Shown piece by piece: positions 1 through 64,000 of a stretch of 64,000 nt of DNA. Both the position numbers and the translations under genes were made by a program. How positions within the stretch are numbered: the first letter of the stretch is position 1; every line of letters starts with the position of its first letter. This DNA comes from Microbacterium sp. 1.5R (lineage in GTDB: Bacteria > Actinomycetota > Actinomycetes > Actinomycetales > Microbacteriaceae), in the NCBI RefSeq assembly GCF_001889265.1, contig NZ_CP018151.1, forward strand, positions 2,976,001-3,040,000, given 5' to 3'. Below the pieces are notes generated by a model. It searched no databases and was not told the DNA's origin. It saw only the letters and a list, made by a program, of their open reading frames with translations.

Positions 1-667
1 TGAGCCCGCCGGTCGCCAACGGGAACCAGGGAATGAACCCGATGTTCCTTTCCGTGGCCCAGTCGAGCAGCGGCTCGGCGTTGCGCTGCGAAAGGTTGTA
101 GAGGTTCTGTACGGACACGATGGGCGCGACCTCCATGGCTGCCTCCGTCTCGGATATGGTGACCTCGCTGAGGCCGATGTGTCGGATCTTCCCTTCGTCC
201 TGAAGGAGCCTCAGCGTGCCGATCTGATCCTCGAGTGCAACGGTGGGATCGATGCGGTGCAGCTGGAGCAGATCGATCCGGTCGACATCGAGGTGTCGGA
301 GCTCGCGCTCGACCTGCTCGCGCAGATGAGCGGGCGTGCCGTTCGGGCGCCACTGGTCAGGACCTTGGCGTGTCTGCCCCACCTTGGTCGCGATGACGAT
401 GTCTTCGGCATAGGGGTAGAGGGCGTCGCGGAGGATGCCGCTGGTGACATCGGGTCCGTAGGCATCCGCGCTGTCGAAGAACGTCACACCGAGCTCCGCC
501 GCCCGGCGGATCACTCGGATGGCGTTGTCGCGGTCTGCGGGTTGCCCCCACGTTCCTGGACCGGTGAGCTGCATGGTGCCGAAACCGAGTCGCGAGACGG
601 CGAGGTCTCCGCCTAGGAGGAAGGAGGTGGAGGGGTTGTCGGGGAAGGGGTTCTGGTCGATCATCAT
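1..667 (-). CDS. Aldo/keto reductase (3' part cut by window edge)
   Basis: NAD(P)H-dependent oxidoreductase of the aldo/keto reductase superfamily, probably reducing an aldehyde or ketone in the cytosol. Read on the minus strand from ATG at 667 (ATG also at 664), preceded by AAAGGAAAGG. The visible 222 codons give the family pattern: a LGFGTMQLTG first strand, DSADAYG with the active-site Asp and Tyr, IATKVGQ with the catalytic Lys, LLQLHRID with the catalytic His, and SVQNLYN. The C-terminus lies outside the window. It follows the flavin monooxygenase gene on the same strand by about 50 bp and probably shares its transcript. The substrate is unknown. Confidence 0.9.
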   Translation of the reverse strand, partial: MMIDQNPFPDNPSTSFLLGGDLAVSRLGFGTMQLTGPGTWGQPADRDNAIRVIRRAAELGVTFFDSADAYGPDVTSGILRDALYPYAEDIVIATKVGQTRQGPDQWRPNGTPAHLREQVERELRHLDVDRIDLLQLHRIDPTVALEDQIGTLRLLQDEGKIRHIGLSEVTISETEAAMEVAPIVSVQNLYNLSQRNAEPLLDWATERNIGFIPWFPLATGGL

Positions 668-715
668 GACCTTTCCTTTGAGGCGTTTACCGGGGGGGTA
701 TGGGAACGGCGGCTG

Positions 716-2047
716 CTACGGGGTGGAGGTGTCGTCGTTCATGCCGTACTGATAGGGCACGCCGAGGTGTTCGCGGAGGGTGTCCCCCTCATAGTCCAGG
801 TGGAACAGTCCTCGCTGCTGGAGCAGCGGCACGACTCCGTCGACGAACGCGTCGATGCCGTCCTCGTAGACATCGGGGTTGAGCCAGAAACCGTCGCAAG
901 CGCCGGCGTCGAACCACTCCTGCATGTGATCGGCGGTGAGCTGTGGAGGACCGACGGGCGCGGGGTGGTAGTCGATGACGCCGTGGTAGAGGATGTCGCG
1001 GACACTCCATCCTTCGCGAGCGATTCCCAGCGCCGTGGCGGATCGTGGATCTGACGGAGCGACTCGAGCCGCTGCGAGCTCAGCTTCGCTCAGGGACCTG
1101 TCCAGGTCGGTCATGGACAGTGCGACGCCCAGCATCATGCCCAGGTAGCCGACCTGCTGGTGTATCTGCGGTTCGACGAAGAGACCACGTCGGTCGAGCG
1201 CCTCCCTCTTCGTGGCTGCGATGGTCGGGCTGATTCCTGCGAAGTACTTGACGTCGTCGGGGTTGCGGCCCGCTTGCTCCGCCGCCCGCCGAACGTTCGT
1301 TCTCTGTCGGATCGAGTCCGCGATCGAATGGGTGTTCCCGATCACGCCGTTCGCGAAGCGGCCCGCCAGCGCGAGGCTGTGAGGGCTCTGGCCGGCGTGG
1401 AAGACGACGGGCTGCCCCTGCCTGGATGGGGGGACCTCGAGCGGGCCGCGGGAGGCGACGTAGCGACCCTGGAGATTGATGGGCTGGATCTTCGTCAGGT
1501 CGGCGAAGACTCCCGATCCCTGATCGGCGATCCAGGCATCCTCCGGCCAGCTGCCCCACAGTGCCTGGACGATCTGAATGACTTCCTGAGCACGGCCGTA
1601 GCGCTCATCACGGCCCGCGATCGACGCTCCGAAGTTCGCGGCAGAGACCTCGTCGGACGTGGTGATGGCATTCCATCCGATCCGGCCGCCGCTGATGACA
1701 TCGAGTGTCTTCAACTGGCGAGCCAGGTTGTACGGCTCGTGGAACGTCGTCGAGGCCGTGGACACGAATCCGATCTTCTGGGTTTCCCGGGCAATCACGG
1801 CCATGGTGATGAACGGGTCCATCGTCAGCATCGGCGAGTCCTGATCGGAACGCTGGCTCTGAGAGAGGAAATCGGGCAAGAACAGGAACTGGAACTTGCC
1901 TCGCTCCGCTGCCTGCGCGTACCTCACGTACGCGTCGAGATTCGTGTAGTTGCGCGGGTCGACCTGGGGAGCACGCCACGCAAGGGTCGGGGCGCCATAG
2001 CCGTTGCCCAACTGCATGCTGATGAGCATCTTCTTCTCAGCGGTCAT
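716..2047 (-). CDS. LLM-class flavin-dependent monooxygenase, NtaA/SnaA/DszA type
   Basis: 443 aa, full length for the nitrilotriacetate monooxygenase component A group. These enzymes use FMNH2 from a separate flavin reductase and O2 to attack C-N, C-S or C-H bonds. Typical segments are the N-terminal LISMQLGNGYG, the AERGKFQFLFLPDF strand-helix, GRIGWNAITTSDEVSAANFG and DERYGRAQEVIQIVQALW. AAAGGAGATCGAG lies just before the ATG at 2047. No flavin reductase partner is encoded nearby, so the reductant must come from elsewhere. It sits between an MFS gene upstream and an aldo/keto reductase downstream, all on the minus strand. The substrate is unknown. Confidence 0.88.
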   Translation of the reverse strand: MTAEKKMLISMQLGNGYGAPTLAWRAPQVDPRNYTNLDAYVRYAQAAERGKFQFLFLPDFLSQSQRSDQDSPMLTMDPFITMAVIARETQKIGFVSTASTTFHEPYNLARQLKTLDVISGGRIGWNAITTSDEVSAANFGASIAGRDERYGRAQEVIQIVQALWGSWPEDAWIADQGSGVFADLTKIQPINLQGRYVASRGPLEVPPSRQGQPVVFHAGQSPHSLALAGRFANGVIGNTHSIADSIRQRTNVRRAAEQAGRNPDDVKYFAGISPTIAATKREALDRRGLFVEPQIHQQVGYLGMMLGVALSMTDLDRSLSEAELAAARVAPSDPRSATALGIAREGWSVRDILYHGVIDYHPAPVGPPQLTADHMQEWFDAGACDGFWLNPDVYEDGIDAFVDGVVPLLQQRGLFHLDYEGDTLREHLGVPYQYGMNDDTSTP

Positions 2048-2098
2048 CTCGATCTCCTTTCCGAGCGGTGTGTTCGTCAGCGAAGACTCTCGGCCGTG

Positions 2099-3307
2099 TC
2101 ATGACTGATCTGCGCGGCGGGCAGCGGGAAAAGCGTGCCGCCGCCCGGCGGCGACGATGACGAGAACGAGCAGGAGCAGGGCGAATGTCGCGAAGGGCAG
2201 TGCGCCGGCCCCGAAGCCCGTCAGGACCAGTCCGCCCAGGACTCCGCCCACCGCGATACCGAGGTTCAGCCCGGTGACGAGGACCGACTGCGCCGCGTCG
2301 ACGGCCGTGCCGGACGCGTCGGTCAGAGCGGTCTGCTGAAGACTGCCCGACCCGCCGAACGCAGCCCCCCACGCGACGATGCTGATGATGATCGCGATGG
2401 GCGAATTCGTGGCCAGTCCGAGTACCAGAACCGCGAGTGCGAGCACAGCCGTGCTGACCAGCATGAGCAACCGCAGGTGCCGATCGATCAGAAGCCCCGT
2501 CACCCAGAGACCGGCGAGAGCCGATACTCCGAAGACGAGGAGCACCATGCTCACCGCGTCGCCCATGCCTGCGAGGGCGAGGAACGGTGCGATGTACGTA
2601 TAGAGCAGAGCGTGCCCTGAGAAGAAGAGCAGAGCGACGGCGATGATCGGAAGAACCCCCGGGATACGGAGAGCCTGCGGTGCGCTCGTGCGCTCATGCC
2701 TTTCCTGTCCCGGGATGGGAGGAACCACTGCCAGTACCCAGACCACCACGCCTGCGGTGACGACGGCCATGGTCACGAAGGTGAGCCGCCATCCGACTGC
2801 CGACGCCAGCAGGGTCCCCGCAGGTGTGCCGAATGCCAGGGCGATCGGAGTACCGGAGAGTCCGATCGTCAGAGCGCGGCCTCGTTGTGATGGATCGACG
2901 ATGCGACCGACGTATCCCGCCAGGATCCCCCAGAGGACTCCTGCGAAGACGCCCGCGATGAACCTCGCCGCCAACGTCACCGCGAATATCGGCGACACCG
3001 CGACGATCAGGCTGGTGAGGACGTAGCCACTCAACGCGATCACGAGCAGACGACGACGGGGCCATCCCATCGTCGCGCCGATGATCGGGATCGCACCCAG
3101 AAGTGCCCCGAGCGCATAAAGCGTGACCGTCTGCCCGGCAGTCGCCTCCTCGACGCCCAGGTCACGACTCAAGGCGGGCAGGACGCCTGCGGGCAGCGTC
3201 TCGAGCATGACGGTCAGGAATCCGCTCGTGGCGAGCGCCAACAGGGCACCGAGCGGAAGCCGCGCGGGCGCGGACGAGCGTGTGACGGGTGTTGAGATCT
3301 TCGACAT
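2099..3307 (-). CDS. MFS efflux transporter (DHA1/AraJ type)
   Basis: 402 aa from the ATG at 3307, chosen because GGAGAATC precedes it; a longer frame to 3364 has no ribosome site and would run through the operator. It has twelve hydrophobic segments and the DHA1 pattern: LETLPAGVLPALSRDLGV after TM1, a GAIPIIGATMGWPRRR loop between TM2 and TM3, and GTPIALAFGTPAGTLL. This resembles drug and metabolite exporters of the AraJ/YdhP class. A MerR-type dyad at 3322-3343 lies just upstream and the merR gene precedes it, so induction by a MerR ligand is likely. It probably exports a compound related to the two oxidoreductases that follow. Confidence 0.85.
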   Translation of the reverse strand: MSKISTPVTRSSAPARLPLGALLALATSGFLTVMLETLPAGVLPALSRDLGVEEATAGQTVTLYALGALLGAIPIIGATMGWPRRRLLVIALSGYVLTSLIVAVSPIFAVTLAARFIAGVFAGVLWGILAGYVGRIVDPSQRGRALTIGLSGTPIALAFGTPAGTLLASAVGWRLTFVTMAVVTAGVVVWVLAVVPPIPGQERHERTSAPQALRIPGVLPIIAVALLFFSGHALLYTYIAPFLALAGMGDAVSMVLLVFGVSALAGLWVTGLLIDRHLRLLMLVSTAVLALAVLVLGLATNSPIAIIISIVAWGAAFGGSGSLQQTALTDASGTAVDAAQSVLVTGLNLGIAVGGVLGGLVLTGFGAGALPFATFALLLLVLVIVAAGRRHAFPAARRADQS

Positions 3308-3321
3308 CCTGCGATTCTCCA

Positions 3322-3343
3322 ACCTTGTCACTAGTGTCAAGGT
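3322..3343. promoter_or_regulatory. MerR-type operator in front of the MFS gene
   Basis: Near-perfect palindrome with core CCTTGTCACTAGTGTCAAGG and two mismatches. Read toward the MFS gene it starts TTGACCTTGACAC, the classical layout of a MerR-family promoter in which the dyad fills the spacer behind a -35 element. I could not fix the -10 with confidence. It resembles the dyad at 3818-3847. Confidence 0.6.
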
Positions 3344-3428
3344 CAAATCGCGCAGTGCGCGCACATCGAGACTGCTCGCGCGATGGCCTGTCCGCTGACG
3401 CGAATGACTCGACCACGCGAGCGGCTGC

Positions 3429-3806
3429 TCACACCGAAGGAGCGCCGAGCATCTCGTCGATGGAAGCGATGTACCGATCGATCGCCACGCGGTTCTCGGA
3501 CAGCACGCGAATGTTCTCGGACATGCGCTCGCGCTGCCTCACCAGTGTCTCTCGGAGCCGCGGGTCGGGGTCGACGGGAGTCGCTGAGGAGGGGGCATCA
3601 AAGCAGGGCAGAATCTCGCCGATGACCCGAGTGGGGATCCCGGCATCGAGGAGTCCGCGGATCCTGAGGACTCGATCGATGAGGTAGTCGCCATAGTCGC
3701 GGTAGCCGTTGTGCAGGCGCACAGGCTGGATGAGGCCCTTGGTTTCGTAGTACCGAAGCATCCGAGCAGGCACCCCGGTTCGAGCGGCGAGCTCACCGAT
3801 CTTCAT
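3429..3806 (-). CDS. MerR-family transcriptional regulator
   Basis: 125 aa. The N-terminal winged helix reads MKIGELAARTGVPARMLRYY, followed by ETKGLIQPVR and NGYRDYGDYLIDRVLRIRGLL, all diagnostic of MerR proteins. A dimerization coiled coil covers about residues 78-115. The C-terminal effector region is very short and carries no cysteine cluster, so a metal sensor of the CueR/ZntR kind is unlikely. A redox or small-molecule responder is more plausible. Its own promoter holds a 30-bp palindrome, and a related dyad precedes the downstream MFS gene, pointing to control of both. Confidence 0.9.
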   Translation of the reverse strand: MKIGELAARTGVPARMLRYYETKGLIQPVRLHNGYRDYGDYLIDRVLRIRGLLDAGIPTRVIGEILPCFDAPSSATPVDPDPRLRETLVRQRERMSENIRVLSENRVAIDRYIASIDEMLGAPSV

Positions 3807-3817
3807 ACAGCACTCCC

Positions 3818-3847
3818 GTTGACCCTGACATTGATGTCAGGGTCAAC
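3818..3847. promoter_or_regulatory. 30-bp palindromic MerR autoregulatory operator
   Basis: Arms GTTGACCCTGACAT and ATGTCAGGGTCAAC are perfect 14-bp inverted repeats around a 2-bp centre. It lies 12 bp upstream of the merR start codon. TTGACC on the minus strand fits a -35 element. Confidence 0.65.
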
Positions 3848-3907
3848 GCTACCAGGAGCAGGCGAGCACGCAGCGCGTCCTCGAGGTCGACCTGGCTGGG
3901 CTCCGCA

Positions 3908-4156
3908 CTACGACGTGCGACGCAGGATCATGCCGCCATGATGCAGGACCCCGTCGACGAAGTCACCGTCCGCCGTGAATCCCGTGTCATCCACGTACTC
4001 GATGTGCTCGCCGGTGACGACGTAGCGGCCGGTGTAGGCACGTTCGCGCGTCCCGCGGGCCTCCACATAGCGCCCGTCGGGCAGCAGCTCGTGGCGGACG
4101 TGCCCGTCCGCGGTCTGCCACATGCCGACGTAGGCATGGGTGGTGGGCTCGGTCAT
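3908..4156 (-). CDS. Small Atu4866-domain protein
   Basis: 82 aa from ATG at 4156, with GAGGAGCGAGAAC before it. The longer frame to 4624 is antisense to the upstream gene and was discarded. The whole protein is one beta-rich domain: YVGMWQTADGHVRHELLPDG, then RAYTGRYVVTGEHIEYVDDTGF and DFVDGVLHHGGM. This matches the Atu4866 domain known only as a structural-genomics family. It repeats, with divergence, the last ~85 residues of the neighbouring protein (4176-4919), which lies 19 bp upstream in the same operon. The function is unknown; a small-ligand or lipocalin-like role is only a guess. Confidence 0.75.
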   Translation of the reverse strand: MTEPTTHAYVGMWQTADGHVRHELLPDGRYVEARGTRERAYTGRYVVTGEHIEYVDDTGFTADGDFVDGVLHHGGMILRRTS

Positions 4157-4175
4157 GTTCTCGCTCCTCTCGACG

Positions 4176-4919
4176 TCAGCGGCGGTTGAGGATGTACGGC
4201 CCGTGGTGGAGGACCCCATCGACGAACTCACCGAAAGCCCAGAAGCCCAGATCGTCGAGATAATCAATGCCGTCACCTTCGATCCAATAAGCACCCTGAA
4301 ACGCGCGCGGCCGACCCCCGCGAGTCTCGTCGTAACGCCCATCTGCCGTGAGCTCCTGGTGCAGAAAGTCGGTCTCGTCGATCCACATCCCCACATACGG
4401 GCTGGCGGACGGAGACACCTCTCCCACGCGGCCCTTGTCGAGCTGCGCCGGCGCATTCGAGGTGCGCTCACCGTTCCAGAGCACCACCTTGCCGTCGATG
4501 ACGATTGCGGCGACGGACTCCGGGCGAGCGAGAACGGTCGCGACAGCCGTCGCGGCGTCGGTCGCCAGCTCGGCATCGACGACCGCGAAGCTTCCCGTGT
4601 TCCCCGGCCACAACGTGCCCGCATCGGACGACCGGTCGGGGTTGAGACCGAGCGCGGCGCGGGCGTCGACCACCACGGGCACGATGACCATGCCGGCGCA
4701 GTCGATCACCAGCGCATTGTCGTCTCCCGCTGCCGTCACGATCCCGGGCCCGGTGCCCACGATGAATCCTTCACCGAGAAGGATGTCGGCATCCTCCATC
4801 ACGTCGACCAGGGAGTCGAACAGGTGGACTCGGGCTCCGACGAACAGCAGCGGCTGTTCGTAGTCGGCCTGGTTGTCGATGATCCGGCCTAGCAGCTCCG
4901 GCGTGAATGCGTCGTTCAT
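4176..4919 (-). CDS. Barrel-less amidohydrolase-like domain fused to an Atu4866 domain
   Basis: 247 aa with GAGGAGGAATC before the ATG. Residues ~20-90 read like the N-terminal beta-sandwich of an amidohydrolase (ADILLGEGFIVGTGPGI, then ALVIDCAGMVIVPVVVDA). Residues ~105-150 read like the closing strands (GNTGSFAVVDAE, AAIVIDGKVVLWNGE). The ~250-residue metal-binding barrel that should lie between them is missing, as is the HxH motif. Residues ~165-247 are an Atu4866 domain (YVGMWIDETDFLHQELTADG to DGVLHHGPYIL). It is therefore unlikely to be a hydrolase. It is the first gene of a two-gene operon divergent from the XRE regulator at 5094. Confidence 0.7.
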   Translation of the reverse strand: MNDAFTPELLGRIIDNQADYEQPLLFVGARVHLFDSLVDVMEDADILLGEGFIVGTGPGIVTAAGDDNALVIDCAGMVIVPVVVDARAALGLNPDRSSDAGTLWPGNTGSFAVVDAELATDAATAVATVLARPESVAAIVIDGKVVLWNGERTSNAPAQLDKGRVGEVSPSASPYVGMWIDETDFLHQELTADGRYDETRGGRPRAFQGAYWIEGDGIDYLDDLGFWAFGEFVDGVLHHGPYILNRR

Positions 4920-5093
4920 GATTCCTCCTCGACCTCCCGGGTGGAGGCACTGATCCCAGCCTGGAGAGCCGCCGGCAGAGCAGGCAGACCGCGATGCACC
5001 TAGGCAGCGCGCGCCCAGCCTGCGCCGCGCGTTCCCTCATCCAGGGTGCGCCAGGGCCTGCCTGTCCCGCCCCGAGACGGGCAAGCTGTATGC

Positions 5094-5969
5094 ATGGCGA
5101 CCAACGATCTCGGGCTCCACCTCAGCGCCAGGCGCGCAGCGGTCAGTCCCTCCGATGCCGGCATCCGCTGGAGCGGCGTGCGCCGCGTACCCGGGCTCCG
5201 ACGCGAAGAGGTCTCGATGCTCGCCGGCCTCAGTGTGGACTACTACACGCGGCTCGAGCAGGGACGCGAGAAGAACCCGTCGACCTCGATCCTCAACGCC
5301 CTCAGCCGGGCGCTCGACCTGACGCCGGATGCCCGCGAGCACCTGTTCCGGCTGGCCGGCGCCTCGCCCGCGGCATCCTCCGCGACCGCCGTCGAGCATG
5401 TGGATCCGTCGCTCCAGCGCCTGATGGATGCCTGGCCGGACACTCCCGCGGTCGTTCTCGGTCGACGTCTCGACATCCTCGCGCTGAACCCTCTCGCCGC
5501 GGCGCTCTACTCGGCGTTCGACGACACCCGCAACCTCGCTCGCATGGTCTTCCTCGATCCGGCAGGCGCGACCTTCTTCGACGATTGGGAGCGCTCCGCG
5601 CAGGCGAGCGTGGCCAATCTCCGACTGGCGCTCGGCTACGACGTGCACGATGCGGCCACGCTGGCGCTCGTCGAGGAGCTGCGGGACGGAAGTCCGCGCT
5701 TCGCGGCGCTCTGGGAGAAGAACGATGCGCGCGGCAAGACTCACGAGGCCAAGGTCTTCGTCCACCCGGATGTCGGACGGCTCACCCTTGAGTTCAACGC
5801 GTTCGACGTGCGCGGGGCCACCGGCCAGCAGCTCATCGTCTACCGGGCGGAGCCGGGCTCATCGAGCGACCACGCCCTCCGGCTGCTCGCGACGATCGCG
5901 GCGACCCGCGTCGCGTCGATGAGCACGGTCGACGCGGAGGGCGGCAGACGGGAGCGCTCAGCAGGCTGA
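5094..5969 (+). CDS. XRE-family regulator with MmyB-like ligand-binding domain
   Basis: 291 aa from ATG at 5094; an upstream in-frame ATG at 5046 adds residues that do not match the family. The N-terminal helix-turn-helix includes GLRREEVSMLAGLSVDYYTR followed by LEQGREKNPS. Residues ~100-275 form the MmyB-type PAS-like domain (SLQRLMDAWPDTPAVVLG, LDILALNPLAAALY), which in this family can bind fatty acids or other hydrophobic ligands. It is divergent from the Atu4866 operon with a ~175-bp intergenic region, so it most likely controls that operon. Confidence 0.88.
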   Translation: MATNDLGLHLSARRAAVSPSDAGIRWSGVRRVPGLRREEVSMLAGLSVDYYTRLEQGREKNPSTSILNALSRALDLTPDAREHLFRLAGASPAASSATAVEHVDPSLQRLMDAWPDTPAVVLGRRLDILALNPLAAALYSAFDDTRNLARMVFLDPAGATFFDDWERSAQASVANLRLALGYDVHDAATLALVEELRDGSPRFAALWEKNDARGKTHEAKVFVHPDVGRLTLEFNAFDVRGATGQQLIVYRAEPGSSSDHALRLLATIAATRVASMSTVDAEGGRRERSAG

Positions 5970-6061
5970 ACCAGGTCGCACCGCACCCAGGATCACAGCG
6001 ACCTGGCGGCTCCTTCGCCAGGGCTTCAGGGGGAAGTCAGGACAACCGCGCCCCCCAACGG

Positions 6062-6325
6062 TGGGCGTCACGCCCCATCGACGTATTCTCGCCGTTCGCT
6101 TCCGGCGGCGCCTTCGCGTTGGCGAGCCCGGTCGGCGTGGTGTTCCTGATCTACGCAACAGGGATCCTCATCCCCGCGCTTGCCCTGACCTGGCGGCGGC
6201 TCCATGACATCGATCGCAGCGGCGCATGGTTCTTCATCGCCTTCGTACCGCTCTTGGGCGCCATCGTGCTCCTCGTCTTCACCCTGCTGAGCGCACGACC
6301 CGCGGGTGCCCGCTTCGACGAGTAG
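6062..6325 (+). pseudogene. Remnant of a DUF805 membrane protein (N-terminal part lost)
   Basis: The frame encodes the C-terminal half of a DUF805 protein: a membrane segment (VGVVFLIYATGILIPALALT), then the diagnostic RRLHDIDRSGAWFF and a second segment PLLGAIVLLVFTLL. Whole DUF805 proteins have about 110-150 residues and two more N-terminal helices. Here the open frame runs back into the regulator gene without ATG, GTG with a ribosome site, or homologous sequence. The only in-frame candidate is TTG at 6119. It is probably a decayed fragment. Confidence 0.6.
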
Positions 6326-6542
6326 CACCAACTGCCGAGCACCCAAGAGGAGACACCGCGACCGACCCAGAAGACCCGGCCCGTCTCGCACGTCTCCAGG
6401 AGATCCGAGTCGCTTCGGATCGAGGCTCTCGCCGAACGTGGAGGTAGAACCTTCACGACCGAAGAGACGCTCGCGTTCATCCGGCGACATGATCTCGCCG
6501 CAGACAGCCCCTCGCGCCAGACGCGGGTTGATTCACGCTCTG
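6326..6542. other. Gap with no supported gene
   Basis: I see no credible gene between the DUF805 remnant and the Fic promoter. One open stretch ending at 6554 encodes RIEALAERGGRTFTTEETL and more, but it has no start codon or ribosome site. It may be another remnant. Confidence 0.4.
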
Positions 6543-6568
6543 CCAACACCTAGGTACATAAGTGTTGG
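6543..6568. promoter_or_regulatory. 26-bp palindrome at the Fic promoter
   Basis: CCAACAC at 6543-6549 and GTGTTGG at 6562-6568 flank TA-GTAC-TA symmetrical bases; 22 of 26 positions are symmetric. It contains TACATA, a possible -10, with TTGATT upstream. It ends 12 bp before the Fic start codon and is probably the operator of this gene. Confidence 0.5.
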
Positions 6569-6580
6569 TATGATGATGTG

Positions 6581-7822
6581 ATGTCCACGTCTTCGCACAG
6601 CACACGCATCCCCATCGATGCCGTCTCCAGCGAGACCCTCGACTGGGCGCCGCGCGCACCGGAGATGTTCTCACGGGCCGAGGTTGTGCGTCAGACCGGG
6701 CCGTATGAGGCGACGGTCACAGCACCGATTGCCGAGTGGAGCCCGCAGGTTCCCAGCGAAGACGCCGCTGACGTCGAAGACGCCACGCGCCAGCTGGTCG
6801 CGTTCGACGAGCATGCGCGGCGCACGTTGGGCACCGACAACCCGGCCCTGGGCCCGATGACCGCGATCCTGCTGCGCACAGAGTCCGCGTCCAGCTCACA
6901 GATCGAGCAGCTGACGACGTCGGCGAAGCAGCTCGCTCTCGCCGAGATCGATGAAGGCGACAAGGCCAACGCGCTCACCGTCATCGGGAACGTCCGCGCC
7001 ATGGAGGCAGCCCTCGCGCTCTCGGACGAGATCTCCGAGGATTCCATCCTGCAGATGCACCACGCTCTGCTGCGCCACCAATCAGGCCTCGAGCAGGAAG
7101 CCGGTGTCTACCGCCAAGATCAGGTCTGGATCGGCCCCGGCAACGCCGGCCCCCGCCACGCGGAGTTCATAGCTCCCCACCCCGACCGGATTCCCGGTGC
7201 GATCGGTGACCTGGTCAGATTCGTGCAGCGCCAGGACATCTCCGTGCTTGTTCAGGTCGCTGTCGCGCACGCCCAGTTCGAGACCATCCACCCGTTCGTC
7301 GACGGCAACGGCCGCACCGGCCGCGCGCTCGCGCAGTCGATCCTGCGCAACAAGGGTCTCGTCAGCTCCACCGCCGTGCCGATCTCTGCAGGACTGCTCG
7401 TGAACACCGGGCGCTACTTCCAGGCGCTGACCGCTTTCCGAGCCGGCGACGCTGCCCCGATCATCCGCGAGTTCGCCATGGCGAGTCGCATCGCCGCGTC
7501 CACGGGGACGCAGCTGGTCGACGATCTCGTCGCGCAGCTGGACGAGTCCCGCGCTCTACTCCAGGGCGTCCGCTCCGACGCTGCGGTCTGGAAGGTCCTT
7601 CCCGCGCTCGTGGGCCAGCCGGCTGTGAACACGAAGTACCTCATGAGCGCGCTCGGACTCGGCGAGATGGCGGCGCTGCGCGCGCTGGACACACTCACCG
7701 ATCGCGGGGTGCTCACCGAGACGACCGGCCAAGGACGCAACCGCGTCTGGCAGCACCGCGGGATCTTCGACGTCCTCGACGGATACGCCGAGCAGATCCG
7801 CCGGATGACCGCTCGAGGCTAG
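6581..7822 (+). CDS. Fic family protein with C-terminal winged helix
   Basis: 413 aa from ATG at 6581 (GTG at 6578 possible). Fic enzymes transfer AMP or another nucleotide part to a protein hydroxyl. The catalytic motif HPFVDGNGRTGRA lies near residue 237 and is complete (His, Asp/Gly/Asn/Gly/Arg, Arg). A class II-type inhibitory helix lies N-terminal near residue 105 (SSSQIEQL). Its Glu is kept, but the residue after it is Gln rather than the usual Gly or Asn. Residues ~335-405 look like a winged helix (VNTKYLMSALGLGEMAALRA, DRGVLTETTGQGRNRVW). A palindrome in its promoter suggests autoregulation. The target protein is unknown. Confidence 0.9.
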   Translation: MSTSSHSTRIPIDAVSSETLDWAPRAPEMFSRAEVVRQTGPYEATVTAPIAEWSPQVPSEDAADVEDATRQLVAFDEHARRTLGTDNPALGPMTAILLRTESASSSQIEQLTTSAKQLALAEIDEGDKANALTVIGNVRAMEAALALSDEISEDSILQMHHALLRHQSGLEQEAGVYRQDQVWIGPGNAGPRHAEFIAPHPDRIPGAIGDLVRFVQRQDISVLVQVAVAHAQFETIHPFVDGNGRTGRALAQSILRNKGLVSSTAVPISAGLLVNTGRYFQALTAFRAGDAAPIIREFAMASRIAASTGTQLVDDLVAQLDESRALLQGVRSDAAVWKVLPALVGQPAVNTKYLMSALGLGEMAALRALDTLTDRGVLTETTGQGRNRVWQHRGIFDVLDGYAEQIRRMTARG

Positions 7823-7836
7823 CCGCGCGCCAGCGC

Positions 7837-7877
7837 GGGGTCATAAGCCCCGGCGGGTCGCCACTGCTTATGACCCC
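7837..7877. terminator. 12-bp inverted repeat after the Fic gene
   Basis: GGGGTCATAAGC and GCTTATGACCCC are perfect arms around a 17-nt GC-rich loop, beginning 15 bp after the Fic stop codon. There is no T-tract. It could be a terminator or the mark of an old recombination site. Confidence 0.5.
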
Positions 7878-8324
7878 CGATTCGACTTCCGCGGAATCTC
7901 GGGGATTTCGTGCGCTCCCGTGCGCTCGGTTGCTGGAGCACTTCGACAGAGACCCCCAGTAATCGAGCGCATCCGAGCGGCGCGATCCGCCCTCGGTCGC
8001 GCGCACCAACCTCAGAAACCTCACTATGCGGAGTCCTCGTCGATCCGCGTGATTCCGGGGGTTTCGTGTCTCCGACCTCACAAACCTCAGTAGACGAGCG
8101 ATCGCGTGGTCACGAGTTCGAAAGCCAGGCTGTCCAGTCCCTGTCCGGGGAGACGTGCGCCGCAACGTCCCCTTACGGTTCGGTGGCGGCCACAGTCGCG
8201 CCCACCGCAACGTGAAGCCGTCCTCACTCTGATGGGGTGAGGGCGAGTCACGGGATCGGTACTGAGCGCCTACTCTCAGCGCAGAGCCGTCCGCGGAGTC
8301 GGCCGAAACGATCGGAGCGAGATT
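7878..8324. other. Noncoding stretch with imperfect repeats
   Basis: About 450 bp without a supported gene. Two imperfect direct repeats interleave. One (CGCGGAATCTCGGGGATTTCG near 7889, CGCGTGATTCCGGGGGTTTCG near 8046) is GC-rich with a conserved TTTCGTG end. The other (AACCTCAGAAACCTCA near 8013, GACCTCACAAACCTCA near 8075) follows it. No start with a ribosome site fits any frame. This could be debris of a duplicated or integrated sequence. Confidence 0.45.
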
Positions 8325-9683
8325 GTGTCGGAGACGAGTGCTGTAACGACGACGGGTGCTGTCACGGAGTGGACCGAGAAGTATCTCGAGACGGTCGCCA
8401 GGAACGCGTACGTGTGGGCGTGGCCTCTGGTCAGCATGATGAACCGCCGAACAGCAGTTACCTCTGTTGACGAGCCGGGACTGCGTGGTGGCGTGTTGCC
8501 GAACGCCCCGTCCGGTCAGGTGTGCATGATGACGGACTACGTCGCAGCGAATCAACGGTTCGTGACCTGCAGCAACCAGGACGTCGTCTACGGTCTGGGG
8601 TTCGCTGCCCTCGACGTCGAGCCCGTGGTGGTGCAGGTCCCCGACTTCGGGGACCGGTTCTGGGTGACGGCCGTCTGGGATGCCCGCACCGACAGCTTTG
8701 CCAATCTGGGGGCGCAGTACGGCACCGCGCCCGGGTTTTACCTCATCGTCGGCCCGGACTGGGACGGAGAAGAGCCCGCAGGAATCACCCGAGTGATTCG
8801 GTCATCCACTGATCTTGTGGCCTACTGCCCGCGCGTCTTCCTCAACGACACCGCCGAGGATCGTGCAGCGATTCAGCCCGTGCTGAACCAGACGATGATC
8901 TACCCCCTCAGCCACTACGACGGAACGGTGAAGACGAAGGACTGGAGCTCGGTGCCGAGCTTCCCCGCGCCGCCGATCGGTGACGATGAGATCCGATGGG
9001 TGGACCCGGAGAAAGTATTCGCGCAGCTGCCCACCATCTTGGAGACGGTCCCGCCGCTGCCCGGCGAAGAAGGGCTGTACGAGACGTTCCGGACGATGCT
9101 GCGCGTCGCAGAACCCGCAACTCTCAACGCCATCGCCGTCTCGGCAGAACAGGAACTGATCGCCCCGCTGTTCCATTGGCGTTTCAACGGACCACCCGCC
9201 GGCAACGGCTGGTACTCCCCGACGAACAGCGCCCAGTTCGGCTTCGACTACGCCACGAGAGCCGCAGTTGCACGATCGAGCATGTTCCAGAACACCCCCA
9301 GCGAGTCGAAGTACGTGTTCACCGAGACGGACTCCGACGGCGTCGACCTGGACGGCACACAGTCCTACGCCATCACCTTCGCCCCCGGTCAGACCCCACC
9401 CGTGGAGGGATTCTGGTCGGTCACCCTCTACAACTCTCACCACTTCTACAACGCGAACCCGCTCGAGCGATACTCACTCGGAACCAAGAACCAGACACTC
9501 GTCTACGAGGACGATGGCTCGTTGGTCCTCTACGCCGGGCCCGAAGCCCCCGTCGCCGGAAGAGAGTCGAACTGGCTCCCGGCATCGGCCGACAACTTCA
9601 CGCTCCTCATCCGCGGATACTGGCCCGAACGCACCATGTTGGACACCACCTGGACCCCACCCACCGTCACGCGGATCAACTGA
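8325..9683 (+). CDS. DUF1254/DUF1214 domain protein
   Basis: 452 aa from GTG at 8325 with GGAGCGAG upstream. Residues ~20-190 match DUF1254 (YVWAWPLVSMMNRR, VYGLGFAALDVEPVVVQVPD, RFWVTAVWDARTDSFANLG). Residues ~330-445 match DUF1214 (YAITFAPGQTPPVEGFWSVT, LYNSHHFYNANPLERYSLG). Most relatives are exported; this one has no signal peptide. The biochemical function of the family is not established. It is monocistronic and convergent with a cupin gene. Confidence 0.85.
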   Translation: MSETSAVTTTGAVTEWTEKYLETVARNAYVWAWPLVSMMNRRTAVTSVDEPGLRGGVLPNAPSGQVCMMTDYVAANQRFVTCSNQDVVYGLGFAALDVEPVVVQVPDFGDRFWVTAVWDARTDSFANLGAQYGTAPGFYLIVGPDWDGEEPAGITRVIRSSTDLVAYCPRVFLNDTAEDRAAIQPVLNQTMIYPLSHYDGTVKTKDWSSVPSFPAPPIGDDEIRWVDPEKVFAQLPTILETVPPLPGEEGLYETFRTMLRVAEPATLNAIAVSAEQELIAPLFHWRFNGPPAGNGWYSPTNSAQFGFDYATRAAVARSSMFQNTPSESKYVFTETDSDGVDLDGTQSYAITFAPGQTPPVEGFWSVTLYNSHHFYNANPLERYSLGTKNQTLVYEDDGSLVLYAGPEAPVAGRESNWLPASADNFTLLIRGYWPERTMLDTTWTPPTVTRIN

Positions 9684-9743
9684 GATCGATCGAAGCGTCC
9701 GAAGAGGCGCTGATCTGAGTGTTCCGCTAGCCGTGCGACTCGC

Positions 9744-10100
9744 TCAGACGGTGCCGTCCGCGGGGCATCGGTCACCTCGCGTGTTGGGAGTGCTGATCAC
9801 GAGGAACCGGGTCTCCGTATCCCCAGGATTGAAGAACCGGTGCGCCAGTCCGGGCAAGATCTCGACGCCCTGTCTGGCCGCGAGGTCGAACGCGCCCGCA
9901 GCGGTCTGCATCTGTGCGACCCCCTCGAGCACGTAGAAGAACTGGGTTGCCGTGTCGTGCACGTGCCACTCTTCACCGGCGCCGGCCGGCACTCGCTCCT
10001 CGATCACAGACAGCCCTGGGCTGTCTAGCAGCCGCCACCCATCCGAGACCTCGCCCCACACGTAGTGATCGGCGTTCGTGGCATCGACAGGTTCGTGCAT
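9744..10100 (-). CDS. Small cupin-domain protein
   Basis: 118 aa, single double-stranded beta-helix. Cupin motif 1 is EEWHVHDTATQFFYVLEG (two His and one acidic-type position for metal). Motif 2 is LPGLAHRFFNPG with the third His. It may be a small metal enzyme or a sensor; nothing identifies the ligand. It is convergent with the DUF1254 gene and divergent from the MFS at 10427, separated by ~325 bp. Confidence 0.82.
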   Translation of the reverse strand: MHEPVDATNADHYVWGEVSDGWRLLDSPGLSVIEERVPAGAGEEWHVHDTATQFFYVLEGVAQMQTAAGAFDLAARQGVEILPGLAHRFFNPGDTETRFLVISTPNTRGDRCPADGTV

Positions 10101-10364
10101 TCTTCGATCCTCGCAGACGCATCTACTTTGCAGACGCTCGAACCCTCGCGATCCCGCTCGAGCACTGCTCAGACGCCAGATACCTACTCAGCGCCATCTC
10201 ACTTCAACGTCTGGCCCATTGGCCACGATAAGACCAGTTATCCCGACTATCGATGCGGCGGTTGCCGCACGAGAGGCAGTCGAGACGCGAGGCGGTTTCG
10301 TGCGACACAGGTGCACGACCGATGCCAGACGGGTCGTGGCGCACGATGCGGTCCGACGAATCAG
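10101..10364. other. Intergenic region between the cupin and MFS genes
   Basis: No gene recognised. It must hold the cupin promoter, but I see no clear -35/-10 pair for it. The MFS promoter and its operator lie just downstream. Confidence 0.4.
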
Positions 10365-10395
10365 TTGCAAATCGTACTAGACACTTTGTATAGTA
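10365..10395 (+). promoter_or_regulatory. Promoter and TetR-type operator O1 of the MFS gene
   Basis: TTGCAA (10365-10370) and TATAGT (10389-10394) form a -35/-10 pair with an 18-bp spacer. ACTAGAC-N5-GTATAGT (10376-10394) lies in the spacer and -10. It differs in one base from the perfect operator at 25503-25521, so repressor binding would occlude polymerase. Confidence 0.65.
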
Positions 10396-10426
10396 GCGGC
10401 ACTCAGTGTAGAGACCGGAGGACCGT

Positions 10427-11767
10427 GTGACCGAACCGTTGACCCGTGCGCGCATCACCGCACCGATCTCCTCCGCTGTAGCTTGGCGCATCGTGGCGCT
10501 ACTGACCGTCGCCAACTTCTTGAACTTCTACGACCGCACTCTCCCTGCTGTCTTGGCAGAGGAACTCAAGGCTGAGTTCGGGCTCACGGACACCGCCATC
10601 GGGTTGATCGGCGCCTCGAGCATCATGATCTACGCCGTAGCCGGGATCTTTCTCGGACGCCTGGCAGACAGAAGACCGAGGCGGTTGATCATAGGTATCG
10701 GTCTGATCGTATGGAGCCTGCTGACCGCCGCGAGCGGCGGTGTGTGGAGCTTTGCTTCAATCCTGGTCGTACGCATCGGCGTGGGAATCGGCGAGGCGTC
10801 CTTCGCCCCAGCCGCGAACTCTCTCCTCGCAGACCTGTTCCCGCCGAGCAAGCGGTCTCGAGCGGTGTCGATCATGCAGCTTGGACTTCCGATCGGCGCG
10901 ACGGCAGCGTTCCTCACAACTGGGCTGCTGGCGACCGCGTATGGCTGGCGGACGGTGTTCCTGATCGCAGCCGTTCCCGGGCTGATCGTGGGAGCGATGA
11001 TGCTGTTCATCAGAGAACCCGAAAGAGGCGCATCGGACCGCATCGCAGGCGCGTCGGGACGTGTCGACCGGCCCTTTTCTCGCGTGCTCCGGCCACGGAC
11101 CATGTGGTGGCTCATCGTGTGTGGCATCGGCATCCAGATTGCAGGGAACGGAGTGGCCACGTTCATGGTTCCGCTGCTGCAACGCTATTTCGACCTGCCT
11201 CTGACACTGGCGGGTGTGTTCGCAGGGATTCCCATCGGCATCATGGGAGTTGTGGCCCTCCTCGTGGCGGGCCGGGCCGCAGACCGATCCCGCCGTCGTT
11301 CTCCCGGAAACCGCCTGCGCACTGGCGCGATCTGGATCGGAGCGTCCGCCCCTCTCATCGCTGCTGCGTTCCTTTGGACATCTGGCGGCGTGGGTTGGTT
11401 CCTGGTGCTGTTCTCCGCCGGCTGGTTCCTGCAGTTCGCTTTCCACGTCACGGCACTGCCGGCTATCTCTGACTTCATCGAACCCCGATTGCGGGCGACC
11501 GCGATCGCGGTACTGTTCGCGGCGTTCTACATCTTCGGCGGAGGGCTCGGCCCGGTGCTGGTCGGCTTCCTGTCGGAGACCTTCGCCGCTGGGGCCGACT
11601 CGGCCGCCGACCCCGCTGCCGAGGGTCTCTATACGTCGCTGGCACTGGTGACTCCGCTCGCGCTGCTACTCAGCGCAGTGGCGATGTGGGGAGCTTCCCG
11701 CACCATCAACGGCGATCACGCCGCTGTCACAGCCCTGACCAACACCGAGGGTTCGGCTCCCTCATAG
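10427..11767 (+). CDS. MFS transporter (spinster-like)
   Basis: 446 aa from GTG at 10427 with GGAGGACC upstream. Twelve hydrophobic segments. TM1 carries NFLNFYDRTLPAVLAEELK and the TM2-TM3 loop is LGRLADRRPRRL, the MFS motif A; GEASFAPAANSLLADLFPP follows. This pattern is common in transporters of aromatic or terpenoid acids. A promoter with operator O1 lies upstream, so it should respond to the same TetR as the genes at 17-26 kb. The AAA+/GNAT gene follows after 45 bp and may be co-transcribed. The substrate is unknown. Confidence 0.87.
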   Translation: MTEPLTRARITAPISSAVAWRIVALLTVANFLNFYDRTLPAVLAEELKAEFGLTDTAIGLIGASSIMIYAVAGIFLGRLADRRPRRLIIGIGLIVWSLLTAASGGVWSFASILVVRIGVGIGEASFAPAANSLLADLFPPSKRSRAVSIMQLGLPIGATAAFLTTGLLATAYGWRTVFLIAAVPGLIVGAMMLFIREPERGASDRIAGASGRVDRPFSRVLRPRTMWWLIVCGIGIQIAGNGVATFMVPLLQRYFDLPLTLAGVFAGIPIGIMGVVALLVAGRAADRSRRRSPGNRLRTGAIWIGASAPLIAAAFLWTSGGVGWFLVLFSAGWFLQFAFHVTALPAISDFIEPRLRATAIAVLFAAFYIFGGGLGPVLVGFLSETFAAGADSAADPAAEGLYTSLALVTPLALLLSAVAMWGASRTINGDHAAVTALTNTEGSAPS

Positions 11768-11812
11768 CCAAAGCGGGGAGCACACGCTCCTCACCCCAAC
11801 GGAAGGAATCTG

Positions 11813-13090
11813 ATGGCTGCCTGGCGCATTCGCGACTACCACGCCGATGATGTCGACGGGATCCTGCGGTTGTGGGAACAGGTCACAGCAGCAGACGCCG
11901 AGCCCGTCTATAACCTCCCCGAGGTACTCGCCTCGTGTGCGAAGGACCACGCCGTGGTCGCTGTGGTCGGTGATCGGGTGGTCGGCGCTGCTATCGGTCG
12001 AACAGCACACGCCCAGGGGTGGGTCGTGTTTCTCGCCACCGCATCAGATGCGCGCGGGCAGGGGATCGGATCATCTCTACTGGCTGCGCTCGAAGCACGA
12101 ATGGCGCCGCACGGAATATCGAAGCTCTCGGCGCTGATGCCCGCCGCCGAGACGAGGATCGGAGCCTTCTTGCGGCAGGGGTTCGTACTCAAGCAAGATC
12201 TTCACTACTTCGAGCGCTATGTGCCCGTGCAACGGGAGGAGTTGAAAGTTCTCGCCGAGCTTGGGGGGCGAGTCATGGCCAGGGGCCTCTGGGACGCGGT
12301 AGGCGGAATGGCCGCCGAAAAGGATCTGCTCGAAAGGCGGGTCGTCATGCCGCTCGCCCAATCCGAACTCGCGGATCGGTTCGGAGTCGTCCCCCCACGC
12401 GCGATCGTGCTGTTCGGTCCGCCAGGCACCGGCAAGACCACCTTCGCCAAAGCCATCGCTTCCCGCCTCGAATGGTCATTCGTTGAAGTGTTCCCGTCGC
12501 GTTTGGCAACCCATCCGGGCGGTCTTGCCGGAGCTCTACGCGAGACATTCACAAGAATCGCAGAACTCGAGCACGCCGTGGTTTTCATCGACGAAGTCGA
12601 AGAGATCGCCTCCCGCCGGCAGGGCGAGCCCCCCTCTCCCACCCAGGGTGTGACGAACGAGCTGCTAAAAATCATCCCAGCGTTCAGGGAACAGCCTGGG
12701 CGTCTGCTCATCTGCGCCACCAACTTCATCCGCGCGCTGGACGATGCCTTCCTCCGGCATGGTCGCTTTGACTACGTCATCCCTATCGGGTTGCCCGACC
12801 CGGAGGCCCGAACCGCGATCTGGCAGAGGTATATTCCTCCTGCTGCGGCGGGGCTCGATCTCTCCGCGCTGGTATCGATGACCGAAGGATTCTCACCCGC
12901 CGACATCGAGTACGCGGCCCGCAAAGCGTCTCAAGCGGCCCTCGAGAACGCTGTCTACACGGGCGATGTGGACCCGGTCGGCCCATCGATGCAGGACTAC
13001 GCCTCGGCGATCAGCACGACCAGGGCGACCGTGTCCCACGAGGTGGCGGCGGAGTTCTTGGAGGACATCGACGCGGTCGGTCGGATGTGA
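11813..13090 (+). CDS. GNAT acetyltransferase fused to an AAA+ ATPase
   Basis: 425 aa. Residues 1-140 form a GNAT domain with the acetyl-CoA loop ARGQGIGSSLL near residues 80-90. Residues ~165-400 form one AAA+ module: Walker A GPPGTGKTT at 202-210, Walker B VVFIDE at 256-261, sensor 1 ICATN, and a DAFLRHGRFDYVIP arginine-finger segment like that of Cdc48/FtsH-type ATPases. The C-terminal lid contains GFSPADIEYAARKA. There is no protease or second AAA ring. AAA+ modules of this type usually remodel or unfold proteins. It follows an MFS gene in a catabolic block, so it may act on an enzyme or regulator there. I know of no characterised protein with this architecture. Confidence 0.88.
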   Translation: MAAWRIRDYHADDVDGILRLWEQVTAADAEPVYNLPEVLASCAKDHAVVAVVGDRVVGAAIGRTAHAQGWVVFLATASDARGQGIGSSLLAALEARMAPHGISKLSALMPAAETRIGAFLRQGFVLKQDLHYFERYVPVQREELKVLAELGGRVMARGLWDAVGGMAAEKDLLERRVVMPLAQSELADRFGVVPPRAIVLFGPPGTGKTTFAKAIASRLEWSFVEVFPSRLATHPGGLAGALRETFTRIAELEHAVVFIDEVEEIASRRQGEPPSPTQGVTNELLKIIPAFREQPGRLLICATNFIRALDDAFLRHGRFDYVIPIGLPDPEARTAIWQRYIPPAAAGLDLSALVSMTEGFSPADIEYAARKASQAALENAVYTGDVDPVGPSMQDYASAISTTRATVSHEVAAEFLEDIDAVGRM

Positions 13091-13140
13091 CTCTGAGCCA
13101 CGCCCGCCGTCATGACCGCCTCTCCGAGCCGGTTCAGATG

Positions 13141-13632
13141 CTACTTCCTCCGACCGACTGAGACGAGCCGCTCGAGCGCTCGGAAGAGCTTGCCGTTTCG
13201 TTTGGGAATGGGTGCCAGCTGCTCGGTGATGTCCAGGATGTTCACGATGATCCGGCCGTAGCTCATTCGCTCTGTCTCGAGGTCTACTTCGTAGAAGCTG
13301 GCGAACTCGTACATGACGGTGGCCCCTGTGCTGCGCCGGCGGCTGGCGCGCGTGCTGGTTCCACGAACCAACAGCCCCATCGATCTGCCGTCACTGCCGA
13401 GGAATGGATCGCGCAGGAGCTCGAAGTGCACCCCAGGGAAGGTGGCGAACATCGTCTCCAGGAAGGTCCTGGCTCCTGCGTGTCCGAGGACGACGTCCGC
13501 AGAACCGTCGTCTTCGAGCCGCAGGTCGGGCGTATAGACCTCGGGCACGATATCCGGGTCATGAGAGTTGAGCTTGGCGTAATAGCGCTCTGCGATGCGG
13601 CGGGCGTGCTCGGGAGTCAGGCGGTCGATCAA
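13141..13632 (-). CDS. SnoaL/NTF2-like protein
   Basis: 163 aa from TTG at 13632, chosen because ACGGAGGACACA precedes it; GTG at 13665 would add 11 unconserved residues. The fold signature is PEHARRIAERYYAKLNSHDP followed by beta strands and FPGVHFELLRDPFLG. Such small cone-shaped proteins act as cyclases, isomerases, dehydratases or hydrolases with an internal pocket. The basic tail (KRNGKLFRALERLVSVGRRK) is unusual. It lies downstream of the lactonase-like gene on the same strand (26-bp gap after the coding frame), consistent with a shared pathway. Confidence 0.7.
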   Translation of the reverse strand: MIDRLTPEHARRIAERYYAKLNSHDPDIVPEVYTPDLRLEDDGSADVVLGHAGARTFLETMFATFPGVHFELLRDPFLGSDGRSMGLLVRGTSTRASRRRSTGATVMYEFASFYEVDLETERMSYGRIIVNILDITEQLAPIPKRNGKLFRALERLVSVGRRK

Positions 13633-13691
13633 TGTGTCCTCCGTAGAAGTGGATGGCCGGACCACAGTCGATCCGGCGGTTGTCGGGGCGT

Positions 13692-14819
13692 TCAGCCCCG
13701 GATGATCGGAAGTGCGTCTAGTGGGATGCGGAGAATGGCTGGCGCGCGGAACGATGAGACGAGAAGATCGTCGCCGATCATGATCGCGCTGGTAGCACCA
13801 CCGAAGGTCTTGGATCGTGGGATCTCGACCAACCGTTCAGCCGTGAGTGTCTCGGAGTCGAGCTGTGCCACGGCACTCGTCGCAGGACAGACTTCAATCG
13901 ATGTCCCGTTGCAGAGGCCCGCAATGAGCAGCGGAGAGGTTTGCTGTCCGGCGGCGAGAATGGTCCCGTCGGGCGCGAAGCGCAGATTGTCGGGCAGAAA
14001 GCCCAGATCAGCGGACTCGGTCGGTGCGGTACTTCCGTCGATCGACGCTTTCGTCACTCTTTGGGAGGACCATTCAGCGATGTAGACAGTCCGCTCATCT
14101 GGCGAGACCAGGATGCCGTTGTTCCCGTCGAACTCCAAAGCGTCGATGCGATCCCACCCGGTCGTCGGCGCCCACGCGTAGACCGCTCCGGTGGTGAGCC
14201 CGGCATCCTGCGGCACGGTCGCGAGGAACCGGTCGTCTCCATATGCTGCAACGGAGTTTGCGACCTTTCCGCCCGGTAGTTCGGCGCAGCCCTTCCACCC
14301 AAGGCTCGGCACGCTGCCGGTCATATCAACGTCGAACACCTCGACGGACTCGCGACCTCCGTGATTCACGGCGAGGAGGGTCATTTTGCCGTCGCGCTCC
14401 TGCACGGAGAGCCCGTGCGAAGAGAAGGCCGCGACCTCAGGTGGGCCAGGGCAGTCAGCGTAGGGATCTTGCAGTGGCGTCGTGAAGTCGATCGCGACAT
14501 CGATCACGCTTCCGGTATCCGAGTTGTAGGCGGACATTCCTCCTTGCTGCCAGTCCTGATCGCCGAGGTTGCTCGTCAGTGCCCATGGCGACGTGCCGAT
14601 TCGCACGATGTCTTCGGGATTGTTGAATCCGCAGATCACCTCTACTCCCGGTTGCTGTTCACACTGAGCCGCAGGTTCGAAGTACTCCGAGTGAAGCCAG
14701 AGGCCGGCGCCGCAGAGGACCAGACCGACCGCGGCGAGCGTAGAGATCCAGACTCGGCGACGCCGACGCGCTGATGGTCTGGTCGCGGGCGCGGAAGTGG
14801 TGAGTACGGGGCCGGTCAT
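13692..14819 (-). CDS. Membrane-anchored paraoxonase-like lactonase
   Basis: 375 aa. An RRRRR patch and one hydrophobic segment (~23-43) anchor the protein with a large extracytoplasmic domain. The rest is a beta-propeller. SSHGLS near residue 135 and LLAVNHGG near 153 match the two His motifs (HGIS and VNHP) of mammalian paraoxonases, with nearly the same spacing. LPDNLRFAPDGTIL and GNNGILVSPDERTVY supply typical calcium-site blades. This points to hydrolysis of a lactone or aryl ester outside the membrane. It lies downstream of the TetR at 14881, whose stop is 61 bp from this start, and may share its transcript. The alternative is an SMP-30-type protein without lactonase activity. Confidence 0.72.
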   Translation of the reverse strand: MTGPVLTTSAPATRPSARRRRRVWISTLAAVGLVLCGAGLWLHSEYFEPAAQCEQQPGVEVICGFNNPEDIVRIGTSPWALTSNLGDQDWQQGGMSAYNSDTGSVIDVAIDFTTPLQDPYADCPGPPEVAAFSSHGLSVQERDGKMTLLAVNHGGRESVEVFDVDMTGSVPSLGWKGCAELPGGKVANSVAAYGDDRFLATVPQDAGLTTGAVYAWAPTTGWDRIDALEFDGNNGILVSPDERTVYIAEWSSQRVTKASIDGSTAPTESADLGFLPDNLRFAPDGTILAAGQQTSPLLIAGLCNGTSIEVCPATSAVAQLDSETLTAERLVEIPRSKTFGGATSAIMIGDDLLVSSFRAPAILRIPLDALPIIRG

Positions 14820-14880
14820 GACTGTGGTCTCTCGCGTCGAAGGTCGGAAGGGTCTGAATCAGAGGGCGACAGTCGCGCGG

Positions 14881-15465
14881 TTATGCACAGTGGCCCAGAG
14901 CGGCGAGACTCGTACGAACGATGTCCGCGCGCCATGCCGTGACTTCATCGAGTTGGTGGGCATTCAGTGCCAACACGCTGAGCGCGGCGAGTGCACCCAC
15001 CACCTCGATATAGCGCGTCGGACTTGAAGACTCCGGAGTGACGCCGAAGGCACGGAACAACGGATCGGTGATGGCGGCGAAGACCGGCGTCCCGTTGTCG
15101 GCCCCGAGCGGAGTGCTGCCGCTGACGATGAGTGTGACCAGACCAGGCCGCGTGAGTGCGAGATCGACAAGAAGTTCGATGGCATATCGATCTCGCTCGT
15201 CACCCTGGGCGACGGGCAGGACGCGATCGATGATGCGCCCGAGCTCGCCGCGGCATTCGTCGACGGTCGCATCGAATATCGCTTGCTTGCTGGCGAAGTG
15301 GTGGATCAGTCCAGCTTTCGAGTACCCGGTTGCGTCGGCGATCGACTGCAACGACGTGCGGGCGAGACCGTGTCGAGCGAACACTGATGCCGCGGCGTCG
15401 ATGACCATCGCCCTCGAGTGGCGGTTGCCCGCGCTTTTGACGGGCTCGGTCTGTGAGAAGTCCAT
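14881..15465 (-). CDS. TetR-family transcriptional regulator
   Basis: 194 aa from ATG at 15465. The helix-turn-helix is SLQSIADATGYSKAGLIHHF within the usual N-terminal three-helix unit (VFARHGLARTSLQSIAD). The upstream frame to 15537 would overlap the operators and was not used. A TATACT -10 element on the minus strand ends seven bases before the ATG, and there is no ribosome site, so the mRNA is probably leaderless. Two palindromes lie in the promoter. The divergent neighbour is the RraA-like gene at 15619; the downstream neighbour is the lactonase-like gene. Both are candidate targets. Confidence 0.85.
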   Translation of the reverse strand: MDFSQTEPVKSAGNRHSRAMVIDAAASVFARHGLARTSLQSIADATGYSKAGLIHHFASKQAIFDATVDECRGELGRIIDRVLPVAQGDERDRYAIELLVDLALTRPGLVTLIVSGSTPLGADNGTPVFAAITDPLFRAFGVTPESSSPTRYIEVVGALAALSVLALNAHQLDEVTAWRADIVRTSLAALGHCA

Positions 15466-15477
15466 ACCGTCAGTATA

Positions 15478-15519
15478 CCTACCATTTTGGTAGGCAAAGC
15501 TACCGGCTTGGTCGGTAGC
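15478..15519. promoter_or_regulatory. Tandem TetR operators between tetR and the RraA-like gene
   Basis: Site 1 (15478-15494) is CCTACCA-TTT-TGGTAGG, a perfect palindrome. Site 2 (15499-15519) is GCTACCG-N7-CGGTAGC. They share the half CTACC and are separated by 4 bp. They lie upstream of the putative tetR -10. Confidence 0.6.
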
Positions 15520-15618
15520 GTTCTCAGAGATCTCCATTGCTTATGCGGACGTGAAGGCTCGCCGATCTTCACGCGCGGGCTGGCACTCAGTCACCTCGTC
15601 TCGGCTTAGCGTTGCATC

Positions 15619-16113
15619 ATGACGACCACGACGGCCGATGTCTATGACGAACAGGGGCACGCCCTCGACTCACTCACCCTTCAGTTGCAGGGCTGCGGCG
15701 GAGTTGCAGCGTTCGACGGCCCCATCCGCACCATCCAATGCTTCCGAGACAACGCGCTCGTCAGACGAGTGCTCGCGACTCCGGGTGATGGATCGGTGCT
15801 CGTCATCGATGGAGGGGGTTCTCTCGAATCAGCTTTGGTGGGAGACGTGATAGCTGCATCAGCCGTCGCTCACGGATGGGGTGGTCTCGTCATCAATGGT
15901 GCGATCCGCGATCGCGCCATCATCGGAACCCTCTCGATCGGCGTGAAGGCCCTCGGCACCAACCCCGTTCGAAGCTCCAAGGAAGGTACGGGCGAGATCG
16001 ATCTGCCCGTCACGTTCGGTGGCGTTCGCTTCATGCCCGGCGCCCACCTGTGGGCGGACGGCGACGGCGTACTCGTCGAGCGAATCGCAGGCGAGCGGCC
16101 CACCGCAGCGTGA
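15619..16113 (+). CDS. RraA/HMG-aldolase family protein
   Basis: 164 aa. It shows the RraA fold with GDGSVLVIDGGGSLESALVG and GWGGLVINGAIRDRAII, including the Arg-Asp pair used in 4-hydroxy-4-methyl-2-oxoglutarate/oxaloacetate aldolases for metal and substrate. The tail has NPVRSSKEGTGE and PGAHLWADGDGVLV. RraA was first named as an RNase E inhibitor, but in a catabolic setting next to a decarboxylase-like gene an aldolase or oxaloacetate decarboxylase role is more likely. It is divergent from tetR and convergent with the carboxymuconolactone decarboxylase-like gene. Confidence 0.85.
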   Translation: MTTTTADVYDEQGHALDSLTLQLQGCGGVAAFDGPIRTIQCFRDNALVRRVLATPGDGSVLVIDGGGSLESALVGDVIAASAVAHGWGGLVINGAIRDRAIIGTLSIGVKALGTNPVRSSKEGTGEIDLPVTFGGVRFMPGAHLWADGDGVLVERIAGERPTAA

Positions 16114-16160
16114 GTCGGCCGTCCCGGGACGAGGTTCGCCCGACTGCACCCGACCAGGGA

Positions 16161-16574
16161 CTAGCTCTGGGCAGGCTCTTCCACTCTTGGACTGTCAGCG
16201 ATAGCCGCTTCAGCGAGACGGAAAGCCTCGAGCGCTGCAGGCATCCCCACATAGACAGCCGTTTGGAGCAGCACTTCCTGGATCTCTGAGACGGTCACGC
16301 CGTTCCGGAGAGCGCCACGAACATGCCCCTGCAATTCGTGACCACGGTTGAGTGCAGTCAGCATCGCGATGTTGATGAGGCTACGTTCGCGCCTGGCGAG
16401 CCCGGGGCGCGACCAGACCTCGCCCCACGCGTATTCGGTCACGAGCTCTTGGATGGGTCGCGCGAATTCGGACGCATCATCGAGCGAGCGCTGCACGTGT
16501 GCGTCGCCGAGCACTTCCCGGCGGATTCTGAGGCCGACGTCGTAGGTGTCGCGATGGCTGCTGTCGTTCGTCAT
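16161..16574 (-). CDS. Carboxymuconolactone decarboxylase family protein (PcaC-like)
   Basis: 137 aa from ATG at 16574 with GGAGACCAGTG before it. The whole protein is the six-helix CMD domain: ITEYAWGEVW-type helix (LVTEYAWGEVWSRPGLARRE), SLINIAMLTALNRGHELQGH and GVTVSEIQEVLLQTAVYVGM, as in 4-carboxymuconolactone decarboxylases. There is no CxxC pair, so it is not an AhpD-type peroxidase reductant. It lies 33 bp or so after the TetR frame on the opposite strand side of RraA. The exact substrate may differ from the protocatechuate pathway, because no other pca gene is present. Confidence 0.85.
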   Translation of the reverse strand: MTNDSSHRDTYDVGLRIRREVLGDAHVQRSLDDASEFARPIQELVTEYAWGEVWSRPGLARRERSLINIAMLTALNRGHELQGHVRGALRNGVTVSEIQEVLLQTAVYVGMPAALEAFRLAEAAIADSPRVEEPAQS

Positions 16575-16609
16575 CACTGGTCTCCGGACAGTTGGGCAGA
16601 CGGCGCGGT

Positions 16610-17254
16610 CTATCGCGCTTCAGTGAGCGGGGCTATGCCGTGGAGGATGAAGTCGCGGTAGTGGCTGACGACAGTGGCACGCGGTACGTCCGGGTGATTG
16701 AGCCACCAGCGACCGAGCTGTTCACCCACGCCGCTGATCATGTAGGCGACGGCCTCGATCTGCTCTGACGAGACCGAGGACTGCATGTGCTCACCGATGT
16801 CCGCGATCCGCATGATCGTGGCCCGTCGCAGCGCCGTGAAGTGATCCGCCGTGCGCCCAGGGCCGGCGAGTGCGGGCGCGAACATGAGCGCCCACCGGCT
16901 CGGGGTGTTCTCCAACAGACTGAAGAAGATGTCTCCACCGCGCTCGAGGATCTCAGGCAGTGGGAGCCCGGCAGCGGCGGGCGCCGTGAGGTCGGTCAGC
17001 CGCGCCTCGAGTTCCGCCTGCGCGCGTTCCACCCCGCTCCGCAGGACCTGCTCCTTGCTGTCGAAGTGCGCGTAGACGACGGCGCGCGTCACACCGGCTG
17101 CGCGGGCGATGTCCTCCATCGTCGTCGGCTCGTACCCGACCTCCGAGAAGAGAGATTCCGCAGTGTCGAGCAGCTGGCCGCGGCGCTGCTCCTTGGTCAG
17201 ACGACGACGAGGTGTGGACACGCCTGCCATGCTACGGGCACTTGTGATCGGCAT
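16610..17254 (-). CDS. TetR-family regulator, likely controller of the ACTATAC regulon
   Basis: 214 aa from ATG at 17254. A much longer frame to 17713 is antisense to the FAH gene and was rejected. The N-terminus is basic (TPRRRLTKEQRRGQLLDTA) and the helix-turn-helix is TMEDIARAAGVTRAVVYAHF. The ligand domain covers ~75-205. GTATAGT on the minus strand at 17267-17261 gives a -10 that places the transcript start at or next to the ATG, so translation is probably leaderless. Operator O2 overlaps this -10, suggesting autorepression and control of the divergent FAH operon; ATG at 17230 is an alternative start. Confidence 0.87.
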   Translation of the reverse strand: MPITSARSMAGVSTPRRRLTKEQRRGQLLDTAESLFSEVGYEPTTMEDIARAAGVTRAVVYAHFDSKEQVLRSGVERAQAELEARLTDLTAPAAAGLPLPEILERGGDIFFSLLENTPSRWALMFAPALAGPGRTADHFTALRRATIMRIADIGEHMQSSVSSEQIEAVAYMISGVGEQLGRWWLNHPDVPRATVVSHYRDFILHGIAPLTEAR

Positions 17255-17260
17255 ATGGCA

Positions 17261-17279
17261 ACTATACAGTGTGTGTAGT
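17261..17279. promoter_or_regulatory. TetR operator O2 between tetR and the FAH operon
   Basis: ACTATAC-AGTGT-GTGTAGT, one mismatch from the perfect ACTATAC-N5-GTATAGT at 25503-25521. It lies in the 66-bp divergent region and overlaps the putative tetR -10. Confidence 0.65.
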
Positions 17280-17320
17280 AACCTCGCTAGGTTCCTAGTC
17301 AACGATGCAGAGGAGTTCCG

Positions 17321-18271
17321 GTGAAGATCGGCATGGATGATGGTGCTCTCGTGGCCTTCGACGAGGCGGACGAAGAGTGGGTGCGCATCGGCACGTCTTG
17401 GGGTGATGACCTGCTCGCCTTCCTCGGCGACGGCGAGCCCGCAGTGAAGCGGGCACGGGAGATTCTTGCCGCAGACGATCGCGTGATCGGTGCGGCGCCG
17501 TCGGGCCTGCCGTTCCGGCCGGGCTCGCTGCGGGCGTTCGCGCTCTGGGAAAAGCACATGGTCGGTGGCGGGCACGGGATGATCGAACGTTTCGGCACAC
17601 CGCTCGAGCGCAATGCCGTTCGCGTCTACGAGAAGCTCACCCGGAAGGTCTTCCCCGCCTTGCGGATGCCGGCGAACTACTTCAAGTACCCGCAGTACTA
17701 CATGAGCAATCACCGCTCAGTACTGCCCGACCAGGCGGAGGTGCCCTGGCCGCGGCATGCCCGGGTGGTGGACTTCGAGCTGGAGATCGGCATCGTCGTC
17801 GGACAGGAAGTGCGTAACTGCACGCCTGCCGAAGGTGCTGCGGCCATTGCAGGCTTCACTGTCATGAACGACCTCAGTCTGCGTGACACGCAGTGGAGCG
17901 ATACTCGCCAGGGGACATTCGGAGGAATCGTCAAATCGAAGACCTGGGCCGGCGCGATGGGAGCGATCATCGTCACGCCGGAGGAGATCCTCCCGCGCTG
18001 GGACCGTCTGACCGGCTCAGTCCGTGTCAATGGCGACCTGTGGGTCCGCGGTTCCACCGCAGGTTCGCAATGGGGTCCCGGCGATGCGCTCGCCTACGCG
18101 TCACGTGACGAGACCCTCTTCCCGGGCGACGTCCTCTCCACTGGCACCCTCCCCGGATGCTGTGGCCTGGAGCTTCGCCGCTTCCCCCGACCCGGTGATC
18201 GTGTCGATCTTGAGATCGAGAACATCGGCACGTTGACGACATTCCTCGGACAGAAAGAAGTTGCACGGTGA
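17321..18271 (+). CDS. Fumarylacetoacetate hydrolase (FAH) family protein
   Basis: 316 aa from GTG at 17321 with AGAGGAG upstream. FAH-family enzymes use a divalent metal to cleave C-C bonds in beta-diketo or acylpyruvate compounds, or to hydrate, decarboxylate or isomerize enoates. Visible family motifs are NYFKYPQYYMSNHRSVL, DFELEIGIVVG with the metal-binding ExE, FTVMNDLSLRDTQWSD, and PGDVLSTGTLPGCCGLE. It is the first gene of a run in which each gene overlaps the next by 4 bp to 22653. This indicates one transcript under operator O2 and a shared pathway. Confidence 0.9.
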   Translation: MKIGMDDGALVAFDEADEEWVRIGTSWGDDLLAFLGDGEPAVKRAREILAADDRVIGAAPSGLPFRPGSLRAFALWEKHMVGGGHGMIERFGTPLERNAVRVYEKLTRKVFPALRMPANYFKYPQYYMSNHRSVLPDQAEVPWPRHARVVDFELEIGIVVGQEVRNCTPAEGAAAIAGFTVMNDLSLRDTQWSDTRQGTFGGIVKSKTWAGAMGAIIVTPEEILPRWDRLTGSVRVNGDLWVRGSTAGSQWGPGDALAYASRDETLFPGDVLSTGTLPGCCGLELRRFPRPGDRVDLEIENIGTLTTFLGQKEVAR

Positions 18272-19122
18272 TGGCACGAACCAGACGCCGCCCCCTTGTC
18301 GTAGTCACAGGCTGCGACTCCGGAATCGGCAAAGCCCTTGCGCTGGAGTTCAACAAGCGCGGCGCATCGGTGATCGCGACCGGGTTGGATACGGCAGCGA
18401 TGAGCGACCTCGAACAGCAGGGCATGCGGGTCGTCCGACTCGACATCACCGATGACACGGAGATCGCCGGGCTGATGCGGTTGCTCGATGACGAGAAGCT
18501 GCACGTCGATTTCCTGGTCAACAACGCCGGCTACGGCGCCATGGGACCCACCCTCGAGATGCCGCCCGCTGACGTGCGTGCACAGTTCGGGGTGAACGTG
18601 TTCGGCACACTCGCGGTGACCCAGGCGATCGCAAACCGGATGGTGGAGCGTCGGTCGGGGCGCATCGTGACCATCGGCAGCACCGCCGGTGTGATGACGA
18701 CTCCGTTCGCGGGGATCTACTGTGCGACCAAGACAGCCATCCATGCCGTCAACGACGCGCTGCGGATGGAGTTGTCTCCGTTCGGGATCGACGTGATCCG
18801 CATCGAGCCCAACCAGATTCGAACGGGGTTCGGTGACACCGCCGCCAAGGCCCTGGAGCGACGACTCGATTCAGGCTCCCGATACGAGAAGGTCCGTGAT
18901 GCCGCCGTCGGCCGGGCCCGCGCCTCGCAGCATGAGGGCTCGATGCCTGCGGAGGATTTCGCGCGTATCGTCGTGCATGGCGTCACCCGCAAGAAGGCTC
19001 CGGTACGCCTGCGCGTCGGGAAGGAACTTTGGCCCTATCCGCTGTTCAAGCCGTTCCTGCCTTCCCGATTCATGGACCGCGTCCTGAGCGGCCGGTTCCA
19101 GCTGGATCGGCTCGCCTCATGA
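18268..19122 (+). CDS. Short-chain dehydrogenase/reductase
   Basis: 284 aa from GTG at 18268 (ATG at 18271), overlapping the FAH stop as GTGA. The Rossmann motif is VVVTGCDSGIGKALAL, then LVNNAGYGAMGP, the catalytic Ser in TIGSTAGVMTTP and the catalytic YCATK. The acidic-free start of strand 2 (ATGLDTA) suggests NADP or NAD cannot be decided by eye. The C-terminal ~60 residues (RLRVGKELWPYPLFKPFLPS) are longer than in classical SDRs, as in 17-beta-HSD-like members. Second gene of the coupled operon. Confidence 0.88.
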   Translation: MMARTRRRPLVVVTGCDSGIGKALALEFNKRGASVIATGLDTAAMSDLEQQGMRVVRLDITDDTEIAGLMRLLDDEKLHVDFLVNNAGYGAMGPTLEMPPADVRAQFGVNVFGTLAVTQAIANRMVERRSGRIVTIGSTAGVMTTPFAGIYCATKTAIHAVNDALRMELSPFGIDVIRIEPNQIRTGFGDTAAKALERRLDSGSRYEKVRDAAVGRARASQHEGSMPAEDFARIVVHGVTRKKAPVRLRVGKELWPYPLFKPFLPSRFMDRVLSGRFQLDRLAS

Positions 19123-19955
19123 GCCGCTTCCCACTCGCGCAGCCGGACGCTGCCGCAGTCATCACCGGCGGAGCATCCGGGATCGGCGCCGCTACGGCCC
19201 TCGAGCTCGCCCGACGCGGCAGCCACATCGCATTGCTGGACCGTGACGAGCAGGGCCTGCAGCGGGTTGCTGAGCAGGTTCGTGCGCTCGGCGTCACGGC
19301 TTCGACGCATGTCGTAGATCTGTCCGACCCCGACAGCGTCACCCCTGTCCCTAATCAAGTCGCAGCAGAGCATGGCGGCGCGCACATCCTGGTCAACTGC
19401 GCCGGGGTGTCTCTGCTGGGCACGTTCGCTCAGCTCACGCTGGACGAGTTCGACTGGCTGCTGCGGGTCAACCTCTGGGGAACGATCGTCACGACGAAGC
19501 TCTTCCTTCCACACCTCTCCGCTCGGCGCGCGGCGCACATCTCGAACCTGTCCAGTGGGTACGGTCTTCTGGCCCCTCCCGGACGCGCCCCGTACGCCAC
19601 TTCGAAGTTCGGGGTTCGCGGGTTCACGGAGTCGCTCCGCAACGAGATGGCTGGCGGCCCCGTGTCCGTCTCCGTCGTGCACCCCGGCGGTATCAAGACT
19701 CAGATCGCGATGAAGGCCCGGGTGGCGGCAGCCGTCGATCCAGCAGTGGCGAAGAAGGCCGCCGAGGCGCAGACGAATGCGTATCGGACCACGCCCGAAG
19801 ATGCCGCTATCGCTATCGTGGCCGGAATCGAGAAACGACGAGGCCGTGTGCTGATCGGATCCGACGTTCGGGTTCTGGACGCGGTCGCTCGCCTGACTCC
19901 CGCCCATTACTGGCGCCTCATCGGTTCCAGCCTTTCCGCCGCCACACGCACATGA
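19119..19955 (+). CDS. Short-chain dehydrogenase/reductase
   Basis: 278 aa from ATG at 19119, which overlaps the preceding stop as ATGA; a longer in-frame ORF from 19029 was discarded. Motifs are VITGGASGIGAATALELA, ALLDRDEQGL (an Asp after strand 2, favouring NAD), LVNCAGVSLLG, NLSSGYG and YATSKFGVRGF. It is related to the SDR at 24617-25480 (both have SSxYGLxAPPGxxxYxxSKF and PGGxxTxIAxxARVAAA). Third gene of the coupled operon. Likely an alcohol or hydroxy-acid dehydrogenase in the pathway. Confidence 0.88.
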   Translation: MSRFPLAQPDAAAVITGGASGIGAATALELARRGSHIALLDRDEQGLQRVAEQVRALGVTASTHVVDLSDPDSVTPVPNQVAAEHGGAHILVNCAGVSLLGTFAQLTLDEFDWLLRVNLWGTIVTTKLFLPHLSARRAAHISNLSSGYGLLAPPGRAPYATSKFGVRGFTESLRNEMAGGPVSVSVVHPGGIKTQIAMKARVAAAVDPAVAKKAAEAQTNAYRTTPEDAAIAIVAGIEKRRGRVLIGSDVRVLDAVARLTPAHYWRLIGSSLSAATRT

Positions 19956-21757
19956 GCACCGAGAACTCTGTGACGTACCATCAGTCCACGCTGTTCCAAC
20001 TGTGGTTTAGGCGAGACATCGACGAGGAGACCGCGCGAGCACACTGGCTGGGCACGCACGCGCAGCTGGTCGCGGTCACTCCCGGACTGTGGGAGTACAG
20101 ACAGCACCACTTCGATTCCGGACCGGGCATCTGGCCAGCGGTCGAGGGTGTCGAGACCGAGATCCCTGAGTCGGAGCGAATGGATGGGTCGCCGGAGGCG
20201 ACACTCGCCCACGCGCTGTCTCCCGTCCTGTCTGCATCGCAGAACCGGCGGGTCGCCGCAGACGAGGCGAACGCATTCCGCCGCACCGTGATGAACATCA
20301 CAGCTCTTCGGGGCACCCAATGGATTCGCACCGGAGCAGGTATCGGCGCCAGAACTGTGATCTACCTGCGCAGCAGGTCCGGCGCTGCGGACCGTGGATT
20401 CGCCACGTTCGTCAACGACGTTCTCGCACCAGCGCTGGAAGCCGAGACCGGACTGCTCGAGATCCGCGTCGCGACTTACCAGCCGTGGAAGGAAGCGCTG
20501 TGGAACACACCGAATGTCGATCATTCGAATCCGCCAGGGCAGCAGTTCCACGGTTCACTCATTCTCGGAGCGGCAGACCGCGACGCTCTCTCATCAGCGT
20601 TGGTGAGGGTTTCGGCAGAACTGGGAGATGAGCTGCGAAGCCATCTGGCAGCGGTGCACGCGTACCCGGTGAGCAGGACCCACGTGTTCCGACAGGACGG
20701 CCGGATCACTCTGCCACGCGACAACATCTCGCCGCCTCGTCGTAAACAACGACTACGCCCGGAACGACTGACTCTCCCGCCCATCCCGCCCCGCAGCAGC
20801 GCGCGCACCGGCAGCACCCCGATGGGTCGTGGCCGGCTGCTGCCCCTTCCCGGCTCGGGACCCGAGCACGTGATCGCCACGCCCGATGGGCACCTGATCA
20901 CAGGCTTGAAGGACGGGCGCATCGTTCTGGTCGATCCGGTCACCACGGCGACGTCGATCGTGGCGGACACGGGCGGCAGGCCGCTCGGCGTCACGCTGCT
21001 CGATTCGGAGACGTTGCTTGTGTGCGACGCTCACCGCGGGCTGCTCAGCATCTCTCTGGCTGACTCGCGGGTCACGGTGCTCGTCGAGGACATCGATGGC
21101 GTGCCGCTGCGGTTCTGCAGCAATGCCGCGACTGCCCCGGACGGATCGATCTGGTTTACTGAATCCACTCACCGATACGACTACGAGCAGTACCTCGGCG
21201 CGTTCTTCGAACGTGCCCCTACCGGCCGGGTCTTCCGTCGCGATGCCGACGGGTCCGTGGAGCTGGTCGCCGACCGGATGTACTTCCCCAACGGGATCGC
21301 CCTCACCCCGGACGGGTCGGCCATGCTCGTTGCTGAGACATCCGCAGCCCGGATCCAGCGCATTCCCGTGACCGGTGCCCGCGCCGGCGTGCCATCGATC
21401 GTCGCCGGAAACCTGCCGGGATATCCCGACAACCTCTCGGCGTTCGTGGACGGCCGGTCGTGGGTCGCGCTGGTCACACCGAGGAGTGCCACTCTGGAGC
21501 GTCTCGGATCCACGCCCGGCATCGTCCCGCGCACCCTCTGGAAGCTCCCTGACCGCCTGAGCGCCTCGGGCCCGACCAGCGCATGGATGTGGGCCATCGA
21601 TGAGGAGGGAACGATGGTGCACGATATGCAGTCCTACGATGCCGGAGTCACGGACATCACCGGCGTCGCCGAACTCGATGGCACACTGTACGGTGTCAGC
21701 CCCGACAATGCAGCGATCTTCGCAGTCCGTGGGCCGAAGGAGGGCCGGGAATCATGA
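19952..21757 (+). CDS. EthD-like domain fused to a strictosidine-synthase/SMP-30-like propeller
   Basis: 601 aa, start overlapping the previous stop as ATGA. Residues ~10-250 hold two ferredoxin-like EthD-type units (LFQLWFRRDIDEETARAHWL, GTHAQLVAVTPGLWEY; then GARTVIYLRSRSG). A proline- and arginine-rich linker (~255-295) follows. Residues ~300-595 form a six-bladed propeller of the strictosidine synthase/lactonase kind: PDGSIWFTESTHRYDYEQY, ADRMYFPNGIALTPDGS, MLVAETSAARIQRIP and LPGYPDNLSAFVDG. EthD units often bind or convert polyketide-like aromatics, and such propellers often hydrolyse lactones. A bifunctional enzyme is possible. Confidence 0.8.
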   Translation: MSTENSVTYHQSTLFQLWFRRDIDEETARAHWLGTHAQLVAVTPGLWEYRQHHFDSGPGIWPAVEGVETEIPESERMDGSPEATLAHALSPVLSASQNRRVAADEANAFRRTVMNITALRGTQWIRTGAGIGARTVIYLRSRSGAADRGFATFVNDVLAPALEAETGLLEIRVATYQPWKEALWNTPNVDHSNPPGQQFHGSLILGAADRDALSSALVRVSAELGDELRSHLAAVHAYPVSRTHVFRQDGRITLPRDNISPPRRKQRLRPERLTLPPIPPRSSARTGSTPMGRGRLLPLPGSGPEHVIATPDGHLITGLKDGRIVLVDPVTTATSIVADTGGRPLGVTLLDSETLLVCDAHRGLLSISLADSRVTVLVEDIDGVPLRFCSNAATAPDGSIWFTESTHRYDYEQYLGAFFERAPTGRVFRRDADGSVELVADRMYFPNGIALTPDGSAMLVAETSAARIQRIPVTGARAGVPSIVAGNLPGYPDNLSAFVDGRSWVALVTPRSATLERLGSTPGIVPRTLWKLPDRLSASGPTSAWMWAIDEEGTMVHDMQSYDAGVTDITGVAELDGTLYGVSPDNAAIFAVRGPKEGRES

Positions 21758-22653
21758 CGTTCTTGATGCGCGCGGCAGGGAATCTTCTCGCCCTGCAGCC
21801 GAACCGGCTCCGAGACGCTGCGACGGCCAGTCGAATCGGACAGGCGGAGCGCAGAGACGCCCCGATTCCGAAACGTCTGGTCAGACAGCTCGAGATCGAC
21901 GATCGAATCATCGCCGGACTGCGGGTTCGTATCCTTCGACCCCTCGCAGGCGGACACAACGCGACGATCATCTACCTGCACGGCGGCGCGTATGTCAATG
22001 CGATCGCAACCGCGCACTGGCACATCATCCGCGAACTCGTCGACCGTACCGGAGCCACCGTATGGGTGCCGTCGTATGAACTCGCGCCTGAAAGCCATGC
22101 GCAGGAGGCGTACCCGCCCCTCGAAGCGATCATCGCGGAAGCGTCTCATGCGGAGCACCCGCTGTACCTGGCGGGCGACTCTGCCGGGGGCGGACTCGCA
22201 CTCGGGCTCGCCATCGCCGCCAGAGACCGCCCCGGGCCCCCGATCGCCGGAGTGTTCCTGTTCTCGCCCTGGGTGGATGTCACGATGGAAAATCCTGCTG
22301 CGCGTGTACTCGAGCGCGCCGATGTGATGCTGGGGGTCGACGGCCTGGCGTACTGGGGATCCCGATGGGCGGGCGCCTGGGGAGTCCAGCATCCCCTGGT
22401 CAGCCCCATCTTCGATCACCTGGGGGACCTGCCCCCCACACGCATCTACCAGGGCGAACGAGACCTGTTCCTCCCGGACGCCCAACGCCTCCATGACAAA
22501 GCCACCGCAGCGGGCAGTCCTTCTGTCCTCAAGACCTACCGGGACGGATTCCACGTGTTCGTAGGATTGACAGTCGCCCGCGAATCGCAAGACGTCTTCG
22601 CGGACATCGCCCGGACGATGCGACTCACGGGAGAGACGAGATCGCCGTCCTGA
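21754..22653 (+). CDS. Alpha/beta hydrolase, hormone-sensitive-lipase type esterase
   Basis: 299 aa, start overlapping the previous stop as ATGA. The oxyanion motif is IIYLHGGAYVNAIA, the nucleophile elbow is YLAGDSAGGGLALGLA, and the expected Asp and His are in RIYQGERDLFLPDA and YRDGFHVFVG. It should cleave an ester or lactone in the cytosol. It ends the tightly coupled operon that starts at 17321. The FUSC gene follows after 36 bp. Confidence 0.9.
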   Translation: MTFLMRAAGNLLALQPNRLRDAATASRIGQAERRDAPIPKRLVRQLEIDDRIIAGLRVRILRPLAGGHNATIIYLHGGAYVNAIATAHWHIIRELVDRTGATVWVPSYELAPESHAQEAYPPLEAIIAEASHAEHPLYLAGDSAGGGLALGLAIAARDRPGPPIAGVFLFSPWVDVTMENPAARVLERADVMLGVDGLAYWGSRWAGAWGVQHPLVSPIFDHLGDLPPTRIYQGERDLFLPDAQRLHDKATAAGSPSVLKTYRDGFHVFVGLTVARESQDVFADIARTMRLTGETRSPS

Positions 22654-22689
22654 TCGTGAGCTGTCGGGAACTGGCTAGGAGCCGAACGA

Positions 22690-24579
22690 ATGAGCACTGA
22701 ACCCCACGCGAACTCACGCCCGCGCCCACGCGGACGTCGCTTTCTGGATTCACTCCCCCGCCCCTCTCTTTCCCTCCTGGTCGCTGTCACGGCTGTCGTC
22801 GCTCTTACTGCGGCCGTGGGGATGCTCGCAGGTCTGAGCGATGTCACCATTTACATGGGGCTGGTCGCGCTGTACGTCGCCATGGGTGCGTTCGGCGGCA
22901 CGCTCAAGGTGGACCTGTCCGTGGCCGCCTTGTTCTTCGTCGCGCTCGTTCTTTTCGTCGCCCTGCCTCTGCTGGTCTCGACCGTCTCGTTGTCTGCGGC
23001 GGCAGTGATGCTCATCATCGCCGTCGGGGTCTGCGGCATCCTCCCCGCGCTCGGCCGTCGCTACAACTCCGTGCGGCTCGGAATCGGCCTCATCACGGTG
23101 TACGCCTACGGTTATCACGCCACCCAGGGAATTAATTCCGTCGACATCATTCTGGGCACCTTCATCGCGTTCTTCATCGTCTTCGTCATCCGCCTCATCG
23201 CTGCTGTGCTGGATCGGGATGCCCCATTGCGGAACGCTGTGGCACGAGTGCTCACGGATCCGTCTCGGGGTGCTCTGGAAGATGCGGCCTTTGCTTGGCT
23301 CGCCGGGCCGTCCACGGTTTGGACCGGTGAGAGTCTCATCGGAGCAGTGCAGTATCGCGCCGCCATGTGGGCACTCGTCGAGCAGTCCGACGCGAGCTCA
23401 CCCGACACCACGCACTCCCGAGCCCGCTTCATCGCCGAAGCGGCTCCCGTCGCGTCGATGCTCGCGGACACGATCCGTTCACGCAAGGATCTCGCGGCGC
23501 GGATCGCCGACGTACGTGCCCGGTTGAACGAACTCGACCAGCACGTGGACCTGGAGGGCATCGATCGCGGGACCGCGGAGGTCGCCGTCGCCGGACTCCG
23601 CCGCAGCGCAAACGCCTCTTTGGCGCGGGACGGGAGCAGCGTCCGCGCGGCCGGCCAGATCAGGCGCAGGGCCGCTCGAGCCTCAGTTCGCGCAGCTCTC
23701 TCCTTTCGATCCGACTACCTCCGCCAGGCGTTGCGGGCCATGATCGCAGTCGCTCTTGCCCTTCTGATCGTGACGTTCGCTGGACACCCCGTGTTCGCGC
23801 TGCCCATTCTGATGGGTGCCTACGGTGTGCTGCAGCCCACGTTCGTCGGCGGACTGGCCGAAGCTGGCCGACGTATCATCGGAGTCGTCGTCGGCGCAGC
23901 CGTCGCCACGCTGATCGTCCTCACCGCACCGCCGGCCATCGCGACCGCGATATCGATCCTCGCGCTGATCATCGCCTTCGCTTTCATCGCGTCCAGCATC
24001 GCGATCTTCATGGGCAGCCTTGTCGTGACCTTGACGATCGCCGTCGCTCCCCTCGTGCACGTCGACTCCGTCACTTACGCCATCGGCTACGCCATCGCCG
24101 TGCTCGTGGGCGCGCTGCTTGCAGCGACGGTCGGCTTTCTCTCTGTTCCTCATCGAACGTTGAAGACTCGTGGAAAAGCACTCACAGAGGCCCTGAATGC
24201 GACCGCCGATGTCCTCGACGCAGTCGGCCGACCGCCAGCCTCTGACATCCAGGAGCGTCTACTCGAGGCTTTCCGTACGCAACAGAACACCGCTGCGGCA
24301 GCGCCCCCAGCGGTCTGGCACGCAGACGACGAAGCATCCCAGGCGGTGACCGGATTGAACCTCCTCGCCCTCGCCATGGTGCTCGGCTTCGCGCCGCACT
24401 CCCGCACCGCCGAGAACACCGCGCGCAGCGTGACGCCCCTTCTGCGCGACGGCGCACGACAGCCCCTTCGCGCGGCGGCCGCCGAATCGCTGTCCGACGA
24501 TGCACTCAACCAGTTGCTGACCGCAGAGTACGGGCGGCTTCATCATGCCGTACTCGCCCGCGCCGATCGCTCTCGGTGA
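22690..24579 (+). CDS. FUSC-family membrane transporter
   Basis: 629 aa. It has two groups of membrane helices (~residues 28-175 and ~345-485), each followed by a soluble region, the usual FUSC/AaeB plan. The second group includes RQALRAMIAVALALLIVTFA and PILMGAYGVLQPTFVGGLAE, a hallmark stretch. AaeB-type proteins export hydroxylated aromatic acids; here it may relieve acid stress from pathway intermediates. It is downstream of the esterase gene and likely in the same transcript. Nothing visible names a substrate. Confidence 0.82.
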   Translation: MSTEPHANSRPRPRGRRFLDSLPRPSLSLLVAVTAVVALTAAVGMLAGLSDVTIYMGLVALYVAMGAFGGTLKVDLSVAALFFVALVLFVALPLLVSTVSLSAAAVMLIIAVGVCGILPALGRRYNSVRLGIGLITVYAYGYHATQGINSVDIILGTFIAFFIVFVIRLIAAVLDRDAPLRNAVARVLTDPSRGALEDAAFAWLAGPSTVWTGESLIGAVQYRAAMWALVEQSDASSPDTTHSRARFIAEAAPVASMLADTIRSRKDLAARIADVRARLNELDQHVDLEGIDRGTAEVAVAGLRRSANASLARDGSSVRAAGQIRRRAARASVRAALSFRSDYLRQALRAMIAVALALLIVTFAGHPVFALPILMGAYGVLQPTFVGGLAEAGRRIIGVVVGAAVATLIVLTAPPAIATAISILALIIAFAFIASSIAIFMGSLVVTLTIAVAPLVHVDSVTYAIGYAIAVLVGALLAATVGFLSVPHRTLKTRGKALTEALNATADVLDAVGRPPASDIQERLLEAFRTQQNTAAAAPPAVWHADDEASQAVTGLNLLALAMVLGFAPHSRTAENTARSVTPLLRDGARQPLRAAAAESLSDDALNQLLTAEYGRLHHAVLARADRSR

Positions 24580-24616
24580 ACTGCCGACCCTCCTGAGAAG
24601 CGTTGACCGAATTGTG

Positions 24617-25480
24617 TCAGTCGTCGGCTCGAAGGACCGCAGCAGCGTTTCGGGTTCGCGTCGGGCGCAGACGTGCGAGCACCCGCAGGTTGCTGACCGG
24701 GAGCAGGCGCGCCACTACATCGGGAAGTTTCGCGGAGAAAGCTATCAACAGGCGCGGCCGGCGATGGCGGATCGCCCGCACGATATCGCGAGCCGCACTC
24801 TGCACGGGGTACGTCAGATTGCGGGCGTAGGTTTCGCGGGCGGCCGCGACGGCGTCGGCCGGGATAGCCGCAGCAACTCGAGCATTGGCGGCAATCTTGG
24901 TGCGCACCCCACCGGGAAAGATGGTCGTCACCGTCACACCGCTACCGGCCAGTTCGGCTCGTAGGACTTCAGAAAACCCGCGCAGGGCGAACTTGCTGGA
25001 CACGTATGCGACGTGGCCGGGGGGCGCGATCAGTCCGTACACGCTCGACACGTTCGCGATGTGTCCGCCAGGCTTGCGCAACAGCGGGAGGAGCCCACGG
25101 CACAATGCGACGGGTGCAGCGAAGTTCACCCGCATCACCCAATCGAATTCCTGCTCGGTCAGGTCACTGAACGATCCTCCGATGGCGACGCCGGCGACGT
25201 TTACCAGCAGGTCTACAGAGGACGTGCGCGCCCGCACCTGTTCCAGGATCGTGGGCACACCGTCGTCACTGGCCAGATCGGCAGTGATGGTGTGCAACTT
25301 CTGGCCTGGACTGGAGCCCAGTTGCTGCGCGAGCACCGCCAACCCCTCAGAATCACGGTCGATGAGGAACAGGGTGCTACCCAGAGCCCACAAATCCCGC
25401 GCCACCTGCTCGGCCATGCCGCTGGCTGCGCCGGTGATGACGACGATGGCGCCCCCGAATTCGAACGGTGCAAGTTTCAT
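24617..25480 (-). CDS. Short-chain dehydrogenase/reductase
   Basis: 287 aa with GAGGGAGATC before the ATG. Motifs are VVITGAASGMAEQVARDL (Met replaces the usual Ile in GxG), LFLIDRDSEGLAVL (Asp after strand 2, NAD preference), NVAGVAIGGSF, NVSSVYGLIAPPG and the catalytic YVSSKFALRGF. It closely parallels the SDR at 19119-19955. It is divergent from the MFS at 25604; operator O3 lies 18 bp upstream of its start, placing it in the same TetR regulon. Confidence 0.88.
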   Translation of the reverse strand: MKLAPFEFGGAIVVITGAASGMAEQVARDLWALGSTLFLIDRDSEGLAVLAQQLGSSPGQKLHTITADLASDDGVPTILEQVRARTSSVDLLVNVAGVAIGGSFSDLTEQEFDWVMRVNFAAPVALCRGLLPLLRKPGGHIANVSSVYGLIAPPGHVAYVSSKFALRGFSEVLRAELAGSGVTVTTIFPGGVRTKIAANARVAAAIPADAVAAARETYARNLTYPVQSAARDIVRAIRHRRPRLLIAFSAKLPDVVARLLPVSNLRVLARLRPTRTRNAAAVLRADD

Positions 25481-25497
25481 GATCTCCCTCGATCATC

Positions 25498-25526
25498 TCA
25501 GTACTATACATAAAGTATAGTACTGA
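25498..25526. promoter_or_regulatory. Perfect TetR operator O3 between SDR and MFS genes
   Basis: TCAGTACTATAC and GTATAGTACTGA are perfect 12-bp arms around ATAAA. The core is ACTATAC-N5-GTATAGT, shared with O1 (10376-10394) and O2 (17261-17279). TATAGT occurs on both strands and could serve as -10 for both divergent genes. Confidence 0.75.
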
Positions 25527-25603
25527 GACCGCGATCGTTCGCTCAAGCAACTGGCGACCGGCGCACCGCACTCCCGAGTACAACGTCGTAGCCAAGGAGA
25601 AGT

Positions 25604-26851
25604 ATGAGCGCTGTCATCACCCCCTCGCTGAAGTCTCACCGCCAGGTGGGGATGGTACGGATCGGCCTCGGTCTGCTCCTCGGGACCATCGCCTACACCG
25701 CACCCATCAGCGCCGGAATATCCGTCCTGTTGCCCGCCCGCATCGCGCAGATGTTCCCGGACGATAAAGTCCAGATGCTCGCACTGCTGACGATCATCGC
25801 TTCCATCGTCTCGCTGGTCACCGTGGTCGCATTCGGAACGTTCTCCGACCTCACCCGCTCCCGGTTCGGCTCCCGCACCCCGTGGATCGTCGGAGGGGCC
25901 CTCGCGTCGGCGATCTTCGTGATCCCGGTCGCGCTCGTCGACGGCTACGCTGCCATGACATTCTGGTGGTGCCTCGTCGTCGCAGGCGTGAGTGCGACAG
26001 CTGCTGCTGTGGCCACGATTCTCCCTGAGCGCGTCCCGGTGTCGAAGCGGGCAACGCTCTCAGCCGTGGTCGGCGTCGCCGTCCTCGTCGGGACCGCCCT
26101 GGGCACGATAGTCGGGTCGCTGTTCGTCACCGACATGCAGGCGGGCTTCATCATCATCTGCGCCTCCGGACTCGTCATGGCCCTCGCATCGGCCGTCGTC
26201 GCGCCCGATACTCCCAACACCGGAGCCACCCGAGCTCGACCCCGCGTGCGAGTGATCCTGTCCACGATCCGCTTTCCCCGTCGCGCGCCCGACTTCTACT
26301 GGGCTCTCTGGGGCCGCCTCGCGCTCGTGATCGGCTACTTCATGGTGAACGGCTTCCAGTTCTACATCTTCACCGACTACCTGCACGTCAGCGAAGAAGC
26401 GGCAGCAGCTGCGCTCGGGCTGAACTCGATCATCTTCCTCGCCACCGCCCTCGTCGGTGCAGCAGTCACAGGCCCGGTCTCCGACCACTTCGGTCGGCGC
26501 AAGGCATTCGTGATCCTCGCCTCGGTGCTCGCCATCATCGCCGTAGCGATCCCCGCGATCATCCCCACGCAAGCCGGCATGATCGGGTTCGCGATCGTGG
26601 GCGGACTCGCGTTCGGCTCCTACTACGCCGTCGACGCAGCTCTCACATCCGAAGTGCTGCCAGACGTCGACACCCAGGGCCGAGACCTCGCGCTCCTGAA
26701 CACTGCCAACACTGGCGGTCAAGCCATCGCCCCTGCCGCCAGCGCAGCACTCGTCGCCATCGGCATCGGATTCTTCCCCGTCTTCATCGGAGCCATCGTC
26801 TTCATGGGGATCGCCATCGCCTGCGTACCCCCGATCAAGTCGGTCCGATAG
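25604..26851 (+). CDS. MFS transporter
   Basis: 415 aa with AAGGAGAAGT before the ATG. Twelve hydrophobic segments; the TM2-TM3 loop reads GTFSDLTRSRFGSRTPWIVG, a pattern of GPH/sugar-cation-like or MFS_1 carriers, and the second half has TGPVSDHFGRRKAF as motif A. It should import or export the compound handled by the 17-25 kb genes. Operator O3 lies ~80 bp upstream, shared with the divergent SDR. Confidence 0.85.
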   Translation: MSAVITPSLKSHRQVGMVRIGLGLLLGTIAYTAPISAGISVLLPARIAQMFPDDKVQMLALLTIIASIVSLVTVVAFGTFSDLTRSRFGSRTPWIVGGALASAIFVIPVALVDGYAAMTFWWCLVVAGVSATAAAVATILPERVPVSKRATLSAVVGVAVLVGTALGTIVGSLFVTDMQAGFIIICASGLVMALASAVVAPDTPNTGATRARPRVRVILSTIRFPRRAPDFYWALWGRLALVIGYFMVNGFQFYIFTDYLHVSEEAAAAALGLNSIIFLATALVGAAVTGPVSDHFGRRKAFVILASVLAIIAVAIPAIIPTQAGMIGFAIVGGLAFGSYYAVDAALTSEVLPDVDTQGRDLALLNTANTGGQAIAPAASAALVAIGIGFFPVFIGAIVFMGIAIACVPPIKSVR

Positions 26852-26888
26852 CAGTCAGGGCCAAGAACCGGGACGAGATCGCGCGGCT

Positions 26889-28028
26889 TCAGCGCGGGTG
26901 ACCGGCGATGCGGGTGCCGACGAGCGTCAAGAGCTCCCGCGAGAGGGCCGAAGCAGAGCGGGTGTCGGCATCCGACATCGCGACCAGCGCGTGGACCTCA
27001 CGAATGCCCAGGCGCTCGATTTCCTCGTCAGAGAGCTCGCTGCGACCTACTACCGCGATCACCGGGCGGCCATGTGCGCGGCGGGCGACAGCAGCGATCA
27101 GTTTCCCTTGGCCGGTCTGCGCGTCGAGGGAGCCCTCGCCCGTGACGATGACGTCGTTCTCTCTGACCAAGGCGTCGTAGTCGAGAAGGTCGAGGAAGAG
27201 ATCTGCGCCCGAAACGAGCTCGCCGCCCAGAAGAGCGAGTGCGAACGCGATGCCTCCCGCACTGCCGGCACCGTCAGCGCCTGCGAGGTCCGCAGCATCA
27301 GGGCGGCCTGCCGCGCTCAGCAAGCCGACCAGGTGTGAGAGGTTGCGCTCGAGCATATCCACCTCAGCTTCGTCGGCACCCTTCTGCGGCGCGAAGACGG
27401 CCGCAGCTCCGACCGGCCCGAGAAGCGGATTGCGGACGTCGCAGGCTGCGACCAGTTCGACGTTGTGCAACGGGATGAGTCCGGTGACATCGAGGTGATC
27501 CACATCCCCGAGATTTCCGCCAGTGGGGGCGACCGGGACCCCGTCGCGGGTAAGGAACCGCACCCCGAGAGCCGACAGCATGCCCGCTCCGCCGTCTGTG
27601 GTGGCGCTGCCGCCAAGGGCGATGATGATGCGTGTCGCCCCCACGTCCAGCGCACTACGGATGGCGTCACCAACCCCACGGCTCGTGGTCCCGATCGCGT
27701 CTCGTCGGTCACCGAGCATCGCGAGCCCGCTCACCGCGGCCACCTCGACCACGGCCGTGGAGCCGTCGAACGCAATGACAGCGGCAACCTGCTGCCCATC
27801 AGGCCCGGTGACTTCGACCGGGATCGCGGTGAAGCCCGCGCGGATCGCGGCCGAGACGCTGCCGTCGCCTCCATCGGCGAGCGGCAGCGTCTGAACCCGC
27901 GGGGCGTCTGGAGCGCCGGATCCGCCAGGGGCGATGGCGATTCCCTCCGCGATCGCATCCGCGACCTCGGCCGCGGTGAGACAGCCCTTGAACTTATCCG
28001 GTGCGACGAGGACGCGCACCTGGTTCAC
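26889..28028 (-). CDS. glxK: Glycerate kinase (type II, GlxK/GarK family)
   Basis: 379 aa, normal length. It phosphorylates D-glycerate, usually to 2-phosphoglycerate in this family. Motifs are VLVAPDKFKGCLTAAEVADA, LPLADGGDGS, IIIALGGSATTDGGAGMLSA and DVIVTGEGSLDAQTGQGK. Its start overlaps the stop of the dehydrogenase gene by 4 bp, so the two are translationally coupled. The preceding enzyme can make glycerate from tartrate, which fits directly. The symbol follows the family and does not claim a glyoxylate pathway. Confidence 0.92.
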   Translation of the reverse strand: MNQVRVLVAPDKFKGCLTAAEVADAIAEGIAIAPGGSGAPDAPRVQTLPLADGGDGSVSAAIRAGFTAIPVEVTGPDGQQVAAVIAFDGSTAVVEVAAVSGLAMLGDRRDAIGTTSRGVGDAIRSALDVGATRIIIALGGSATTDGGAGMLSALGVRFLTRDGVPVAPTGGNLGDVDHLDVTGLIPLHNVELVAACDVRNPLLGPVGAAAVFAPQKGADEAEVDMLERNLSHLVGLLSAAGRPDAADLAGADGAGSAGGIAFALALLGGELVSGADLFLDLLDYDALVRENDVIVTGEGSLDAQTGQGKLIAAVARRAHGRPVIAVVGRSELSDEEIERLGIREVHALVAMSDADTRSASALSRELLTLVGTRIAGHPR

Positions 28029-29119
28029 CGGACGAGCGCCGGCCGGAGCGCCTCGACGATCGCATCGGTGATCTCATCGGTCGTCGCGGTCCCGCCGATG
28101 TCCCGCGTCAGGTGACCCGCGCCGGTCGTCGCCTCGATTGCGGACTCGACCTGTCGGGCCTGCTCATGAAGCCCGAAGTGATCGAGCATGAGCGCCGCAC
28201 TGGCGATGGCACCGATCGGGTTCGAGATGCCGAGTCCGGCGATGTCGGGGGCGGAACCGTGCACGGGCTCGAACATGCTCGGGAATCGGCGCTCAGGGTT
28301 GAGATTCGCGCTGGCTGCCAGCCCCAGGCTTCCCGCCAGCGCGGAGCCCAGGTCGGAGAGGATGTCGGCGTTCAGATTCGAGGCAACGACGACCGACAGA
28401 TCTTCGGGGCGGAGGACGAACTTGGCGCTCATGGCATCCACGAGCACGCTCTCGGTCTCGACGTCCGGGTAGTCCACCGCGACGCGCTTGAACACGTCGT
28501 CCCACAGGACCATTCCGAACTGTTGTGCGTTCGACTTGGTGACGCTGGACACCTTCTTGACCGCGCGCGTACGCGCCAGATCGAAGGCGAAGCGCATGAT
28601 CCGCTCGCAACCCTTCTCGGTGAAGAGGGCCGTCTGGAGCGCGACCTCGTTGCCGGGCCCGCGTCCGCTCAGGTTGCGCCCGCCGAGCCCCGCGTACTCG
28701 CCTTCGCTGTTCTCACGGACAACGACCCAATCAAGGTCGGTCGTATCGGCCTTGCGGAGCGGACTCGTGACGCCGGGAAGGAACTTCACGGGGCGGACGT
28801 TCGCCCACTGGTCGAAGTTCTGGGTGATGTTCAGGCGCAGCCCCCACAGGCTGATGTGGTCCGGCACGTTCTCCCAGCCCACGGCGCCGAAGTAGATGGC
28901 GTCGAAGTCCTTGAGCTGGTCCAGACCATCGTCGGCCATCATCTTGCCGGTCTCGGCATAGTAGGCGCTTCCCCAGGGGAATTCGGTCCATTCGAACGTG
29001 AAGGCGCCGTCGGATGCGGCGGCGAGCGTGTCGAGCACTCGGCGCCCGGCGGCCACGACATCCTTGCCGACGCCGTCGGCGGGGATGGACGCGATTCTGA
29101 AGGTCTTCTCGGCAGCCAT
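28025..29119 (-). CDS. Tartrate dehydrogenase/decarboxylase or D-malate dehydrogenase
   Basis: 364 aa from ATG at 29119 with GAGGAGAAGCC before it; the frame extends to 29158 without support. It belongs to the isocitrate/isopropylmalate dehydrogenase fold, TtuC/DmlA branch: IPADGVGKDVVAAGRRVLD, the ENSEGEYAGLGGR substrate loop, VTKSNAQQFG with the catalytic Lys, DAMSAKFVLRPEDLSVVVAS and EPVHGSAPDIAG. These enzymes oxidise or decarboxylate tartrate and D-malate with NAD and Mn2+. The coupled glycerate kinase favours the tartrate-to-glycerate reaction. A LysR box lies ~110 bp upstream. Confidence 0.88.
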   Translation of the reverse strand: MAAEKTFRIASIPADGVGKDVVAAGRRVLDTLAAASDGAFTFEWTEFPWGSAYYAETGKMMADDGLDQLKDFDAIYFGAVGWENVPDHISLWGLRLNITQNFDQWANVRPVKFLPGVTSPLRKADTTDLDWVVVRENSEGEYAGLGGRNLSGRGPGNEVALQTALFTEKGCERIMRFAFDLARTRAVKKVSSVTKSNAQQFGMVLWDDVFKRVAVDYPDVETESVLVDAMSAKFVLRPEDLSVVVASNLNADILSDLGSALAGSLGLAASANLNPERRFPSMFEPVHGSAPDIAGLGISNPIGAIASAALMLDHFGLHEQARQVESAIEATTGAGHLTRDIGGTATTDEITDAIVEALRPALVR

Positions 29120-29227
29120 GGCTTCTCCTCGGTGAGAGTTCGGGACCGCGTCCTGCATCGCGCGGCCTCTTCATCCATTAGGGCGCACGGGCACTGATTA
29201 GTCCAAGACCGGGACTCTATTGCCCGG

Positions 29228-29242
29228 ATAGGTTCAGCCTAT
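29228..29242. promoter_or_regulatory. LysR box upstream of the tartrate dehydrogenase operon
   Basis: ATAGG-TTCAG-CCTAT, an inverted repeat with the T-N11-A pattern. It overlaps the lysR stop codon and lies ~110 bp before the dehydrogenase start. The arms equal those at 30185-30199. Confidence 0.6.
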
Positions 29243-30135
29243 GAGTCGCGGGCAGCAACATACTCCTGCGCGATCTCGAGGAATGCCGCGGCGGCTGGCG
29301 TCGGCGGCTCGGACCGCGCGACGGCGGCCACGTGCAACATCGAGACCGGCTCGATCGTGAGCGTGCGAAGCCCCGACAGTGCGGCCGAGCTCGCCCACGA
29401 CGACGGCATGACGGCATGGCCAACGCCGCTGAGAACGAGTGGCAGGATCGATGTTCGATGTGCGACCTCGACGACCACAGCGACATCGACCCCCATAGCG
29501 AGGGTGTCATCCACCATCGACCGCATCAGCGAGCCACGGGGCGAGGCGATCAGGCGTGAGCCGTCCAACTCGGATGCGTCGACCGTCTGCCCTTCGGAGA
29601 AGTGATCGTCGGCGGGATTGACGATGAGAATGAGAGGCTGTTGCTCCAGCGGGATGGAGATGAGTCCCGGTGTCAGGGTTGGCGTGGACGTACCGACAAG
29701 CCCGATCTCGGCCGTGCCGCTGCGGACGGCGTCGATCACCTCCTCGGCGGCGAACGCGCCGTCTACATGAACCGTGAGCTCGGGATAGCGGCTACAGAAC
29801 GCGGCGACCATGGACGTGAGCGGTTCTATCCCCGGGGACGGCATCGAACTGATGTCGACGTGACCGCTGCGTAGTCCTCGCACGGCACTCATGGCCGCGC
29901 CTGCGCTGTCCAACTCGCGGATGACCCGGCGCGCCGGTCCCACGAGTTTCTCGCCGGCCGGGCTCAGACGGGTCCTGCGACCCGACCGGTGGAACAACGT
30001 GACACCAAGCTCGCGCTCAAGCGCAGCAATCGACTGGGACAGAGACGGCTGCGCCACATGGACATGCTCGGCCGCCTTGCCGAACCCGCCGTGATCAACG
30101 ATGGCGAGGAAGTATCCGAGCTGTCGCGCGTCCAT
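29239..30135 (-). CDS. LysR-family regulator of the tartrate module
   Basis: 298 aa with AAGGAAGGCGACT before the ATG. The N-terminus is the LysR helix-turn-helix (DARQLGYFLAIVDHGGFG, AAEHVHVAQPSLSQSIAALE, RELGVTLFHR). Residues ~90-295 form the two-lobed effector domain. It is flanked by a transporter gene on one side and the tartrate dehydrogenase-glycerate kinase operon on the other. The same ATAGG-N5-CCTAT box occurs on both sides, so it most likely activates all three units in response to the dicarboxylate. Confidence 0.9.
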   Translation of the reverse strand: MDARQLGYFLAIVDHGGFGKAAEHVHVAQPSLSQSIAALERELGVTLFHRSGRRTRLSPAGEKLVGPARRVIRELDSAGAAMSAVRGLRSGHVDISSMPSPGIEPLTSMVAAFCSRYPELTVHVDGAFAAEEVIDAVRSGTAEIGLVGTSTPTLTPGLISIPLEQQPLILIVNPADDHFSEGQTVDASELDGSRLIASPRGSLMRSMVDDTLAMGVDVAVVVEVAHRTSILPLVLSGVGHAVMPSSWASSAALSGLRTLTIEPVSMLHVAAVARSEPPTPAAAAFLEIAQEYVAARDS

Positions 30136-30184
30136 AGTCGCCTTCCTTCACCTGGCAGACGACACTCGATGGTGGCAGCTATTC

Positions 30185-30199
30185 ATAGGCGAAACCTAT
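30185..30199. promoter_or_regulatory. LysR box between lysR and the DASS transporter
   Basis: ATAGG-CGAAA-CCTAT with the T-N11-A pattern in the 145-bp divergent region. The arms are identical to those at 29228-29242. Confidence 0.6.
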
Positions 30200-30280
30200 C
30201 AGGGCCAACGCATCTGCGTCTTGGACGTAGCCTTCGAGCGTGGGCAGAGTGGGCACGGACAACGACCGAAGGAGCTCGTT

Positions 30281-31912
30281 ATGACATCCGTCAAAGATCC
30301 CGCAACTTCCCCGCGACCCGATCATTCACGCCCCCGCACTGATGTCAACAAGGTGCTGATGTCGGGCAAGACCTACCGCAGCCTGGGCCAGCAGACTCTC
30401 ACTCCCGGCGAGCTGCGCTTCGAGCGAGGGCGACAGACGCTTGGCCTCTTCCTCGCGCCGGCGGTCGCCATCGTGATGTGGTTCGTTCCGCTCGGGATCG
30501 ACCGCACACAGCAGGAGCTCGCCGCCGTGCTGCTGGCTGTGATCGTGCTGTGGCTGTGCGAGTCCGTACCGATTCCGGTCGCCGGACTGATGGGCATCGC
30601 CGGCATCGCGCTGACAGGCGTGGCTCCCGCCTCCGAGGTACTGGCGCCGCTGGGCTCGACGACGGTCCTCACTTTCATCGGTGCGTTCATCCTTGCCCAG
30701 GCAATGCTGAAGCACGGCGTCGCACGACGGCTCGCCTTCTTCGTCCTCTCGCTCCCCGGGGTGGGTAAATCGACGACCCGCATCATCATCGCCTTCGGTG
30801 TCATCACCTGCATCCTGTCAGCGTTCGTGTCGAACACTGCGACTGTCGCGATGCTGATGCCGACAGCACTCGGCATCCTCGCCGTGATCTCCGGGCTGAT
30901 GCAGGAACGGGGGATCGTGAAATCCGACTTCGACCCCCTTCGACTACGCGTGGGAGCCGCGCTCATGCTCATGCTCGCCTATTCAGCGAGTGTCGGCGGG
31001 CTCATGACGCCGATCGGCGCACCGCCGAACCTCATCGGACGAGGCCTGATCGAGGAACTCACGGGCACCACCATCACCTTCGCGCAGTGGGCCATGGCCG
31101 CCGTGCCGATCACCTTCGGCATGTTCGTCGTGCTCGTCGTCGTCCTCCTCCTCCTGAATCGTCCCGAAGTGCGACGTATCGAAGGTGTCGAGGACTACGT
31201 CAAGCAGCAGCGTCTCGAACACGGACCCATCAGCCGCGCCGAATGGAACACCATCATCGCGTTCGCCCTGACGGTGATCCTGTGGTTCCTCCCCTCCCTG
31301 GTCGGGCTCTTCGCCGGCACCGAGTCGGAGGTCTACCTGTTCCTCGACGAGCGTTTGAACGAGGGCATCGTTGCGGTCGTCGGTGCAGCACTCCTGTTCG
31401 TGCTGCCGACGAACTGGCGTAAACGGAAGGCGACTCTGACCTGGTCAGACGCGGCCAGAATCGACTGGGGAACCATCCTCCTCTTCGGCACCGGAATCAT
31501 CTTCGGTGCGATGCTCAGCGCCAGCGGACTTGCCGAAACCATCGGCGAAGGGCTGTTCAACACCTTCGGGGTCACGAGCGCACTCGCGCTGACAGCACTC
31601 GCTGTGGGCCTGGCGATCCTGATCTCGGAGACAACCAGCAATACGGCATCTGCTGCGGTCGTCGTGCCCATCGTCGTTCCACTCGCTGCTGCCGCAGGCG
31701 TTGATCCCGTTGTCCCTGCGCTCGCGGCGACATTCGCGGCCTCGTTCGGATTCATGCTCCCGGTCTCCACTCCGCAGAACGCAATCGTCTACGGCTCAGG
31801 TTGCGTCCCCATCACCAGGATGCTGCGCAGCGGCATCTCGTTCGACATCCTCGGAGGTCTGCTGATCGTCCTCCTGCTGCCGCTCACTGCCGCATGGGCA
31901 GGCATCGGATGA
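30281..31912 (+). CDS. DASS/SLC13-family anion transporter, probably for tartrate or malate
   Basis: 543 aa from ATG at 30281, chosen because GAAGGAGCTCGTT precedes it; the frame opens at 30101 without support. About 11-12 membrane segments. Family signatures are FVSNTATVAMLMPTALGI with the SNT substrate/sodium motif, GGLMTPIGAPPNLIGRG, and the second SNT copy in ISETTSNTASAAVVVPIVVP. These secondary carriers take up di- and tricarboxylates with sodium or by exchange. It is divergent from lysR and shares its box. Tartrate or malate is inferred from the neighbours. Confidence 0.9.
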   Translation: MTSVKDPATSPRPDHSRPRTDVNKVLMSGKTYRSLGQQTLTPGELRFERGRQTLGLFLAPAVAIVMWFVPLGIDRTQQELAAVLLAVIVLWLCESVPIPVAGLMGIAGIALTGVAPASEVLAPLGSTTVLTFIGAFILAQAMLKHGVARRLAFFVLSLPGVGKSTTRIIIAFGVITCILSAFVSNTATVAMLMPTALGILAVISGLMQERGIVKSDFDPLRLRVGAALMLMLAYSASVGGLMTPIGAPPNLIGRGLIEELTGTTITFAQWAMAAVPITFGMFVVLVVVLLLLNRPEVRRIEGVEDYVKQQRLEHGPISRAEWNTIIAFALTVILWFLPSLVGLFAGTESEVYLFLDERLNEGIVAVVGAALLFVLPTNWRKRKATLTWSDAARIDWGTILLFGTGIIFGAMLSASGLAETIGEGLFNTFGVTSALALTALAVGLAILISETTSNTASAAVVVPIVVPLAAAAGVDPVVPALAATFAASFGFMLPVSTPQNAIVYGSGCVPITRMLRSGISFDILGGLLIVLLLPLTAAWAGIG

Positions 31913-32028
31913 CGACGTCGAGTGCGTTCGGAGTCTGCTTCATCGACGGCGCGCCTGCCCGCGATCAGATGGTGAGCGCGGTGATCGCCGGGGCAAGCTG
32001 CACCGAGCGTCACGCGAGGGCGCAGCAA

Positions 32029-32066
32029 GCGGGTCCGCATGGCGAGAGACCGCCATACGGACCCGC
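32029..32066. terminator. Bidirectional terminator between the DASS and hexulose-phosphate synthase genes
   Basis: A 9-bp stem GCGGGTCCG/CGGACCCGC continues, after one mismatched pair, into ATGGCG/CGCCAT with a 6-nt loop. It lies between convergent genes. Confidence 0.7.
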
Positions 32067-32095
32067 GGAGAGACCCTCAGTTCAGCTGTAGCGCG

Positions 32096-32668
32096 TCAGA
32101 TGATCGCGGCGCGAAGCTCCGCGGCAGCGGCACCCACGTCGGGTGCACTGTAGATCGCGCTACCCGCAACGGCGATCTGAGCGCCGGGCTTCTGCACGGC
32201 CCCGATGCTCGCCGCGTTGACGCCGCCGGCGACGGAGAAGGGCACACCAGAGGCTTCGCCATCGCGCAGAAGCGTGTCGAAGGTGAAGCCGTCCTCGGCC
32301 TGCTCGTCGAGACCGGCGTGCATCTCGACGAATTCTGCACCCAGCTCGACGACCTCCTTCGCCCGTGCGGGCTTGTCCTTGACCCCGATGAGGTCGACGA
32401 CGATTCCCTTGCCGTGCGCCTTCGCTGCCTTGACAGCTCCCGCGATGGTGCTGTCACCCGCGGTCCCGAGAACGGGCACGAGATCTGCACCGGCCGCGAA
32501 GGCGATGTCGGCCTCGAGCTCGCCGGCATCCATCGTCTTCAGGTCGGCGAAGACGATCTTGTCCGGGTGGGCGTCCTTGATCGCGGTCACCGCACTGAGA
32601 CCTGAAGAAGACCGGTTGCCGATCTCGAGGCGAACTGGCTTCGCTCGCCCGCTGACTCCGGACCACAC
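32096..32668 (-). pseudogene. hxlA: 3-Hexulose-6-phosphate synthase, N-terminally truncated
   Basis: The frame encodes the orotidine-decarboxylase-fold HPS of the ribulose monophosphate pathway: GLSAVTAIKDAHPDKIVFAD, then LKTMDAGELEADIAF and KGIVVDLIGVKDK, ending AGSAIYSAPDVGAAAAELR. Whole proteins begin about 25-30 residues earlier with a MKLQVALD-type first strand. Here homology starts only at LEIGNRSSSG and is preceded by unrelated codons (GTG at 32668). The first barrel strand with a catalytic Asp should therefore be missing. No hexulose-phosphate isomerase gene is next to it. It is probably non-functional unless an unusual start exists. Confidence 0.65.
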
Positions 32669-32852
32669 CGAGAGCGGGCGGCCCGAAGATCACCCACTCT
32701 CAGCGCAGCGACTCAGCATCAACCCTCGGATGAGCCATCGACCCCTCGGCGGTCACATCCGCCGAGCCGCAGCGGTCTGGCGGGCGCCGCGTGGCGCCGC
32801 CTGAAGTGAATGTACGGCGCGCAACTCCGCTGAGCCAACGAAGTGTTTCTGC

Positions 32853-33806
32853 CTATTCGGTCAAGTTCTCCTGCTGTGCGGGTCTCCACTGCTGGATATG
32901 GATGGTCTCGACCGCGAAGTCCACGAGCGCGCGGGCCCGGTCAGTTAGTCTCATCTGCCGCGGCCAGATGATCACAGCGGCTTCTGCGGAGAGTTCCGGG
33001 TGGATCGGCTTGGCGACGACCCGGCGACCTTCATAACTCACGTCGATGCTGGGTTTCTGGATCAGCAAGCTGTATCCGAACCCTCTGCCGACGAGAGACC
33101 GAACCAGTTCGAAGTTCGGGGTTCGATGTGCGATCTCCGGTTGCACACCTGCTCGAGTCAGCATGTCGAGCGTGTGGTCACCGCTCGGTGGGACGTCGAG
33201 AAGTATCAGTCGGTCTTCGCGAAGATCGTCGAGCGACACCGATTCATTCGCTGCCAGAGGATGCGCCGCCGGCAACAACACGTGAACCGACGTCTCATAG
33301 AGCAGCGCTTCGCTGATGTCTCCGGGCATATTGATGCGGTAAGCGATGATCACGTCCAGCTCGCCCGCTCGCAACCGAGGAAGCAGGTCTTTCATGGTTC
33401 CATCGACGATGCTGAGATCGACCTCCGGATGCCGCTCCGCGAAGCCCTGCATGAGCGATGGCAAGACCGTTGCGGCGAGGGTCGAGTAGCAACCGATCGC
33501 CACCGGTCCGCGCAGAACCCCCTCCCCATCACTGTCGCCGATACTGTGCTGCAGCTCGTTCGCGTCTCGCAGGAGCTCACCCGCTCGCTCGCGAAGGCGG
33601 AGTCCCGCCGGGGTCAGTGTGATCCCCCGTGCGCGATGGCGTACGCAGAGATGCGCATCGAGAGATGCCTCCAGCTCGCCGACGGCCAGCGACACAGCGT
33701 TGGACGTGACGTACATGGCTTCCGCAGCTCGAGCAAACGAGCCGTGATCAGCCGCCGCGCAGAACAACTCGAGTTGACGGAGGGTGATGCGAGTCCCGGC
33801 TCTCAT
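32853..33806 (-). CDS. LysR-family regulator of the P450 operon
   Basis: 317 aa from ATG at 33806 with TTGGAGCTGCGC before it; a TTG at 33836 is less likely. The helix-turn-helix segment is TLRQLELFCAAADHGSFARA then AEAMYVTSNAVSLAVGELEA. The effector domain runs from ~100. It is divergent from the P450 gene, separated by 96 bp, with a clear T-N11-A palindrome between them. The simplest reading is activation of the P450 operon by its substrate. Confidence 0.9.
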   Translation of the reverse strand: MRAGTRITLRQLELFCAAADHGSFARAAEAMYVTSNAVSLAVGELEASLDAHLCVRHRARGITLTPAGLRLRERAGELLRDANELQHSIGDSDGEGVLRGPVAIGCYSTLAATVLPSLMQGFAERHPEVDLSIVDGTMKDLLPRLRAGELDVIIAYRINMPGDISEALLYETSVHVLLPAAHPLAANESVSLDDLREDRLILLDVPPSGDHTLDMLTRAGVQPEIAHRTPNFELVRSLVGRGFGYSLLIQKPSIDVSYEGRRVVAKPIHPELSAEAAVIIWPRQMRLTDRARALVDFAVETIHIQQWRPAQQENLTE

Positions 33807-33838
33807 GCGCAGCTCCAATGCGTTTTGCACGAACAAAT

Positions 33839-33855
33839 GCTCAGTTGCGTTGAGC
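33839..33855. promoter_or_regulatory. LysR box between lysR and the P450 gene
   Basis: GCTCA-N7-TGAGC (17 bp), with T-N11-A spacing, 33 bp before the lysR start and 48 bp before the P450 start. Confidence 0.6.
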
Positions 33856-33902
33856 CTATCCGGGTTCGACAGTAGACGTATCAGCGACGAAGGAGTGCTC
33901 TG

Positions 33903-35087
33903 ATGCCAATGAAGGCACCGACCGCGGACTGGATCGACACCGCACAGCTACTGGACGACCCCTACCCGGCGTACGCCCGGCTTCGGGCGGAGTCTCCCGT
34001 GGCCTATGTGCCGCGCCTCAACCGCTATTTCATCTCGGGGTATCGCGACTGTTTCGACATCGAGATGGATCAGGACACGTTCAGTTCGTACGAGCGGGCG
34101 GAGACGTCGACCATGTTGAGAACCATGGGCCGCCCCCTGCTCCGCAAGGACGACCCTCAGCACAAAGCGGAACGCAACGCGATGGCTCCCGCACTGCGAC
34201 CCATCGCGGTGAAGAAGCACTGGAACAGCGCCTTCGAAGCCAACGCTCGTCGCCACCTGGACTCGCTGCGCGCCGCAGGGCCGGGCGCAGACCTCTTCCG
34301 ACTGTTCGCGGTTCCGTATGCGGCAGACAACCTCAGCGCTGTCATCGGGCTCCACGACATCACACCCGAGCAGATGATGGATTGGTCTCACACCCTGATC
34401 CGTGGTATCGGCAACGTCACCGGCGATCCAGAGGTGTGGGCAGAGACCACACGCGTCTGTGCGGAGATCGACGGCGCCATCGACGCCGCTCTGTCCTCGT
34501 CGAGAGACACGGATGCGCTGACGCTCATCTCGCAGATGACGCAGGCGGGCACCTCCGACGAGGATCTGCGAGCGAACGTGAGACTGACCGTCTCCGGCGG
34601 AATGAACGAGCCGAGCCACGTCATCGCGAGCGCCGTCTGGTGTCTGAGCGCCTTCCCCGCTCAACGTGAGCTCGTCGAATCGGGGCAAAGCACCTGGCGC
34701 GATGTGTTCGAGGAGACGGCTCGCTTCCACTCCCCGGTCGGGATGTATCCTCGCCGCGTCACGCGCGACACGTCCGTCGGTGGCGTCGCGATCCCCCGAG
34801 ATGCGACGGTCGCCGTGATTGTGGCGTCAGCGAATCGGGATTCCGCGCAGTTCGAGAATGCGGATCAGTTCGATCTGACCCGCGACGCCACTTCACATCT
34901 CGCTTTCGGCAACGGCACTCACATCTGTGCAGGCAATTGGGTCGCCCGGTCGATGATCGGCGACATCGCTCTTCCCCTTCTCTACGACGAGCTCCCCGAT
35001 CTTCGAGCCATCGATCCCGACACGACCGACTACCACGGCTGGGTCTTCCGCGGAGCACGATCTCTGCCCGTGACCTGGACCCCCTGA
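33903..35087 (+). CDS. Cytochrome P450, possibly an aromatic O-demethylase
   Basis: 394 aa, a soluble bacterial P450 with GAAGGAG before the ATG. The haem loop is HLAFGNGTHICAG with the Cys ligand at 342; the ExxR pair is ETAR at 271-274. The I helix reads SGGMNEPSH at 231-239, so the usual acid-Thr pair is replaced by Asn-Glu followed by Pro. From memory, GcoA (guaiacol O-demethylase, CYP255A) has a similar QEPGH stretch and a similar C-terminal GW-FRG-SL-VTW segment. That suggests oxidative demethylation of a methoxy-arene, releasing formaldehyde, but the group is divergent and this is inference. First gene of a four-gene operon with its redox partners. Confidence 0.92.
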   Translation: MPMKAPTADWIDTAQLLDDPYPAYARLRAESPVAYVPRLNRYFISGYRDCFDIEMDQDTFSSYERAETSTMLRTMGRPLLRKDDPQHKAERNAMAPALRPIAVKKHWNSAFEANARRHLDSLRAAGPGADLFRLFAVPYAADNLSAVIGLHDITPEQMMDWSHTLIRGIGNVTGDPEVWAETTRVCAEIDGAIDAALSSSRDTDALTLISQMTQAGTSDEDLRANVRLTVSGGMNEPSHVIASAVWCLSAFPAQRELVESGQSTWRDVFEETARFHSPVGMYPRRVTRDTSVGGVAIPRDATVAVIVASANRDSAQFENADQFDLTRDATSHLAFGNGTHICAGNWVARSMIGDIALPLLYDELPDLRAIDPDTTDYHGWVFRGARSLPVTWTP

Positions 35088-35103
35088 CGACGAAGGAGTC
35101 ATC

Positions 35104-35562
35104 ATGATCATCCATGTTCTTTTCGGAACGGAGAGCGGCAACGCTGAACTCGTCGCGAGCGACATCGCGGACGCTCTGCAGGACGAGCACGATGTTCACG
35201 TCGACGATCTGACGGATGCCGTGGACGACATCGGATCCGCCGACCTCACGCTCATCGTGTGCTCCACGCACGGCGAGGGCGATCTTCCGCAGAGCGCAGT
35301 GCCTTTCGTGGATGCGCTGCACGCTGATCGCCCGGACCTCACCGGCCTCACCTTCGCGATCCTCGGCCTCGGCGACAGTTCGTACCCCAATTACAGCAAG
35401 GGCAGCGAGCACGTCGAGGTGCTGCTCCGCGAGCTCGGGGCGAGCCGAATCGGCGAATACGGGCGACACGACGCCAATGGTCGATCGGACCCGTCTGATG
35501 TCGGTGTCGAGTGGGCCCGATCAGTGATCGAGACCCGGGCGCTCGTGAACAAGCACACCTGA
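35104..35562 (+). CDS. Flavodoxin-like FMN protein (P450 redox partner)
   Basis: 152 aa, one flavodoxin domain, with AAGGAG before the ATG. The FMN phosphate loop is LFGTESGNAELVA, the isoalloxazine loops are CSTHGEGDLPQSAVPF and LGLGDSSYPNYSKG. It resembles MioC and the FMN domain of P450 reductases. The P450cin system uses a flavodoxin (cindoxin) in place of a ferredoxin; the same arrangement is likely here. It lies 16 bp after the P450 gene and 26 bp before the HtaA-domain gene. Confidence 0.9.
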   Translation: MIIHVLFGTESGNAELVASDIADALQDEHDVHVDDLTDAVDDIGSADLTLIVCSTHGEGDLPQSAVPFVDALHADRPDLTGLTFAILGLGDSSYPNYSKGSEHVEVLLRELGASRIGEYGRHDANGRSDPSDVGVEWARSVIETRALVNKHT

Positions 35563-35588
35563 CTCTCGCGTGCTCATCGGAGGACATC

Positions 35589-36056
35589 ATGTTGCTCGAC
35601 ACCGTCTTGACGTGGGGATTCAGAACGTCGTTCATTCGATATGTAGAACGAGATCCCCAGGGACGGATTCATCTGGACAACGGAGCGACCAGAGCAGGAG
35701 ATCGCTTCACTTTTCCTGGAGCTTCGTCGCTCCGAGGTGGCGAAGAGCTGCGTTTCGCCGGCACCGTCGCGTTCGTCGCTCACTACGGGATGCTCTCGTT
35801 GCGCTTCGAAGACCCGCTGATCTCGCGCTCGGGAAGCTCCGCGTCGCTGTCCGTGACGGACACGGAGATCTCGACAGGGCGCCGCACCATCCTGGCACTC
35901 GAGGGGTCGCGCACCAGCGATGATGTGATCACCTTCGAATCCGCAGTTCTGACAGCTGATGGCGCCGAGCTCTTCCTTGACAGCTATCCGGCCGGCACAC
36001 CCTTCGAGGTTCCGACGGTCACACGAGCCCCCGTTCGATCGGAGCGGGTGTCGTGA
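35589..36056 (+). CDS. Stand-alone cytosolic HtaA-domain (haem-binding-like) protein
   Basis: 155 aa from ATG at 35589 with CGGAGGACATC before it; a longer frame is discarded. One HtaA (CR) domain: LTWGFRTSFIRYV at the start, GRIHLDNGATRAGDRFTF, and GTVAFVAHYGMLSLRFEDPL, followed by strand-rich sequence. HtaA domains bind haem on the surface of corynebacteria. Here there is no signal peptide, sortase motif or membrane anchor. Ser14, Tyr18 and His65 fit the haem-contact Ser, Tyr and His I recall for HtaA. It sits inside a P450 operon and overlaps the reductase start as GTGA. It may deliver or hold haem for the P450, or bind substrate or product; no tested precedent is known to me. Confidence 0.78.
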   Translation: MLLDTVLTWGFRTSFIRYVERDPQGRIHLDNGATRAGDRFTFPGASSLRGGEELRFAGTVAFVAHYGMLSLRFEDPLISRSGSSASLSVTDTEISTGRRTILALEGSRTSDDVITFESAVLTADGAELFLDSYPAGTPFEVPTVTRAPVRSERVS

Positions 36057-37261
36057 TCCACGACGAACCGCGAATGCGGATAGCCATCGTCGGCTCCGGT
36101 CCGTCCGGATGCTACAGCGCTCAGGCGCTCCGACGCGCATACCCGACGGCCGAGATCTGCGTCTTCGATGCGCTCAAGACGCCGTACGGTCTCATCAGAT
36201 ACGGGGTGGCCGCCGACCATCAGGGCACCAAGGCGATCGTCCGACAGTTCGCCCGGCAGTTCGAGAGGGAGGACGTCAGATTCTTCGGCGGCATAGAGGT
36301 GGGCACGCACGTCTCTCTCGACCAGCTTCGCGCGGCTTTCGACATCGTCGTGCTCGCTCACGGCCTGCACGGCGACACACCGCTCGAGACCCCTGGAGCA
36401 CGCGACGGCTCGGTCTATGGCGCTGGGCAAATCACCCGGCTCCTCAATGGGCATCCCGAGGAGTCCGGTCCCTCTCCCACGCTGGGCGCGTCACTCGCGA
36501 TCATCGGTCACGGCAACGTCGCGATGGATCTGGGCCGCCTCCTCCTGAAGAGAGGAGAGGATTTCACGGGGACCGATATCGACGACGAGGCACATCATGC
36601 TCTCTCGTGCCATCTCGACACCATTCATCTCATCGGGCGCTCAGCGCCGACTGAGGCGAAGTTCGACATCAAGATGGCGAGTGAGATCCTCGACCTGCCC
36701 GGCGTCACGCACTCCTATCACGGGATCGGGGAAGACGACGGCGGCCCGAATTCGCCGCGACGGGAGCTGTTCTCCGCCGCTCCGCGCGACGTCGACAGAC
36801 CGCGAGCACACGTGCACTGGTGGTTCCGCACGTCACCGGTGAGCGTCGAAAGAGAGGGAACGCAGATTGCCCTCGCCCTACGCACAGGCGAAGTCCAGAA
36901 GTCGACTGTCAGCGTCGACTCCATCATCTCGGCGATCGGCTTCTCGGCAGATGCGCGCCAACAGCTGTACCCCATCGATCCTGCAGCTCGAGAATCCGGC
37001 CGACTCGAACGCGGTCTGTACGTTGCGGGCTGGGCGCGTCGTGGGCCGCGCGGGACGATTCCCGACCAGCGAGCAGATGCTCGATCCCTCGCCGCTCTCA
37101 TCTCCTCTGAACTCCCTCATCCCGCGGGTATGCCCGGGATCGAGGCACTCGCAGACGAGGTCGCGAACGCAAGCGATTATGCGGCCTGGCTTGAAATAGA
37201 CAGGCTGGAGAGGGAGACGGCGATGCCGGGTCGAATCCGGAGCAAGAGTCGACGGGGCTGA
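36053..37261 (+). CDS. Adrenodoxin-reductase/FprA-type NADP reductase
   Basis: 402 aa from GTG at 36053 (ATG at 36074 possible). FAD motif IAIVGSGPSGCYSAQAL, PYGLIRYGVAADHQGTK, the NADP fold with IIGHGNVAMDLGRLLL, and the family segment GWARRGPRGTIPDQRADA near the C-terminus. It should pass electrons from NADPH to the flavodoxin encoded two genes upstream, and so to the P450. It ends the operon. The downstream tetR is convergent, 9 bp away. Confidence 0.92.
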   Translation: MIHDEPRMRIAIVGSGPSGCYSAQALRRAYPTAEICVFDALKTPYGLIRYGVAADHQGTKAIVRQFARQFEREDVRFFGGIEVGTHVSLDQLRAAFDIVVLAHGLHGDTPLETPGARDGSVYGAGQITRLLNGHPEESGPSPTLGASLAIIGHGNVAMDLGRLLLKRGEDFTGTDIDDEAHHALSCHLDTIHLIGRSAPTEAKFDIKMASEILDLPGVTHSYHGIGEDDGGPNSPRRELFSAAPRDVDRPRAHVHWWFRTSPVSVEREGTQIALALRTGEVQKSTVSVDSIISAIGFSADARQQLYPIDPAARESGRLERGLYVAGWARRGPRGTIPDQRADARSLAALISSELPHPAGMPGIEALADEVANASDYAAWLEIDRLERETAMPGRIRSKSRRG

Positions 37262-37270
37262 CTGCCACCG

Positions 37271-37852
37271 TCACACAGGCAGCGCCACTCCGTTCAGAGC
37301 CCCTGTCATGAGCTGGCGCAGCGTCTCCTCGTCGAGGGGACCGACGGCGAAGAGCAGCCGAAAATACAACGGGGAGTACAGCAGTTCGGCGATGACCTCC
37401 GGGTCGATATCGCGCCGCAATGCGCCCTCATCGACCGCGCGCTCGATCAGCGCCCGTGTGGCTGCTGCGCGCGACCGCCAGAATCGATCCTTGAACACTT
37501 CCATCGTGCTGCTGTCGTATTGGCACTCCGCCACCAGCTGAGCGATCAGCCTGCCCTCGTGACCGGAGTACACCTGAGCAAGAGACTCGATATGAACTCG
37601 CAGAGCATCGAGCGCCGGAATGTCCTCCCGAATGGGGGTGCGAGCGATGTGATTCTCGAGGAAGGTATCGATGATCACAGCTGCCTTGCTCGGCCACCAT
37701 CGGTAGATCGTGGTCTTGCTCACGCCGGCCTCCCTCGCGATGCGCTCGATCGAGAGCTTCTGCACCGTGAGGGAGTCCGGGTGGTCGGCGTCCAACATCC
37801 GCATGGTCGCGTCGAGGATCGCCTGATGACTCTGTTCGCTTCGTATCGCCAC
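37271..37852 (-). CDS. TetR-family regulator, candidate master of the CGATAC regulon
   Basis: 193 aa from GTG at 37852. The helix-turn-helix is SIERIAREAGVSKTTIYRWW followed by PSKAAVIIDTF. The C-terminal domain is of the kind with YSPLYFRLLFAVGPLDEE. It lies downstream of the acetoacetyl-CoA synthetase gene on the same strand. A CGATAC-type site is 26 bp before its start codon. As the only TetR inside the 37-61 kb cluster, it is the best candidate for the factor binding all related sites. Confidence 0.87.
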   Translation of the reverse strand: MAIRSEQSHQAILDATMRMLDADHPDSLTVQKLSIERIAREAGVSKTTIYRWWPSKAAVIIDTFLENHIARTPIREDIPALDALRVHIESLAQVYSGHEGRLIAQLVAECQYDSSTMEVFKDRFWRSRAAATRALIERAVDEGALRRDIDPEVIAELLYSPLYFRLLFAVGPLDEETLRQLMTGALNGVALPV

Positions 37853-37878
37853 GACAGAACTCTACGTGTTAGGCAATG

Positions 37879-37895
37879 CGATACGAGACGTATGC
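37879..37895. promoter_or_regulatory. CGATAC-type site A (tetR promoter)
   Basis: CGATAC-GAGAC-GTATGC. The left half is perfect against CGATAC-N5-GTATCG and the right half shares GTAT. It lies 26 bp upstream of tetR, in the gap after the acetoacetyl-CoA synthetase gene. Confidence 0.5.
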
Positions 37896-37911
37896 AACGC
37901 GCGCCGCGCGA

Positions 37912-39891
37912 TCAGGTCGACGATCCGACCGATCGTCGGGAGGCGAACGCCTCGAACTCGTCGAGAAGCGTGGGATCGTCGACTGCTCCGCGATCGACGA
38001 CATCCCTCAGCGCCGCACCTTGCAGAAGGCGCTTGATCGGAACCTCCAGCTTCTTGCCGGTGCGTGTGTGGGGGATCGCACGCACAGAGACGATGTCATC
38101 AGGCAGATACCTCACCGAGAGGCTCGACCGGATCGCGTCTTTGATCAGCTCTCGGGCATCCTCTTCCACGACATCCGGTGCCAGCTGAACGAAAAGTGGC
38201 ATGTAGTAGCCCTCCGCGCCGATCTCCGCGCCGATCACGAGTGCCTCGACGACCTGGGGCAGCGCTTCCACCGCCGCGTAGATGTCTGCGGGTCCCAGCC
38301 GCAATCCGTTTCGGTTCAGGGTGGAGTCGGATCTCCCGTGGATCAGGATTCCGGCAGAGGTGAACTCGACGAAGTCCCCGTGCCGCCATACCCCGGGGAA
38401 GGCATCGAAGTAGCTCGCACGATAACGGGAGCCATCCGCATCTCCCCACAGGCGCAGAGGCATCGACGGCATCGGCGCGGTGACGACGAGCTCACCCTTG
38501 CCGCGGACAGGATCCCCCTCATCGTCCCAGGATTCGGTTCGCACCCCCAGGGCTGGCGCCTGAATGTATCCGACTCGCACAGGGAGCGTCGGCACGCCGC
38601 CGACGAAGATCGACGCGATGTCGGTACCGCCGCTCATGGAGGTCAGCCACACGTCCCCGACTCGGGAGTACACCCATCGGAACCCATCTGCCGAGAGAGG
38701 GGATCCCGTCACCTGGACACAGCGCAAGGTGGAGAGGTCGTGGTCTCGCGCGGGCAACAGCTCGGTCTTCGCGCAGGAGTGGATGAAACCGGCACTCACT
38801 CCGAGCACGGCGACGCGCGCACTCTCGACCACCTCCCAGACCCGGTCGAGGCTGGGATAGGCGGGATTTCCGTCGACGAGCACAGCTGTCGCTCCGACCG
38901 CGAGCGCCGACACCAAGGAGTTCCACAGCACCCAGCTGGTCGAGGCGACGTTGAAGTACCGGTCTCCCGGCCGCAGATCACCGTGAATGCGGAGAAGCTT
39001 CAGCTCCTCCAGGAGCGCGCCACCGTGACCGTGGACGATCCCCTTCGGGATACCCGTCGTCCCCGACGAGAACAGCACCCAGAGCGGGTGGCTGAACTCC
39101 ACGTCATCGAAGCGGAGATCAGCCGGCACAGCGACGGCGTCCGACCACTCGACGCTGGGGACCGAGGACGACGGCGCGTCGACACCGGAGTGCGACGTGA
39201 CCCAGATGACCTGCTGAAGCGACTGCAGTTCGGTCAAGATCTCTACGAACTCTTCGCTCCTGTCGCGATCCCGCCCCCCGAGCCGATATCCGGGCGCGAT
39301 GAGCGCCACCTTCGGTTCGAGCTGCGCGAACCGAGACACGATCGCTCCAGGCCCGAACTCGGGGGCGCATACAGACCAGATAGCCCCGATTGATGCGGTG
39401 GCGAGGAGGCCGACGACCGCTTCACGAACATTCGGAAGGATGCCCACGACACGGTCGCCACTGACCACGCCGACTGCCCGGAGATGGCCGGCGAGCGCCG
39501 CGACCTCGTCGCGGAGCGCGCTCCACGACGTCTCGGTGGTCGTGCCGTCCTCGTCGATTGACAGCAGGGCGACGCCCTCATGCCGCTCCAGGAGGTGTCG
39601 AGCGAAGTTGACGGTGCGGCCCGGGAACCATCGGGTGTCCGGCATCCGGTCGCCTGTCACGACGGGACCCCCGTGCCCGCCGAACTCGACATCGGAGAAG
39701 TCCGCGAACGACTGCCAGAAGAGATCCGGCCTGTCCACGCTCCACTGCCAGAGCTCGTCGTACGACTCCCCGATCGCGACACCGTGCCGCCGGAGATGGT
39801 CGGCGAAACACGCCACCCCGGTCTCCGGGATCGATGACGGGTCGGGCTGCCAGATCACCTCGCCGTCGCGGGCGTCGGCGTCGACGATCAT
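37912..39891 (-). CDS. Acetoacetyl-CoA synthetase
   Basis: 659 aa, full length. ATP-dependent ligase that activates acetoacetate (or a close 3-oxoacid) to its CoA ester. ANL-family motifs: LWVLFSSGTTGIPKGIVHGH, the family-typical TSWVLWNSLVSALAVGAT, SMSGGTDIASIF, YRASYFDAFPGVWRHGD and the catalytic Lys near HTRTGKKLEVPIKR. Its start overlaps the cupin stop as ATGA. Acetoacetate could come from FAH-type cleavage upstream in the pathway. Third gene in the operon led by the FAH gene at 41506, whose promoter has a perfect CGATAC site. Confidence 0.92.
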   Translation of the reverse strand: MIVDADARDGEVIWQPDPSSIPETGVACFADHLRRHGVAIGESYDELWQWSVDRPDLFWQSFADFSDVEFGGHGGPVVTGDRMPDTRWFPGRTVNFARHLLERHEGVALLSIDEDGTTTETSWSALRDEVAALAGHLRAVGVVSGDRVVGILPNVREAVVGLLATASIGAIWSVCAPEFGPGAIVSRFAQLEPKVALIAPGYRLGGRDRDRSEEFVEILTELQSLQQVIWVTSHSGVDAPSSSVPSVEWSDAVAVPADLRFDDVEFSHPLWVLFSSGTTGIPKGIVHGHGGALLEELKLLRIHGDLRPGDRYFNVASTSWVLWNSLVSALAVGATAVLVDGNPAYPSLDRVWEVVESARVAVLGVSAGFIHSCAKTELLPARDHDLSTLRCVQVTGSPLSADGFRWVYSRVGDVWLTSMSGGTDIASIFVGGVPTLPVRVGYIQAPALGVRTESWDDEGDPVRGKGELVVTAPMPSMPLRLWGDADGSRYRASYFDAFPGVWRHGDFVEFTSAGILIHGRSDSTLNRNGLRLGPADIYAAVEALPQVVEALVIGAEIGAEGYYMPLFVQLAPDVVEEDARELIKDAIRSSLSVRYLPDDIVSVRAIPHTRTGKKLEVPIKRLLQGAALRDVVDRGAVDDPTLLDEFEAFASRRSVGSST

Positions 39892-40493
39892 GTCGAGATC
39901 ACCGGATCCTTCCTGCTCACGCGGGCCGCCGCGATCTCCGCCGGCGACTGCGATGCAGTTCCGATGAGCACGAAGAGAACTCGCGCCGTCGTGTCAGTGC
40001 GATTCGACCAGGAGTGGCTCGTCGCACGCTGGACGGCCACATCTCCTGCTCGAAGGGTCGCCTCACCGTCGTCTACGAGAAGCGTGATCTCGCCGTCGAG
40101 GACGACGGCGTAGTCGAGCGAATCGGTCCTGTGGAACCAGAAGTGCGCTCCGCCACCATCCGCACCTGCCGCGGCCTCGCGATGCCCGTCGATCTCGGTG
40201 AAGATGACCGAGTTCGCTTCGTCGGGGTACACCGAGTCCGGAGGAAAATCCGCAATGCGGAGTATCGTCTCACCGACCGCGGGAAACGATGGGATCACCG
40301 ACTCGGCGGAGGCACGATCGACGTCCGAGACATGATCGATCGGACCTGCAGAGGTCATCCACGGGACTGTCGCCCCGAAACCGGGGATCGAATCGGATTC
40401 GAACGCGTGAGGGGCGGCACCGTCGAACAGGATGATCGCGCGGCCCTGGTCGTCATGTCCGGTCACGACGCGGCGGACAGGGGGACGAGCCAT
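39888..40493 (-). CDS. Cupin-domain protein
   Basis: 201 aa from ATG at 40493; the longer frame to 40772 is antisense to the FAH gene. The N-terminal half (RVVTGHDDQGRAIILFDGAA, SVIPSFPAVGETILRIADF) is typical of actinobacterial cupins in catabolic clusters. The C-terminal half has the cupin core (HFWFHRTDSLDYAVVLDGEI, LRAGDVAVQRATSHSWSNRT). Only some of the metal-binding His positions are present. Two base pairs separate it from the FAH stop. The role is unknown; a small dioxygenase or isomerase is possible. Confidence 0.8.
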   Translation of the reverse strand: MARPPVRRVVTGHDDQGRAIILFDGAAPHAFESDSIPGFGATVPWMTSAGPIDHVSDVDRASAESVIPSFPAVGETILRIADFPPDSVYPDEANSVIFTEIDGHREAAAGADGGGAHFWFHRTDSLDYAVVLDGEITLLVDDGEATLRAGDVAVQRATSHSWSNRTDTTARVLFVLIGTASQSPAEIAAARVSRKDPVIST

Positions 40494-40495
40494 GT

Positions 40496-41506
40496 TCACT
40501 CCTGACCTTCGAAGGGGTAGGGGCGCGGCTCCGGCCACCATGCCGGCACCTCCTTCTCGTGGGCGATGGGGTTCCGGAGCGTCCCGACCGATTCCAGTTC
40601 GAGCTCCACGACGTCTCCGGGCTTGAGGAAGCGGTTCAGCTCGACGCCCGCGCCGAAGCCCATCGTCCCCGAACCGATGAGGTCGCCGGGCTGCAGCCCG
40701 TCGAAGATGGACACATACGCGACGAGCTCCTCGGGCGTGTAGACGAAGTTCTCCACACGCGTGTCGGACCACACCTCTCCGTTCACACGGACCTGCCCCT
40801 TGAGGCCTTCGATGGAGGAGATCTCATCGAGAGTCGTGATCCACGGGCCGATGCCGTAGGCGAAGTCCTTGGAGTGCTGCGCACCCATACCGATGGGGCC
40901 CTCCAGCGCCTGGACGTCGCGCAGACTCCAGTCGTTGAAGATGGTGATGCCGAAGACATGGTCCATCGCCTCGTCGGGCGTCAGATTGCGCCCGGGACGA
41001 CCGATGATGTATCCGATCTCGAGTTCGTAATCGAGCTTGTCCGAGATGTCCGGATACGGGATCGTCTGGCCCGAACCGTACGTCGTGGCGGTCGATCCCT
41101 TGAAGTAGCCCGGCCGCTCGTACACGGCACGGACGGGGTCCGACTTGACGACATTCTTGAAGTAGTTCTCGATGTGCGTCCCGAACGTGAGACCGTCGCG
41201 GATCACCGGGGGCTCGACTGCAGCACGGAAGCTCACGCTCTCCAGGTCGAGCGACGCGTCATCGGCAGCTGCCAGCGCGACGTGAGCCGCGTCGAGGAAG
41301 GCATCGCCGCCGGCGATCCCCCGTGTCAGGTCGCCGAAGATCACCTCGGCGATCGCCCGTGAACTTCTGACCGTGGCATGACGCCGCTGAAGAGCCAGCG
41401 CGTAGGCCTTGCGGAGATCGACCACGCGACCGGCCTCGGGTTCGACGGCCACTACCCGGATCTCCTCCCCATCGGGACCGGAGACTGCGATACGACTGAG
41501 CTTCAT
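40496..41506 (-). CDS. FAH-family hydrolase
   Basis: 336 aa from ATG at 41506 with GGAAGGAACAAGC before it; a frame to 41578 is rejected because it crosses operator B. Motifs are GTHIENYFKNVVKSDPVRA, KLDYELEIGYIIGRPGRN with ExE for metal, ITIFNDWSLRDVQALEGPIG and the terminal GSGTMGFGAGVELNRFLKPG. It may cleave a fumarylacetoacetate-like product to acetoacetate, since acetoacetyl-CoA synthetase is in the same operon. The other FAH enzymes at 17321 and 49381 are clearly different copies. Confidence 0.9.
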   Translation of the reverse strand: MKLSRIAVSGPDGEEIRVVAVEPEAGRVVDLRKAYALALQRRHATVRSSRAIAEVIFGDLTRGIAGGDAFLDAAHVALAAADDASLDLESVSFRAAVEPPVIRDGLTFGTHIENYFKNVVKSDPVRAVYERPGYFKGSTATTYGSGQTIPYPDISDKLDYELEIGYIIGRPGRNLTPDEAMDHVFGITIFNDWSLRDVQALEGPIGMGAQHSKDFAYGIGPWITTLDEISSIEGLKGQVRVNGEVWSDTRVENFVYTPEELVAYVSIFDGLQPGDLIGSGTMGFGAGVELNRFLKPGDVVELELESVGTLRNPIAHEKEVPAWWPEPRPYPFEGQE

Positions 41507-41535
41507 TGCTTGTTCCTTCCGTGCGTTATTCCATA

Positions 41536-41552
41536 CGATACGGCCTGTATCG
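41536..41552. promoter_or_regulatory. CGATAC-type site B (perfect palindrome)
   Basis: CGATAC-GGCCT-GTATCG, 29 bp upstream of the FAH start codon at 41506. Perfect in both half-sites. Confidence 0.7.
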
Positions 41553-41608
41553 AACGGGATCAAGAGCGGATCCGGCACCGACGCGCGCGGGTGCCGGATC
41601 CGCGGCGA

Positions 41609-42841
41609 TCAGGATGCGGGATTCGTGAAGAACTGGTCGAGCCGCTCCGTGGGCTCGTAGTCATCCGGCGAGCCCGCGAGATCGGCACCGTCGGTGATCT
41701 TCCAGGACTCCTCCGCATAGTCCGCGAGGTTGTCCTGCGTGACGATCACGGACGGCTGAACGATCTGATTGATCTTCGGCCCTTCCCCCTTGAGTGTCCG
41801 GAGCGCCACCTCTGCGACGACTTCGCCCGTCCTGACGGATGGCGTCGTCGTGCCGAAGTACGGATAGTCGGGATTCTGCAGAGCCCACGCGGAGAACCCC
41901 TGCGTGGCTCCGTCATCGGCGATCGGCGGGGCCTCGAGCCCCGATTCGACGAACGCGTTGTAGATTCCCAACCCCATGGTTCCGGACTGGAGGACGGCGT
42001 CCACTCCGGCAGGGTTGGTGGAGAGGAACTTCAGCACCTCCGCCTGCGCCGTCGCCGGCTGGAAGAACCCTGTCACCTCGCCGACGACCTTCACCTCAGG
42101 GCAGGTGTCCAGGATCGCGTCGGTACCGAGATCAGCGAACGTGGTGTTCGGGATCCCCGGGATTCCCTGCACCCGCAGCACGGAGCCTTTACCGCCGATC
42201 GCGCCGAGAGTACCGGCCGTGACCTCTGCGACGGCCAGGGGCACGTTGCGCGTGACGCTGATCGCATATTCGGAGTCGATCGGCACCTGCGCGGCGATCA
42301 CCGGGATTCCCGCGTCGAACGCCTGCTTGACGAGATCGATCGACGGCTCCGGCGCGATGGGAGTGTAGATGATCACGTCGGGCTTCAGTGCGAGCGCCTC
42401 GTTGAACTGCTGCAACTGCAAGGGCACGTTCGACGGGTCATCGGGAGCGAAGTCGGCGACGATCTCGACGCCCTCAGCTTCGAGACTCGACCGGATCGCC
42501 TCAGTCATGGTCGCGATGAACGGGCTCGCAGGCGGCATCCCCACGAGCGCCGCCGTGTACCCCTCGGTCTTCTCGGAGGCGTAGTCCGCCCACGCCGACT
42601 TCCGGATCTCATACGGCCACAGGTTGAAGCCGTTCACGATGTCTTCGGGGAACTCGGCGAGCAGTCCCGACGGATCGCTCACCGGGGTCGTCGGGACGAC
42701 TCCGCACCCCTCCGCCGAGGTGCCGCTCGACGCGGACGGCGCGCCAGAACCGGAAGGGGCGCACCCGGCCACCACGAGGCCGGACACGGACAGAAGGACG
42801 ATGGCTAAGCCCGCGCGAGCGGGTAGGGCAGAACTGTGCAT
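41609..42841 (-). CDS. CUT2-type ABC transporter substrate-binding lipoprotein
   Basis: 410 aa from ATG at 42841 with GAGGAGTCCCG before it. A lipoprotein signal with lipobox VVAGC ends at about residue 27. The mature part is a periplasmic-binding fold of the ribose type (ASPFIATMTEAIRSSLEAEG, LALKPDVIIYTPIAPEPSID, AFDAGIPVIAAQVPID, GVDAVLQSGTMGLGIYNA). In a sugar system it would bind a pentose or hexose, but relatives in catabolic clusters may bind other ligands. It is divergent from the ATPase and permease genes instead of leading their operon. Two palindromes lie in the shared promoter region. Confidence 0.9.
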   Translation of the reverse strand: MHSSALPARAGLAIVLLSVSGLVVAGCAPSGSGAPSASSGTSAEGCGVVPTTPVSDPSGLLAEFPEDIVNGFNLWPYEIRKSAWADYASEKTEGYTAALVGMPPASPFIATMTEAIRSSLEAEGVEIVADFAPDDPSNVPLQLQQFNEALALKPDVIIYTPIAPEPSIDLVKQAFDAGIPVIAAQVPIDSEYAISVTRNVPLAVAEVTAGTLGAIGGKGSVLRVQGIPGIPNTTFADLGTDAILDTCPEVKVVGEVTGFFQPATAQAEVLKFLSTNPAGVDAVLQSGTMGLGIYNAFVESGLEAPPIADDGATQGFSAWALQNPDYPYFGTTTPSVRTGEVVAEVALRTLKGEGPKINQIVQPSVIVTQDNLADYAEESWKITDGADLAGSPDDYEPTERLDQFFTNPAS

Positions 42842-42864
42842 TCGGGACTCCTCTTTGAGTTGAA

Positions 42865-42880
42865 AACGCATCTGTGCGTT
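42865..42880. promoter_or_regulatory. 16-bp palindrome upstream of the binding-protein gene
   Basis: AACGCA-TCTG-TGCGTT, perfect arms, 24-39 bp before the ATG at 42841. It is of the general LacI/GalR operator kind; no such regulator is in the window. Confidence 0.4.
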
Positions 42881-42898
42881 CCCAAAGGAAAGCACAAG

Positions 42899-42915
42899 CG
42901 ATACGATCCGTCTAG
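42899..42915. promoter_or_regulatory. CGATAC-type site C (degenerate right half)
   Basis: CGATAC-GATCC-GTCTAG in the 119-bp divergent region of the ABC genes. The left half is perfect and the right half weak. Confidence 0.4.
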
Positions 42916-42960
42916 TTCAGCATTTTCAGGAACAACTGACGACTCGATGAGGAGTGGTAA

Positions 42961-44469
42961 GTGGAGACCGAACCCGACCGCCTGGACGCGGCACGAATCA
43001 GCAAGAGATTCGGCGGAACGAAGGCGCTCGTCGACGCCGACCTGCAGGTGCGTCCCGGCGAGGTGCATACGCTGCTGGGCGAGAACGGCTCAGGCAAGAG
43101 CACACTGGTGAAGATCATCGGCGGCGTACATCGCCCGGACACCGGTTCCGTCTCTCTCGACGGAGTCGCGATGAGCGCTCGAAGTCCCCGCCACGCGTCG
43201 GGCCAGGGAGTGGCCACCGTCTTTCAGGAGGTGCTGACCGCGAGCAGCCAGTCGGTCCTCGACAACGTGTGGCTCGGATCGGACGGGGTGTTCGCCCGAC
43301 GCGTCAGTCGCGCGGATCAACGCATCATAGCGGCGGAGGTGCTCGAACGACTCGTCGGTGATCTTCCGCTCGATGCATCTGCCGGAGACCTGTCCCTCTC
43401 CGAACGGCAGGCTGTCTGCATCGCCAGAGCTCTCGTCAGGAGACCGCGCCTCCTGATCCTCGACGAGTCCACCGCCGCGCTGGACGTCCGCACCCGGGAT
43501 CGCCTGTTCGGCGAGATGCGGCGTCTCACCTCGGAAGGGAGCAGCGTCCTCTTCATCTCGCATCGGATGGACGAGGTTGCCGAGATATCGGACCGGGTGA
43601 CCGTGCTGCGATCCGGACGCACCATCTCGACCACCGATCGATCCGAGCTGTCCGTACAGAGACTGATCGGCGATATGACCGGCACATCCGGCCACCACGA
43701 GAGAGTCGACTCGGAACGAGACCTCGGAGCAGTGACGCTTCGGGCCGACGCGATCCGGCTCGCCCCCGAAGCCGACCCCATCGACCTCACCGTCCGCGCC
43801 GGACAACTGGTCGGGCTGGCTGGACTCGAGGGACAGGGGCAGGATCTCTTCATCAAGCGTCTCGCCGGCCTCGCCTCAGGTCCCGGCGCCGTGCTCCGCC
43901 CCTCCGAGCATGACGAGAAAGAGGTGCGCGCGCGGCGCGCGGGCGCCCTCGGTGTCGCGTACCTCCCACGGGAGCGCCGCGGAGAATCGCTCTTCGAATC
44001 CATGTCGATCAGTGAGAACTTCGCACTCCCGACGATGGCCCAGGATCGCCGCGGGCTCCTGTTGAGCCCATCACGTCTCGCACGCAGATTCGACGAATTC
44101 ATACGGTCACTCAGCATCCGTCTCGGATCGCCGAAGGATCCGATCTCCAGTCTGTCCGGCGGAAGCCAGCAGAAGGTGCTCCTTGCACGGTGGCTCGCGA
44201 CCGGGCCGACCGTTCTGCTCCTCAACGACCCGACCCGAGGTGTCGACATCATGACCAAGCGCGAGATCTATTCGCAGCTCGACCAGCTCTGCTCGCAGGG
44301 CATGAGCGTCGTGATGCTCTCGAGCGAAGTCGAGGAGCTGGTCGAGCTGGTCGACCGCGTTCTGGTCTTCCGCGATCAGACGGTGTTCGCCGACATCCCC
44401 AGGGAGAGCCTCACCACGCAGGCCGTCGTCTCGGCCTACTTCGGACAGCGGAAGGAAGCTTCCGCATGA
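42961..44469 (+). CDS. CUT2-type ABC transporter ATP-binding protein (duplicated ATPase)
   Basis: 502 aa from GTG at 42961 with GAGGAGTGGTAA before it. Two tandem ATPase domains, as in RbsA/MglA. The first has LLGENGSGKSTLVKI, a LSLSERQAVCIARAL signature and LLILDESTAALD. The second has a degenerate Walker A (LAGLEGQGQDLF), LSGGSQQKVLLARWL and LLLNDPTRGVD. It energises import together with the two permeases that follow, each coupled by a 4-bp overlap. The imported compound may be a carbohydrate-like or aromatic glycoside; this is open. Confidence 0.92.
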   Translation: METEPDRLDAARISKRFGGTKALVDADLQVRPGEVHTLLGENGSGKSTLVKIIGGVHRPDTGSVSLDGVAMSARSPRHASGQGVATVFQEVLTASSQSVLDNVWLGSDGVFARRVSRADQRIIAAEVLERLVGDLPLDASAGDLSLSERQAVCIARALVRRPRLLILDESTAALDVRTRDRLFGEMRRLTSEGSSVLFISHRMDEVAEISDRVTVLRSGRTISTTDRSELSVQRLIGDMTGTSGHHERVDSERDLGAVTLRADAIRLAPEADPIDLTVRAGQLVGLAGLEGQGQDLFIKRLAGLASGPGAVLRPSEHDEKEVRARRAGALGVAYLPRERRGESLFESMSISENFALPTMAQDRRGLLLSPSRLARRFDEFIRSLSIRLGSPKDPISSLSGGSQQKVLLARWLATGPTVLLLNDPTRGVDIMTKREIYSQLDQLCSQGMSVVMLSSEVEELVELVDRVLVFRDQTVFADIPRESLTTQAVVSAYFGQRKEASA

Positions 44470-45425
44470 ACGCCGCACTCGCTTTTCTCCGCCGTCGACC
44501 CTTCGCCTTCGCACTGATGCTGTCGATCGTGCTGCTGGTCCTCAATCTGATCGTCTCGCCCAGCTTCCTCTCACCGGAGCGCCTGCCCGGCACTCTGGCC
44601 ACGTTGGCGCCGTTCGTGCTCGTGGGCTTCGCGTCGACCCCGGCCATTCTCTCCGGTGGCATCGACGTGTCCGTAGGACCGCTCGCGACCTTCATCAACT
44701 GCCTCTTCGTGGCCGTACTCATCCCCTTCGGGCTGGGCGACTGGCCCGTAGCCGTACCTGTGCTTCTCGTGGTGGCCAGTGCGCTCGGCGCCGTGAACGG
44801 AGTGCTGGTCGCGGTCCTCAGACTGCACCCCGTCGTCGCGACGACCGGGATGCTCTTCCTGCTCATCGGGCTGTCGCTGACCATCGCGCCGACACCGATC
44901 GCGGCGCCTGACAACTGGAGCGAGTCGTTCGCCGGGGCGATCGGACCAGTACCGGGGGCTCTCCTGCTGATCGCTTTCGCGGGACTCATCTGGTTCGGCC
45001 TTCGTCGCACGGCCTACAACCGCAACCTCCTCGCTCTCGGCGACAGCGACATCTCGGCCTACGGCTCGGGGGTGCGTGTGACGACGGTTCGCGTCCTCGC
45101 CTATGCCCTCGGCGGCCTGTTCGCCGGAGTCGCGGGGATCGCGCTGTCCGCGCTTCTGCAATCCTCGCAGTCCTCACTCGCGTCCACCTACGCGCTTCTC
45201 GGCCTCGCCGCGGCAGTGCTCGGCGGCACAAGTCTGGGCGGAGGACGCGGAGGACTGCTCGGCACGTTCTTCGGAGCGCTCACCATCTACCTTCTGCAGC
45301 AGGTGCTCACCGCCTCCGGCGTGGCTCCCAGCTTCATCCAGCTCGCGTACGGTCTTGTTCTCGTCGCGGGCGTCATCCTCGGAGCGACCCTGCTCCTTCC
45401 CCGCTCGAGAGGATCACGCGCATGA
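44466..45425 (+). CDS. CUT2-type ABC transporter permease 1
   Basis: 319 aa from ATG at 44466, overlapping the ATPase stop; a longer frame starting at 44190 lies inside the ATPase gene and is rejected. About nine or ten membrane helices. The family stretch is STPAILSGGIDVSVGPLATF, then RRTAYNRNLLALGDSDISAY with the EAA-like coupling helix region, and LGGTSLGGGRGGLLGTFFGA. Partner of the second permease; the two probably form a heterodimer. Confidence 0.9.
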   Translation: MNAALAFLRRRPFAFALMLSIVLLVLNLIVSPSFLSPERLPGTLATLAPFVLVGFASTPAILSGGIDVSVGPLATFINCLFVAVLIPFGLGDWPVAVPVLLVVASALGAVNGVLVAVLRLHPVVATTGMLFLLIGLSLTIAPTPIAAPDNWSESFAGAIGPVPGALLLIAFAGLIWFGLRRTAYNRNLLALGDSDISAYGSGVRVTTVRVLAYALGGLFAGVAGIALSALLQSSQSSLASTYALLGLAAAVLGGTSLGGGRGGLLGTFFGALTIYLLQQVLTASGVAPSFIQLAYGLVLVAGVILGATLLLPRSRGSRA

Positions 45426-46450
45426 CCGATGTCGGCGAATCTCACACCGCCTCACTCACGACTCCCGCATCCAGCCCCACGAGGCTGGTCGCCGCACGGC
45501 GATGGATGTTCGAGGTGCCCGCTCTCCAAGTGCTCGTGCTGGTGCTCCTCGTGGCCTGGCTTCTCATGATTCAGCCGGCGTTCTTCGCGCCACGGCCGAT
45601 CACCGCCATCCTCGTGATCGCATCGCTTCTCGCCGTCGCAGCGCTGGGTCAGACGCTCGTGGTGCTGCTCGGAGGACTGGATCTCAGCGCTCCCGGCTAC
45701 ATTCTCTTCGGCGCCTTCGTCGCTTCGAACGTCGCCGGAGCGGCAGGCATCCCGCTCGTCTGGAGTGTTCTGCTCGTCGTCGGATTCTGCGGCCTCGTGG
45801 GAGCGCTGATCGGGTGGATCTGTCACCGCTACCGCGTCCAGCCGCTGGTCGTGACCCTCGGAGCCGGCGCTGCACTGGCCGGGATGACCCTGCTTCTCGC
45901 CGACGGGAACTACTCCTCCGCACCACCGGACGAGCTGCGGCGGATCGCCAGCCTGACGGGCACGACGTTCGGACTCCCGATCCCGCCGATCATCCCGATC
46001 GTGCTCGTCGTCACCGTGCTGACCTGGGTCTTCCTCAACCGCACCGGCGCGGGCCGCAAGCTGTATGCCACCGGCATCAACCCACGCGCAGCCGACCTCA
46101 CCGGAGTACGGACCTCCGTCGTGTGGACGTCCGTCTTCGCCGCATCAGGGATCTGCGCCGGTCTCGCCGGAATGCTGATCGCCGCGTTCGGTTCGGGATG
46201 GTCGCAGACCGTGGGAGACCCCTACCTCTTCTCCGGGCTGGCAGCGGTTCTCGTCGGAGGAACGACGTTCGGATCGATACGCGGCAGCTTCACCCGAACG
46301 GTTCTGGGCGCGCTGATACTCACCGTGCTGTCCACCATCATCGTGGGCAGCGGGATGACCGAGGCGCAGAGCAGAATCATCTACGGTCTGATCATCCTCG
46401 CCGTGGTGTTCGTCTACGGACGTGAGCGCCACGTGCGGGACCGCTTCTGA
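45422..46450 (+). CDS. CUT2-type ABC transporter permease 2
   Basis: 342 aa, overlapping permease 1 by 4 bp. RbsC-like helices: LGQTLVVLLGGLDLSAPGYI, a cytoplasmic coupling stretch NRTGAGRKLYATGINPRAAD, and VLVGGTTFGSIRGSFTRTVL. A long N-terminal cytoplasmic part (~35 residues) precedes TM1. It ends the transporter operon; a strong hairpin follows at 46456. Confidence 0.9.
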   Translation: MTDVGESHTASLTTPASSPTRLVAARRWMFEVPALQVLVLVLLVAWLLMIQPAFFAPRPITAILVIASLLAVAALGQTLVVLLGGLDLSAPGYILFGAFVASNVAGAAGIPLVWSVLLVVGFCGLVGALIGWICHRYRVQPLVVTLGAGAALAGMTLLLADGNYSSAPPDELRRIASLTGTTFGLPIPPIIPIVLVVTVLTWVFLNRTGAGRKLYATGINPRAADLTGVRTSVVWTSVFAASGICAGLAGMLIAAFGSGWSQTVGDPYLFSGLAAVLVGGTTFGSIRGSFTRTVLGALILTVLSTIIVGSGMTEAQSRIIYGLIILAVVFVYGRERHVRDRF

Positions 46451-46455
46451 GAACC

Positions 46456-46489
46456 GGGGTGACGGGGCGCGGGCGCGCACCGTCACCCC
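46456..46489. terminator. Terminator between permease 2 and the EthD gene
   Basis: GGGGTGACG and CGTCACCCC arms (9 bp, 16-nt loop) between convergent genes. No clear T-tract. Confidence 0.65.
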
Positions 46490-46495
46490 GTCGGT

Positions 46496-47209
46496 TCACC
46501 GGAGCGTGATAGGCGTGGTGAGGAAGGCCGTGGAGAACTCTGTGTTCGTGAACATGGGTTCGTCCGGGGCGACGACGTCCCGATAGTGGGCGCTCGCGAA
46601 CTCGGCCTCGAGAGCATCCGCCGACCGGAAGGTGATCGTGCCGACCCCGTCGTACCCTGTGCTCGCGAAGCGCGATGACACAGGAGCCGGCGCCGGAGTG
46701 TCCTCCAGCCGAAGCAGACGCGAGGCCGTATCCGGGCCGGAGGTCGCGAGTTGCGCGTGCGAGCCGGTCCAGTAGTCGGCGAACTCGCTGAAGCGGAGCC
46801 GGTACTGCGCGACCGGAAGCACGATGACCTTCACCGGCTCGGATGCGGCTGAGCCGTCGGGCGATGCCTCCCAGATGACCTGCGGCACTCCCCCGACAGC
46901 TGCGAGCCCGTTCTGGAGGGTGCCGCTGCGCAGCCCCGCCCAGTTCGTGAACTCTCGCGAACCGACCCAGTCGGCGGCGTCATTCTTCCGCGCCCACCAC
47001 GTCTCCACCGCCGCGTCGTAGGGCGACGTCGATGTACCGGCGATGGGCGCGGGCCCGTCGAGCGGCCGATTGAAGACGTGCGAAAGGAGTCCCGCAGCAT
47101 CCAGCGGATGCTGCGCTTCGAGTTCCAGCCATTCGTCAGCGAAAGCCCCGGAGGACACCCCCTGTCGACTCTTCAACAGGATCACGAGCTTGTAGGCGGC
47201 CTCGGTCAT
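46496..47209 (-). CDS. EthD-domain protein with two ferredoxin-like units
   Basis: 237 aa. The N-terminal unit (KLVILLKSRQGVSSGAFADE) and the C-terminal unit (VKVIVLPVAQYRLRFSEFAD, YWTGSHAQLA) are both of the EthD/dimeric alpha-beta barrel kind. EthD was named from an ether-degradation cluster, where it is needed but has no proven reaction. It is the last gene of a six-gene operon and starts 1 bp after the preceding stop. It resembles the first domain of the fusion protein at 19952-21757. Confidence 0.75.
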   Translation of the reverse strand: MTEAAYKLVILLKSRQGVSSGAFADEWLELEAQHPLDAAGLLSHVFNRPLDGPAPIAGTSTSPYDAAVETWWARKNDAADWVGSREFTNWAGLRSGTLQNGLAAVGGVPQVIWEASPDGSAASEPVKVIVLPVAQYRLRFSEFADYWTGSHAQLATSGPDTASRLLRLEDTPAPAPVSSRFASTGYDGVGTITFRSADALEAEFASAHYRDVVAPDEPMFTNTEFSTAFLTTPITLR

Positions 47210-47210
47210 C

Positions 47211-48503
47211 TCACTTGCCTTTCCTTAGGGCGACGAGGGAGTCGGCGACCCCCATGAGCAGCTTCGATCCGGCTGCGGCCACGAGGATCTCCTGAGGGAG
47301 GTGCGTGCGAGCGGCAGAGGCGCCTGCCTCACGCCCCATCTCCCGGTTCTTGTGGCAGCGAACCGGCACGTTGAGGATGAGACGTCGCAGACAGGAGTTC
47401 TCGTGGTCACACCAGACCACCTCTCCCAACCGGTCCTCCATGACCTTGCGGGGAAAATCCGGGTCGGCGAGCAGTTGGCGGGCGAGCATGATGCCATCCG
47501 CATGACCGGCGAGGATCGCTTGGGCGCCCTGCACAGGGTCGTATGTGCTGCTGAGCATGAGCGCGACGTCGGGCATCGCCTCGCGAAAAGTCTGGGGCTC
47601 GCCGTGCGCGAGGATGCTGCCGGATGCCGACTGCACATTCTGGTCCATGGATTCGTAGTTGCCGTCGCTCAAGGCGATGTACCCGAGCCCCTCCCGCGCG
47701 ACGACCGCAGCGACCTGGGCGAAGCCCTCCGGCCCCTGACCGTCCGGAAGATGGTCGTTCGAACTCATCCGCAAACCCACCGGATAGTCCGGGCCGACGA
47801 TCCGTCGAATCGCGCGAACGGTGTCCACGAGGATCCGGGCGCGGTTCTCGACGCTTCCGCCGTAGTCATCGGTTCGGAAGTTGGTACGAGGTGAGAGGAA
47901 TGAGGAGTACAGGTACCGCATGTGAGCTCCGAGTTCGACGCCGTCGAACCCTGCTTTCTGCGCACGGATCACCGCGGCCACCACCTGCTCCTGCACTTCC
48001 GCGATCTCGGCGATCGAGATCTCCACGGGAGACGGGGTCGTGCGGCCCCCGGGAATATGAAGTCCCGGCGGCAGGTGCGGAGCCGCCATCCTGACTCCCA
48101 CGGGGCTCGCCGCGCGCGTGGGACGATCCGGGCCCGGCACACCCATCGCGCCGAAGCTGGGGAAGATCTGGGCGAAGATCGGTACGTCATGGGCGTGGAC
48201 GGCGTCCACCATCCGGGCGAGGTGCGGGATGAAGTGATCATCGTCGAACCGCATCAGCGGCTTGAACGGTCCCTCTTGATATCCCCTGTCCGTGGAGACT
48301 CCGCCGCCGACGATCACGAGTCCGACTCCGCCCACGGCACGGCGGGTCAGAAAGGCGATCGTCTGTTCACTCGGCCGGCCGTCAGCAGTCGGCTGCAGCA
48401 CGGCCATGGGACTCAGGACGAATCGATTCTTCACGGTCAGACCGTCGATTCTCCATGACGAAGCGAGAGTCTCAAAAGCAGTCGGGGCGGCAGAAAGCGT
48501 CAT
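47211..48503 (-). CDS. Old Yellow Enzyme-type NADH:flavin oxidoreductase with degenerate cluster site
   Basis: 430 aa. FMN barrel of the OYE/2,4-dienoyl-CoA reductase branch: TVKNRFVLSPMAVLQPTADG, AQKAGFDGVELGAHMRYLY, LSPRTNFRTDDYGGSVENRA, DGIMLARQLLADPDFPRKV. The FAD/NADPH half found in ~670-aa dienoyl-CoA reductases is missing. The usual iron-sulfur pattern C-x2-C-x3-C-x11-C is reduced to C-x5-C-x11-C (WCDHENSC then RC). One ligand is replaced, so a normal cluster is doubtful. It probably reduces a C=C bond of a ring or enoate. Start overlaps the upstream stop as ATGA. Confidence 0.85.
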   Translation of the reverse strand: MTLSAAPTAFETLASSWRIDGLTVKNRFVLSPMAVLQPTADGRPSEQTIAFLTRRAVGGVGLVIVGGGVSTDRGYQEGPFKPLMRFDDDHFIPHLARMVDAVHAHDVPIFAQIFPSFGAMGVPGPDRPTRAASPVGVRMAAPHLPPGLHIPGGRTTPSPVEISIAEIAEVQEQVVAAVIRAQKAGFDGVELGAHMRYLYSSFLSPRTNFRTDDYGGSVENRARILVDTVRAIRRIVGPDYPVGLRMSSNDHLPDGQGPEGFAQVAAVVAREGLGYIALSDGNYESMDQNVQSASGSILAHGEPQTFREAMPDVALMLSSTYDPVQGAQAILAGHADGIMLARQLLADPDFPRKVMEDRLGEVVWCDHENSCLRRLILNVPVRCHKNREMGREAGASAARTHLPQEILVAAAGSKLLMGVADSLVALRKGK

Positions 48504-49384
48504 TGCATCTCCTTGTGGGCGTCGGTCTGAGACGACTCATTCGGCAGATCGAGACAGACTTCCTGAATGAGGTCGAGGCGACCGGATGCACCGCCGGGCA
48601 TGAGGCCGAGATCAGAGCGCAGCGTTTCCAAGACCTTCAGTCCCTCCGGATCCACACGCAAGGATGCAGGCCGCGACTCCCAGAGCGCCTCCGCAGACCC
48701 CCTCGGGACTCCGGACTGCGTGATCAGCTCGGCCCCCGACCCGCGTTCCATGGCGTCGGCGACAGAGACCGCCTCCGTGAGCGCTCGCAGATAGGCCCGC
48801 AGTTCCTCGTCCTCACTCGGTGTCCGCTGCGCCCTCACGAGGATCCCCTGCCCTGGATAGCTCGGGAGAACAGTGTCGACGGACGCAATCCGAGTCACCC
48901 CTGCGGCGTCCGCCATGGCATCGAAGGGCGGCCCCAGAAGGGTCGCATCCACGCGTCCGTCCAGCAGCGCATCCAGCCTTTCCGTGACCCCGCCGATCTG
49001 CACGAAGTCGGCTGTCACCCCCGCCTCTGACAGCACCCATCGCGCGATGATCGCAAACCCGTTCGAGAGGGCGTCTACAGCGAAGCGCGCACCGTGCAGA
49101 TCTGCCAGAGAACGCCGTTCCCCCGCGGCATAGACCGAGAGGCCCGTCGACCGCTCGACCTGACCGATGATTCGAACGTCAGCCCCATGCTCATTCCAGA
49201 CGAAGGCGTTGTCCATGGCGGTCACCGCGATGTCGGCCTCGCCGGACATGAGCGCCGCCATCTGCTCCGCGCTCGAGGTCGTGCGTCGCGCCTGCAGAGA
49301 CACCCCCTCTCTTGCGAGCAAACCCTGCGCCTCGGCGACGAGCAGGAGAACCGGGGGAACGAAATGCAGCTGTCGCAGCGTCAT
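48500..49384 (-). CDS. Periplasmic-binding-fold protein without signal peptide
   Basis: 294 aa from ATG at 49384, which overlaps the preceding FAH stop. The fold is the type 2 binding protein of the NMT1/SsuA/TauA class: RQLHFVPPVLLLVAEAQGLL, MAALMSGEADIAVTAMDNAF, LHGARFAVDALSNGFA, LDALLDGRVDATLLGPPFD. There is no signal sequence, lipobox or membrane helix at the N-terminus, and it is inside a cytosolic enzyme operon. It may be an enzyme built on this fold, as 4,5-dihydroxyphthalate decarboxylase is, or a cytosolic ligand sensor. Export by another route cannot be excluded. Confidence 0.75.
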   Translation of the reverse strand: MTLRQLHFVPPVLLLVAEAQGLLAREGVSLQARRTTSSAEQMAALMSGEADIAVTAMDNAFVWNEHGADVRIIGQVERSTGLSVYAAGERRSLADLHGARFAVDALSNGFAIIARWVLSEAGVTADFVQIGGVTERLDALLDGRVDATLLGPPFDAMADAAGVTRIASVDTVLPSYPGQGILVRAQRTPSEDEELRAYLRALTEAVSVADAMERGSGAELITQSGVPRGSAEALWESRPASLRVDPEGLKVLETLRSDLGLMPGGASGRLDLIQEVCLDLPNESSQTDAHKEMQ

Positions 49385-50421
49385 ATCGAGACAGCGACCG
49401 GACGACTCGCCTGCCACGGAGGAAGATGACCGGTAGGGCCGCGAACCGCATTCCGTTGGAAGCCGAGCCCGGTGATGGACCCTTCCATCACGTCACCGTC
49501 GCGCAGGAATCGTTTCCAATGCGATCCGTTGCCTGCCGGAGACCCGGTGATCAGAAGATCGCCCGCGCGAAGCTGAGCGACGGAGGACGCATACGAGAGC
49601 AAGCTCGGCACGTCGAAGGCCAGGCCCCCGGTCGTCGCGTCCTGCATGACATCTCCGTTGAGACGCAACTCGAGTCGCAGTGAGCCCGGGTCTGTAACGA
49701 ATCGAGAAGGCATCAGCACCGGGCCGGTGGGGAAGAAAGTGGGCTGATTCTTCGAGCGGAACCAGTCCGTCCCGATCTTCGCCATGTCCGGGCGTGGGAC
49801 CAGCGATCGCGCCGTGAGGTCGTTCACGATCGTGAATCCGGCGATGTGATCCCACGCATCCTCCGCCGCGATGCGATAGGCATCGCGACGCAGGACGACG
49901 CCCAGTTCGAGCTCCCAGTCCACATCTTCGCCCACATCAGGCAGCTGAACGTCGTCGTACGCCCCGACCACGGCCGACGGGATACCCGTCCAGATATAGG
50001 GGTCGCCTGCACGCACCCGCTCATCGATCTCGTGGGCTGCCTCAGCACGAAGCTCGTCGTCGGACGCATCGTCCCGCCCCAGGCGATGCGCGACGCTCAT
50101 CTCGATGATGTGCTCGCGATAGTTCGCTCCGGCCGCGATGACAGGACCCACCGGCTGCACAGGGGGCAGCACGCGGAGACGTGCATCGACCAATCCGTGA
50201 TCGAGCACTATTCCCTGAGTCGATGCTGCCCGCAGGTGGTCATCGATACGATCGAGGTTGCGGTCCCAATCCTCGAACAGCTGACTCGTCACAGAGAGAC
50301 CGGGAATCACGTCGCGCAGGTCGAAGAGCTTTGACCCCCGCACCGCGGCCGGGATCGTGGCGCCGTCGACCTCGAACGTACCGATTCCGAACGGCCCGGC
50401 CTTCACCTCGTCCAGGCTCAT
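49381..50421 (-). CDS. FAH-family hydrolase
   Basis: 346 aa. Motifs are VIAAGANYREHIIEMSVAHR, DWELELGVVLRRDA with the ExE metal ligands, FTIVNDLTARSL, and GDLLITGSPAGNGSHW. This set is close to acylpyruvases and 2-hydroxyhepta-dienoate-type isomerases/decarboxylases. It follows the extradiol dioxygenase gene by 4 bp, a natural place for an enzyme acting on a ring-cleavage product. No ribosome site is visible, so translation is probably coupled. Confidence 0.9.
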   Translation of the reverse strand: MSLDEVKAGPFGIGTFEVDGATIPAAVRGSKLFDLRDVIPGLSVTSQLFEDWDRNLDRIDDHLRAASTQGIVLDHGLVDARLRVLPPVQPVGPVIAAGANYREHIIEMSVAHRLGRDDASDDELRAEAAHEIDERVRAGDPYIWTGIPSAVVGAYDDVQLPDVGEDVDWELELGVVLRRDAYRIAAEDAWDHIAGFTIVNDLTARSLVPRPDMAKIGTDWFRSKNQPTFFPTGPVLMPSRFVTDPGSLRLELRLNGDVMQDATTGGLAFDVPSLLSYASSVAQLRAGDLLITGSPAGNGSHWKRFLRDGDVMEGSITGLGFQRNAVRGPTGHLPPWQASRPVAVSI

Positions 50422-50425
50422 GACG

Positions 50426-51367
50426 TCACACCGGTGGCGCCACGAACAGGCTGTCGTGGTCGGAGTCGTTGAACATCTCCTTGGTGATGAACTCGTTCAT
50501 GTCGCCGCCGGTTCCCCACTGATCGGACGTCTCCGGCTGCTGCACGTCGAAGATGTGCGGGTGCCAGGTGTCCTCGTCGATCATCTCGAGCTCGGTGGTC
50601 ATCTCCATCGTGTTTCCGTTGGGATCGACGAAGTAGGTGAACGTGTTCTCCCCGGCTGCGTGCCGCCCCGGACCCCAGATCTTCCGGTAACCGGCACGGA
50701 TCACGCGACCGCTCCCCCGCATGTACTCGTCGAGACCGCGAAGCTCGAAGGACGCATGCTGCAAGGATGCATGCGGTCCGCGTGCGATCGCCATCGAGTG
50801 GTGCTGCGAGCTGCAGCGCATGAAGTAGAACAGGTCGCCGGCATGCGGATGGTTCAACGTGTCGGAGAGGCGGAATCCGAGGTACTTCTCGTACCACGAC
50901 CGCATCGCCTCCGGCTGGTTGGAGTTGAGCACGACGTGGGAGAGGCGAACCGGGATGGACTCCTTCTCCTCGATCTTCCGGTGCTGCCGGACCTCCACAT
51001 CGGCGGACACCTCGATCGTGCGGCCTTCCAGGTCGAAGAACCTGAACCCGTATCCCCCACCGAGCGTGTCGAGGGCTCCGGGTTCGCTGACCAGCTTCAC
51101 ACCCGCCGTGGCCAGGCTCGCCGCGAGTTCGTCGACCGCTGCAGGATCGGCGGCACCGAAAGCGACGAGGTCGAGCCGCTTGTCATCGGATCGGCGCACT
51201 CTAGTCACGTACTGCTCTGGGGATCCCTCGGCCGCGAAGTAGACCACATTTCCATCGTCGTGCTGAACGGTGAGTCCCCAATGATTCTTGTAGAACTCGA
51301 TCTGCTTGTCGAAGTCGGGCACAGCGATGTCGAAGTGCCGGATGTGCGTGATCGGGCTGAATGACAT
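50426..51367 (-). CDS. Type I extradiol ring-cleavage dioxygenase (VOC family)
   Basis: 313 aa with two VOC modules, each of two beta-alpha-beta-beta-beta units, as in BphC. The C-terminal module has all expected active-site residues by position: metal ligands His144 (RLSHVVLNS), His204 (LQHASFEL) and Glu255 (NTMEM); second-shell His189, His236 and Tyr245 (FTYFVDPNG). Spacing matches BphC within a few residues. It should cleave a catechol beside the hydroxyls with Fe(II) and O2. AAGGAGAAG lies before the ATG. Substrate: probably the product of the flavin hydroxylase encoded upstream. Confidence 0.88.
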   Translation of the reverse strand: MSFSPITHIRHFDIAVPDFDKQIEFYKNHWGLTVQHDDGNVVYFAAEGSPEQYVTRVRRSDDKRLDLVAFGAADPAAVDELAASLATAGVKLVSEPGALDTLGGGYGFRFFDLEGRTIEVSADVEVRQHRKIEEKESIPVRLSHVVLNSNQPEAMRSWYEKYLGFRLSDTLNHPHAGDLFYFMRCSSQHHSMAIARGPHASLQHASFELRGLDEYMRGSGRVIRAGYRKIWGPGRHAAGENTFTYFVDPNGNTMEMTTELEMIDEDTWHPHIFDVQQPETSDQWGTGGDMNEFITKEMFNDSDHDSLFVAPPV

Positions 51368-51384
51368 TTTCTTCTCCTTTGTTC

Positions 51385-52896
51385 TCAGCCGGCGACGGGC
51401 ACAGGCGAGGTGACCGAGATCGACGGGATGTCCCGGATGAGTTGTTCGAGGTCTTCGGCCGAGTCGGCGACGCCGAGGATGTAGCGGTCCGGCCGGATCA
51501 CCAGAGCTTCGGCCCGAACCGAGTCGAGCAGCTGCTGGATCTTGGCGGGGTCCAGCAGCGTGACGATGTCGCCGTCGGCATCGAGGGCCTCTCTCACTTC
51601 GGGCGGAAGCGCCTGATACACCTCGCGGGTCGCCGCGACGACGAAGTGCGCGCCGACCATGTCATCGAGACGGGTTCCATCGGCGAGCATCGGCTGGATG
51701 CTGAGGGCCCCCGCCCGCTCATCCCGCTCACCGCGGTGCAGCCCCGGCCCGAGCCGTGGCGGAACGGGTGCAGCAGCCTCCGGATGCTCGCGCAGGAACG
51801 CATCCCGCTGTGCGGCGACGCCCGCGTCGGTGGTCTGAACGAAACCGGCGGCGTTGGCCGCCTGTTCGACCCAGAACTGGGCGTGCGGCTTCCGCTCCGA
51901 CTCGTAGGTGTCCAGAAGCGCGTCATCCGCTGCTCCTCGCTTGACGAGGTCGAGTTTCCAGCACAGATTCGCGATGTCGCGAATTCCCGCGCACAGACCT
52001 TGTCCGAACAGCGGCGGTGCCTGGTGCGCCGCGTCGCCGGCGAGGAAGATCCCGCCGTCGCGCCAGCGCTGTGCGATTCGCCCCCGGAACGTGTAGACAG
52101 CCTGCCGATCGGGTGTGAACTTGTCGACGGGGAGAACACCATGGCTGATCCGCTCGATGGCATCAGCGGTCACGATCTCCTCCAGATCGTCTCCGGGCAT
52201 CACCATGAACTCCATGCGGACTCGTGTGCCGGGGAGGCGCACCCAGAGCGCAGGGCGGGTGTGATGCCCGAGGAAGATCATGTCGTCAGCGAGCCCAGGG
52301 CTGTCCACGAGAAGACCGTCTACGACGATCCACTGCGCGTCCTCTCCGAATCGGTCGGTGTCGATGCCCAGGGATTGACGTACCGCCGAGCGAGCTCCGT
52401 CAGCGGCGATGACCCACCGCGCCCTGAGGACGCTCTGCTGGCCCTCGTCATCGAGGGTCGTCACAGCCACTCCGCCGTCGACGTTCTCGACCCCACTCGC
52501 GGTGATGCCGCAGCGCAGCTCCACGCCCGGCAGCTCGGCGATGATGTCGCGCAGAGTCGCCTCGAGATCGGGTTGGTGGAAGTTCAGGTCGTCGTGCCAG
52601 GCCTGCGACCCGAACCGGCCGGTCGGGACCGAGACGAGCACCTCTCCCGCTTCGTTCTGGATATGCATGGAGGCCATGGGGATCGTCACCTGAGAGAACC
52701 TCTCGGTCGCTCCCAGCGTCTGCAGCGTTCGGAACGTCTCACCGTCGAAATGAACGGCCCGTGCTGCCGGCCACACGCTCGGGGCCTTCTCGAGGCCGAT
52801 CGCGGTGAGGCCGGTGCGCCCGAGAACGGCCAGAGCGGTCGATCCCACGGGACCTGCTCCGATAACGATGACATCGGCGTCAAATTCGGTCTGCAT
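51385..52896 (-). CDS. FAD-dependent aromatic hydroxylase (MhpA/PheA type)
   Basis: 503 aa. FAD-binding VIVIGAGPVGSTALAVLG, the second-nucleotide DGARSAVRQSLGIDTDRFG and GDAAHQAPPLFGQGLCAGIR. The C-terminal ~120 residues (HFVVAATREVYQALPPEVRE) match the thioredoxin-like domain of phenol hydroxylases. It adds a hydroxyl to a phenolic ring with NAD(P)H and O2. First gene of the six-gene operon to 46496; CGATAC-type site F lies 17 bp before its start. Confidence 0.92.
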   Translation of the reverse strand: MQTEFDADVIVIGAGPVGSTALAVLGRTGLTAIGLEKAPSVWPAARAVHFDGETFRTLQTLGATERFSQVTIPMASMHIQNEAGEVLVSVPTGRFGSQAWHDDLNFHQPDLEATLRDIIAELPGVELRCGITASGVENVDGGVAVTTLDDEGQQSVLRARWVIAADGARSAVRQSLGIDTDRFGEDAQWIVVDGLLVDSPGLADDMIFLGHHTRPALWVRLPGTRVRMEFMVMPGDDLEEIVTADAIERISHGVLPVDKFTPDRQAVYTFRGRIAQRWRDGGIFLAGDAAHQAPPLFGQGLCAGIRDIANLCWKLDLVKRGAADDALLDTYESERKPHAQFWVEQAANAAGFVQTTDAGVAAQRDAFLREHPEAAAPVPPRLGPGLHRGERDERAGALSIQPMLADGTRLDDMVGAHFVVAATREVYQALPPEVREALDADGDIVTLLDPAKIQQLLDSVRAEALVIRPDRYILGVADSAEDLEQLIRDIPSISVTSPVPVAG

Positions 52897-52912
52897 TTCA
52901 CTCCCTTGTGTG

Positions 52913-52929
52913 CAGTACGTTCCGTACCG
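52913..52929. promoter_or_regulatory. CGATAC-type site F (hydroxylase operon)
   Basis: CAGTAC-GTTCC-GTACCG. It keeps TAC-G and GTA-CG of the consensus and is itself a partial palindrome. It lies 17 bp upstream of the hydroxylase start. Confidence 0.45.
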
Positions 52930-53081
52930 TTTGAACCCTACTCCGGGTCAGACGCGAGGACAATCACTCTGTGTTCGCGCTAGCGCATCATCGGAGAAGC
53001 ACAGCGTGAGCCGAGATCGGCGTTGCCCTGACCACCAGGATCACCCACGCCGATGGTGACGGCTAGGCGGTATCGGCTATG

Positions 53082-53999
53082 TCACTGATTGCGATCCGCA
53101 ATGTCGTTCGCCACCTCTGCGAGAACCGACCGGAACCACCGATGCCCCGCGTCGTCGTCGCGGTCGGGATGCCACCAGAAGGCGTCGCGGATGGGGTCGA
53201 GGGCGACCTGTGGCGCGAAGGCGAGAAGGCCGCTCATACCGGCCATGTCTGCTGCGAGGCTCGCCGGCAGGAGCGCCACCCGATCGGTCCCTCGGACGAA
53301 CGACGGGACCACCTTGAAGAACGGCGCGACGACCGCGACCTTCACATCGACGCCACGAACTCGCAGCTGCTGGCGCGCAAGGCTCATCCCGTCCTTCGGG
53401 CCCAGCGTATGCACCCACGGGCGTGCCAGGAGCTCCTCCCAGGCCGAGCTCGCATCGATCCCTGAGCTCGCATCGACCACGCACATCCAGGACTCCGTCC
53501 ACAGGTCGAGGTGCGGCTGCTGCGCGAGATACCCGTGCGGGAAGATCGCCCCGTCGACGGAGCGCAGCGACGCGGGGGCATTGTTGACCAATCGGGCGTC
53601 GGCTGCGGGAAACTCGAGTCGGATCGATGGGGCCTCCGCCGCGATCGCTCGACTCAAGGGCGGCCCCACGCGCTCGATCATGTGATCCACACCCGCGACG
53701 CTGAAGACGCGAGTGCTCGTCGCGGGCACGAACCCCGCCTGCAGATGGAAGACTCGCTCCACCTCGCGCATCAGTTCGGGGAGCACCTCGAGCAGGTGGG
53801 TCGCGAGTGGTGTGAGCTCGCTCACGTTGCTCTTGCGCTCGAGCAGCGGGTCACCGAAGTGTGCCCGCAACCGGCGCAGCGCGATCGACATCGTCGGCTG
53901 CGCGACCCCCAGGCGCGCCGCTGCGCGAGTGACGCTGCGCTCCTCCAGCAGCGCGAGCAGCGGCCTGAGAAGGTTGTAGTCGACGGAGCTGATGAGCAT
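53082..53999 (-). CDS. LysR-family regulator (NodD/NahR-like)
   Basis: 305 aa. Helix-turn-helix LRPLLALLEERSVTRAAARL then GVAQPTMSIALRRLRAHFGD, with the PLLERKSNVSELTPLA segment typical of the NodD/NahR branch that senses aromatics. It lies 26 bp after the ALDH gene and may be read through from it. The hydroxylase operon begins 186 bp downstream, so it is the natural second regulator of that operon. The site for it is not obvious to me in the gap 52930-53081. Confidence 0.88.
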   Translation of the reverse strand: MLISSVDYNLLRPLLALLEERSVTRAAARLGVAQPTMSIALRRLRAHFGDPLLERKSNVSELTPLATHLLEVLPELMREVERVFHLQAGFVPATSTRVFSVAGVDHMIERVGPPLSRAIAAEAPSIRLEFPAADARLVNNAPASLRSVDGAIFPHGYLAQQPHLDLWTESWMCVVDASSGIDASSAWEELLARPWVHTLGPKDGMSLARQQLRVRGVDVKVAVVAPFFKVVPSFVRGTDRVALLPASLAADMAGMSGLLAFAPQVALDPIRDAFWWHPDRDDDAGHRWFRSVLAEVANDIADRNQ

Positions 54000-54025
54000 G
54001 GCGCACCCGTTCGCCGCGTCGCCGG

Positions 54026-55402
54026 TCAGGCCCGCCAGACCGTCTTCAGATTGCAGAACTCACGGATGCCCACAGCCGCGAGTTCACGACCGAAGCCGGA
54101 CCGCTTGATGCCCCCGAACGGCAGTTCCTGATACGAGACGGTCATGCCGTTGATGAAGACAGCACCGGCCTCGAGGCCCGAGACGAAGAACTCCTCTTCG
54201 TCGGGGTCGGTCGTCCAGACGGCGCTCGAGAGACCGAAGGTCGTCTGGTTCGCGATACGCAGAGCGTCGTCGTTGTCGTGCGCCCGATAGAGCGATGCCA
54301 CAGGCCCGAAGGCCTCCTCCTGGATGAGACGTGCATCCTCCGGCAGATCCGCGATCACCGTGGGGGCATAGAACCAACCCCGTAGGTCGGGGGCAAAGCC
54401 GCCGGCGAGAACGCTCGCGCCCTTCGCACGTGCATCCTCGACCAGCTCAGCCAGCTCGTCACGGCCCGCGCTGGTGGCCACTGGTCCGACCTGTGTCTCG
54501 GGTAGCAGCGGATTGCCGACCACCAGCTCACTCATCAGGCGGGCGAACTCAGCGGCGAACTCGTCGTACACGTCGGTATGGACGATGAATCTCTTGCCCG
54601 CGATGCAGGACTGCCCGTTGTTGCTGATCCGTGCCCGCACGGCCGTCTCCGCTGCCCGACCCACCTCGGCACTCGCGAGCACGATGAAGGGATCCGATCC
54701 GCCGAGCTCGAGGACGGACTTCTTCACATGGTCTCCCGCGATCGCCGCCACAGACCTCCCCGCCGGCTCGGACCCCGTGAGCGTCACCGCCTTCACCCTC
54801 TCATCCGCGAGCACTGACTCCACCTCGGATCCACCGATCAGGAGAGCGCGGAACGACCCCTGAGGAAAACCTCCCCTCTCGAAGAGCGTGTCGAGGAACA
54901 GCGCAGCCTGCGGAACGTTCGAGGCGTGCTTGAGCAATCCCGCGTTCCCCGCCATCAGCGCCGGAGCGGCGAAGCGCACCACCTGCCAGAGCGGGTAGTT
55001 CCACGGCATCACGGCAAGCACCACCCCGAGCGGTTCGTATCGGGTCCATGCGCGGGTCGCCCCGACGGTGGACGGATCCGACAACGCCTCATCGGCGAGG
55101 AACTGCTGCGCGTGCTCCGCATAGAAGCGCATCGCCTTCGCCGACTTGTGCACCTCTGCGACCGACTGTGCGATGGGTTTTCCCATCTCGACAGTGATGA
55201 GCTCTCCGAGTCCCTCCGCCTGATCCGCGAGGATGTCCGCCGCCGCGTTCATCCACTCTGCCCGCTGCGCGAAGCTCGTGTCTCGGAGAGCGCGAGCGGC
55301 CGCGTGCGCCTGAGCGATCCGTTCCTGCACTTCGTCGGCCGAGTGCGGCTCGATCAGCATCTCCATCGTGCCACTGGTCGGATTCACGGTCGCAATTGCC
55401 AT
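54026..55402 (-). CDS. Aldehyde dehydrogenase (semialdehyde type)
   Basis: 458 aa from ATG at 55402 with CGAGGAGAAGCTGAC before it; the frame to 55750 is antisense to the ornithine-cyclodeaminase-like gene. Family motifs: VMPWNYPLWQVVRFAAPALM, VTLTGSEPAGRSVAA, the Glu in LELGGSDPFIVL, and the Cys in NNGQSCIAGKRFIVH. It is close in pattern to succinate-semialdehyde dehydrogenases. It should oxidise an aldehyde made in the pathway, for instance by the aldolase at 56552. It is divergent from that gene pair over site G. Confidence 0.92.
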   Translation of the reverse strand: MAIATVNPTSGTMEMLIEPHSADEVQERIAQAHAAARALRDTSFAQRAEWMNAAADILADQAEGLGELITVEMGKPIAQSVAEVHKSAKAMRFYAEHAQQFLADEALSDPSTVGATRAWTRYEPLGVVLAVMPWNYPLWQVVRFAAPALMAGNAGLLKHASNVPQAALFLDTLFERGGFPQGSFRALLIGGSEVESVLADERVKAVTLTGSEPAGRSVAAIAGDHVKKSVLELGGSDPFIVLASAEVGRAAETAVRARISNNGQSCIAGKRFIVHTDVYDEFAAEFARLMSELVVGNPLLPETQVGPVATSAGRDELAELVEDARAKGASVLAGGFAPDLRGWFYAPTVIADLPEDARLIQEEAFGPVASLYRAHDNDDALRIANQTTFGLSSAVWTTDPDEEEFFVSGLEAGAVFINGMTVSYQELPFGGIKRSGFGRELAAVGIREFCNLKTVWRA

Positions 55403-55444
55403 GTCAGCTTCTCCTCGTCGAGATCGGTGTCTTGTGACTATATT

Positions 55445-55461
55445 AGGTACGGACCGTTTCG
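55445..55461. promoter_or_regulatory. CGATAC-type site G (ALDH / cyclodeaminase-like divergent promoter)
   Basis: AGGTAC-GGACC-GTTTCG, four and five matches in the half-sites. It lies in the 115-bp region between divergent genes. Confidence 0.45.
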
Positions 55462-55517
55462 AATGCGATGTTGCACGGGGAATTCCGCCCGCAGCAGCTC
55501 GCGCACAAAGGAGTGAC

Positions 55518-56531
55518 GTGAGTACCGAAAGCACCCCGCCCAGACGACTTCCCCTCTTTCTGACAGACGAGGACGTCGCTCGGCTCGCCGACCTCCCTGC
55601 GGCGATCACCGCGATCCGCGCGGCGTACCGGACGCCGGCCGACGACAAGCGCAATCCGGGGCGGATCTTCGCCGACAGCGGCCGCGAGTGGATGCGGGTG
55701 ATGCCCTCCGTCCCGCCGAGCGGTGCGCTGTTCGGGGCGAAATCGATCAACGGCTCCTTCGGAGACGGCCTGCAGGTGAGCTACCTGATCTCCCTCTTCG
55801 ACAAGGAGACCGCGGATCTCGTCGCGCTGGTCGACGGAAACCGTGTCACGGGCCTGCGCACAGCGGCGACGACCGCGGTCGGCATCGAGACGATCGCTCC
55901 GCGACGACCACTGTCGGTGGGTGTGATCGGCTCAGGGTTCGAGGCACGCTCGCACCTGGCCGCGCTCGCACTCGTGGCCGACATCGCCACCGTCAGGGTC
56001 TTCAGCCCGACGTCCGCCAACCGGGAGGCGTTCGCGGACCACTTCTCCCGCGAGCTCTCCGCGCCCGTGACCGCGGTCGACTCCGCGGAGGACGCCGTCC
56101 GGGACGCGGACCTCATCCTGTGCGCTGCCCGGTCGCGTGACGAGAACCCCACCCTCGAGGCGGACTGGGTCGGAGACGACGCGACCGTCGTCTCGATCGG
56201 ATCCACCACTCCCGCCCAACGCGAGCTGCCCGATGCGCTGATCGCCCGTGCAGCGCTCGTGGTCGCCGACACCCTCGAGGAGGTCCTCCACGGCAGCGGA
56301 GACATGATCGCGGCGCGAGCTGCGGGCGTCGACGTCGAGACACTGACGACATCACTCAACTCCGTGGTGCTCGGTGCCCGTCACGTCGACCGTGACCATG
56401 GCATCCGTATCTACAAATCGACGGGGGCCGGCCTGCAGGACATCGTCGTCGCAGAGGCTCTCGTGGATCTCGCACGTCAACACGGAATCGGAACACAACT
56501 CCCCGTCGGCATCGTCACCACCCGGAAGTAA
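55518..56531 (+). CDS. Ornithine cyclodeaminase/mu-crystallin family protein
   Basis: 337 aa from GTG at 55518 with AAAGGAGTGAC before it. NAD fold GVIGSGFEARSHLAALAL, the substrate-proximal KSINGSFGDG and DGNRVTGLRTAATTAVG, and ADLILCAARSRDENP. The usual Lys-rich ornithine site is only partly visible. Family members also include ketimine reductases and dehydrogenases of other amino or opine-type compounds. Its place next to an aldolase in an aromatic cluster makes true ornithine conversion unlikely. The aldolase gene follows after 20 bp. Confidence 0.82.
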   Translation: MSTESTPPRRLPLFLTDEDVARLADLPAAITAIRAAYRTPADDKRNPGRIFADSGREWMRVMPSVPPSGALFGAKSINGSFGDGLQVSYLISLFDKETADLVALVDGNRVTGLRTAATTAVGIETIAPRRPLSVGVIGSGFEARSHLAALALVADIATVRVFSPTSANREAFADHFSRELSAPVTAVDSAEDAVRDADLILCAARSRDENPTLEADWVGDDATVVSIGSTTPAQRELPDALIARAALVVADTLEEVLHGSGDMIAARAAGVDVETLTTSLNSVVLGARHVDRDHGIRIYKSTGAGLQDIVVAEALVDLARQHGIGTQLPVGIVTTRK

Positions 56532-56551
56532 AGACAACTCAGGAGGCAATC

Positions 56552-57571
56552 ATGGTGGATTACACCGCAACCGAGGCACGCGCCTGGGCGAAGCAGAACT
56601 TCGTCGGCACGATCGCCGTCACCCACCCCTCATTCACACCGGACTTCTCGAGACTGAACGAGAATGCGATCCGGCACGATGTGCTGAAGCTCAAGGAGCT
56701 CGGGTTCGCCGGCACGCTTCTCGTCGCAGAGGTGAACATCACCCCTGAGGAGAACGCGCGAATCGCCGCCATCGCGAGGGAGGCCGCGGGGCCGGACTTC
56801 GCGATCTTCTTCCATGCGATCTATGGGACGCTAGAGGAGAACATCCACGCCGCGAACCTCACAGCGAAGGCTGGAGCCGATCGCGCACTGCTCGCGTACC
56901 CTGCAGCCTTCTGGCCGACGTCGTACGACGAGGTCTTCGACTACACGAAGACCTTCTGCGACGCCACCGGCCTCGCGACCATGCTCTTCCCGCTACCGGC
57001 CTGGGGTTTCGAACGCATCCATCCCGCGGGCATGAGCGTCGAGTTCGTGCAGCGCGTGATCGATGCGGTGCCCAACATCGTCGCGATCAAGGCCGAGCAG
57101 GCCTATCCCGGCATCCCCGGAGTGTTGGAGATGTATCACCACTTCCGCGATGAGGTGATCATCTCGTGCCCGATCGAAGCGGAGACGATCCCGCTGATGT
57201 CCGTCCTCGATTTCCAGTTCTCCGGCACCAGCAACACCAACTGGATGAGCGACTACTACCCGCGCGCGTTCGACCTTGCCCGCACCGGCAAGTGGGAGGA
57301 GGCCATGAAGCTGTACTGGCAGGTGCATCCGGCGCGCCAGGCGAACTCCGCGGTATCGGCGACCTCCACCCCGGGCACGAGCATGATCAACCGGACGCAG
57401 TGGAAGTACCAGGAGTGGCTTGCGGGATTCAACGGCGGTGCCCTGCGAGCACCGGCGCCGAAGCTGCCCGACCGATTCATGAAGCAGTTGCGCGGCGCTC
57501 TCGTGGCGTCGGGGCTGCCGGTCACGGACTCGCCCGACGAGGAGTTCGTGCGCGGTCGCGTGTCCGTCTGA
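56552..57571 (+). CDS. DHDPS-superfamily aldolase/hydratase-aldolase
   Basis: 339 aa with CAGGAGGCAATC before the ATG. A class I barrel aldolase: ENAIRHDVLKLKELGFAGTL, ADRALLAYPAAFWPTSYDEV with the active-site Tyr, and the Schiff-base Lys in NIVAIKAEQAYPG. It is longer than dihydrodipicolinate synthase (~290 aa), as in the hydratase-aldolases that make an aromatic aldehyde and pyruvate. The ALDH gene across the promoter could oxidise the aldehyde. A strong terminator follows. Confidence 0.85.
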   Translation: MVDYTATEARAWAKQNFVGTIAVTHPSFTPDFSRLNENAIRHDVLKLKELGFAGTLLVAEVNITPEENARIAAIAREAAGPDFAIFFHAIYGTLEENIHAANLTAKAGADRALLAYPAAFWPTSYDEVFDYTKTFCDATGLATMLFPLPAWGFERIHPAGMSVEFVQRVIDAVPNIVAIKAEQAYPGIPGVLEMYHHFRDEVIISCPIEAETIPLMSVLDFQFSGTSNTNWMSDYYPRAFDLARTGKWEEAMKLYWQVHPARQANSAVSATSTPGTSMINRTQWKYQEWLAGFNGGALRAPAPKLPDRFMKQLRGALVASGLPVTDSPDEEFVRGRVSV

Positions 57572-57575
57572 CGAA

Positions 57576-57620
57576 CGAAGGAGGGGGTGGCTACCGAATC
57601 GGCAGCCACCCCCTCCTTCG
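57576..57620. terminator. Strong bidirectional terminator
   Basis: Perfect 17-bp stem, arms at 57576-57592 and 57604-57620, with an 11-nt loop. The arms begin CGAAGGAGGGGG and end CCCCCTCCTTCG. It lies between the convergent aldolase and demethylase-like genes. Confidence 0.85.
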
Positions 57621-57630
57621 TCTCCGCTCC

Positions 57631-58947
57631 CTAGGACGCGGAAACGTCGGAGTCGGCGTTCCGCGGCAGATCCAGGTACGGGAACGGGCCGACGACAGCG
57701 CGCACCTGTTTGATACGACCGCCGTGATCGCCCCAATGCACGACCAGTTCCGCCCCGATGTCGGAATGCTCCAGACCCACCGTCGCCTGCGAGATCAGCT
57801 CGCGGTAGTAGTAGCTGTAGACGACTGCGGAGGAGACGCCCACAGCGACTCCCTCGTGCGTGACGAGGTCGGCGTGCCCACCCGCCGGCTGCTGTGGAGA
57901 GACGGGGAACTCGATGAACTTGTACGGCTCACCGGGCCGCAGATAGGAGGCGAAGATGTCAGTCACGTCATCGGGATTCCAACGCAGGATCACCGTCTTT
58001 CGCCGAGGCGCGGCGGACTCGGCATCGAACGCCTCCCTGCCGATGAACTCGTGGTTCGACTTGCCCATCCATTCCCAGTTCACCTCATGGGGCGTGCGGG
58101 TCCTCGCACGGGTGTCCGCCGGGTCGATGCTGCCGGTGTACTCCGCTGCCAGAAGTGCACCCACGGAGCTGCGCTGAACGGCGGGATCCAGCAGCATCGA
58201 GGCGAGCCAGGTCACTCCTGATTGAGGGAAGCCGCCCTCGGTGTGGTTCACCGCGTAGGTCCTCCAGCCGAGCCTGACGATCCCCAGCGGGAGCCCCGCT
58301 CGGTATACGGCGTCGTAGACCGCGGGGCCTGCCGCCAGTGGTCCGCGGACCTCGTACCCCAGGTTTCCAGACATGCTGATACGTGACAGTTCGATCTCCG
58401 CCTCGCCGTCGACGCCGGGGACGGTGACGGGCTCGGCCGCGAGGAAGGCGAGGTCGCGGATGCCCCCGCCGAACAGCTTCTCCAGCACTTCCGCCGACTT
58501 GGGTCCGGCCACCTGGAGGATGAAGATCTCGTTGACCTCGATCGTGACGTCGAGGTTCAGTCTCTTCACCTGGAAGAGCGGCCAGGGCGGCCCCGCCAGC
58601 ATCCGGAAACGTGCCTCGCCGTCACGCACCGTCAGGGCGTGGCTCGCGATGAGCCCCTGATCGTCCAGCATCACGAGGTGTTTCGAGCGTCCGATCGGCC
58701 ATTTCCAGACATCGTTGATGCTGAGACGCGACAGAAAATCCTGCGCTTCCGCACCGGAGATGACATATTCGATGGGTCCGACGAGATTGGCCGCAAGGTA
58801 GACGCCGTCCTTCCAGGACATCGACTCCCGTTGCCACCCGTCTCCCTCCCAGACACGCATATGGCCCCAGATCGGCGCCAGACTCTTGATGTCCGGGTAG
58901 TTCGGCACGCCACTGCCGCCGGGAGCAGGGGGAAGGAGCGCGCTCAT
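57631..58947 (-). CDS. GcvT-type aminomethyltransferase, LigM/DesA-like O-demethylase candidate
   Basis: 438 aa. Tetrahydrofolate-dependent transferase fold: ESMSWKDGVYLAANLVGPIE, AEAQDFLSRLSINDVWKWPI, GRSKHLVMLDDQGLIASHAL, MSGNLGYEVRGPLA. The order and length match LigM/DesA, which move a methyl group from vanillate or syringate to THF, more than the glycine cleavage T protein (~370 aa). No other glycine cleavage gene is present. Its start overlaps the PaaI-like stop as ATGA. A PurU gene is nearby, consistent with C1 recycling. Confidence 0.8.
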   Translation of the reverse strand: MSALLPPAPGGSGVPNYPDIKSLAPIWGHMRVWEGDGWQRESMSWKDGVYLAANLVGPIEYVISGAEAQDFLSRLSINDVWKWPIGRSKHLVMLDDQGLIASHALTVRDGEARFRMLAGPPWPLFQVKRLNLDVTIEVNEIFILQVAGPKSAEVLEKLFGGGIRDLAFLAAEPVTVPGVDGEAEIELSRISMSGNLGYEVRGPLAAGPAVYDAVYRAGLPLGIVRLGWRTYAVNHTEGGFPQSGVTWLASMLLDPAVQRSSVGALLAAEYTGSIDPADTRARTRTPHEVNWEWMGKSNHEFIGREAFDAESAAPRRKTVILRWNPDDVTDIFASYLRPGEPYKFIEFPVSPQQPAGGHADLVTHEGVAVGVSSAVVYSYYYRELISQATVGLEHSDIGAELVVHWGDHGGRIKQVRAVVGPFPYLDLPRNADSDVSAS

Positions 58948-59354
58948 GCGTCACCCGCCGTGACTCGCATCGGACGACCCGATCCTCGGAAGACAGCCAC
59001 GATGCGCGTTCCCGCCCGGACGATCACGTCGACAACGACCCTGCGCTCGTCGAGCAGATAGACCTCCGCCTCCGCGACGAGCTCGTCGCCTGCCCTCGCG
59101 GGCGACAGGTAGGAAATCGACGCCTCAGCGGTCGCAGTCCGCTCGGCGACGGAGTTCGCCGCGCACGCGAACGCCTGATCGGCGAGGGCGAAGACGAACC
59201 CGCCCTGAGCGAGGTGCAGGCCGTTGGTCATGTCGTCCGCCACCGTCATACGGGCGGTGGCTCGGCCCTCTCCTGCGGAGTCGACTCGGATGCCCAATCT
59301 CGGACCACTCTGGTCCGTGCGCAACATCTCTTCAACATATTTCACGATAGGCAC
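58944..59354 (-). CDS. PaaI-type hotdog thioesterase
   Basis: 136 aa from GTG at 59354 with GAAGAGGGG before it (GTG at 59360 also possible). Hotdog fold with the PaaI pattern: MTNGLHLAQGGFVFALADQA, FACAANSVAERTATAEASIS, YLSPARAGDELVAEAEVYLL. Such enzymes hydrolyse aryl- or acyl-CoA. It lies between the thiolase gene (28-bp gap) and the demethylase-like gene. It may drain stalled CoA esters. Confidence 0.85.
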   Translation of the reverse strand: MPIVKYVEEMLRTDQSGPRLGIRVDSAGEGRATARMTVADDMTNGLHLAQGGFVFALADQAFACAANSVAERTATAEASISYLSPARAGDELVAEAEVYLLDERRVVVDVIVRAGTRIVAVFRGSGRPMRVTAGDA

Positions 59355-59382
59355 GTGCACCCCTCTTCGATCAGCGTTCTGT

Positions 59383-60633
59383 TCACAGTCGTTCGACCAC
59401 CATGGCCATACCCTGCCCGCCGCCCACACAGAGCGTTGCGAGCCCGAGGTGCCCGTCCGCTTCGCGCAGCCCGTGCAAGAGGGTGCCCACCAGGCGCACC
59501 CCGGTCGCACCGAACGGGTGCCCGAGAGCGATCGCGCCGCCGTGAGGATTCACGCGCTCCGGTTCGACGCCGAGACGGCGGACCACCGGAACGACCTGAG
59601 CAGCAAAGGCCTCATTCAGTTCCACCAGGTCGATGTCGTCGACCGTCAGACCGAGTCGGGACAGCAGCTTCTCAGAGGCGTCGGCCGGAGCGAGCCCCAT
59701 GATCTCCGGGGACAGCGCGCTGGACGTGGTGCCCACTATTCGGCCGAGCGGAGTGATCCCGAGCTCCTGAGCTCTGCGTGCGCTCATCACCACCGCGGCA
59801 GAGGCGCCGTCGTTGAGAGGGCTCGAGTTGCCTGCCGTCACTGTCCCTGACGGATGGAATGCGGGCGCGAGAGCCGCGAGGCCGCTTCGCGTCGTGGACG
59901 GTCGCGGGCCGTCATCCACCTCGATCACCTGACCGTCCCGTCTGACGTAGGGGACGATCTCTGCCGACAGGTAGCCCGCGCTCTGCGCGTGGGTCGCTCG
60001 TTGCTGGCTCCACAGCGCCCACTCATCCTGCGCTTCTCTGGTCGTCCCGGTGAGACCGGCGACGAACTCAGCGGTCTTCCCCATGGAGATGTAGATGTCG
60101 GGGTCCTGGCCACCTCGCCGTGGGTCGGTCCAGGCCGCCCCACTCTCGAACACTCGGTCGGCACGTTCGGCTGCCACTTCCCAACCGGGATACTGATTGG
60201 AGGATACGGGCGGCTGGGACGAGGTGGATTCGACACCACCCACGAGATACGCGGCTCCGTCGCCGGACTGGATCGCTCGCGCAGCCGCTGCGATCGCCTC
60301 GAGCGAAGACGCGCAGAAGCGACTGATGGTGGCGCCGGGAAGAGAGTCGAAGCCGGCGAGAACTGCGACGCGACGCGCAAGGTTGTCACCTTGAGCGCCC
60401 TGAGGGACCCCCGTCCCCAGATAGAAGTCCTCGAGATCGTGCGGTGCGAGCTGAGGCACATCGCCGAGTGCCGCCGAGACAGCTGCGTGGGCGAGGTCCT
60501 CCGGGCGCTCCTCAGCGAAAGACCCTTTGCGGGCGCGGCCGATCGCTGTCCTCTTGTAAGCGACGATGACGGCGTCGTGCGGTCGAAGCGAGTCCGTTCG
60601 CGCTGATCGCTGAATGCGTGTCGAAGCCGTCAT
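59383..60633 (-). CDS. Acetyl-CoA C-acyltransferase (thiolase)
   Basis: 416 aa with AAGGAGGGC before the ATG. The first catalytic Cys is in ATISRFCASSLEAIAAAARA, the second in LATLCVGGGQGMAM; the His motif is GGAIALGHPFGATGVRL and NEAFAAQVVPV is present. It cleaves a 3-oxoacyl-CoA to acetyl-CoA plus a shorter acyl-CoA. Acetoacetyl-CoA from the synthetase at 37912 is one possible substrate. First gene of the operon thiolase-PaaI-demethylase, divergent from purU. Confidence 0.92.
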   Translation of the reverse strand: MTASTRIQRSARTDSLRPHDAVIVAYKRTAIGRARKGSFAEERPEDLAHAAVSAALGDVPQLAPHDLEDFYLGTGVPQGAQGDNLARRVAVLAGFDSLPGATISRFCASSLEAIAAAARAIQSGDGAAYLVGGVESTSSQPPVSSNQYPGWEVAAERADRVFESGAAWTDPRRGGQDPDIYISMGKTAEFVAGLTGTTREAQDEWALWSQQRATHAQSAGYLSAEIVPYVRRDGQVIEVDDGPRPSTTRSGLAALAPAFHPSGTVTAGNSSPLNDGASAAVVMSARRAQELGITPLGRIVGTTSSALSPEIMGLAPADASEKLLSRLGLTVDDIDLVELNEAFAAQVVPVVRRLGVEPERVNPHGGAIALGHPFGATGVRLVGTLLHGLREADGHLGLATLCVGGGQGMAMVVERL

Positions 60634-60665
60634 ATGCCCTCCTTTGGGCGATTCTTCCGATAAAG

Positions 60666-60682
60666 CTGTACGAATCGTATCG
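60666..60682. promoter_or_regulatory. CGATAC-type site D (thiolase / purU divergent promoter)
   Basis: CTGTAC-GAATC-GTATCG. The right half is perfect and the left keeps four of six bases. It lies in the 169-bp divergent region, 33 bp before the thiolase start. Confidence 0.5.
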
Positions 60683-60802
60683 TATTTGTTTTAATCTCAC
60701 TACCGGCACATGTCGGCTTGCCAGACCCTTCCATCTGCCACCGAGGCCCGAACACCCCAGCGGTGGCGGCCTCGTGGGGCAACTCTCGAACCGGAGCCTC
60801 CG

Positions 60803-61678
60803 ATGACGCTGAACCCGATCACCGCGAACGACCATGCGTGCCTCGTGGTGCACGGTCCCGATCAGCCGGGTCTCGTCGCTGCGGTGTCAGCGCTCATCGC
60901 AAGGAACGACGCGAACATCGTCACGCTCGATCAGTACTCGGACAACCCGGAAGGCGGCGCGTTCTTCCAGCGGGTCGTGTTCCATCGCAGGGACCTGAGC
61001 GCGGCACTCCCCCAATTGGAAGCCGATCTCGCCGCAACGCTGGAACCTCTCGGGATGCAGTGGCGCCTCGCCGACCGGTCGACGCCGAAACGGATGGCGA
61101 TCCTTGCCTCCACATCCGATCACTGCCTTCTCGAGCTGCTGTGGCGCCATCGCCGGGGAGAGCTGAACGTCACGATCCCGATGGTGATCTCCAATCACAC
61201 CAACATCGCTGAAGATGTCAGGTCGTTCGGCATCCCCTTCTTCCACGTACCTTCGGGTGGACCCGACAAGTCGTCCGCCGAGGCCGAGATCGTGAAGCTC
61301 CTCGCCGGAAATGTCGACTTCATCGTGCTCGCTCGTTACATGCAGATCCTCTCGGACGGATTCCTCGAAGATGTGGGCGCGCCGGTCATCAACATCCATC
61401 ACTCCTTCCTCCCTGCGTTCATCGGTGCCGGCCCGTACCGGAAGGCGAAAGAGCGAGGGGTCAAGCTCATCGGCGCGACAAGCCATTACGTCACAGCAGA
61501 TCTGGACGAGGGGCCGATCATCGAGCAGGACATCGCACGCGTGGATCACGCCATGACAGCGGCCGATCTGCAAGCCCGCGGCGCGTATGTCGAGCGCGCG
61601 GTACTCGCCCGCGCGGTCCAGTGGCATGCAGATGACCGCGTGATCCGTCATGGCAATCACACGATCGTCTTCAGCTGA
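60803..61678 (+). CDS. purU: Formyltetrahydrofolate deformylase
   Basis: 291 aa from ATG at 60803 with GGAGCCTCC before it; a longer frame from 60710 lacks family sequence. An N-terminal ACT domain (ACLVVHGPDQPGLVAAVSAL) precedes the formyltransferase-type hydrolase with VISNHTNIAE, INIHHSFLPAFIGAGPYRKA and HYVTADLDEGPIIEQD. It hydrolyses 10-formyl-THF to formate and THF. In a demethylation cluster this frees THF for the next methyl acceptor cycle. Whether methyl-THF is oxidised to formyl-THF by housekeeping enzymes cannot be seen here. Confidence 0.93.
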   Translation: MTLNPITANDHACLVVHGPDQPGLVAAVSALIARNDANIVTLDQYSDNPEGGAFFQRVVFHRRDLSAALPQLEADLAATLEPLGMQWRLADRSTPKRMAILASTSDHCLLELLWRHRRGELNVTIPMVISNHTNIAEDVRSFGIPFFHVPSGGPDKSSAEAEIVKLLAGNVDFIVLARYMQILSDGFLEDVGAPVINIHHSFLPAFIGAGPYRKAKERGVKLIGATSHYVTADLDEGPIIEQDIARVDHAMTAADLQARGAYVERAVLARAVQWHADDRVIRHGNHTIVFS

Positions 61679-61731
61679 TCACGAAACGCTCTCGAAGAGG
61701 TCGATCCGCGATCTGGCGCATCCACATTGCG

Positions 61732-61752
61732 TTCGATACGATCTGTATCGAA
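61732..61752. promoter_or_regulatory. CGATAC-type site E (perfect, extended)
   Basis: TTCGATAC-GATCT-GTATCGAA, perfect 8-bp arms, 54 bp upstream of the AAHS transporter start. Confidence 0.7.
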
Positions 61753-61805
61753 TACACACGACTCGCTGCGCTGTGGCTGCGAGAGGAACAGAGAGGTTCC
61801 CGATC

Positions 61806-63248
61806 ATGAGCACGACCACCACTGCGTCTGCGCGCACCATCGACGAGGTCACCGAGGCTGCAGGCATGACCTGGCGCCATTGGCTGTCGTTCGCGCTCAT
61901 CGCACTCATCATGCTGACGGACGGCATGGACGTCACCATCGTCAGCCACACTTTCCCGTCACTCGTCAAGGAGTGGGGAGTCTCGATCGGTGGGGGAATC
62001 ACATTCGTCGTCACCGCAGGATTCATCTCCATGGGTCTGGGCGCGCTCATCGCGGGTCGACTCTCAGACCTGCTGGGACGCAAGGCGGTGCTCGTGGCGA
62101 CGACCACGCTGTTCGCCAGCGCCACGGCGCTCGGAGCAACCTCCCCGGACTTCATGGCCTTCACCGCCTGGCGGCTCCTCGCGTGTCTGGGGATGGGAGC
62201 GGCGATGGCGACGAGCAGCACCCTCGTGGCCGATCTTGTTCCGCCCAGGCGTCGAGCGGCGCTGCTCGCGACTGCATATGCCGCGGTGGGGCTGGGAACG
62301 ACTCTCGGCGCCGCACTCGCCGGACTGCTCCTCCCGCTGGGTGGATGGCGAGCCCTGCTGGTGGCCGGTGGTGTCATCCCCCTCGTGATCGTGCTGGTCC
62401 TGGCGGCGGTCGTACCCGAATCGCCCGCCTTCTACGCTGCGCGGGGCGATCTCGTGCGGGCGCGCCGCGCTCTCGCCAGGCTGATACCGACGACGCTGAC
62501 CGAATCCGTGACCTTCTCGACTCCGAAGGCGGCGGACCGCACACACGTCGTCCGCCAGCTCATCTCGCGCCGCTTCCGGATCACGACGGCACTTCTGTGG
62601 GTCTTCGGATTTCTTTCGCTGGGAACTCAGCTGATGATCGTCCAATATCTGCCGACGCTGCTGCAGCAGCCGACACCCGGCCTGGACTCGGTGCAGAGCA
62701 GCACAGTAGTCGGACTGTACGGACTGACCAGCGTGGCCGGGACGCTGGTCATCGGTGCGGTGCTCACGAAGGTCTCCCGTTTCGTCGCCATCGGTTCGGC
62801 CCTCATCCTTTCAGCAGCCGCTGCAGTGCTGGTCGGCGTCACACCCGACCTCAGTTACGGCCAGCTGCTTCTGCTCCTCGGCATTGCCGGGTTCGTCCTG
62901 CCTGCGGCGTTCGGTCCGACTCGCTCGGTGCTCGCTGCAGCCGCGTACCCCACCCGTATCCGCGGCACGGGTGTGGGTTCGACGGAGTTCAGCGCTCGGA
63001 TCGGCTCGGCCGTGGGAGGCGCGGTCGGCGGCACTCTGATCGGTGCAGGCCTGGGCCTGACGGGGCTCTTCCTGACGCTCCTGGCGCCGATCGCCGTACT
63101 GACCGCGACAGTGTTCGGCCTGGCGATGGATGCCCGTCGCCGCGGGGACGCGTCGTCGGCCGACTCGACCACGACTGCGGGATCGCGGGGAGTAGAGTCA
63201 GCCGACACGGTCGACGCGGATCGTCCTCAGCCGACTGCGGGGAAGTGA
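61806..63248 (+). CDS. MFS transporter, aromatic acid:H+ symporter type
   Basis: 480 aa from ATG at 61806; a frame from 61650 crosses the operator and was rejected. AAHS features: TDGMDVTIVSHTFPSLVKEW with the Asp pair in TM1, and AGRLSDLLGRKAVLVATTTL as motif A. It probably imports the aromatic acid that the cluster degrades. A serine/threonine-rich tail follows the last helix. It is monocistronic behind operator E and convergent with the ABC ATPase gene. Confidence 0.88.
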   Translation: MSTTTTASARTIDEVTEAAGMTWRHWLSFALIALIMLTDGMDVTIVSHTFPSLVKEWGVSIGGGITFVVTAGFISMGLGALIAGRLSDLLGRKAVLVATTTLFASATALGATSPDFMAFTAWRLLACLGMGAAMATSSTLVADLVPPRRRAALLATAYAAVGLGTTLGAALAGLLLPLGGWRALLVAGGVIPLVIVLVLAAVVPESPAFYAARGDLVRARRALARLIPTTLTESVTFSTPKAADRTHVVRQLISRRFRITTALLWVFGFLSLGTQLMIVQYLPTLLQQPTPGLDSVQSSTVVGLYGLTSVAGTLVIGAVLTKVSRFVAIGSALILSAAAAVLVGVTPDLSYGQLLLLLGIAGFVLPAAFGPTRSVLAAAAYPTRIRGTGVGSTEFSARIGSAVGGAVGGTLIGAGLGLTGLFLTLLAPIAVLTATVFGLAMDARRRGDASSADSTTTAGSRGVESADTVDADRPQPTAGK

Positions 63249-63252
63249 TCGA

Positions 63253-63292
63253 GAGCGCCACGCACGGACATCAATCGCCCTGCGTGGCGCTC
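63253..63292. terminator. Terminator between the AAHS transporter and ABC ATPase genes
   Basis: GAGCGCCACGCA and TGCGTGGCGCTC, perfect 12-bp arms with a 16-nt loop, between convergent genes. Confidence 0.75.
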
Positions 63293-63334
63293 CCGTCGAG
63301 TCTCGGATCGGGAAGCTCGTGCCGCAGCCAACGG

Positions 63335-64000
63335 TCACGCTACGTCGATCGAGTTCCGCATGATCATCCGGCGGATCGTCGCCCGCAGATCCAGATAGTC
63401 AGATCGCGACTTCGTCGTGATCTGGTCGCGACCTCGTCCGAGAGGAATATCGACCGAAGCCTCGACCGAAGCGGGCCGTCCTGACAGAACGATGACCTTG
63501 TCGCCCAGGTAGACGGCTTCATCGATGTCGTGGGTAACGAGGATGATCGTCACGCCGAGTCGATCTCGGATGTCGAGCATGAGGTCTTCGAGATCGGCCC
63601 TGGTCTGGGCGTCGACCGAGGCGAACGGCTCGTCCATGATCAGCACTTCCGGACGGTACGCGAGCGACCTGGCGATGGCCGCCCGCTGCTGCATGCCGCC
63701 GGACATCTCCCACGGGTAGAGCCGCTCGGCGTGAGGGAGACCAACCTCAGCCAGCGCCTGGCGGACCCGCTCCTTCCGGTCGGACGAAGACATCCCGTAC
63801 CGCCTGAGGGGCAGCTCGACGTTCTGAGCGATGCGCATCCACGGCATCAGTGACCTGCTGTAATCCTGGAAGACCACGGAGACCTCAGCGGGTGGACGCG
63901 TAACCGGCTGGCCATTGATCCGGACCTCACCGGAATCCGCGGGACCGAGAGCCGCGAGGGTGCGCAGAAGCGTCGTCTTCCCCGTACCGGAGGGACCGAC
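63335..64000 (-). CDS. ABC transporter ATP-binding protein, nitrate/taurine/sulfonate type (5' cut by window edge)
   Basis: 222 codons visible; the N-terminus lies beyond 64000. Walker A GPSGTGKTTLLRTLAALG, Q loop FQDYSRSLMPWM, signature LYPWEMSGGMQQRAAIARSL, Walker B LIMDEPFASVD and the H-loop His in LVTHDIDEAV. This is the NitT/TauT family. The next gene outside the window is probably a permease. A partner binding protein could be the signal-less 48500-49384 protein only if that is exported, which seems unlikely. Confidence 0.9.
   Translation of the reverse strand, partial: VGPSGTGKTTLLRTLAALGPADSGEVRINGQPVTRPPAEVSVVFQDYSRSLMPWMRIAQNVELPLRRYGMSSSDRKERVRQALAEVGLPHAERLYPWEMSGGMQQRAAIARSLAYRPEVLIMDEPFASVDAQTRADLEDLMLDIRDRLGVTIILVTHDIDEAVYLGDKVIVLSGRPASVEASVDIPLGRGRDQITTKSRSDYLDLRATIRRMIMRNSIDVA

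What the first reader, a model, noticed from the sequence alone, without database searches (positions are those of the whole stretch)
33806..37261. P450 operon with flavodoxin, HtaA-domain protein and adrenodoxin-type reductase
Seen: LysR divergent from four co-oriented genes with short gaps or overlaps (P450, flavodoxin, HtaA-domain protein, FprA-like reductase). Known: P450cin shows that a flavodoxin can replace a ferredoxin; HtaA domains are haem binders of the actinobacterial cell surface. Inference: a complete NADPH-reductase-flavodoxin-P450 chain with a dedicated small haem-binding-like accessory protein. I know of no described P450 system of this composition, so it is the best candidate here for a new system.
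Basis: partly seen in the sequence, partly recalled or inferred. Interest (0 to 1): 0.86.

Follow-up and report, generated by a model that had tools for sequence, protein, structure and literature searches.

The report
Cytosolic haem-binding partner of P450 operons
A soil bacterium keeps a small protein of a family known for grabbing haem on the cell surface inside its cells instead, next to a haem-dependent oxidising enzyme and its electron suppliers, and relatives repeat this pairing with many dissimilar enzymes of that kind, which hints at an unrecognised helper of P450 enzymes.

Summary
In detail: a divergent LysR gene faces P450, flavodoxin, HtaA-domain and FprA-type reductase genes. The redox chain is a variant of known kinds: best solved relatives are cindoxin, adrenodoxin reductase/FprA and P450 6g71 (6g71 recalled as CYP1232A24, a methoxy-aromatic demethylase).

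The HtaA gene is the surprise: a signal-less, single-domain protein with the CR fold and all four haem-pocket residues. In this genus 49 of 58 short HtaA genes lie within 12 kb of a P450 (about 1.2 expected); 0 of 43 long ones do. 63 short and 100 long-frame domains separate in one tree. The nearest P450s form 14 groups at 40% identity, with different redox partners. The four parts recur as separate genes in another family and as fusions of about 1000 residues.

Best reading: an operon-encoded haem-binding accessory, most likely a haem donor or buffer for the P450. Haem binding is strongly indicated; donation is inference. Against: 9 of 58 short genes lack a near P450; 8 fusions outside the family lack HtaA nearby; a Dietzia HtaA takes haem from P450 in vitro.

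The parts
32853..33836 (-). LysR-family regulator, divergent (inner ATG start at 33806 possible)
   Evidence: PF03466 8e-40, PF00126 2e-17
33837..33902 (.). short divergent intergenic region, presumed LysR operator and operon promoter
   Evidence: sequence; promoter function inferred, not tested
33903..35087 (+). cytochrome P450, 394 aa; Cys-ligand motif FGNGTHICAG, I-helix GGMNEP where 6g71 has GGLNEP
   Evidence: PF00067; 6g71 E 2e-103, alignment; motifs
35104..35562 (+). cindoxin-like flavodoxin, 152 aa
   Evidence: PF00258 5e-26; 4oxx cindoxin best PDB match, E 4e-28
35589..36056 (+). cytosolic (predicted) single-domain HtaA/CR protein, 155 aa; Ser14, Tyr18 (axial), His65 (helper), Tyr133 (propionate)
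36053..37261 (+). adrenodoxin reductase/FprA-type NADPH reductase, 402 aa, 4-bp overlap with the HtaA gene
   Evidence: PF07992; 1cjc E 2.5e-42, FprA 1lqt E 5e-37

Best explanation
The operon encodes a three-component P450 monooxygenase: NADPH -> FprA-type FAD reductase -> cindoxin-like FMN flavodoxin -> P450, probably an aromatic O-demethylase or hydroxylase induced through the divergent LysR. Together with it is made a cytosolic CR (HtaA) protein that binds one haem through an axial tyrosine backed by a helper histidine. It most likely holds haem and passes it to the newly made P450 (a haem donor or buffer), so that cofactor supply keeps pace when the P450 is induced. Shown here by computation: gene identities, order, fold, haem-pocket residues, lack of a signal-like N-terminus, genomic linkage, a separate clade. 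Inferred: electron flow, haem binding, substrate class. Least certain: delivery of haem to the P450.
For: Redox parts match cindoxin and adrenodoxin reductase/FprA. The same parts are fused into one chain in relatives: P450-FprA-Fld (L034, L035, L045, L047, L143) and FprA-Fld-P450 (L041). Linkage: 49 of 58 short HtaA genes within 12 kb of a P450 and 24 of 58 within 3 kb (1.2 and 0.3 expected), against 0 of 43 long ones within 20 kb. In a genus search started from the fusion, 5 of 5 intact P450-FprA-Fld fusions have HtaA within 1.5 kb. HtaA stays while P450 and redox partner change: 14 P450 groups at 40% identity among 29 pairs; flavodoxin, ferredoxin and PDR partners (labels by similarity to seeds). 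Pocket in 63 short proteins: axial Tyr 63, propionate Tyr 63, helper His 55 or Tyr 8, Ser 59; residues as defined in PMC12494546 (passages). No signal-like N-terminus in 62 of 63. A surface HtaA of Dietzia took up haem from a P450 in vitro (PMC8027190, passages), so CR domains can exchange haem with P450s.
Against: In that Dietzia experiment the haem moved from the P450 to HtaA, the opposite of donation. 9 of 58 short HtaA genes have no P450 within 12 kb; 16 of 50 sequence clusters have none within 8 genes (several lie about 10 kb off). Outside the genus 5 of 12 genomes examined have one within 12 kb (one of the 12, G1033, proved surface-type, and G946 was not fetched wide). Only 1 of 9 full-length fusions found at order level has HtaA within 1.5 kb, and none of the 8 outside the family. 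Similar P450s (42-43% identical) on two Rhodococcus plasmids have no HtaA gene listed nearby. Rieske dioxygenase-PDR-HtaA operons exist. I recall no need of a dedicated haem donor for P450s in general. Covariation of HtaA and P450 is weak once similar P450s are dropped (r 0.17, 170 of 5000 shuffles).
Confidence: 0.42

Rival explanations
1. The CR protein is a Tyr-ligated haem enzyme or scavenger: the bound haem removes hydrogen peroxide from uncoupled P450 or flavoprotein turnover, protecting the oxygenase.
For: Axial Tyr with a helper His or Tyr in all 63 short proteins examined; it occurs near P450s, Rieske dioxygenase-PDR pairs and flavin monooxygenase relatives, which can leak reactive oxygen (the leak is general knowledge); catalases also use a Tyr ligand (recalled).
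Against: Studied CR domains are haem carriers with dissociation constants of 0.8-22 nM (PMC12494546 abstract); distal catalytic residues were not examined here; no activity data.
Confidence: 0.15
2. The CR protein is a haem-dependent co-regulator that tells the adjacent LysR, or another regulator, about haem supply before the P450 is made.
For: The HtaA gene is the immediate same-strand neighbour of a LysR gene in 7 of 50 sequence clusters, with small overlaps in most of the printed cases and with different P450s.
Against: More clusters (19 of 50) have a P450 or redox-partner gene as the immediate same-strand neighbour; many loci have another or no regulator next to it; in the window LysR is divergent.
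Confidence: 0.15
3. The CR fold has been turned to binding of the hydrophobic substrate or product of catabolic oxygenases rather than haem; linkage to P450s reflects membership in xenobiotic catabolic clusters.
Against: The haem-pocket residues are at least as conserved as in long-frame domains (propionate Tyr 63 of 63 against 86 of 100); a P450 or redox gene is the immediate neighbour in 19 of 50 clusters.
Confidence: 0.18
4. The CR protein works in the other direction: it salvages or holds haem released from damaged or surplus P450, limiting free haem.
For: A Dietzia surface HtaA acquired haem from P450, lignin peroxidase and catalase, not from cytochrome c (PMC8027190, passages).
Against: That protein is a surface haem-uptake protein beside heme ABC transporter genes; whether haem oxygenase genes lie near the short HtaA genes was not tested.
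Confidence: 0.07
5. Neighbours by chance: HtaA is an unrelated haem-uptake remnant.
For: HtaA is known from haem uptake.
Against: Linkage far above the uniform-placement expectation and absent for long HtaA genes; overlapping genes; own clade; no other HtaA domain in this genome.
Confidence: 0.02

Closest known systems
P450cin - cindoxin - cindoxin reductase
   Same: P450 fed by an FMN flavodoxin and an FAD reductase (described in a review passage); the window flavodoxin's best solved match is cindoxin.
   Different: The P450's best solved match is 6g71; reductase of adrenodoxin reductase/FprA type; additional HtaA protein.
CYP1232A24/CYP1232F1 of papaverine-degrading Arthrobacter (Klenk et al. 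2019)
   Same: Closest solved P450 (6g71, E 2e-103; name recalled); a review says the proposed cluster has flavodoxin and flavodoxin reductase.
   Different: The paper is not held, so whether an HtaA gene lies there is unknown to me; the window P450 is a divergent relative (350 bits over 391 residues).
HtaA/ChtA/HtaB CR-domain haem proteins of Corynebacterium
   Different: No signal-like N-terminus; one domain; P450 operon; separate clade from long-frame domains.
Self-sufficient P450s (CYP102 and CYP116B types; recalled)
   Same: Relatives of the window parts are fused into one chain of about 1000 aa.
   Different: Order P450-FprA-Fld or FprA-Fld-P450, with an adrenodoxin reductase-type domain rather than a CPR or PFOR module.

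Membership tests
HtaA/CR domain (PF04213) | Pfam score over the curated cut-off | tested here: met
   77.0 bits against 24
HtaA/CR domain (PF04213) | CR beta-sandwich fold | tested here: met
HtaA/CR domain (PF04213) | axial Tyr, Ser four before it, helper His/Tyr, propionate Tyr | tested here: met
   S14, Y18, H65, Y133 in the window protein; definition from PMC12494546
Secreted or surface haemophore (HtaA, ChtA) | signal peptide and/or membrane anchor | tested here: not met
   First strand of the domain starts at residue 5; no 19-residue stretch over 1.6 in any of 63 relatives and 1 of 63 over 1.6 in the first 40 aa, four presumed secreted proteins scoring 2.05-2.51; crude hydropathy screen, no dedicated predictor
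Secreted or surface haemophore (HtaA, ChtA) | linkage to hmuTUV haem uptake | not tested
   HmuTUV was not searched; the genome has one HtaA domain
HtaA/CR domain (PF04213) | measured haem binding | not testable with these tools
   needs purified protein
Cindoxin-type three-component P450 system | P450 + FMN flavodoxin + FAD NADPH reductase encoded together | tested here: met
Cindoxin-type three-component P450 system | electron transfer through these partners | not testable with these tools
   needs reconstitution
CYP1232 family | closest solved relative is CYP1232A24 | tested here: inconclusive
   6g71 by far the best match and shared GGxNEP motif; the entry's CYP name is recalled; identity not computed against the naming threshold

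The most novel reading that the evidence does not exclude
Actinobacteria, and Micrococcales above all, encode a distinct clade of cytosolic CR-domain haemoproteins that are dedicated haem donors for P450 monooxygenases: operon-encoded P450 haem chaperones carried with many dissimilar P450s whatever the redox partner, and in some genera packaged with a new single-chain P450-FprA-flavodoxin architecture.
Probability: 0.33. Interest if true: 0.88.

Novelty: new variant of a known kind. Interest (0 to 1): 0.7.

Why it matters
How bacterial P450s obtain haem in the cell is, to my knowledge, poorly understood, and I recall no dedicated bacterial P450 haem donor; one search for such work returned no paper in the held library. 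If this protein is one, P450 haem loading becomes directly testable with a 155-residue protein, and co-expressing it could raise holo-P450 yield. Even if the role differs, a CR domain with an intact haem pocket, confined to the cytosol and linked to P450s, changes the picture of HtaA as a surface haem-uptake domain only; databases call these proteins 'HtaA domain-containing' or hypothetical. The fused P450-FprA-flavodoxin proteins (282 matches, 119 of the 120 listed with all three Pfam domains) are also candidates for self-sufficient biocatalysts.

Tried and rejected
Chance neighbourhood: rejected. HtaA as part of haem uptake here: opposed by the missing signal-like N-terminus and the single HtaA domain. 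Flavodoxin dependence of HtaA: rejected, since ferredoxin and PDR partners occur too. HtaA as obligatory with the fusion: rejected, 1 of 9 at order level. An apparent HtaA substitute in a Rhodococcus opacus P450 operon (L200) scored 3.7 bits and is not one. The protein search with the window HtaA alone found only a 98% relative, presumably because its word filter misses divergent ones. The phylum search with the alignment brought mostly long open frames.

Literature. Searches were run over open-access papers only. and one search found none. Of the papers listed I saw passages on the searched words in PMC10144233, PMC8027190, PMC10060970, PMC9868604, PMC3509625, PMC5575160 and PMC9687028; none of those passages describes HtaA in a P450 operon or a natural P450-FprA-flavodoxin fusion. 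PMC4930934 and the two papers were seen as listing only. Of the eight papers I saw passages in three (PMC10060970, PMC10924467, PMC8027190). Subscription papers, Klenk et al. 2019 among them, could not be read.

Limits of the counts. One search uses every hit with an open frame up to 450 aa printed, whose list was cut off; four hits with frames of 451-800 aa were left out; the 43 long hits are only those in genomes searched for P450s, some are domains of one protein, and they are presumed, not shown, to be surface proteins. Second fragments of one P450 gene were entered once. Expected values assume uniform placement in 3.6 Mb. Several loci are close homologues, so the 58 are not independent (63 genes fall into 50 clusters at 60% identity; loci L074 and L151-L155 were left out there as repeats or surface-type). 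For the tree, L112, L113, L114 and L117 were kept out of the long-frame set because the same genes are among the short ones (L141-L143, L146), and long-frame domains were collected with a profile built from short ones. The 12 genomes are a chosen part of the 75 with a match. Gene calls outside annotated plasmids come from my own codon-based caller, and some N-termini are doubtful. Pocket conservation may be inflated because members were found by sequence similarity.
Full report
Observation. The quoted stretch holds LysR (32853-33836, minus; inner start 33806) and, on plus, P450 33903-35087, flavodoxin 35104-35562, HtaA-domain protein 35589-36056 and FprA-type reductase 36053-37261. Pfam supports each. 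The flavodoxin's best solved relative is cindoxin; the reductase's are adrenodoxin reductase and FprA; the P450's is 6g71 at E 2e-103, well ahead of GcoA-type aromatic O-demethylases at about 1e-43. I recall 6g71 as CYP1232A24 of a papaverine-degrading Arthrobacter; the primary paper is not held, and a review's passage says its authors proposed a cluster with flavodoxin and flavodoxin reductase. The oxygenase chain is therefore a new member of known kinds.

Setting. The window carries aromatic-catabolism relatives: a 3-(3-hydroxyphenyl)propionate hydroxylase subfamily member (over its cut-off) and, all below their cut-offs, an extradiol dioxygenase, FAH-type hydrolases and a LigM/DesA-like O-demethylase at 57631-58947. 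An N-terminally short 3-hexulose-6-phosphate synthase frame lies at 32096-32668 (match from profile position 36, 190.6 bits against a cut-off of 200), with a full-length copy elsewhere in the genome. These fit, without proving, O-demethylation as the role of the P450.

Linkage. In 366 genomes of the genus, 137 have an HtaA match. Of 58 printed matches with open frames up to 450 aa, 24 lie within 3 kb, 41 within 10 kb and 49 within 12 kb of a P450 on the same contig; uniform placement would give about 0.3, 1.0 and 1.2. Of 43 long matches none lies within 20 kb (0.4 expected) (with P450 places). The short-HtaA genomes have 2.8 P450s on average. A tree of 63 short and 100 long-frame domains splits them without error (one edge, support 0.97). 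The 63 fall into 50 clusters at 60% identity; 34 have a P450 within eight genes, 40 a P450 or P450-type redox partner, and 19 such a gene as immediate same-strand neighbour. The 29 nearest P450s form 14 groups at 40% identity by single linkage. Neighbour labels other than P450, flavodoxin, FprA and LysR rest on similarity to seed proteins, of which one ferredoxin and one ferredoxin reductase were checked with Pfam; the [3Fe-4S] label is mine from the motif.

Four-part module in several layouts: split P450-Fld-HtaA-FprA (window); split FprA-Fld-P450-HtaA in a genome of another family (L150), its P450 67% identical to that of L041, which is 26% identical to the window's; one chain P450-FprA-Fld beside LysR and HtaA (L034, L035, L045, L047, L143); one chain FprA-Fld-P450 overlapping HtaA (L041). 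The P450-FprA-Fld chain has 282 matches, of which 119 of the 120 listed carry all three Pfam domains. In 295 genomes of the genus, 5 of 5 intact chains have HtaA within 1.5 kb, as does one broken chain (G265); a C-terminal piece at a contig end (G213) shows none in its short locus. At order level it is 1 of 9, the one being in the same family. Other HtaA loci carry ferredoxin systems or CYP116-like P450-PDR fusions. Named plasmid cases include P. aurescens TC1 pTC2 near ipuC, R. erythropolis R138 (P450-Fdx-FdR-HtaA) and Rhodococcus RHO-PDR-HtaA with a P450 about 3 kb on.

Against the reading. Nine of 58 lack a P450 within 12 kb; one of them, G353, has P450 sequence beside HtaA that the family search missed. 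Outside the genus 5 of 12 examined genomes have one within 12 kb (one of the 12 is surface-type). Mycolicibacterium L078 has none within 10 kb. In Citricoccus L076 none is annotated within 10 kb, but my caller finds a 303-aa P450 frame with the haem-ligand motif between its two HtaA genes. Similar P450s exist on Rhodococcus plasmids without an HtaA gene listed nearby. Covariation of HtaA with its P450 is clear overall (r 0.55, 0 of 5000 shuffles) but weak after dropping similar P450s (r 0.17, 170 of 5000). A surface HtaA of Dietzia acquired haem from P450, lignin peroxidase and catalase but not cytochrome c (passages of PMC8027190): this shows that a CR domain can exchange haem with a P450, but in the direction opposite to donation. 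HtaA is therefore an accessory, not an essential part of every such P450, and the direction of any haem flow is open.

Mechanism. The recurring features are a P450 (or oxygenase) cluster, a cytosolic location and an intact haem pocket. The simplest function joining them is haem handling for the oxygenase, most likely holding and donating haem. Peroxide removal, haem-dependent regulation through LysR (immediate neighbour in 7 of 50 clusters), haem salvage and substrate binding remain open. No call tests haem transfer, so confidence in that step is moderate.

Novelty. Known domain, known chain; the combination was not described in the passages and listings seen (open-access papers only). I rate it a new variant of a known kind; if haem donation were shown, it would be a new class of P450 accessory.

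Noticed in passing
L034:8682-11660, L035:8969-11977, L045:9450-12416, L047:9126-12107, L143:5812-8835: Single-chain P450-FprA-flavodoxin proteins of about 990-1010 aa, an apparent self-sufficient P450 architecture with an adrenodoxin reductase-type domain; named sources of relatives include Microbacterium, Arthrobacter, Leucobacter, Citricoccus and Kineococcus.
   Followed up: partly
L041:4838-7852: Reverse-order fusion FprA-flavodoxin-P450 (1004 aa) with a different P450, overlapping an HtaA gene by 4 bp.
   Followed up: partly
window 32096-32668 (-): N-terminally short 3-hexulose-6-phosphate synthase frame about 0.2 kb from LysR; a full-length copy is elsewhere in the genome.
   Followed up: partly
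window 57631-58947 (-): LigM/DesA-like O-demethylase relative (below the models' cut-offs) in the same window.
   Followed up: no
L077 and L079 (Rhodococcus plasmids): Rieske dioxygenase - PDR reductase - HtaA operons, with a P450 about 3 kb downstream: HtaA next to a non-haem oxygenase.
   Followed up: partly
L081:9971-10468 (P. aurescens TC1 pTC2): AAur_pTC20205, annotated conserved hypothetical, is a short HtaA protein near the P450 genes and ipuC.
   Followed up: partly
L058, L158: CYP116-like P450-PDR fusions of about 750 aa with a short HtaA gene beside or near them.
   Followed up: no
HtaA-linked P450s: Window P450, L039, L080 and the P450-FprA-Fld fusions share an I-helix GGxNEP in place of the usual acid-alcohol pair; the other HtaA-linked P450s vary, some with the usual AGxDT/ET motif, some with GMVAP- or SDAP-like segments.
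   Followed up: partly
L002, L003, L149: Short HtaA genes without a P450 within 8 genes in Promicromonospora and Myceligenerans (L002, L003) and an unnamed relative (L149); function of this subgroup unexplained.
   Followed up: partly
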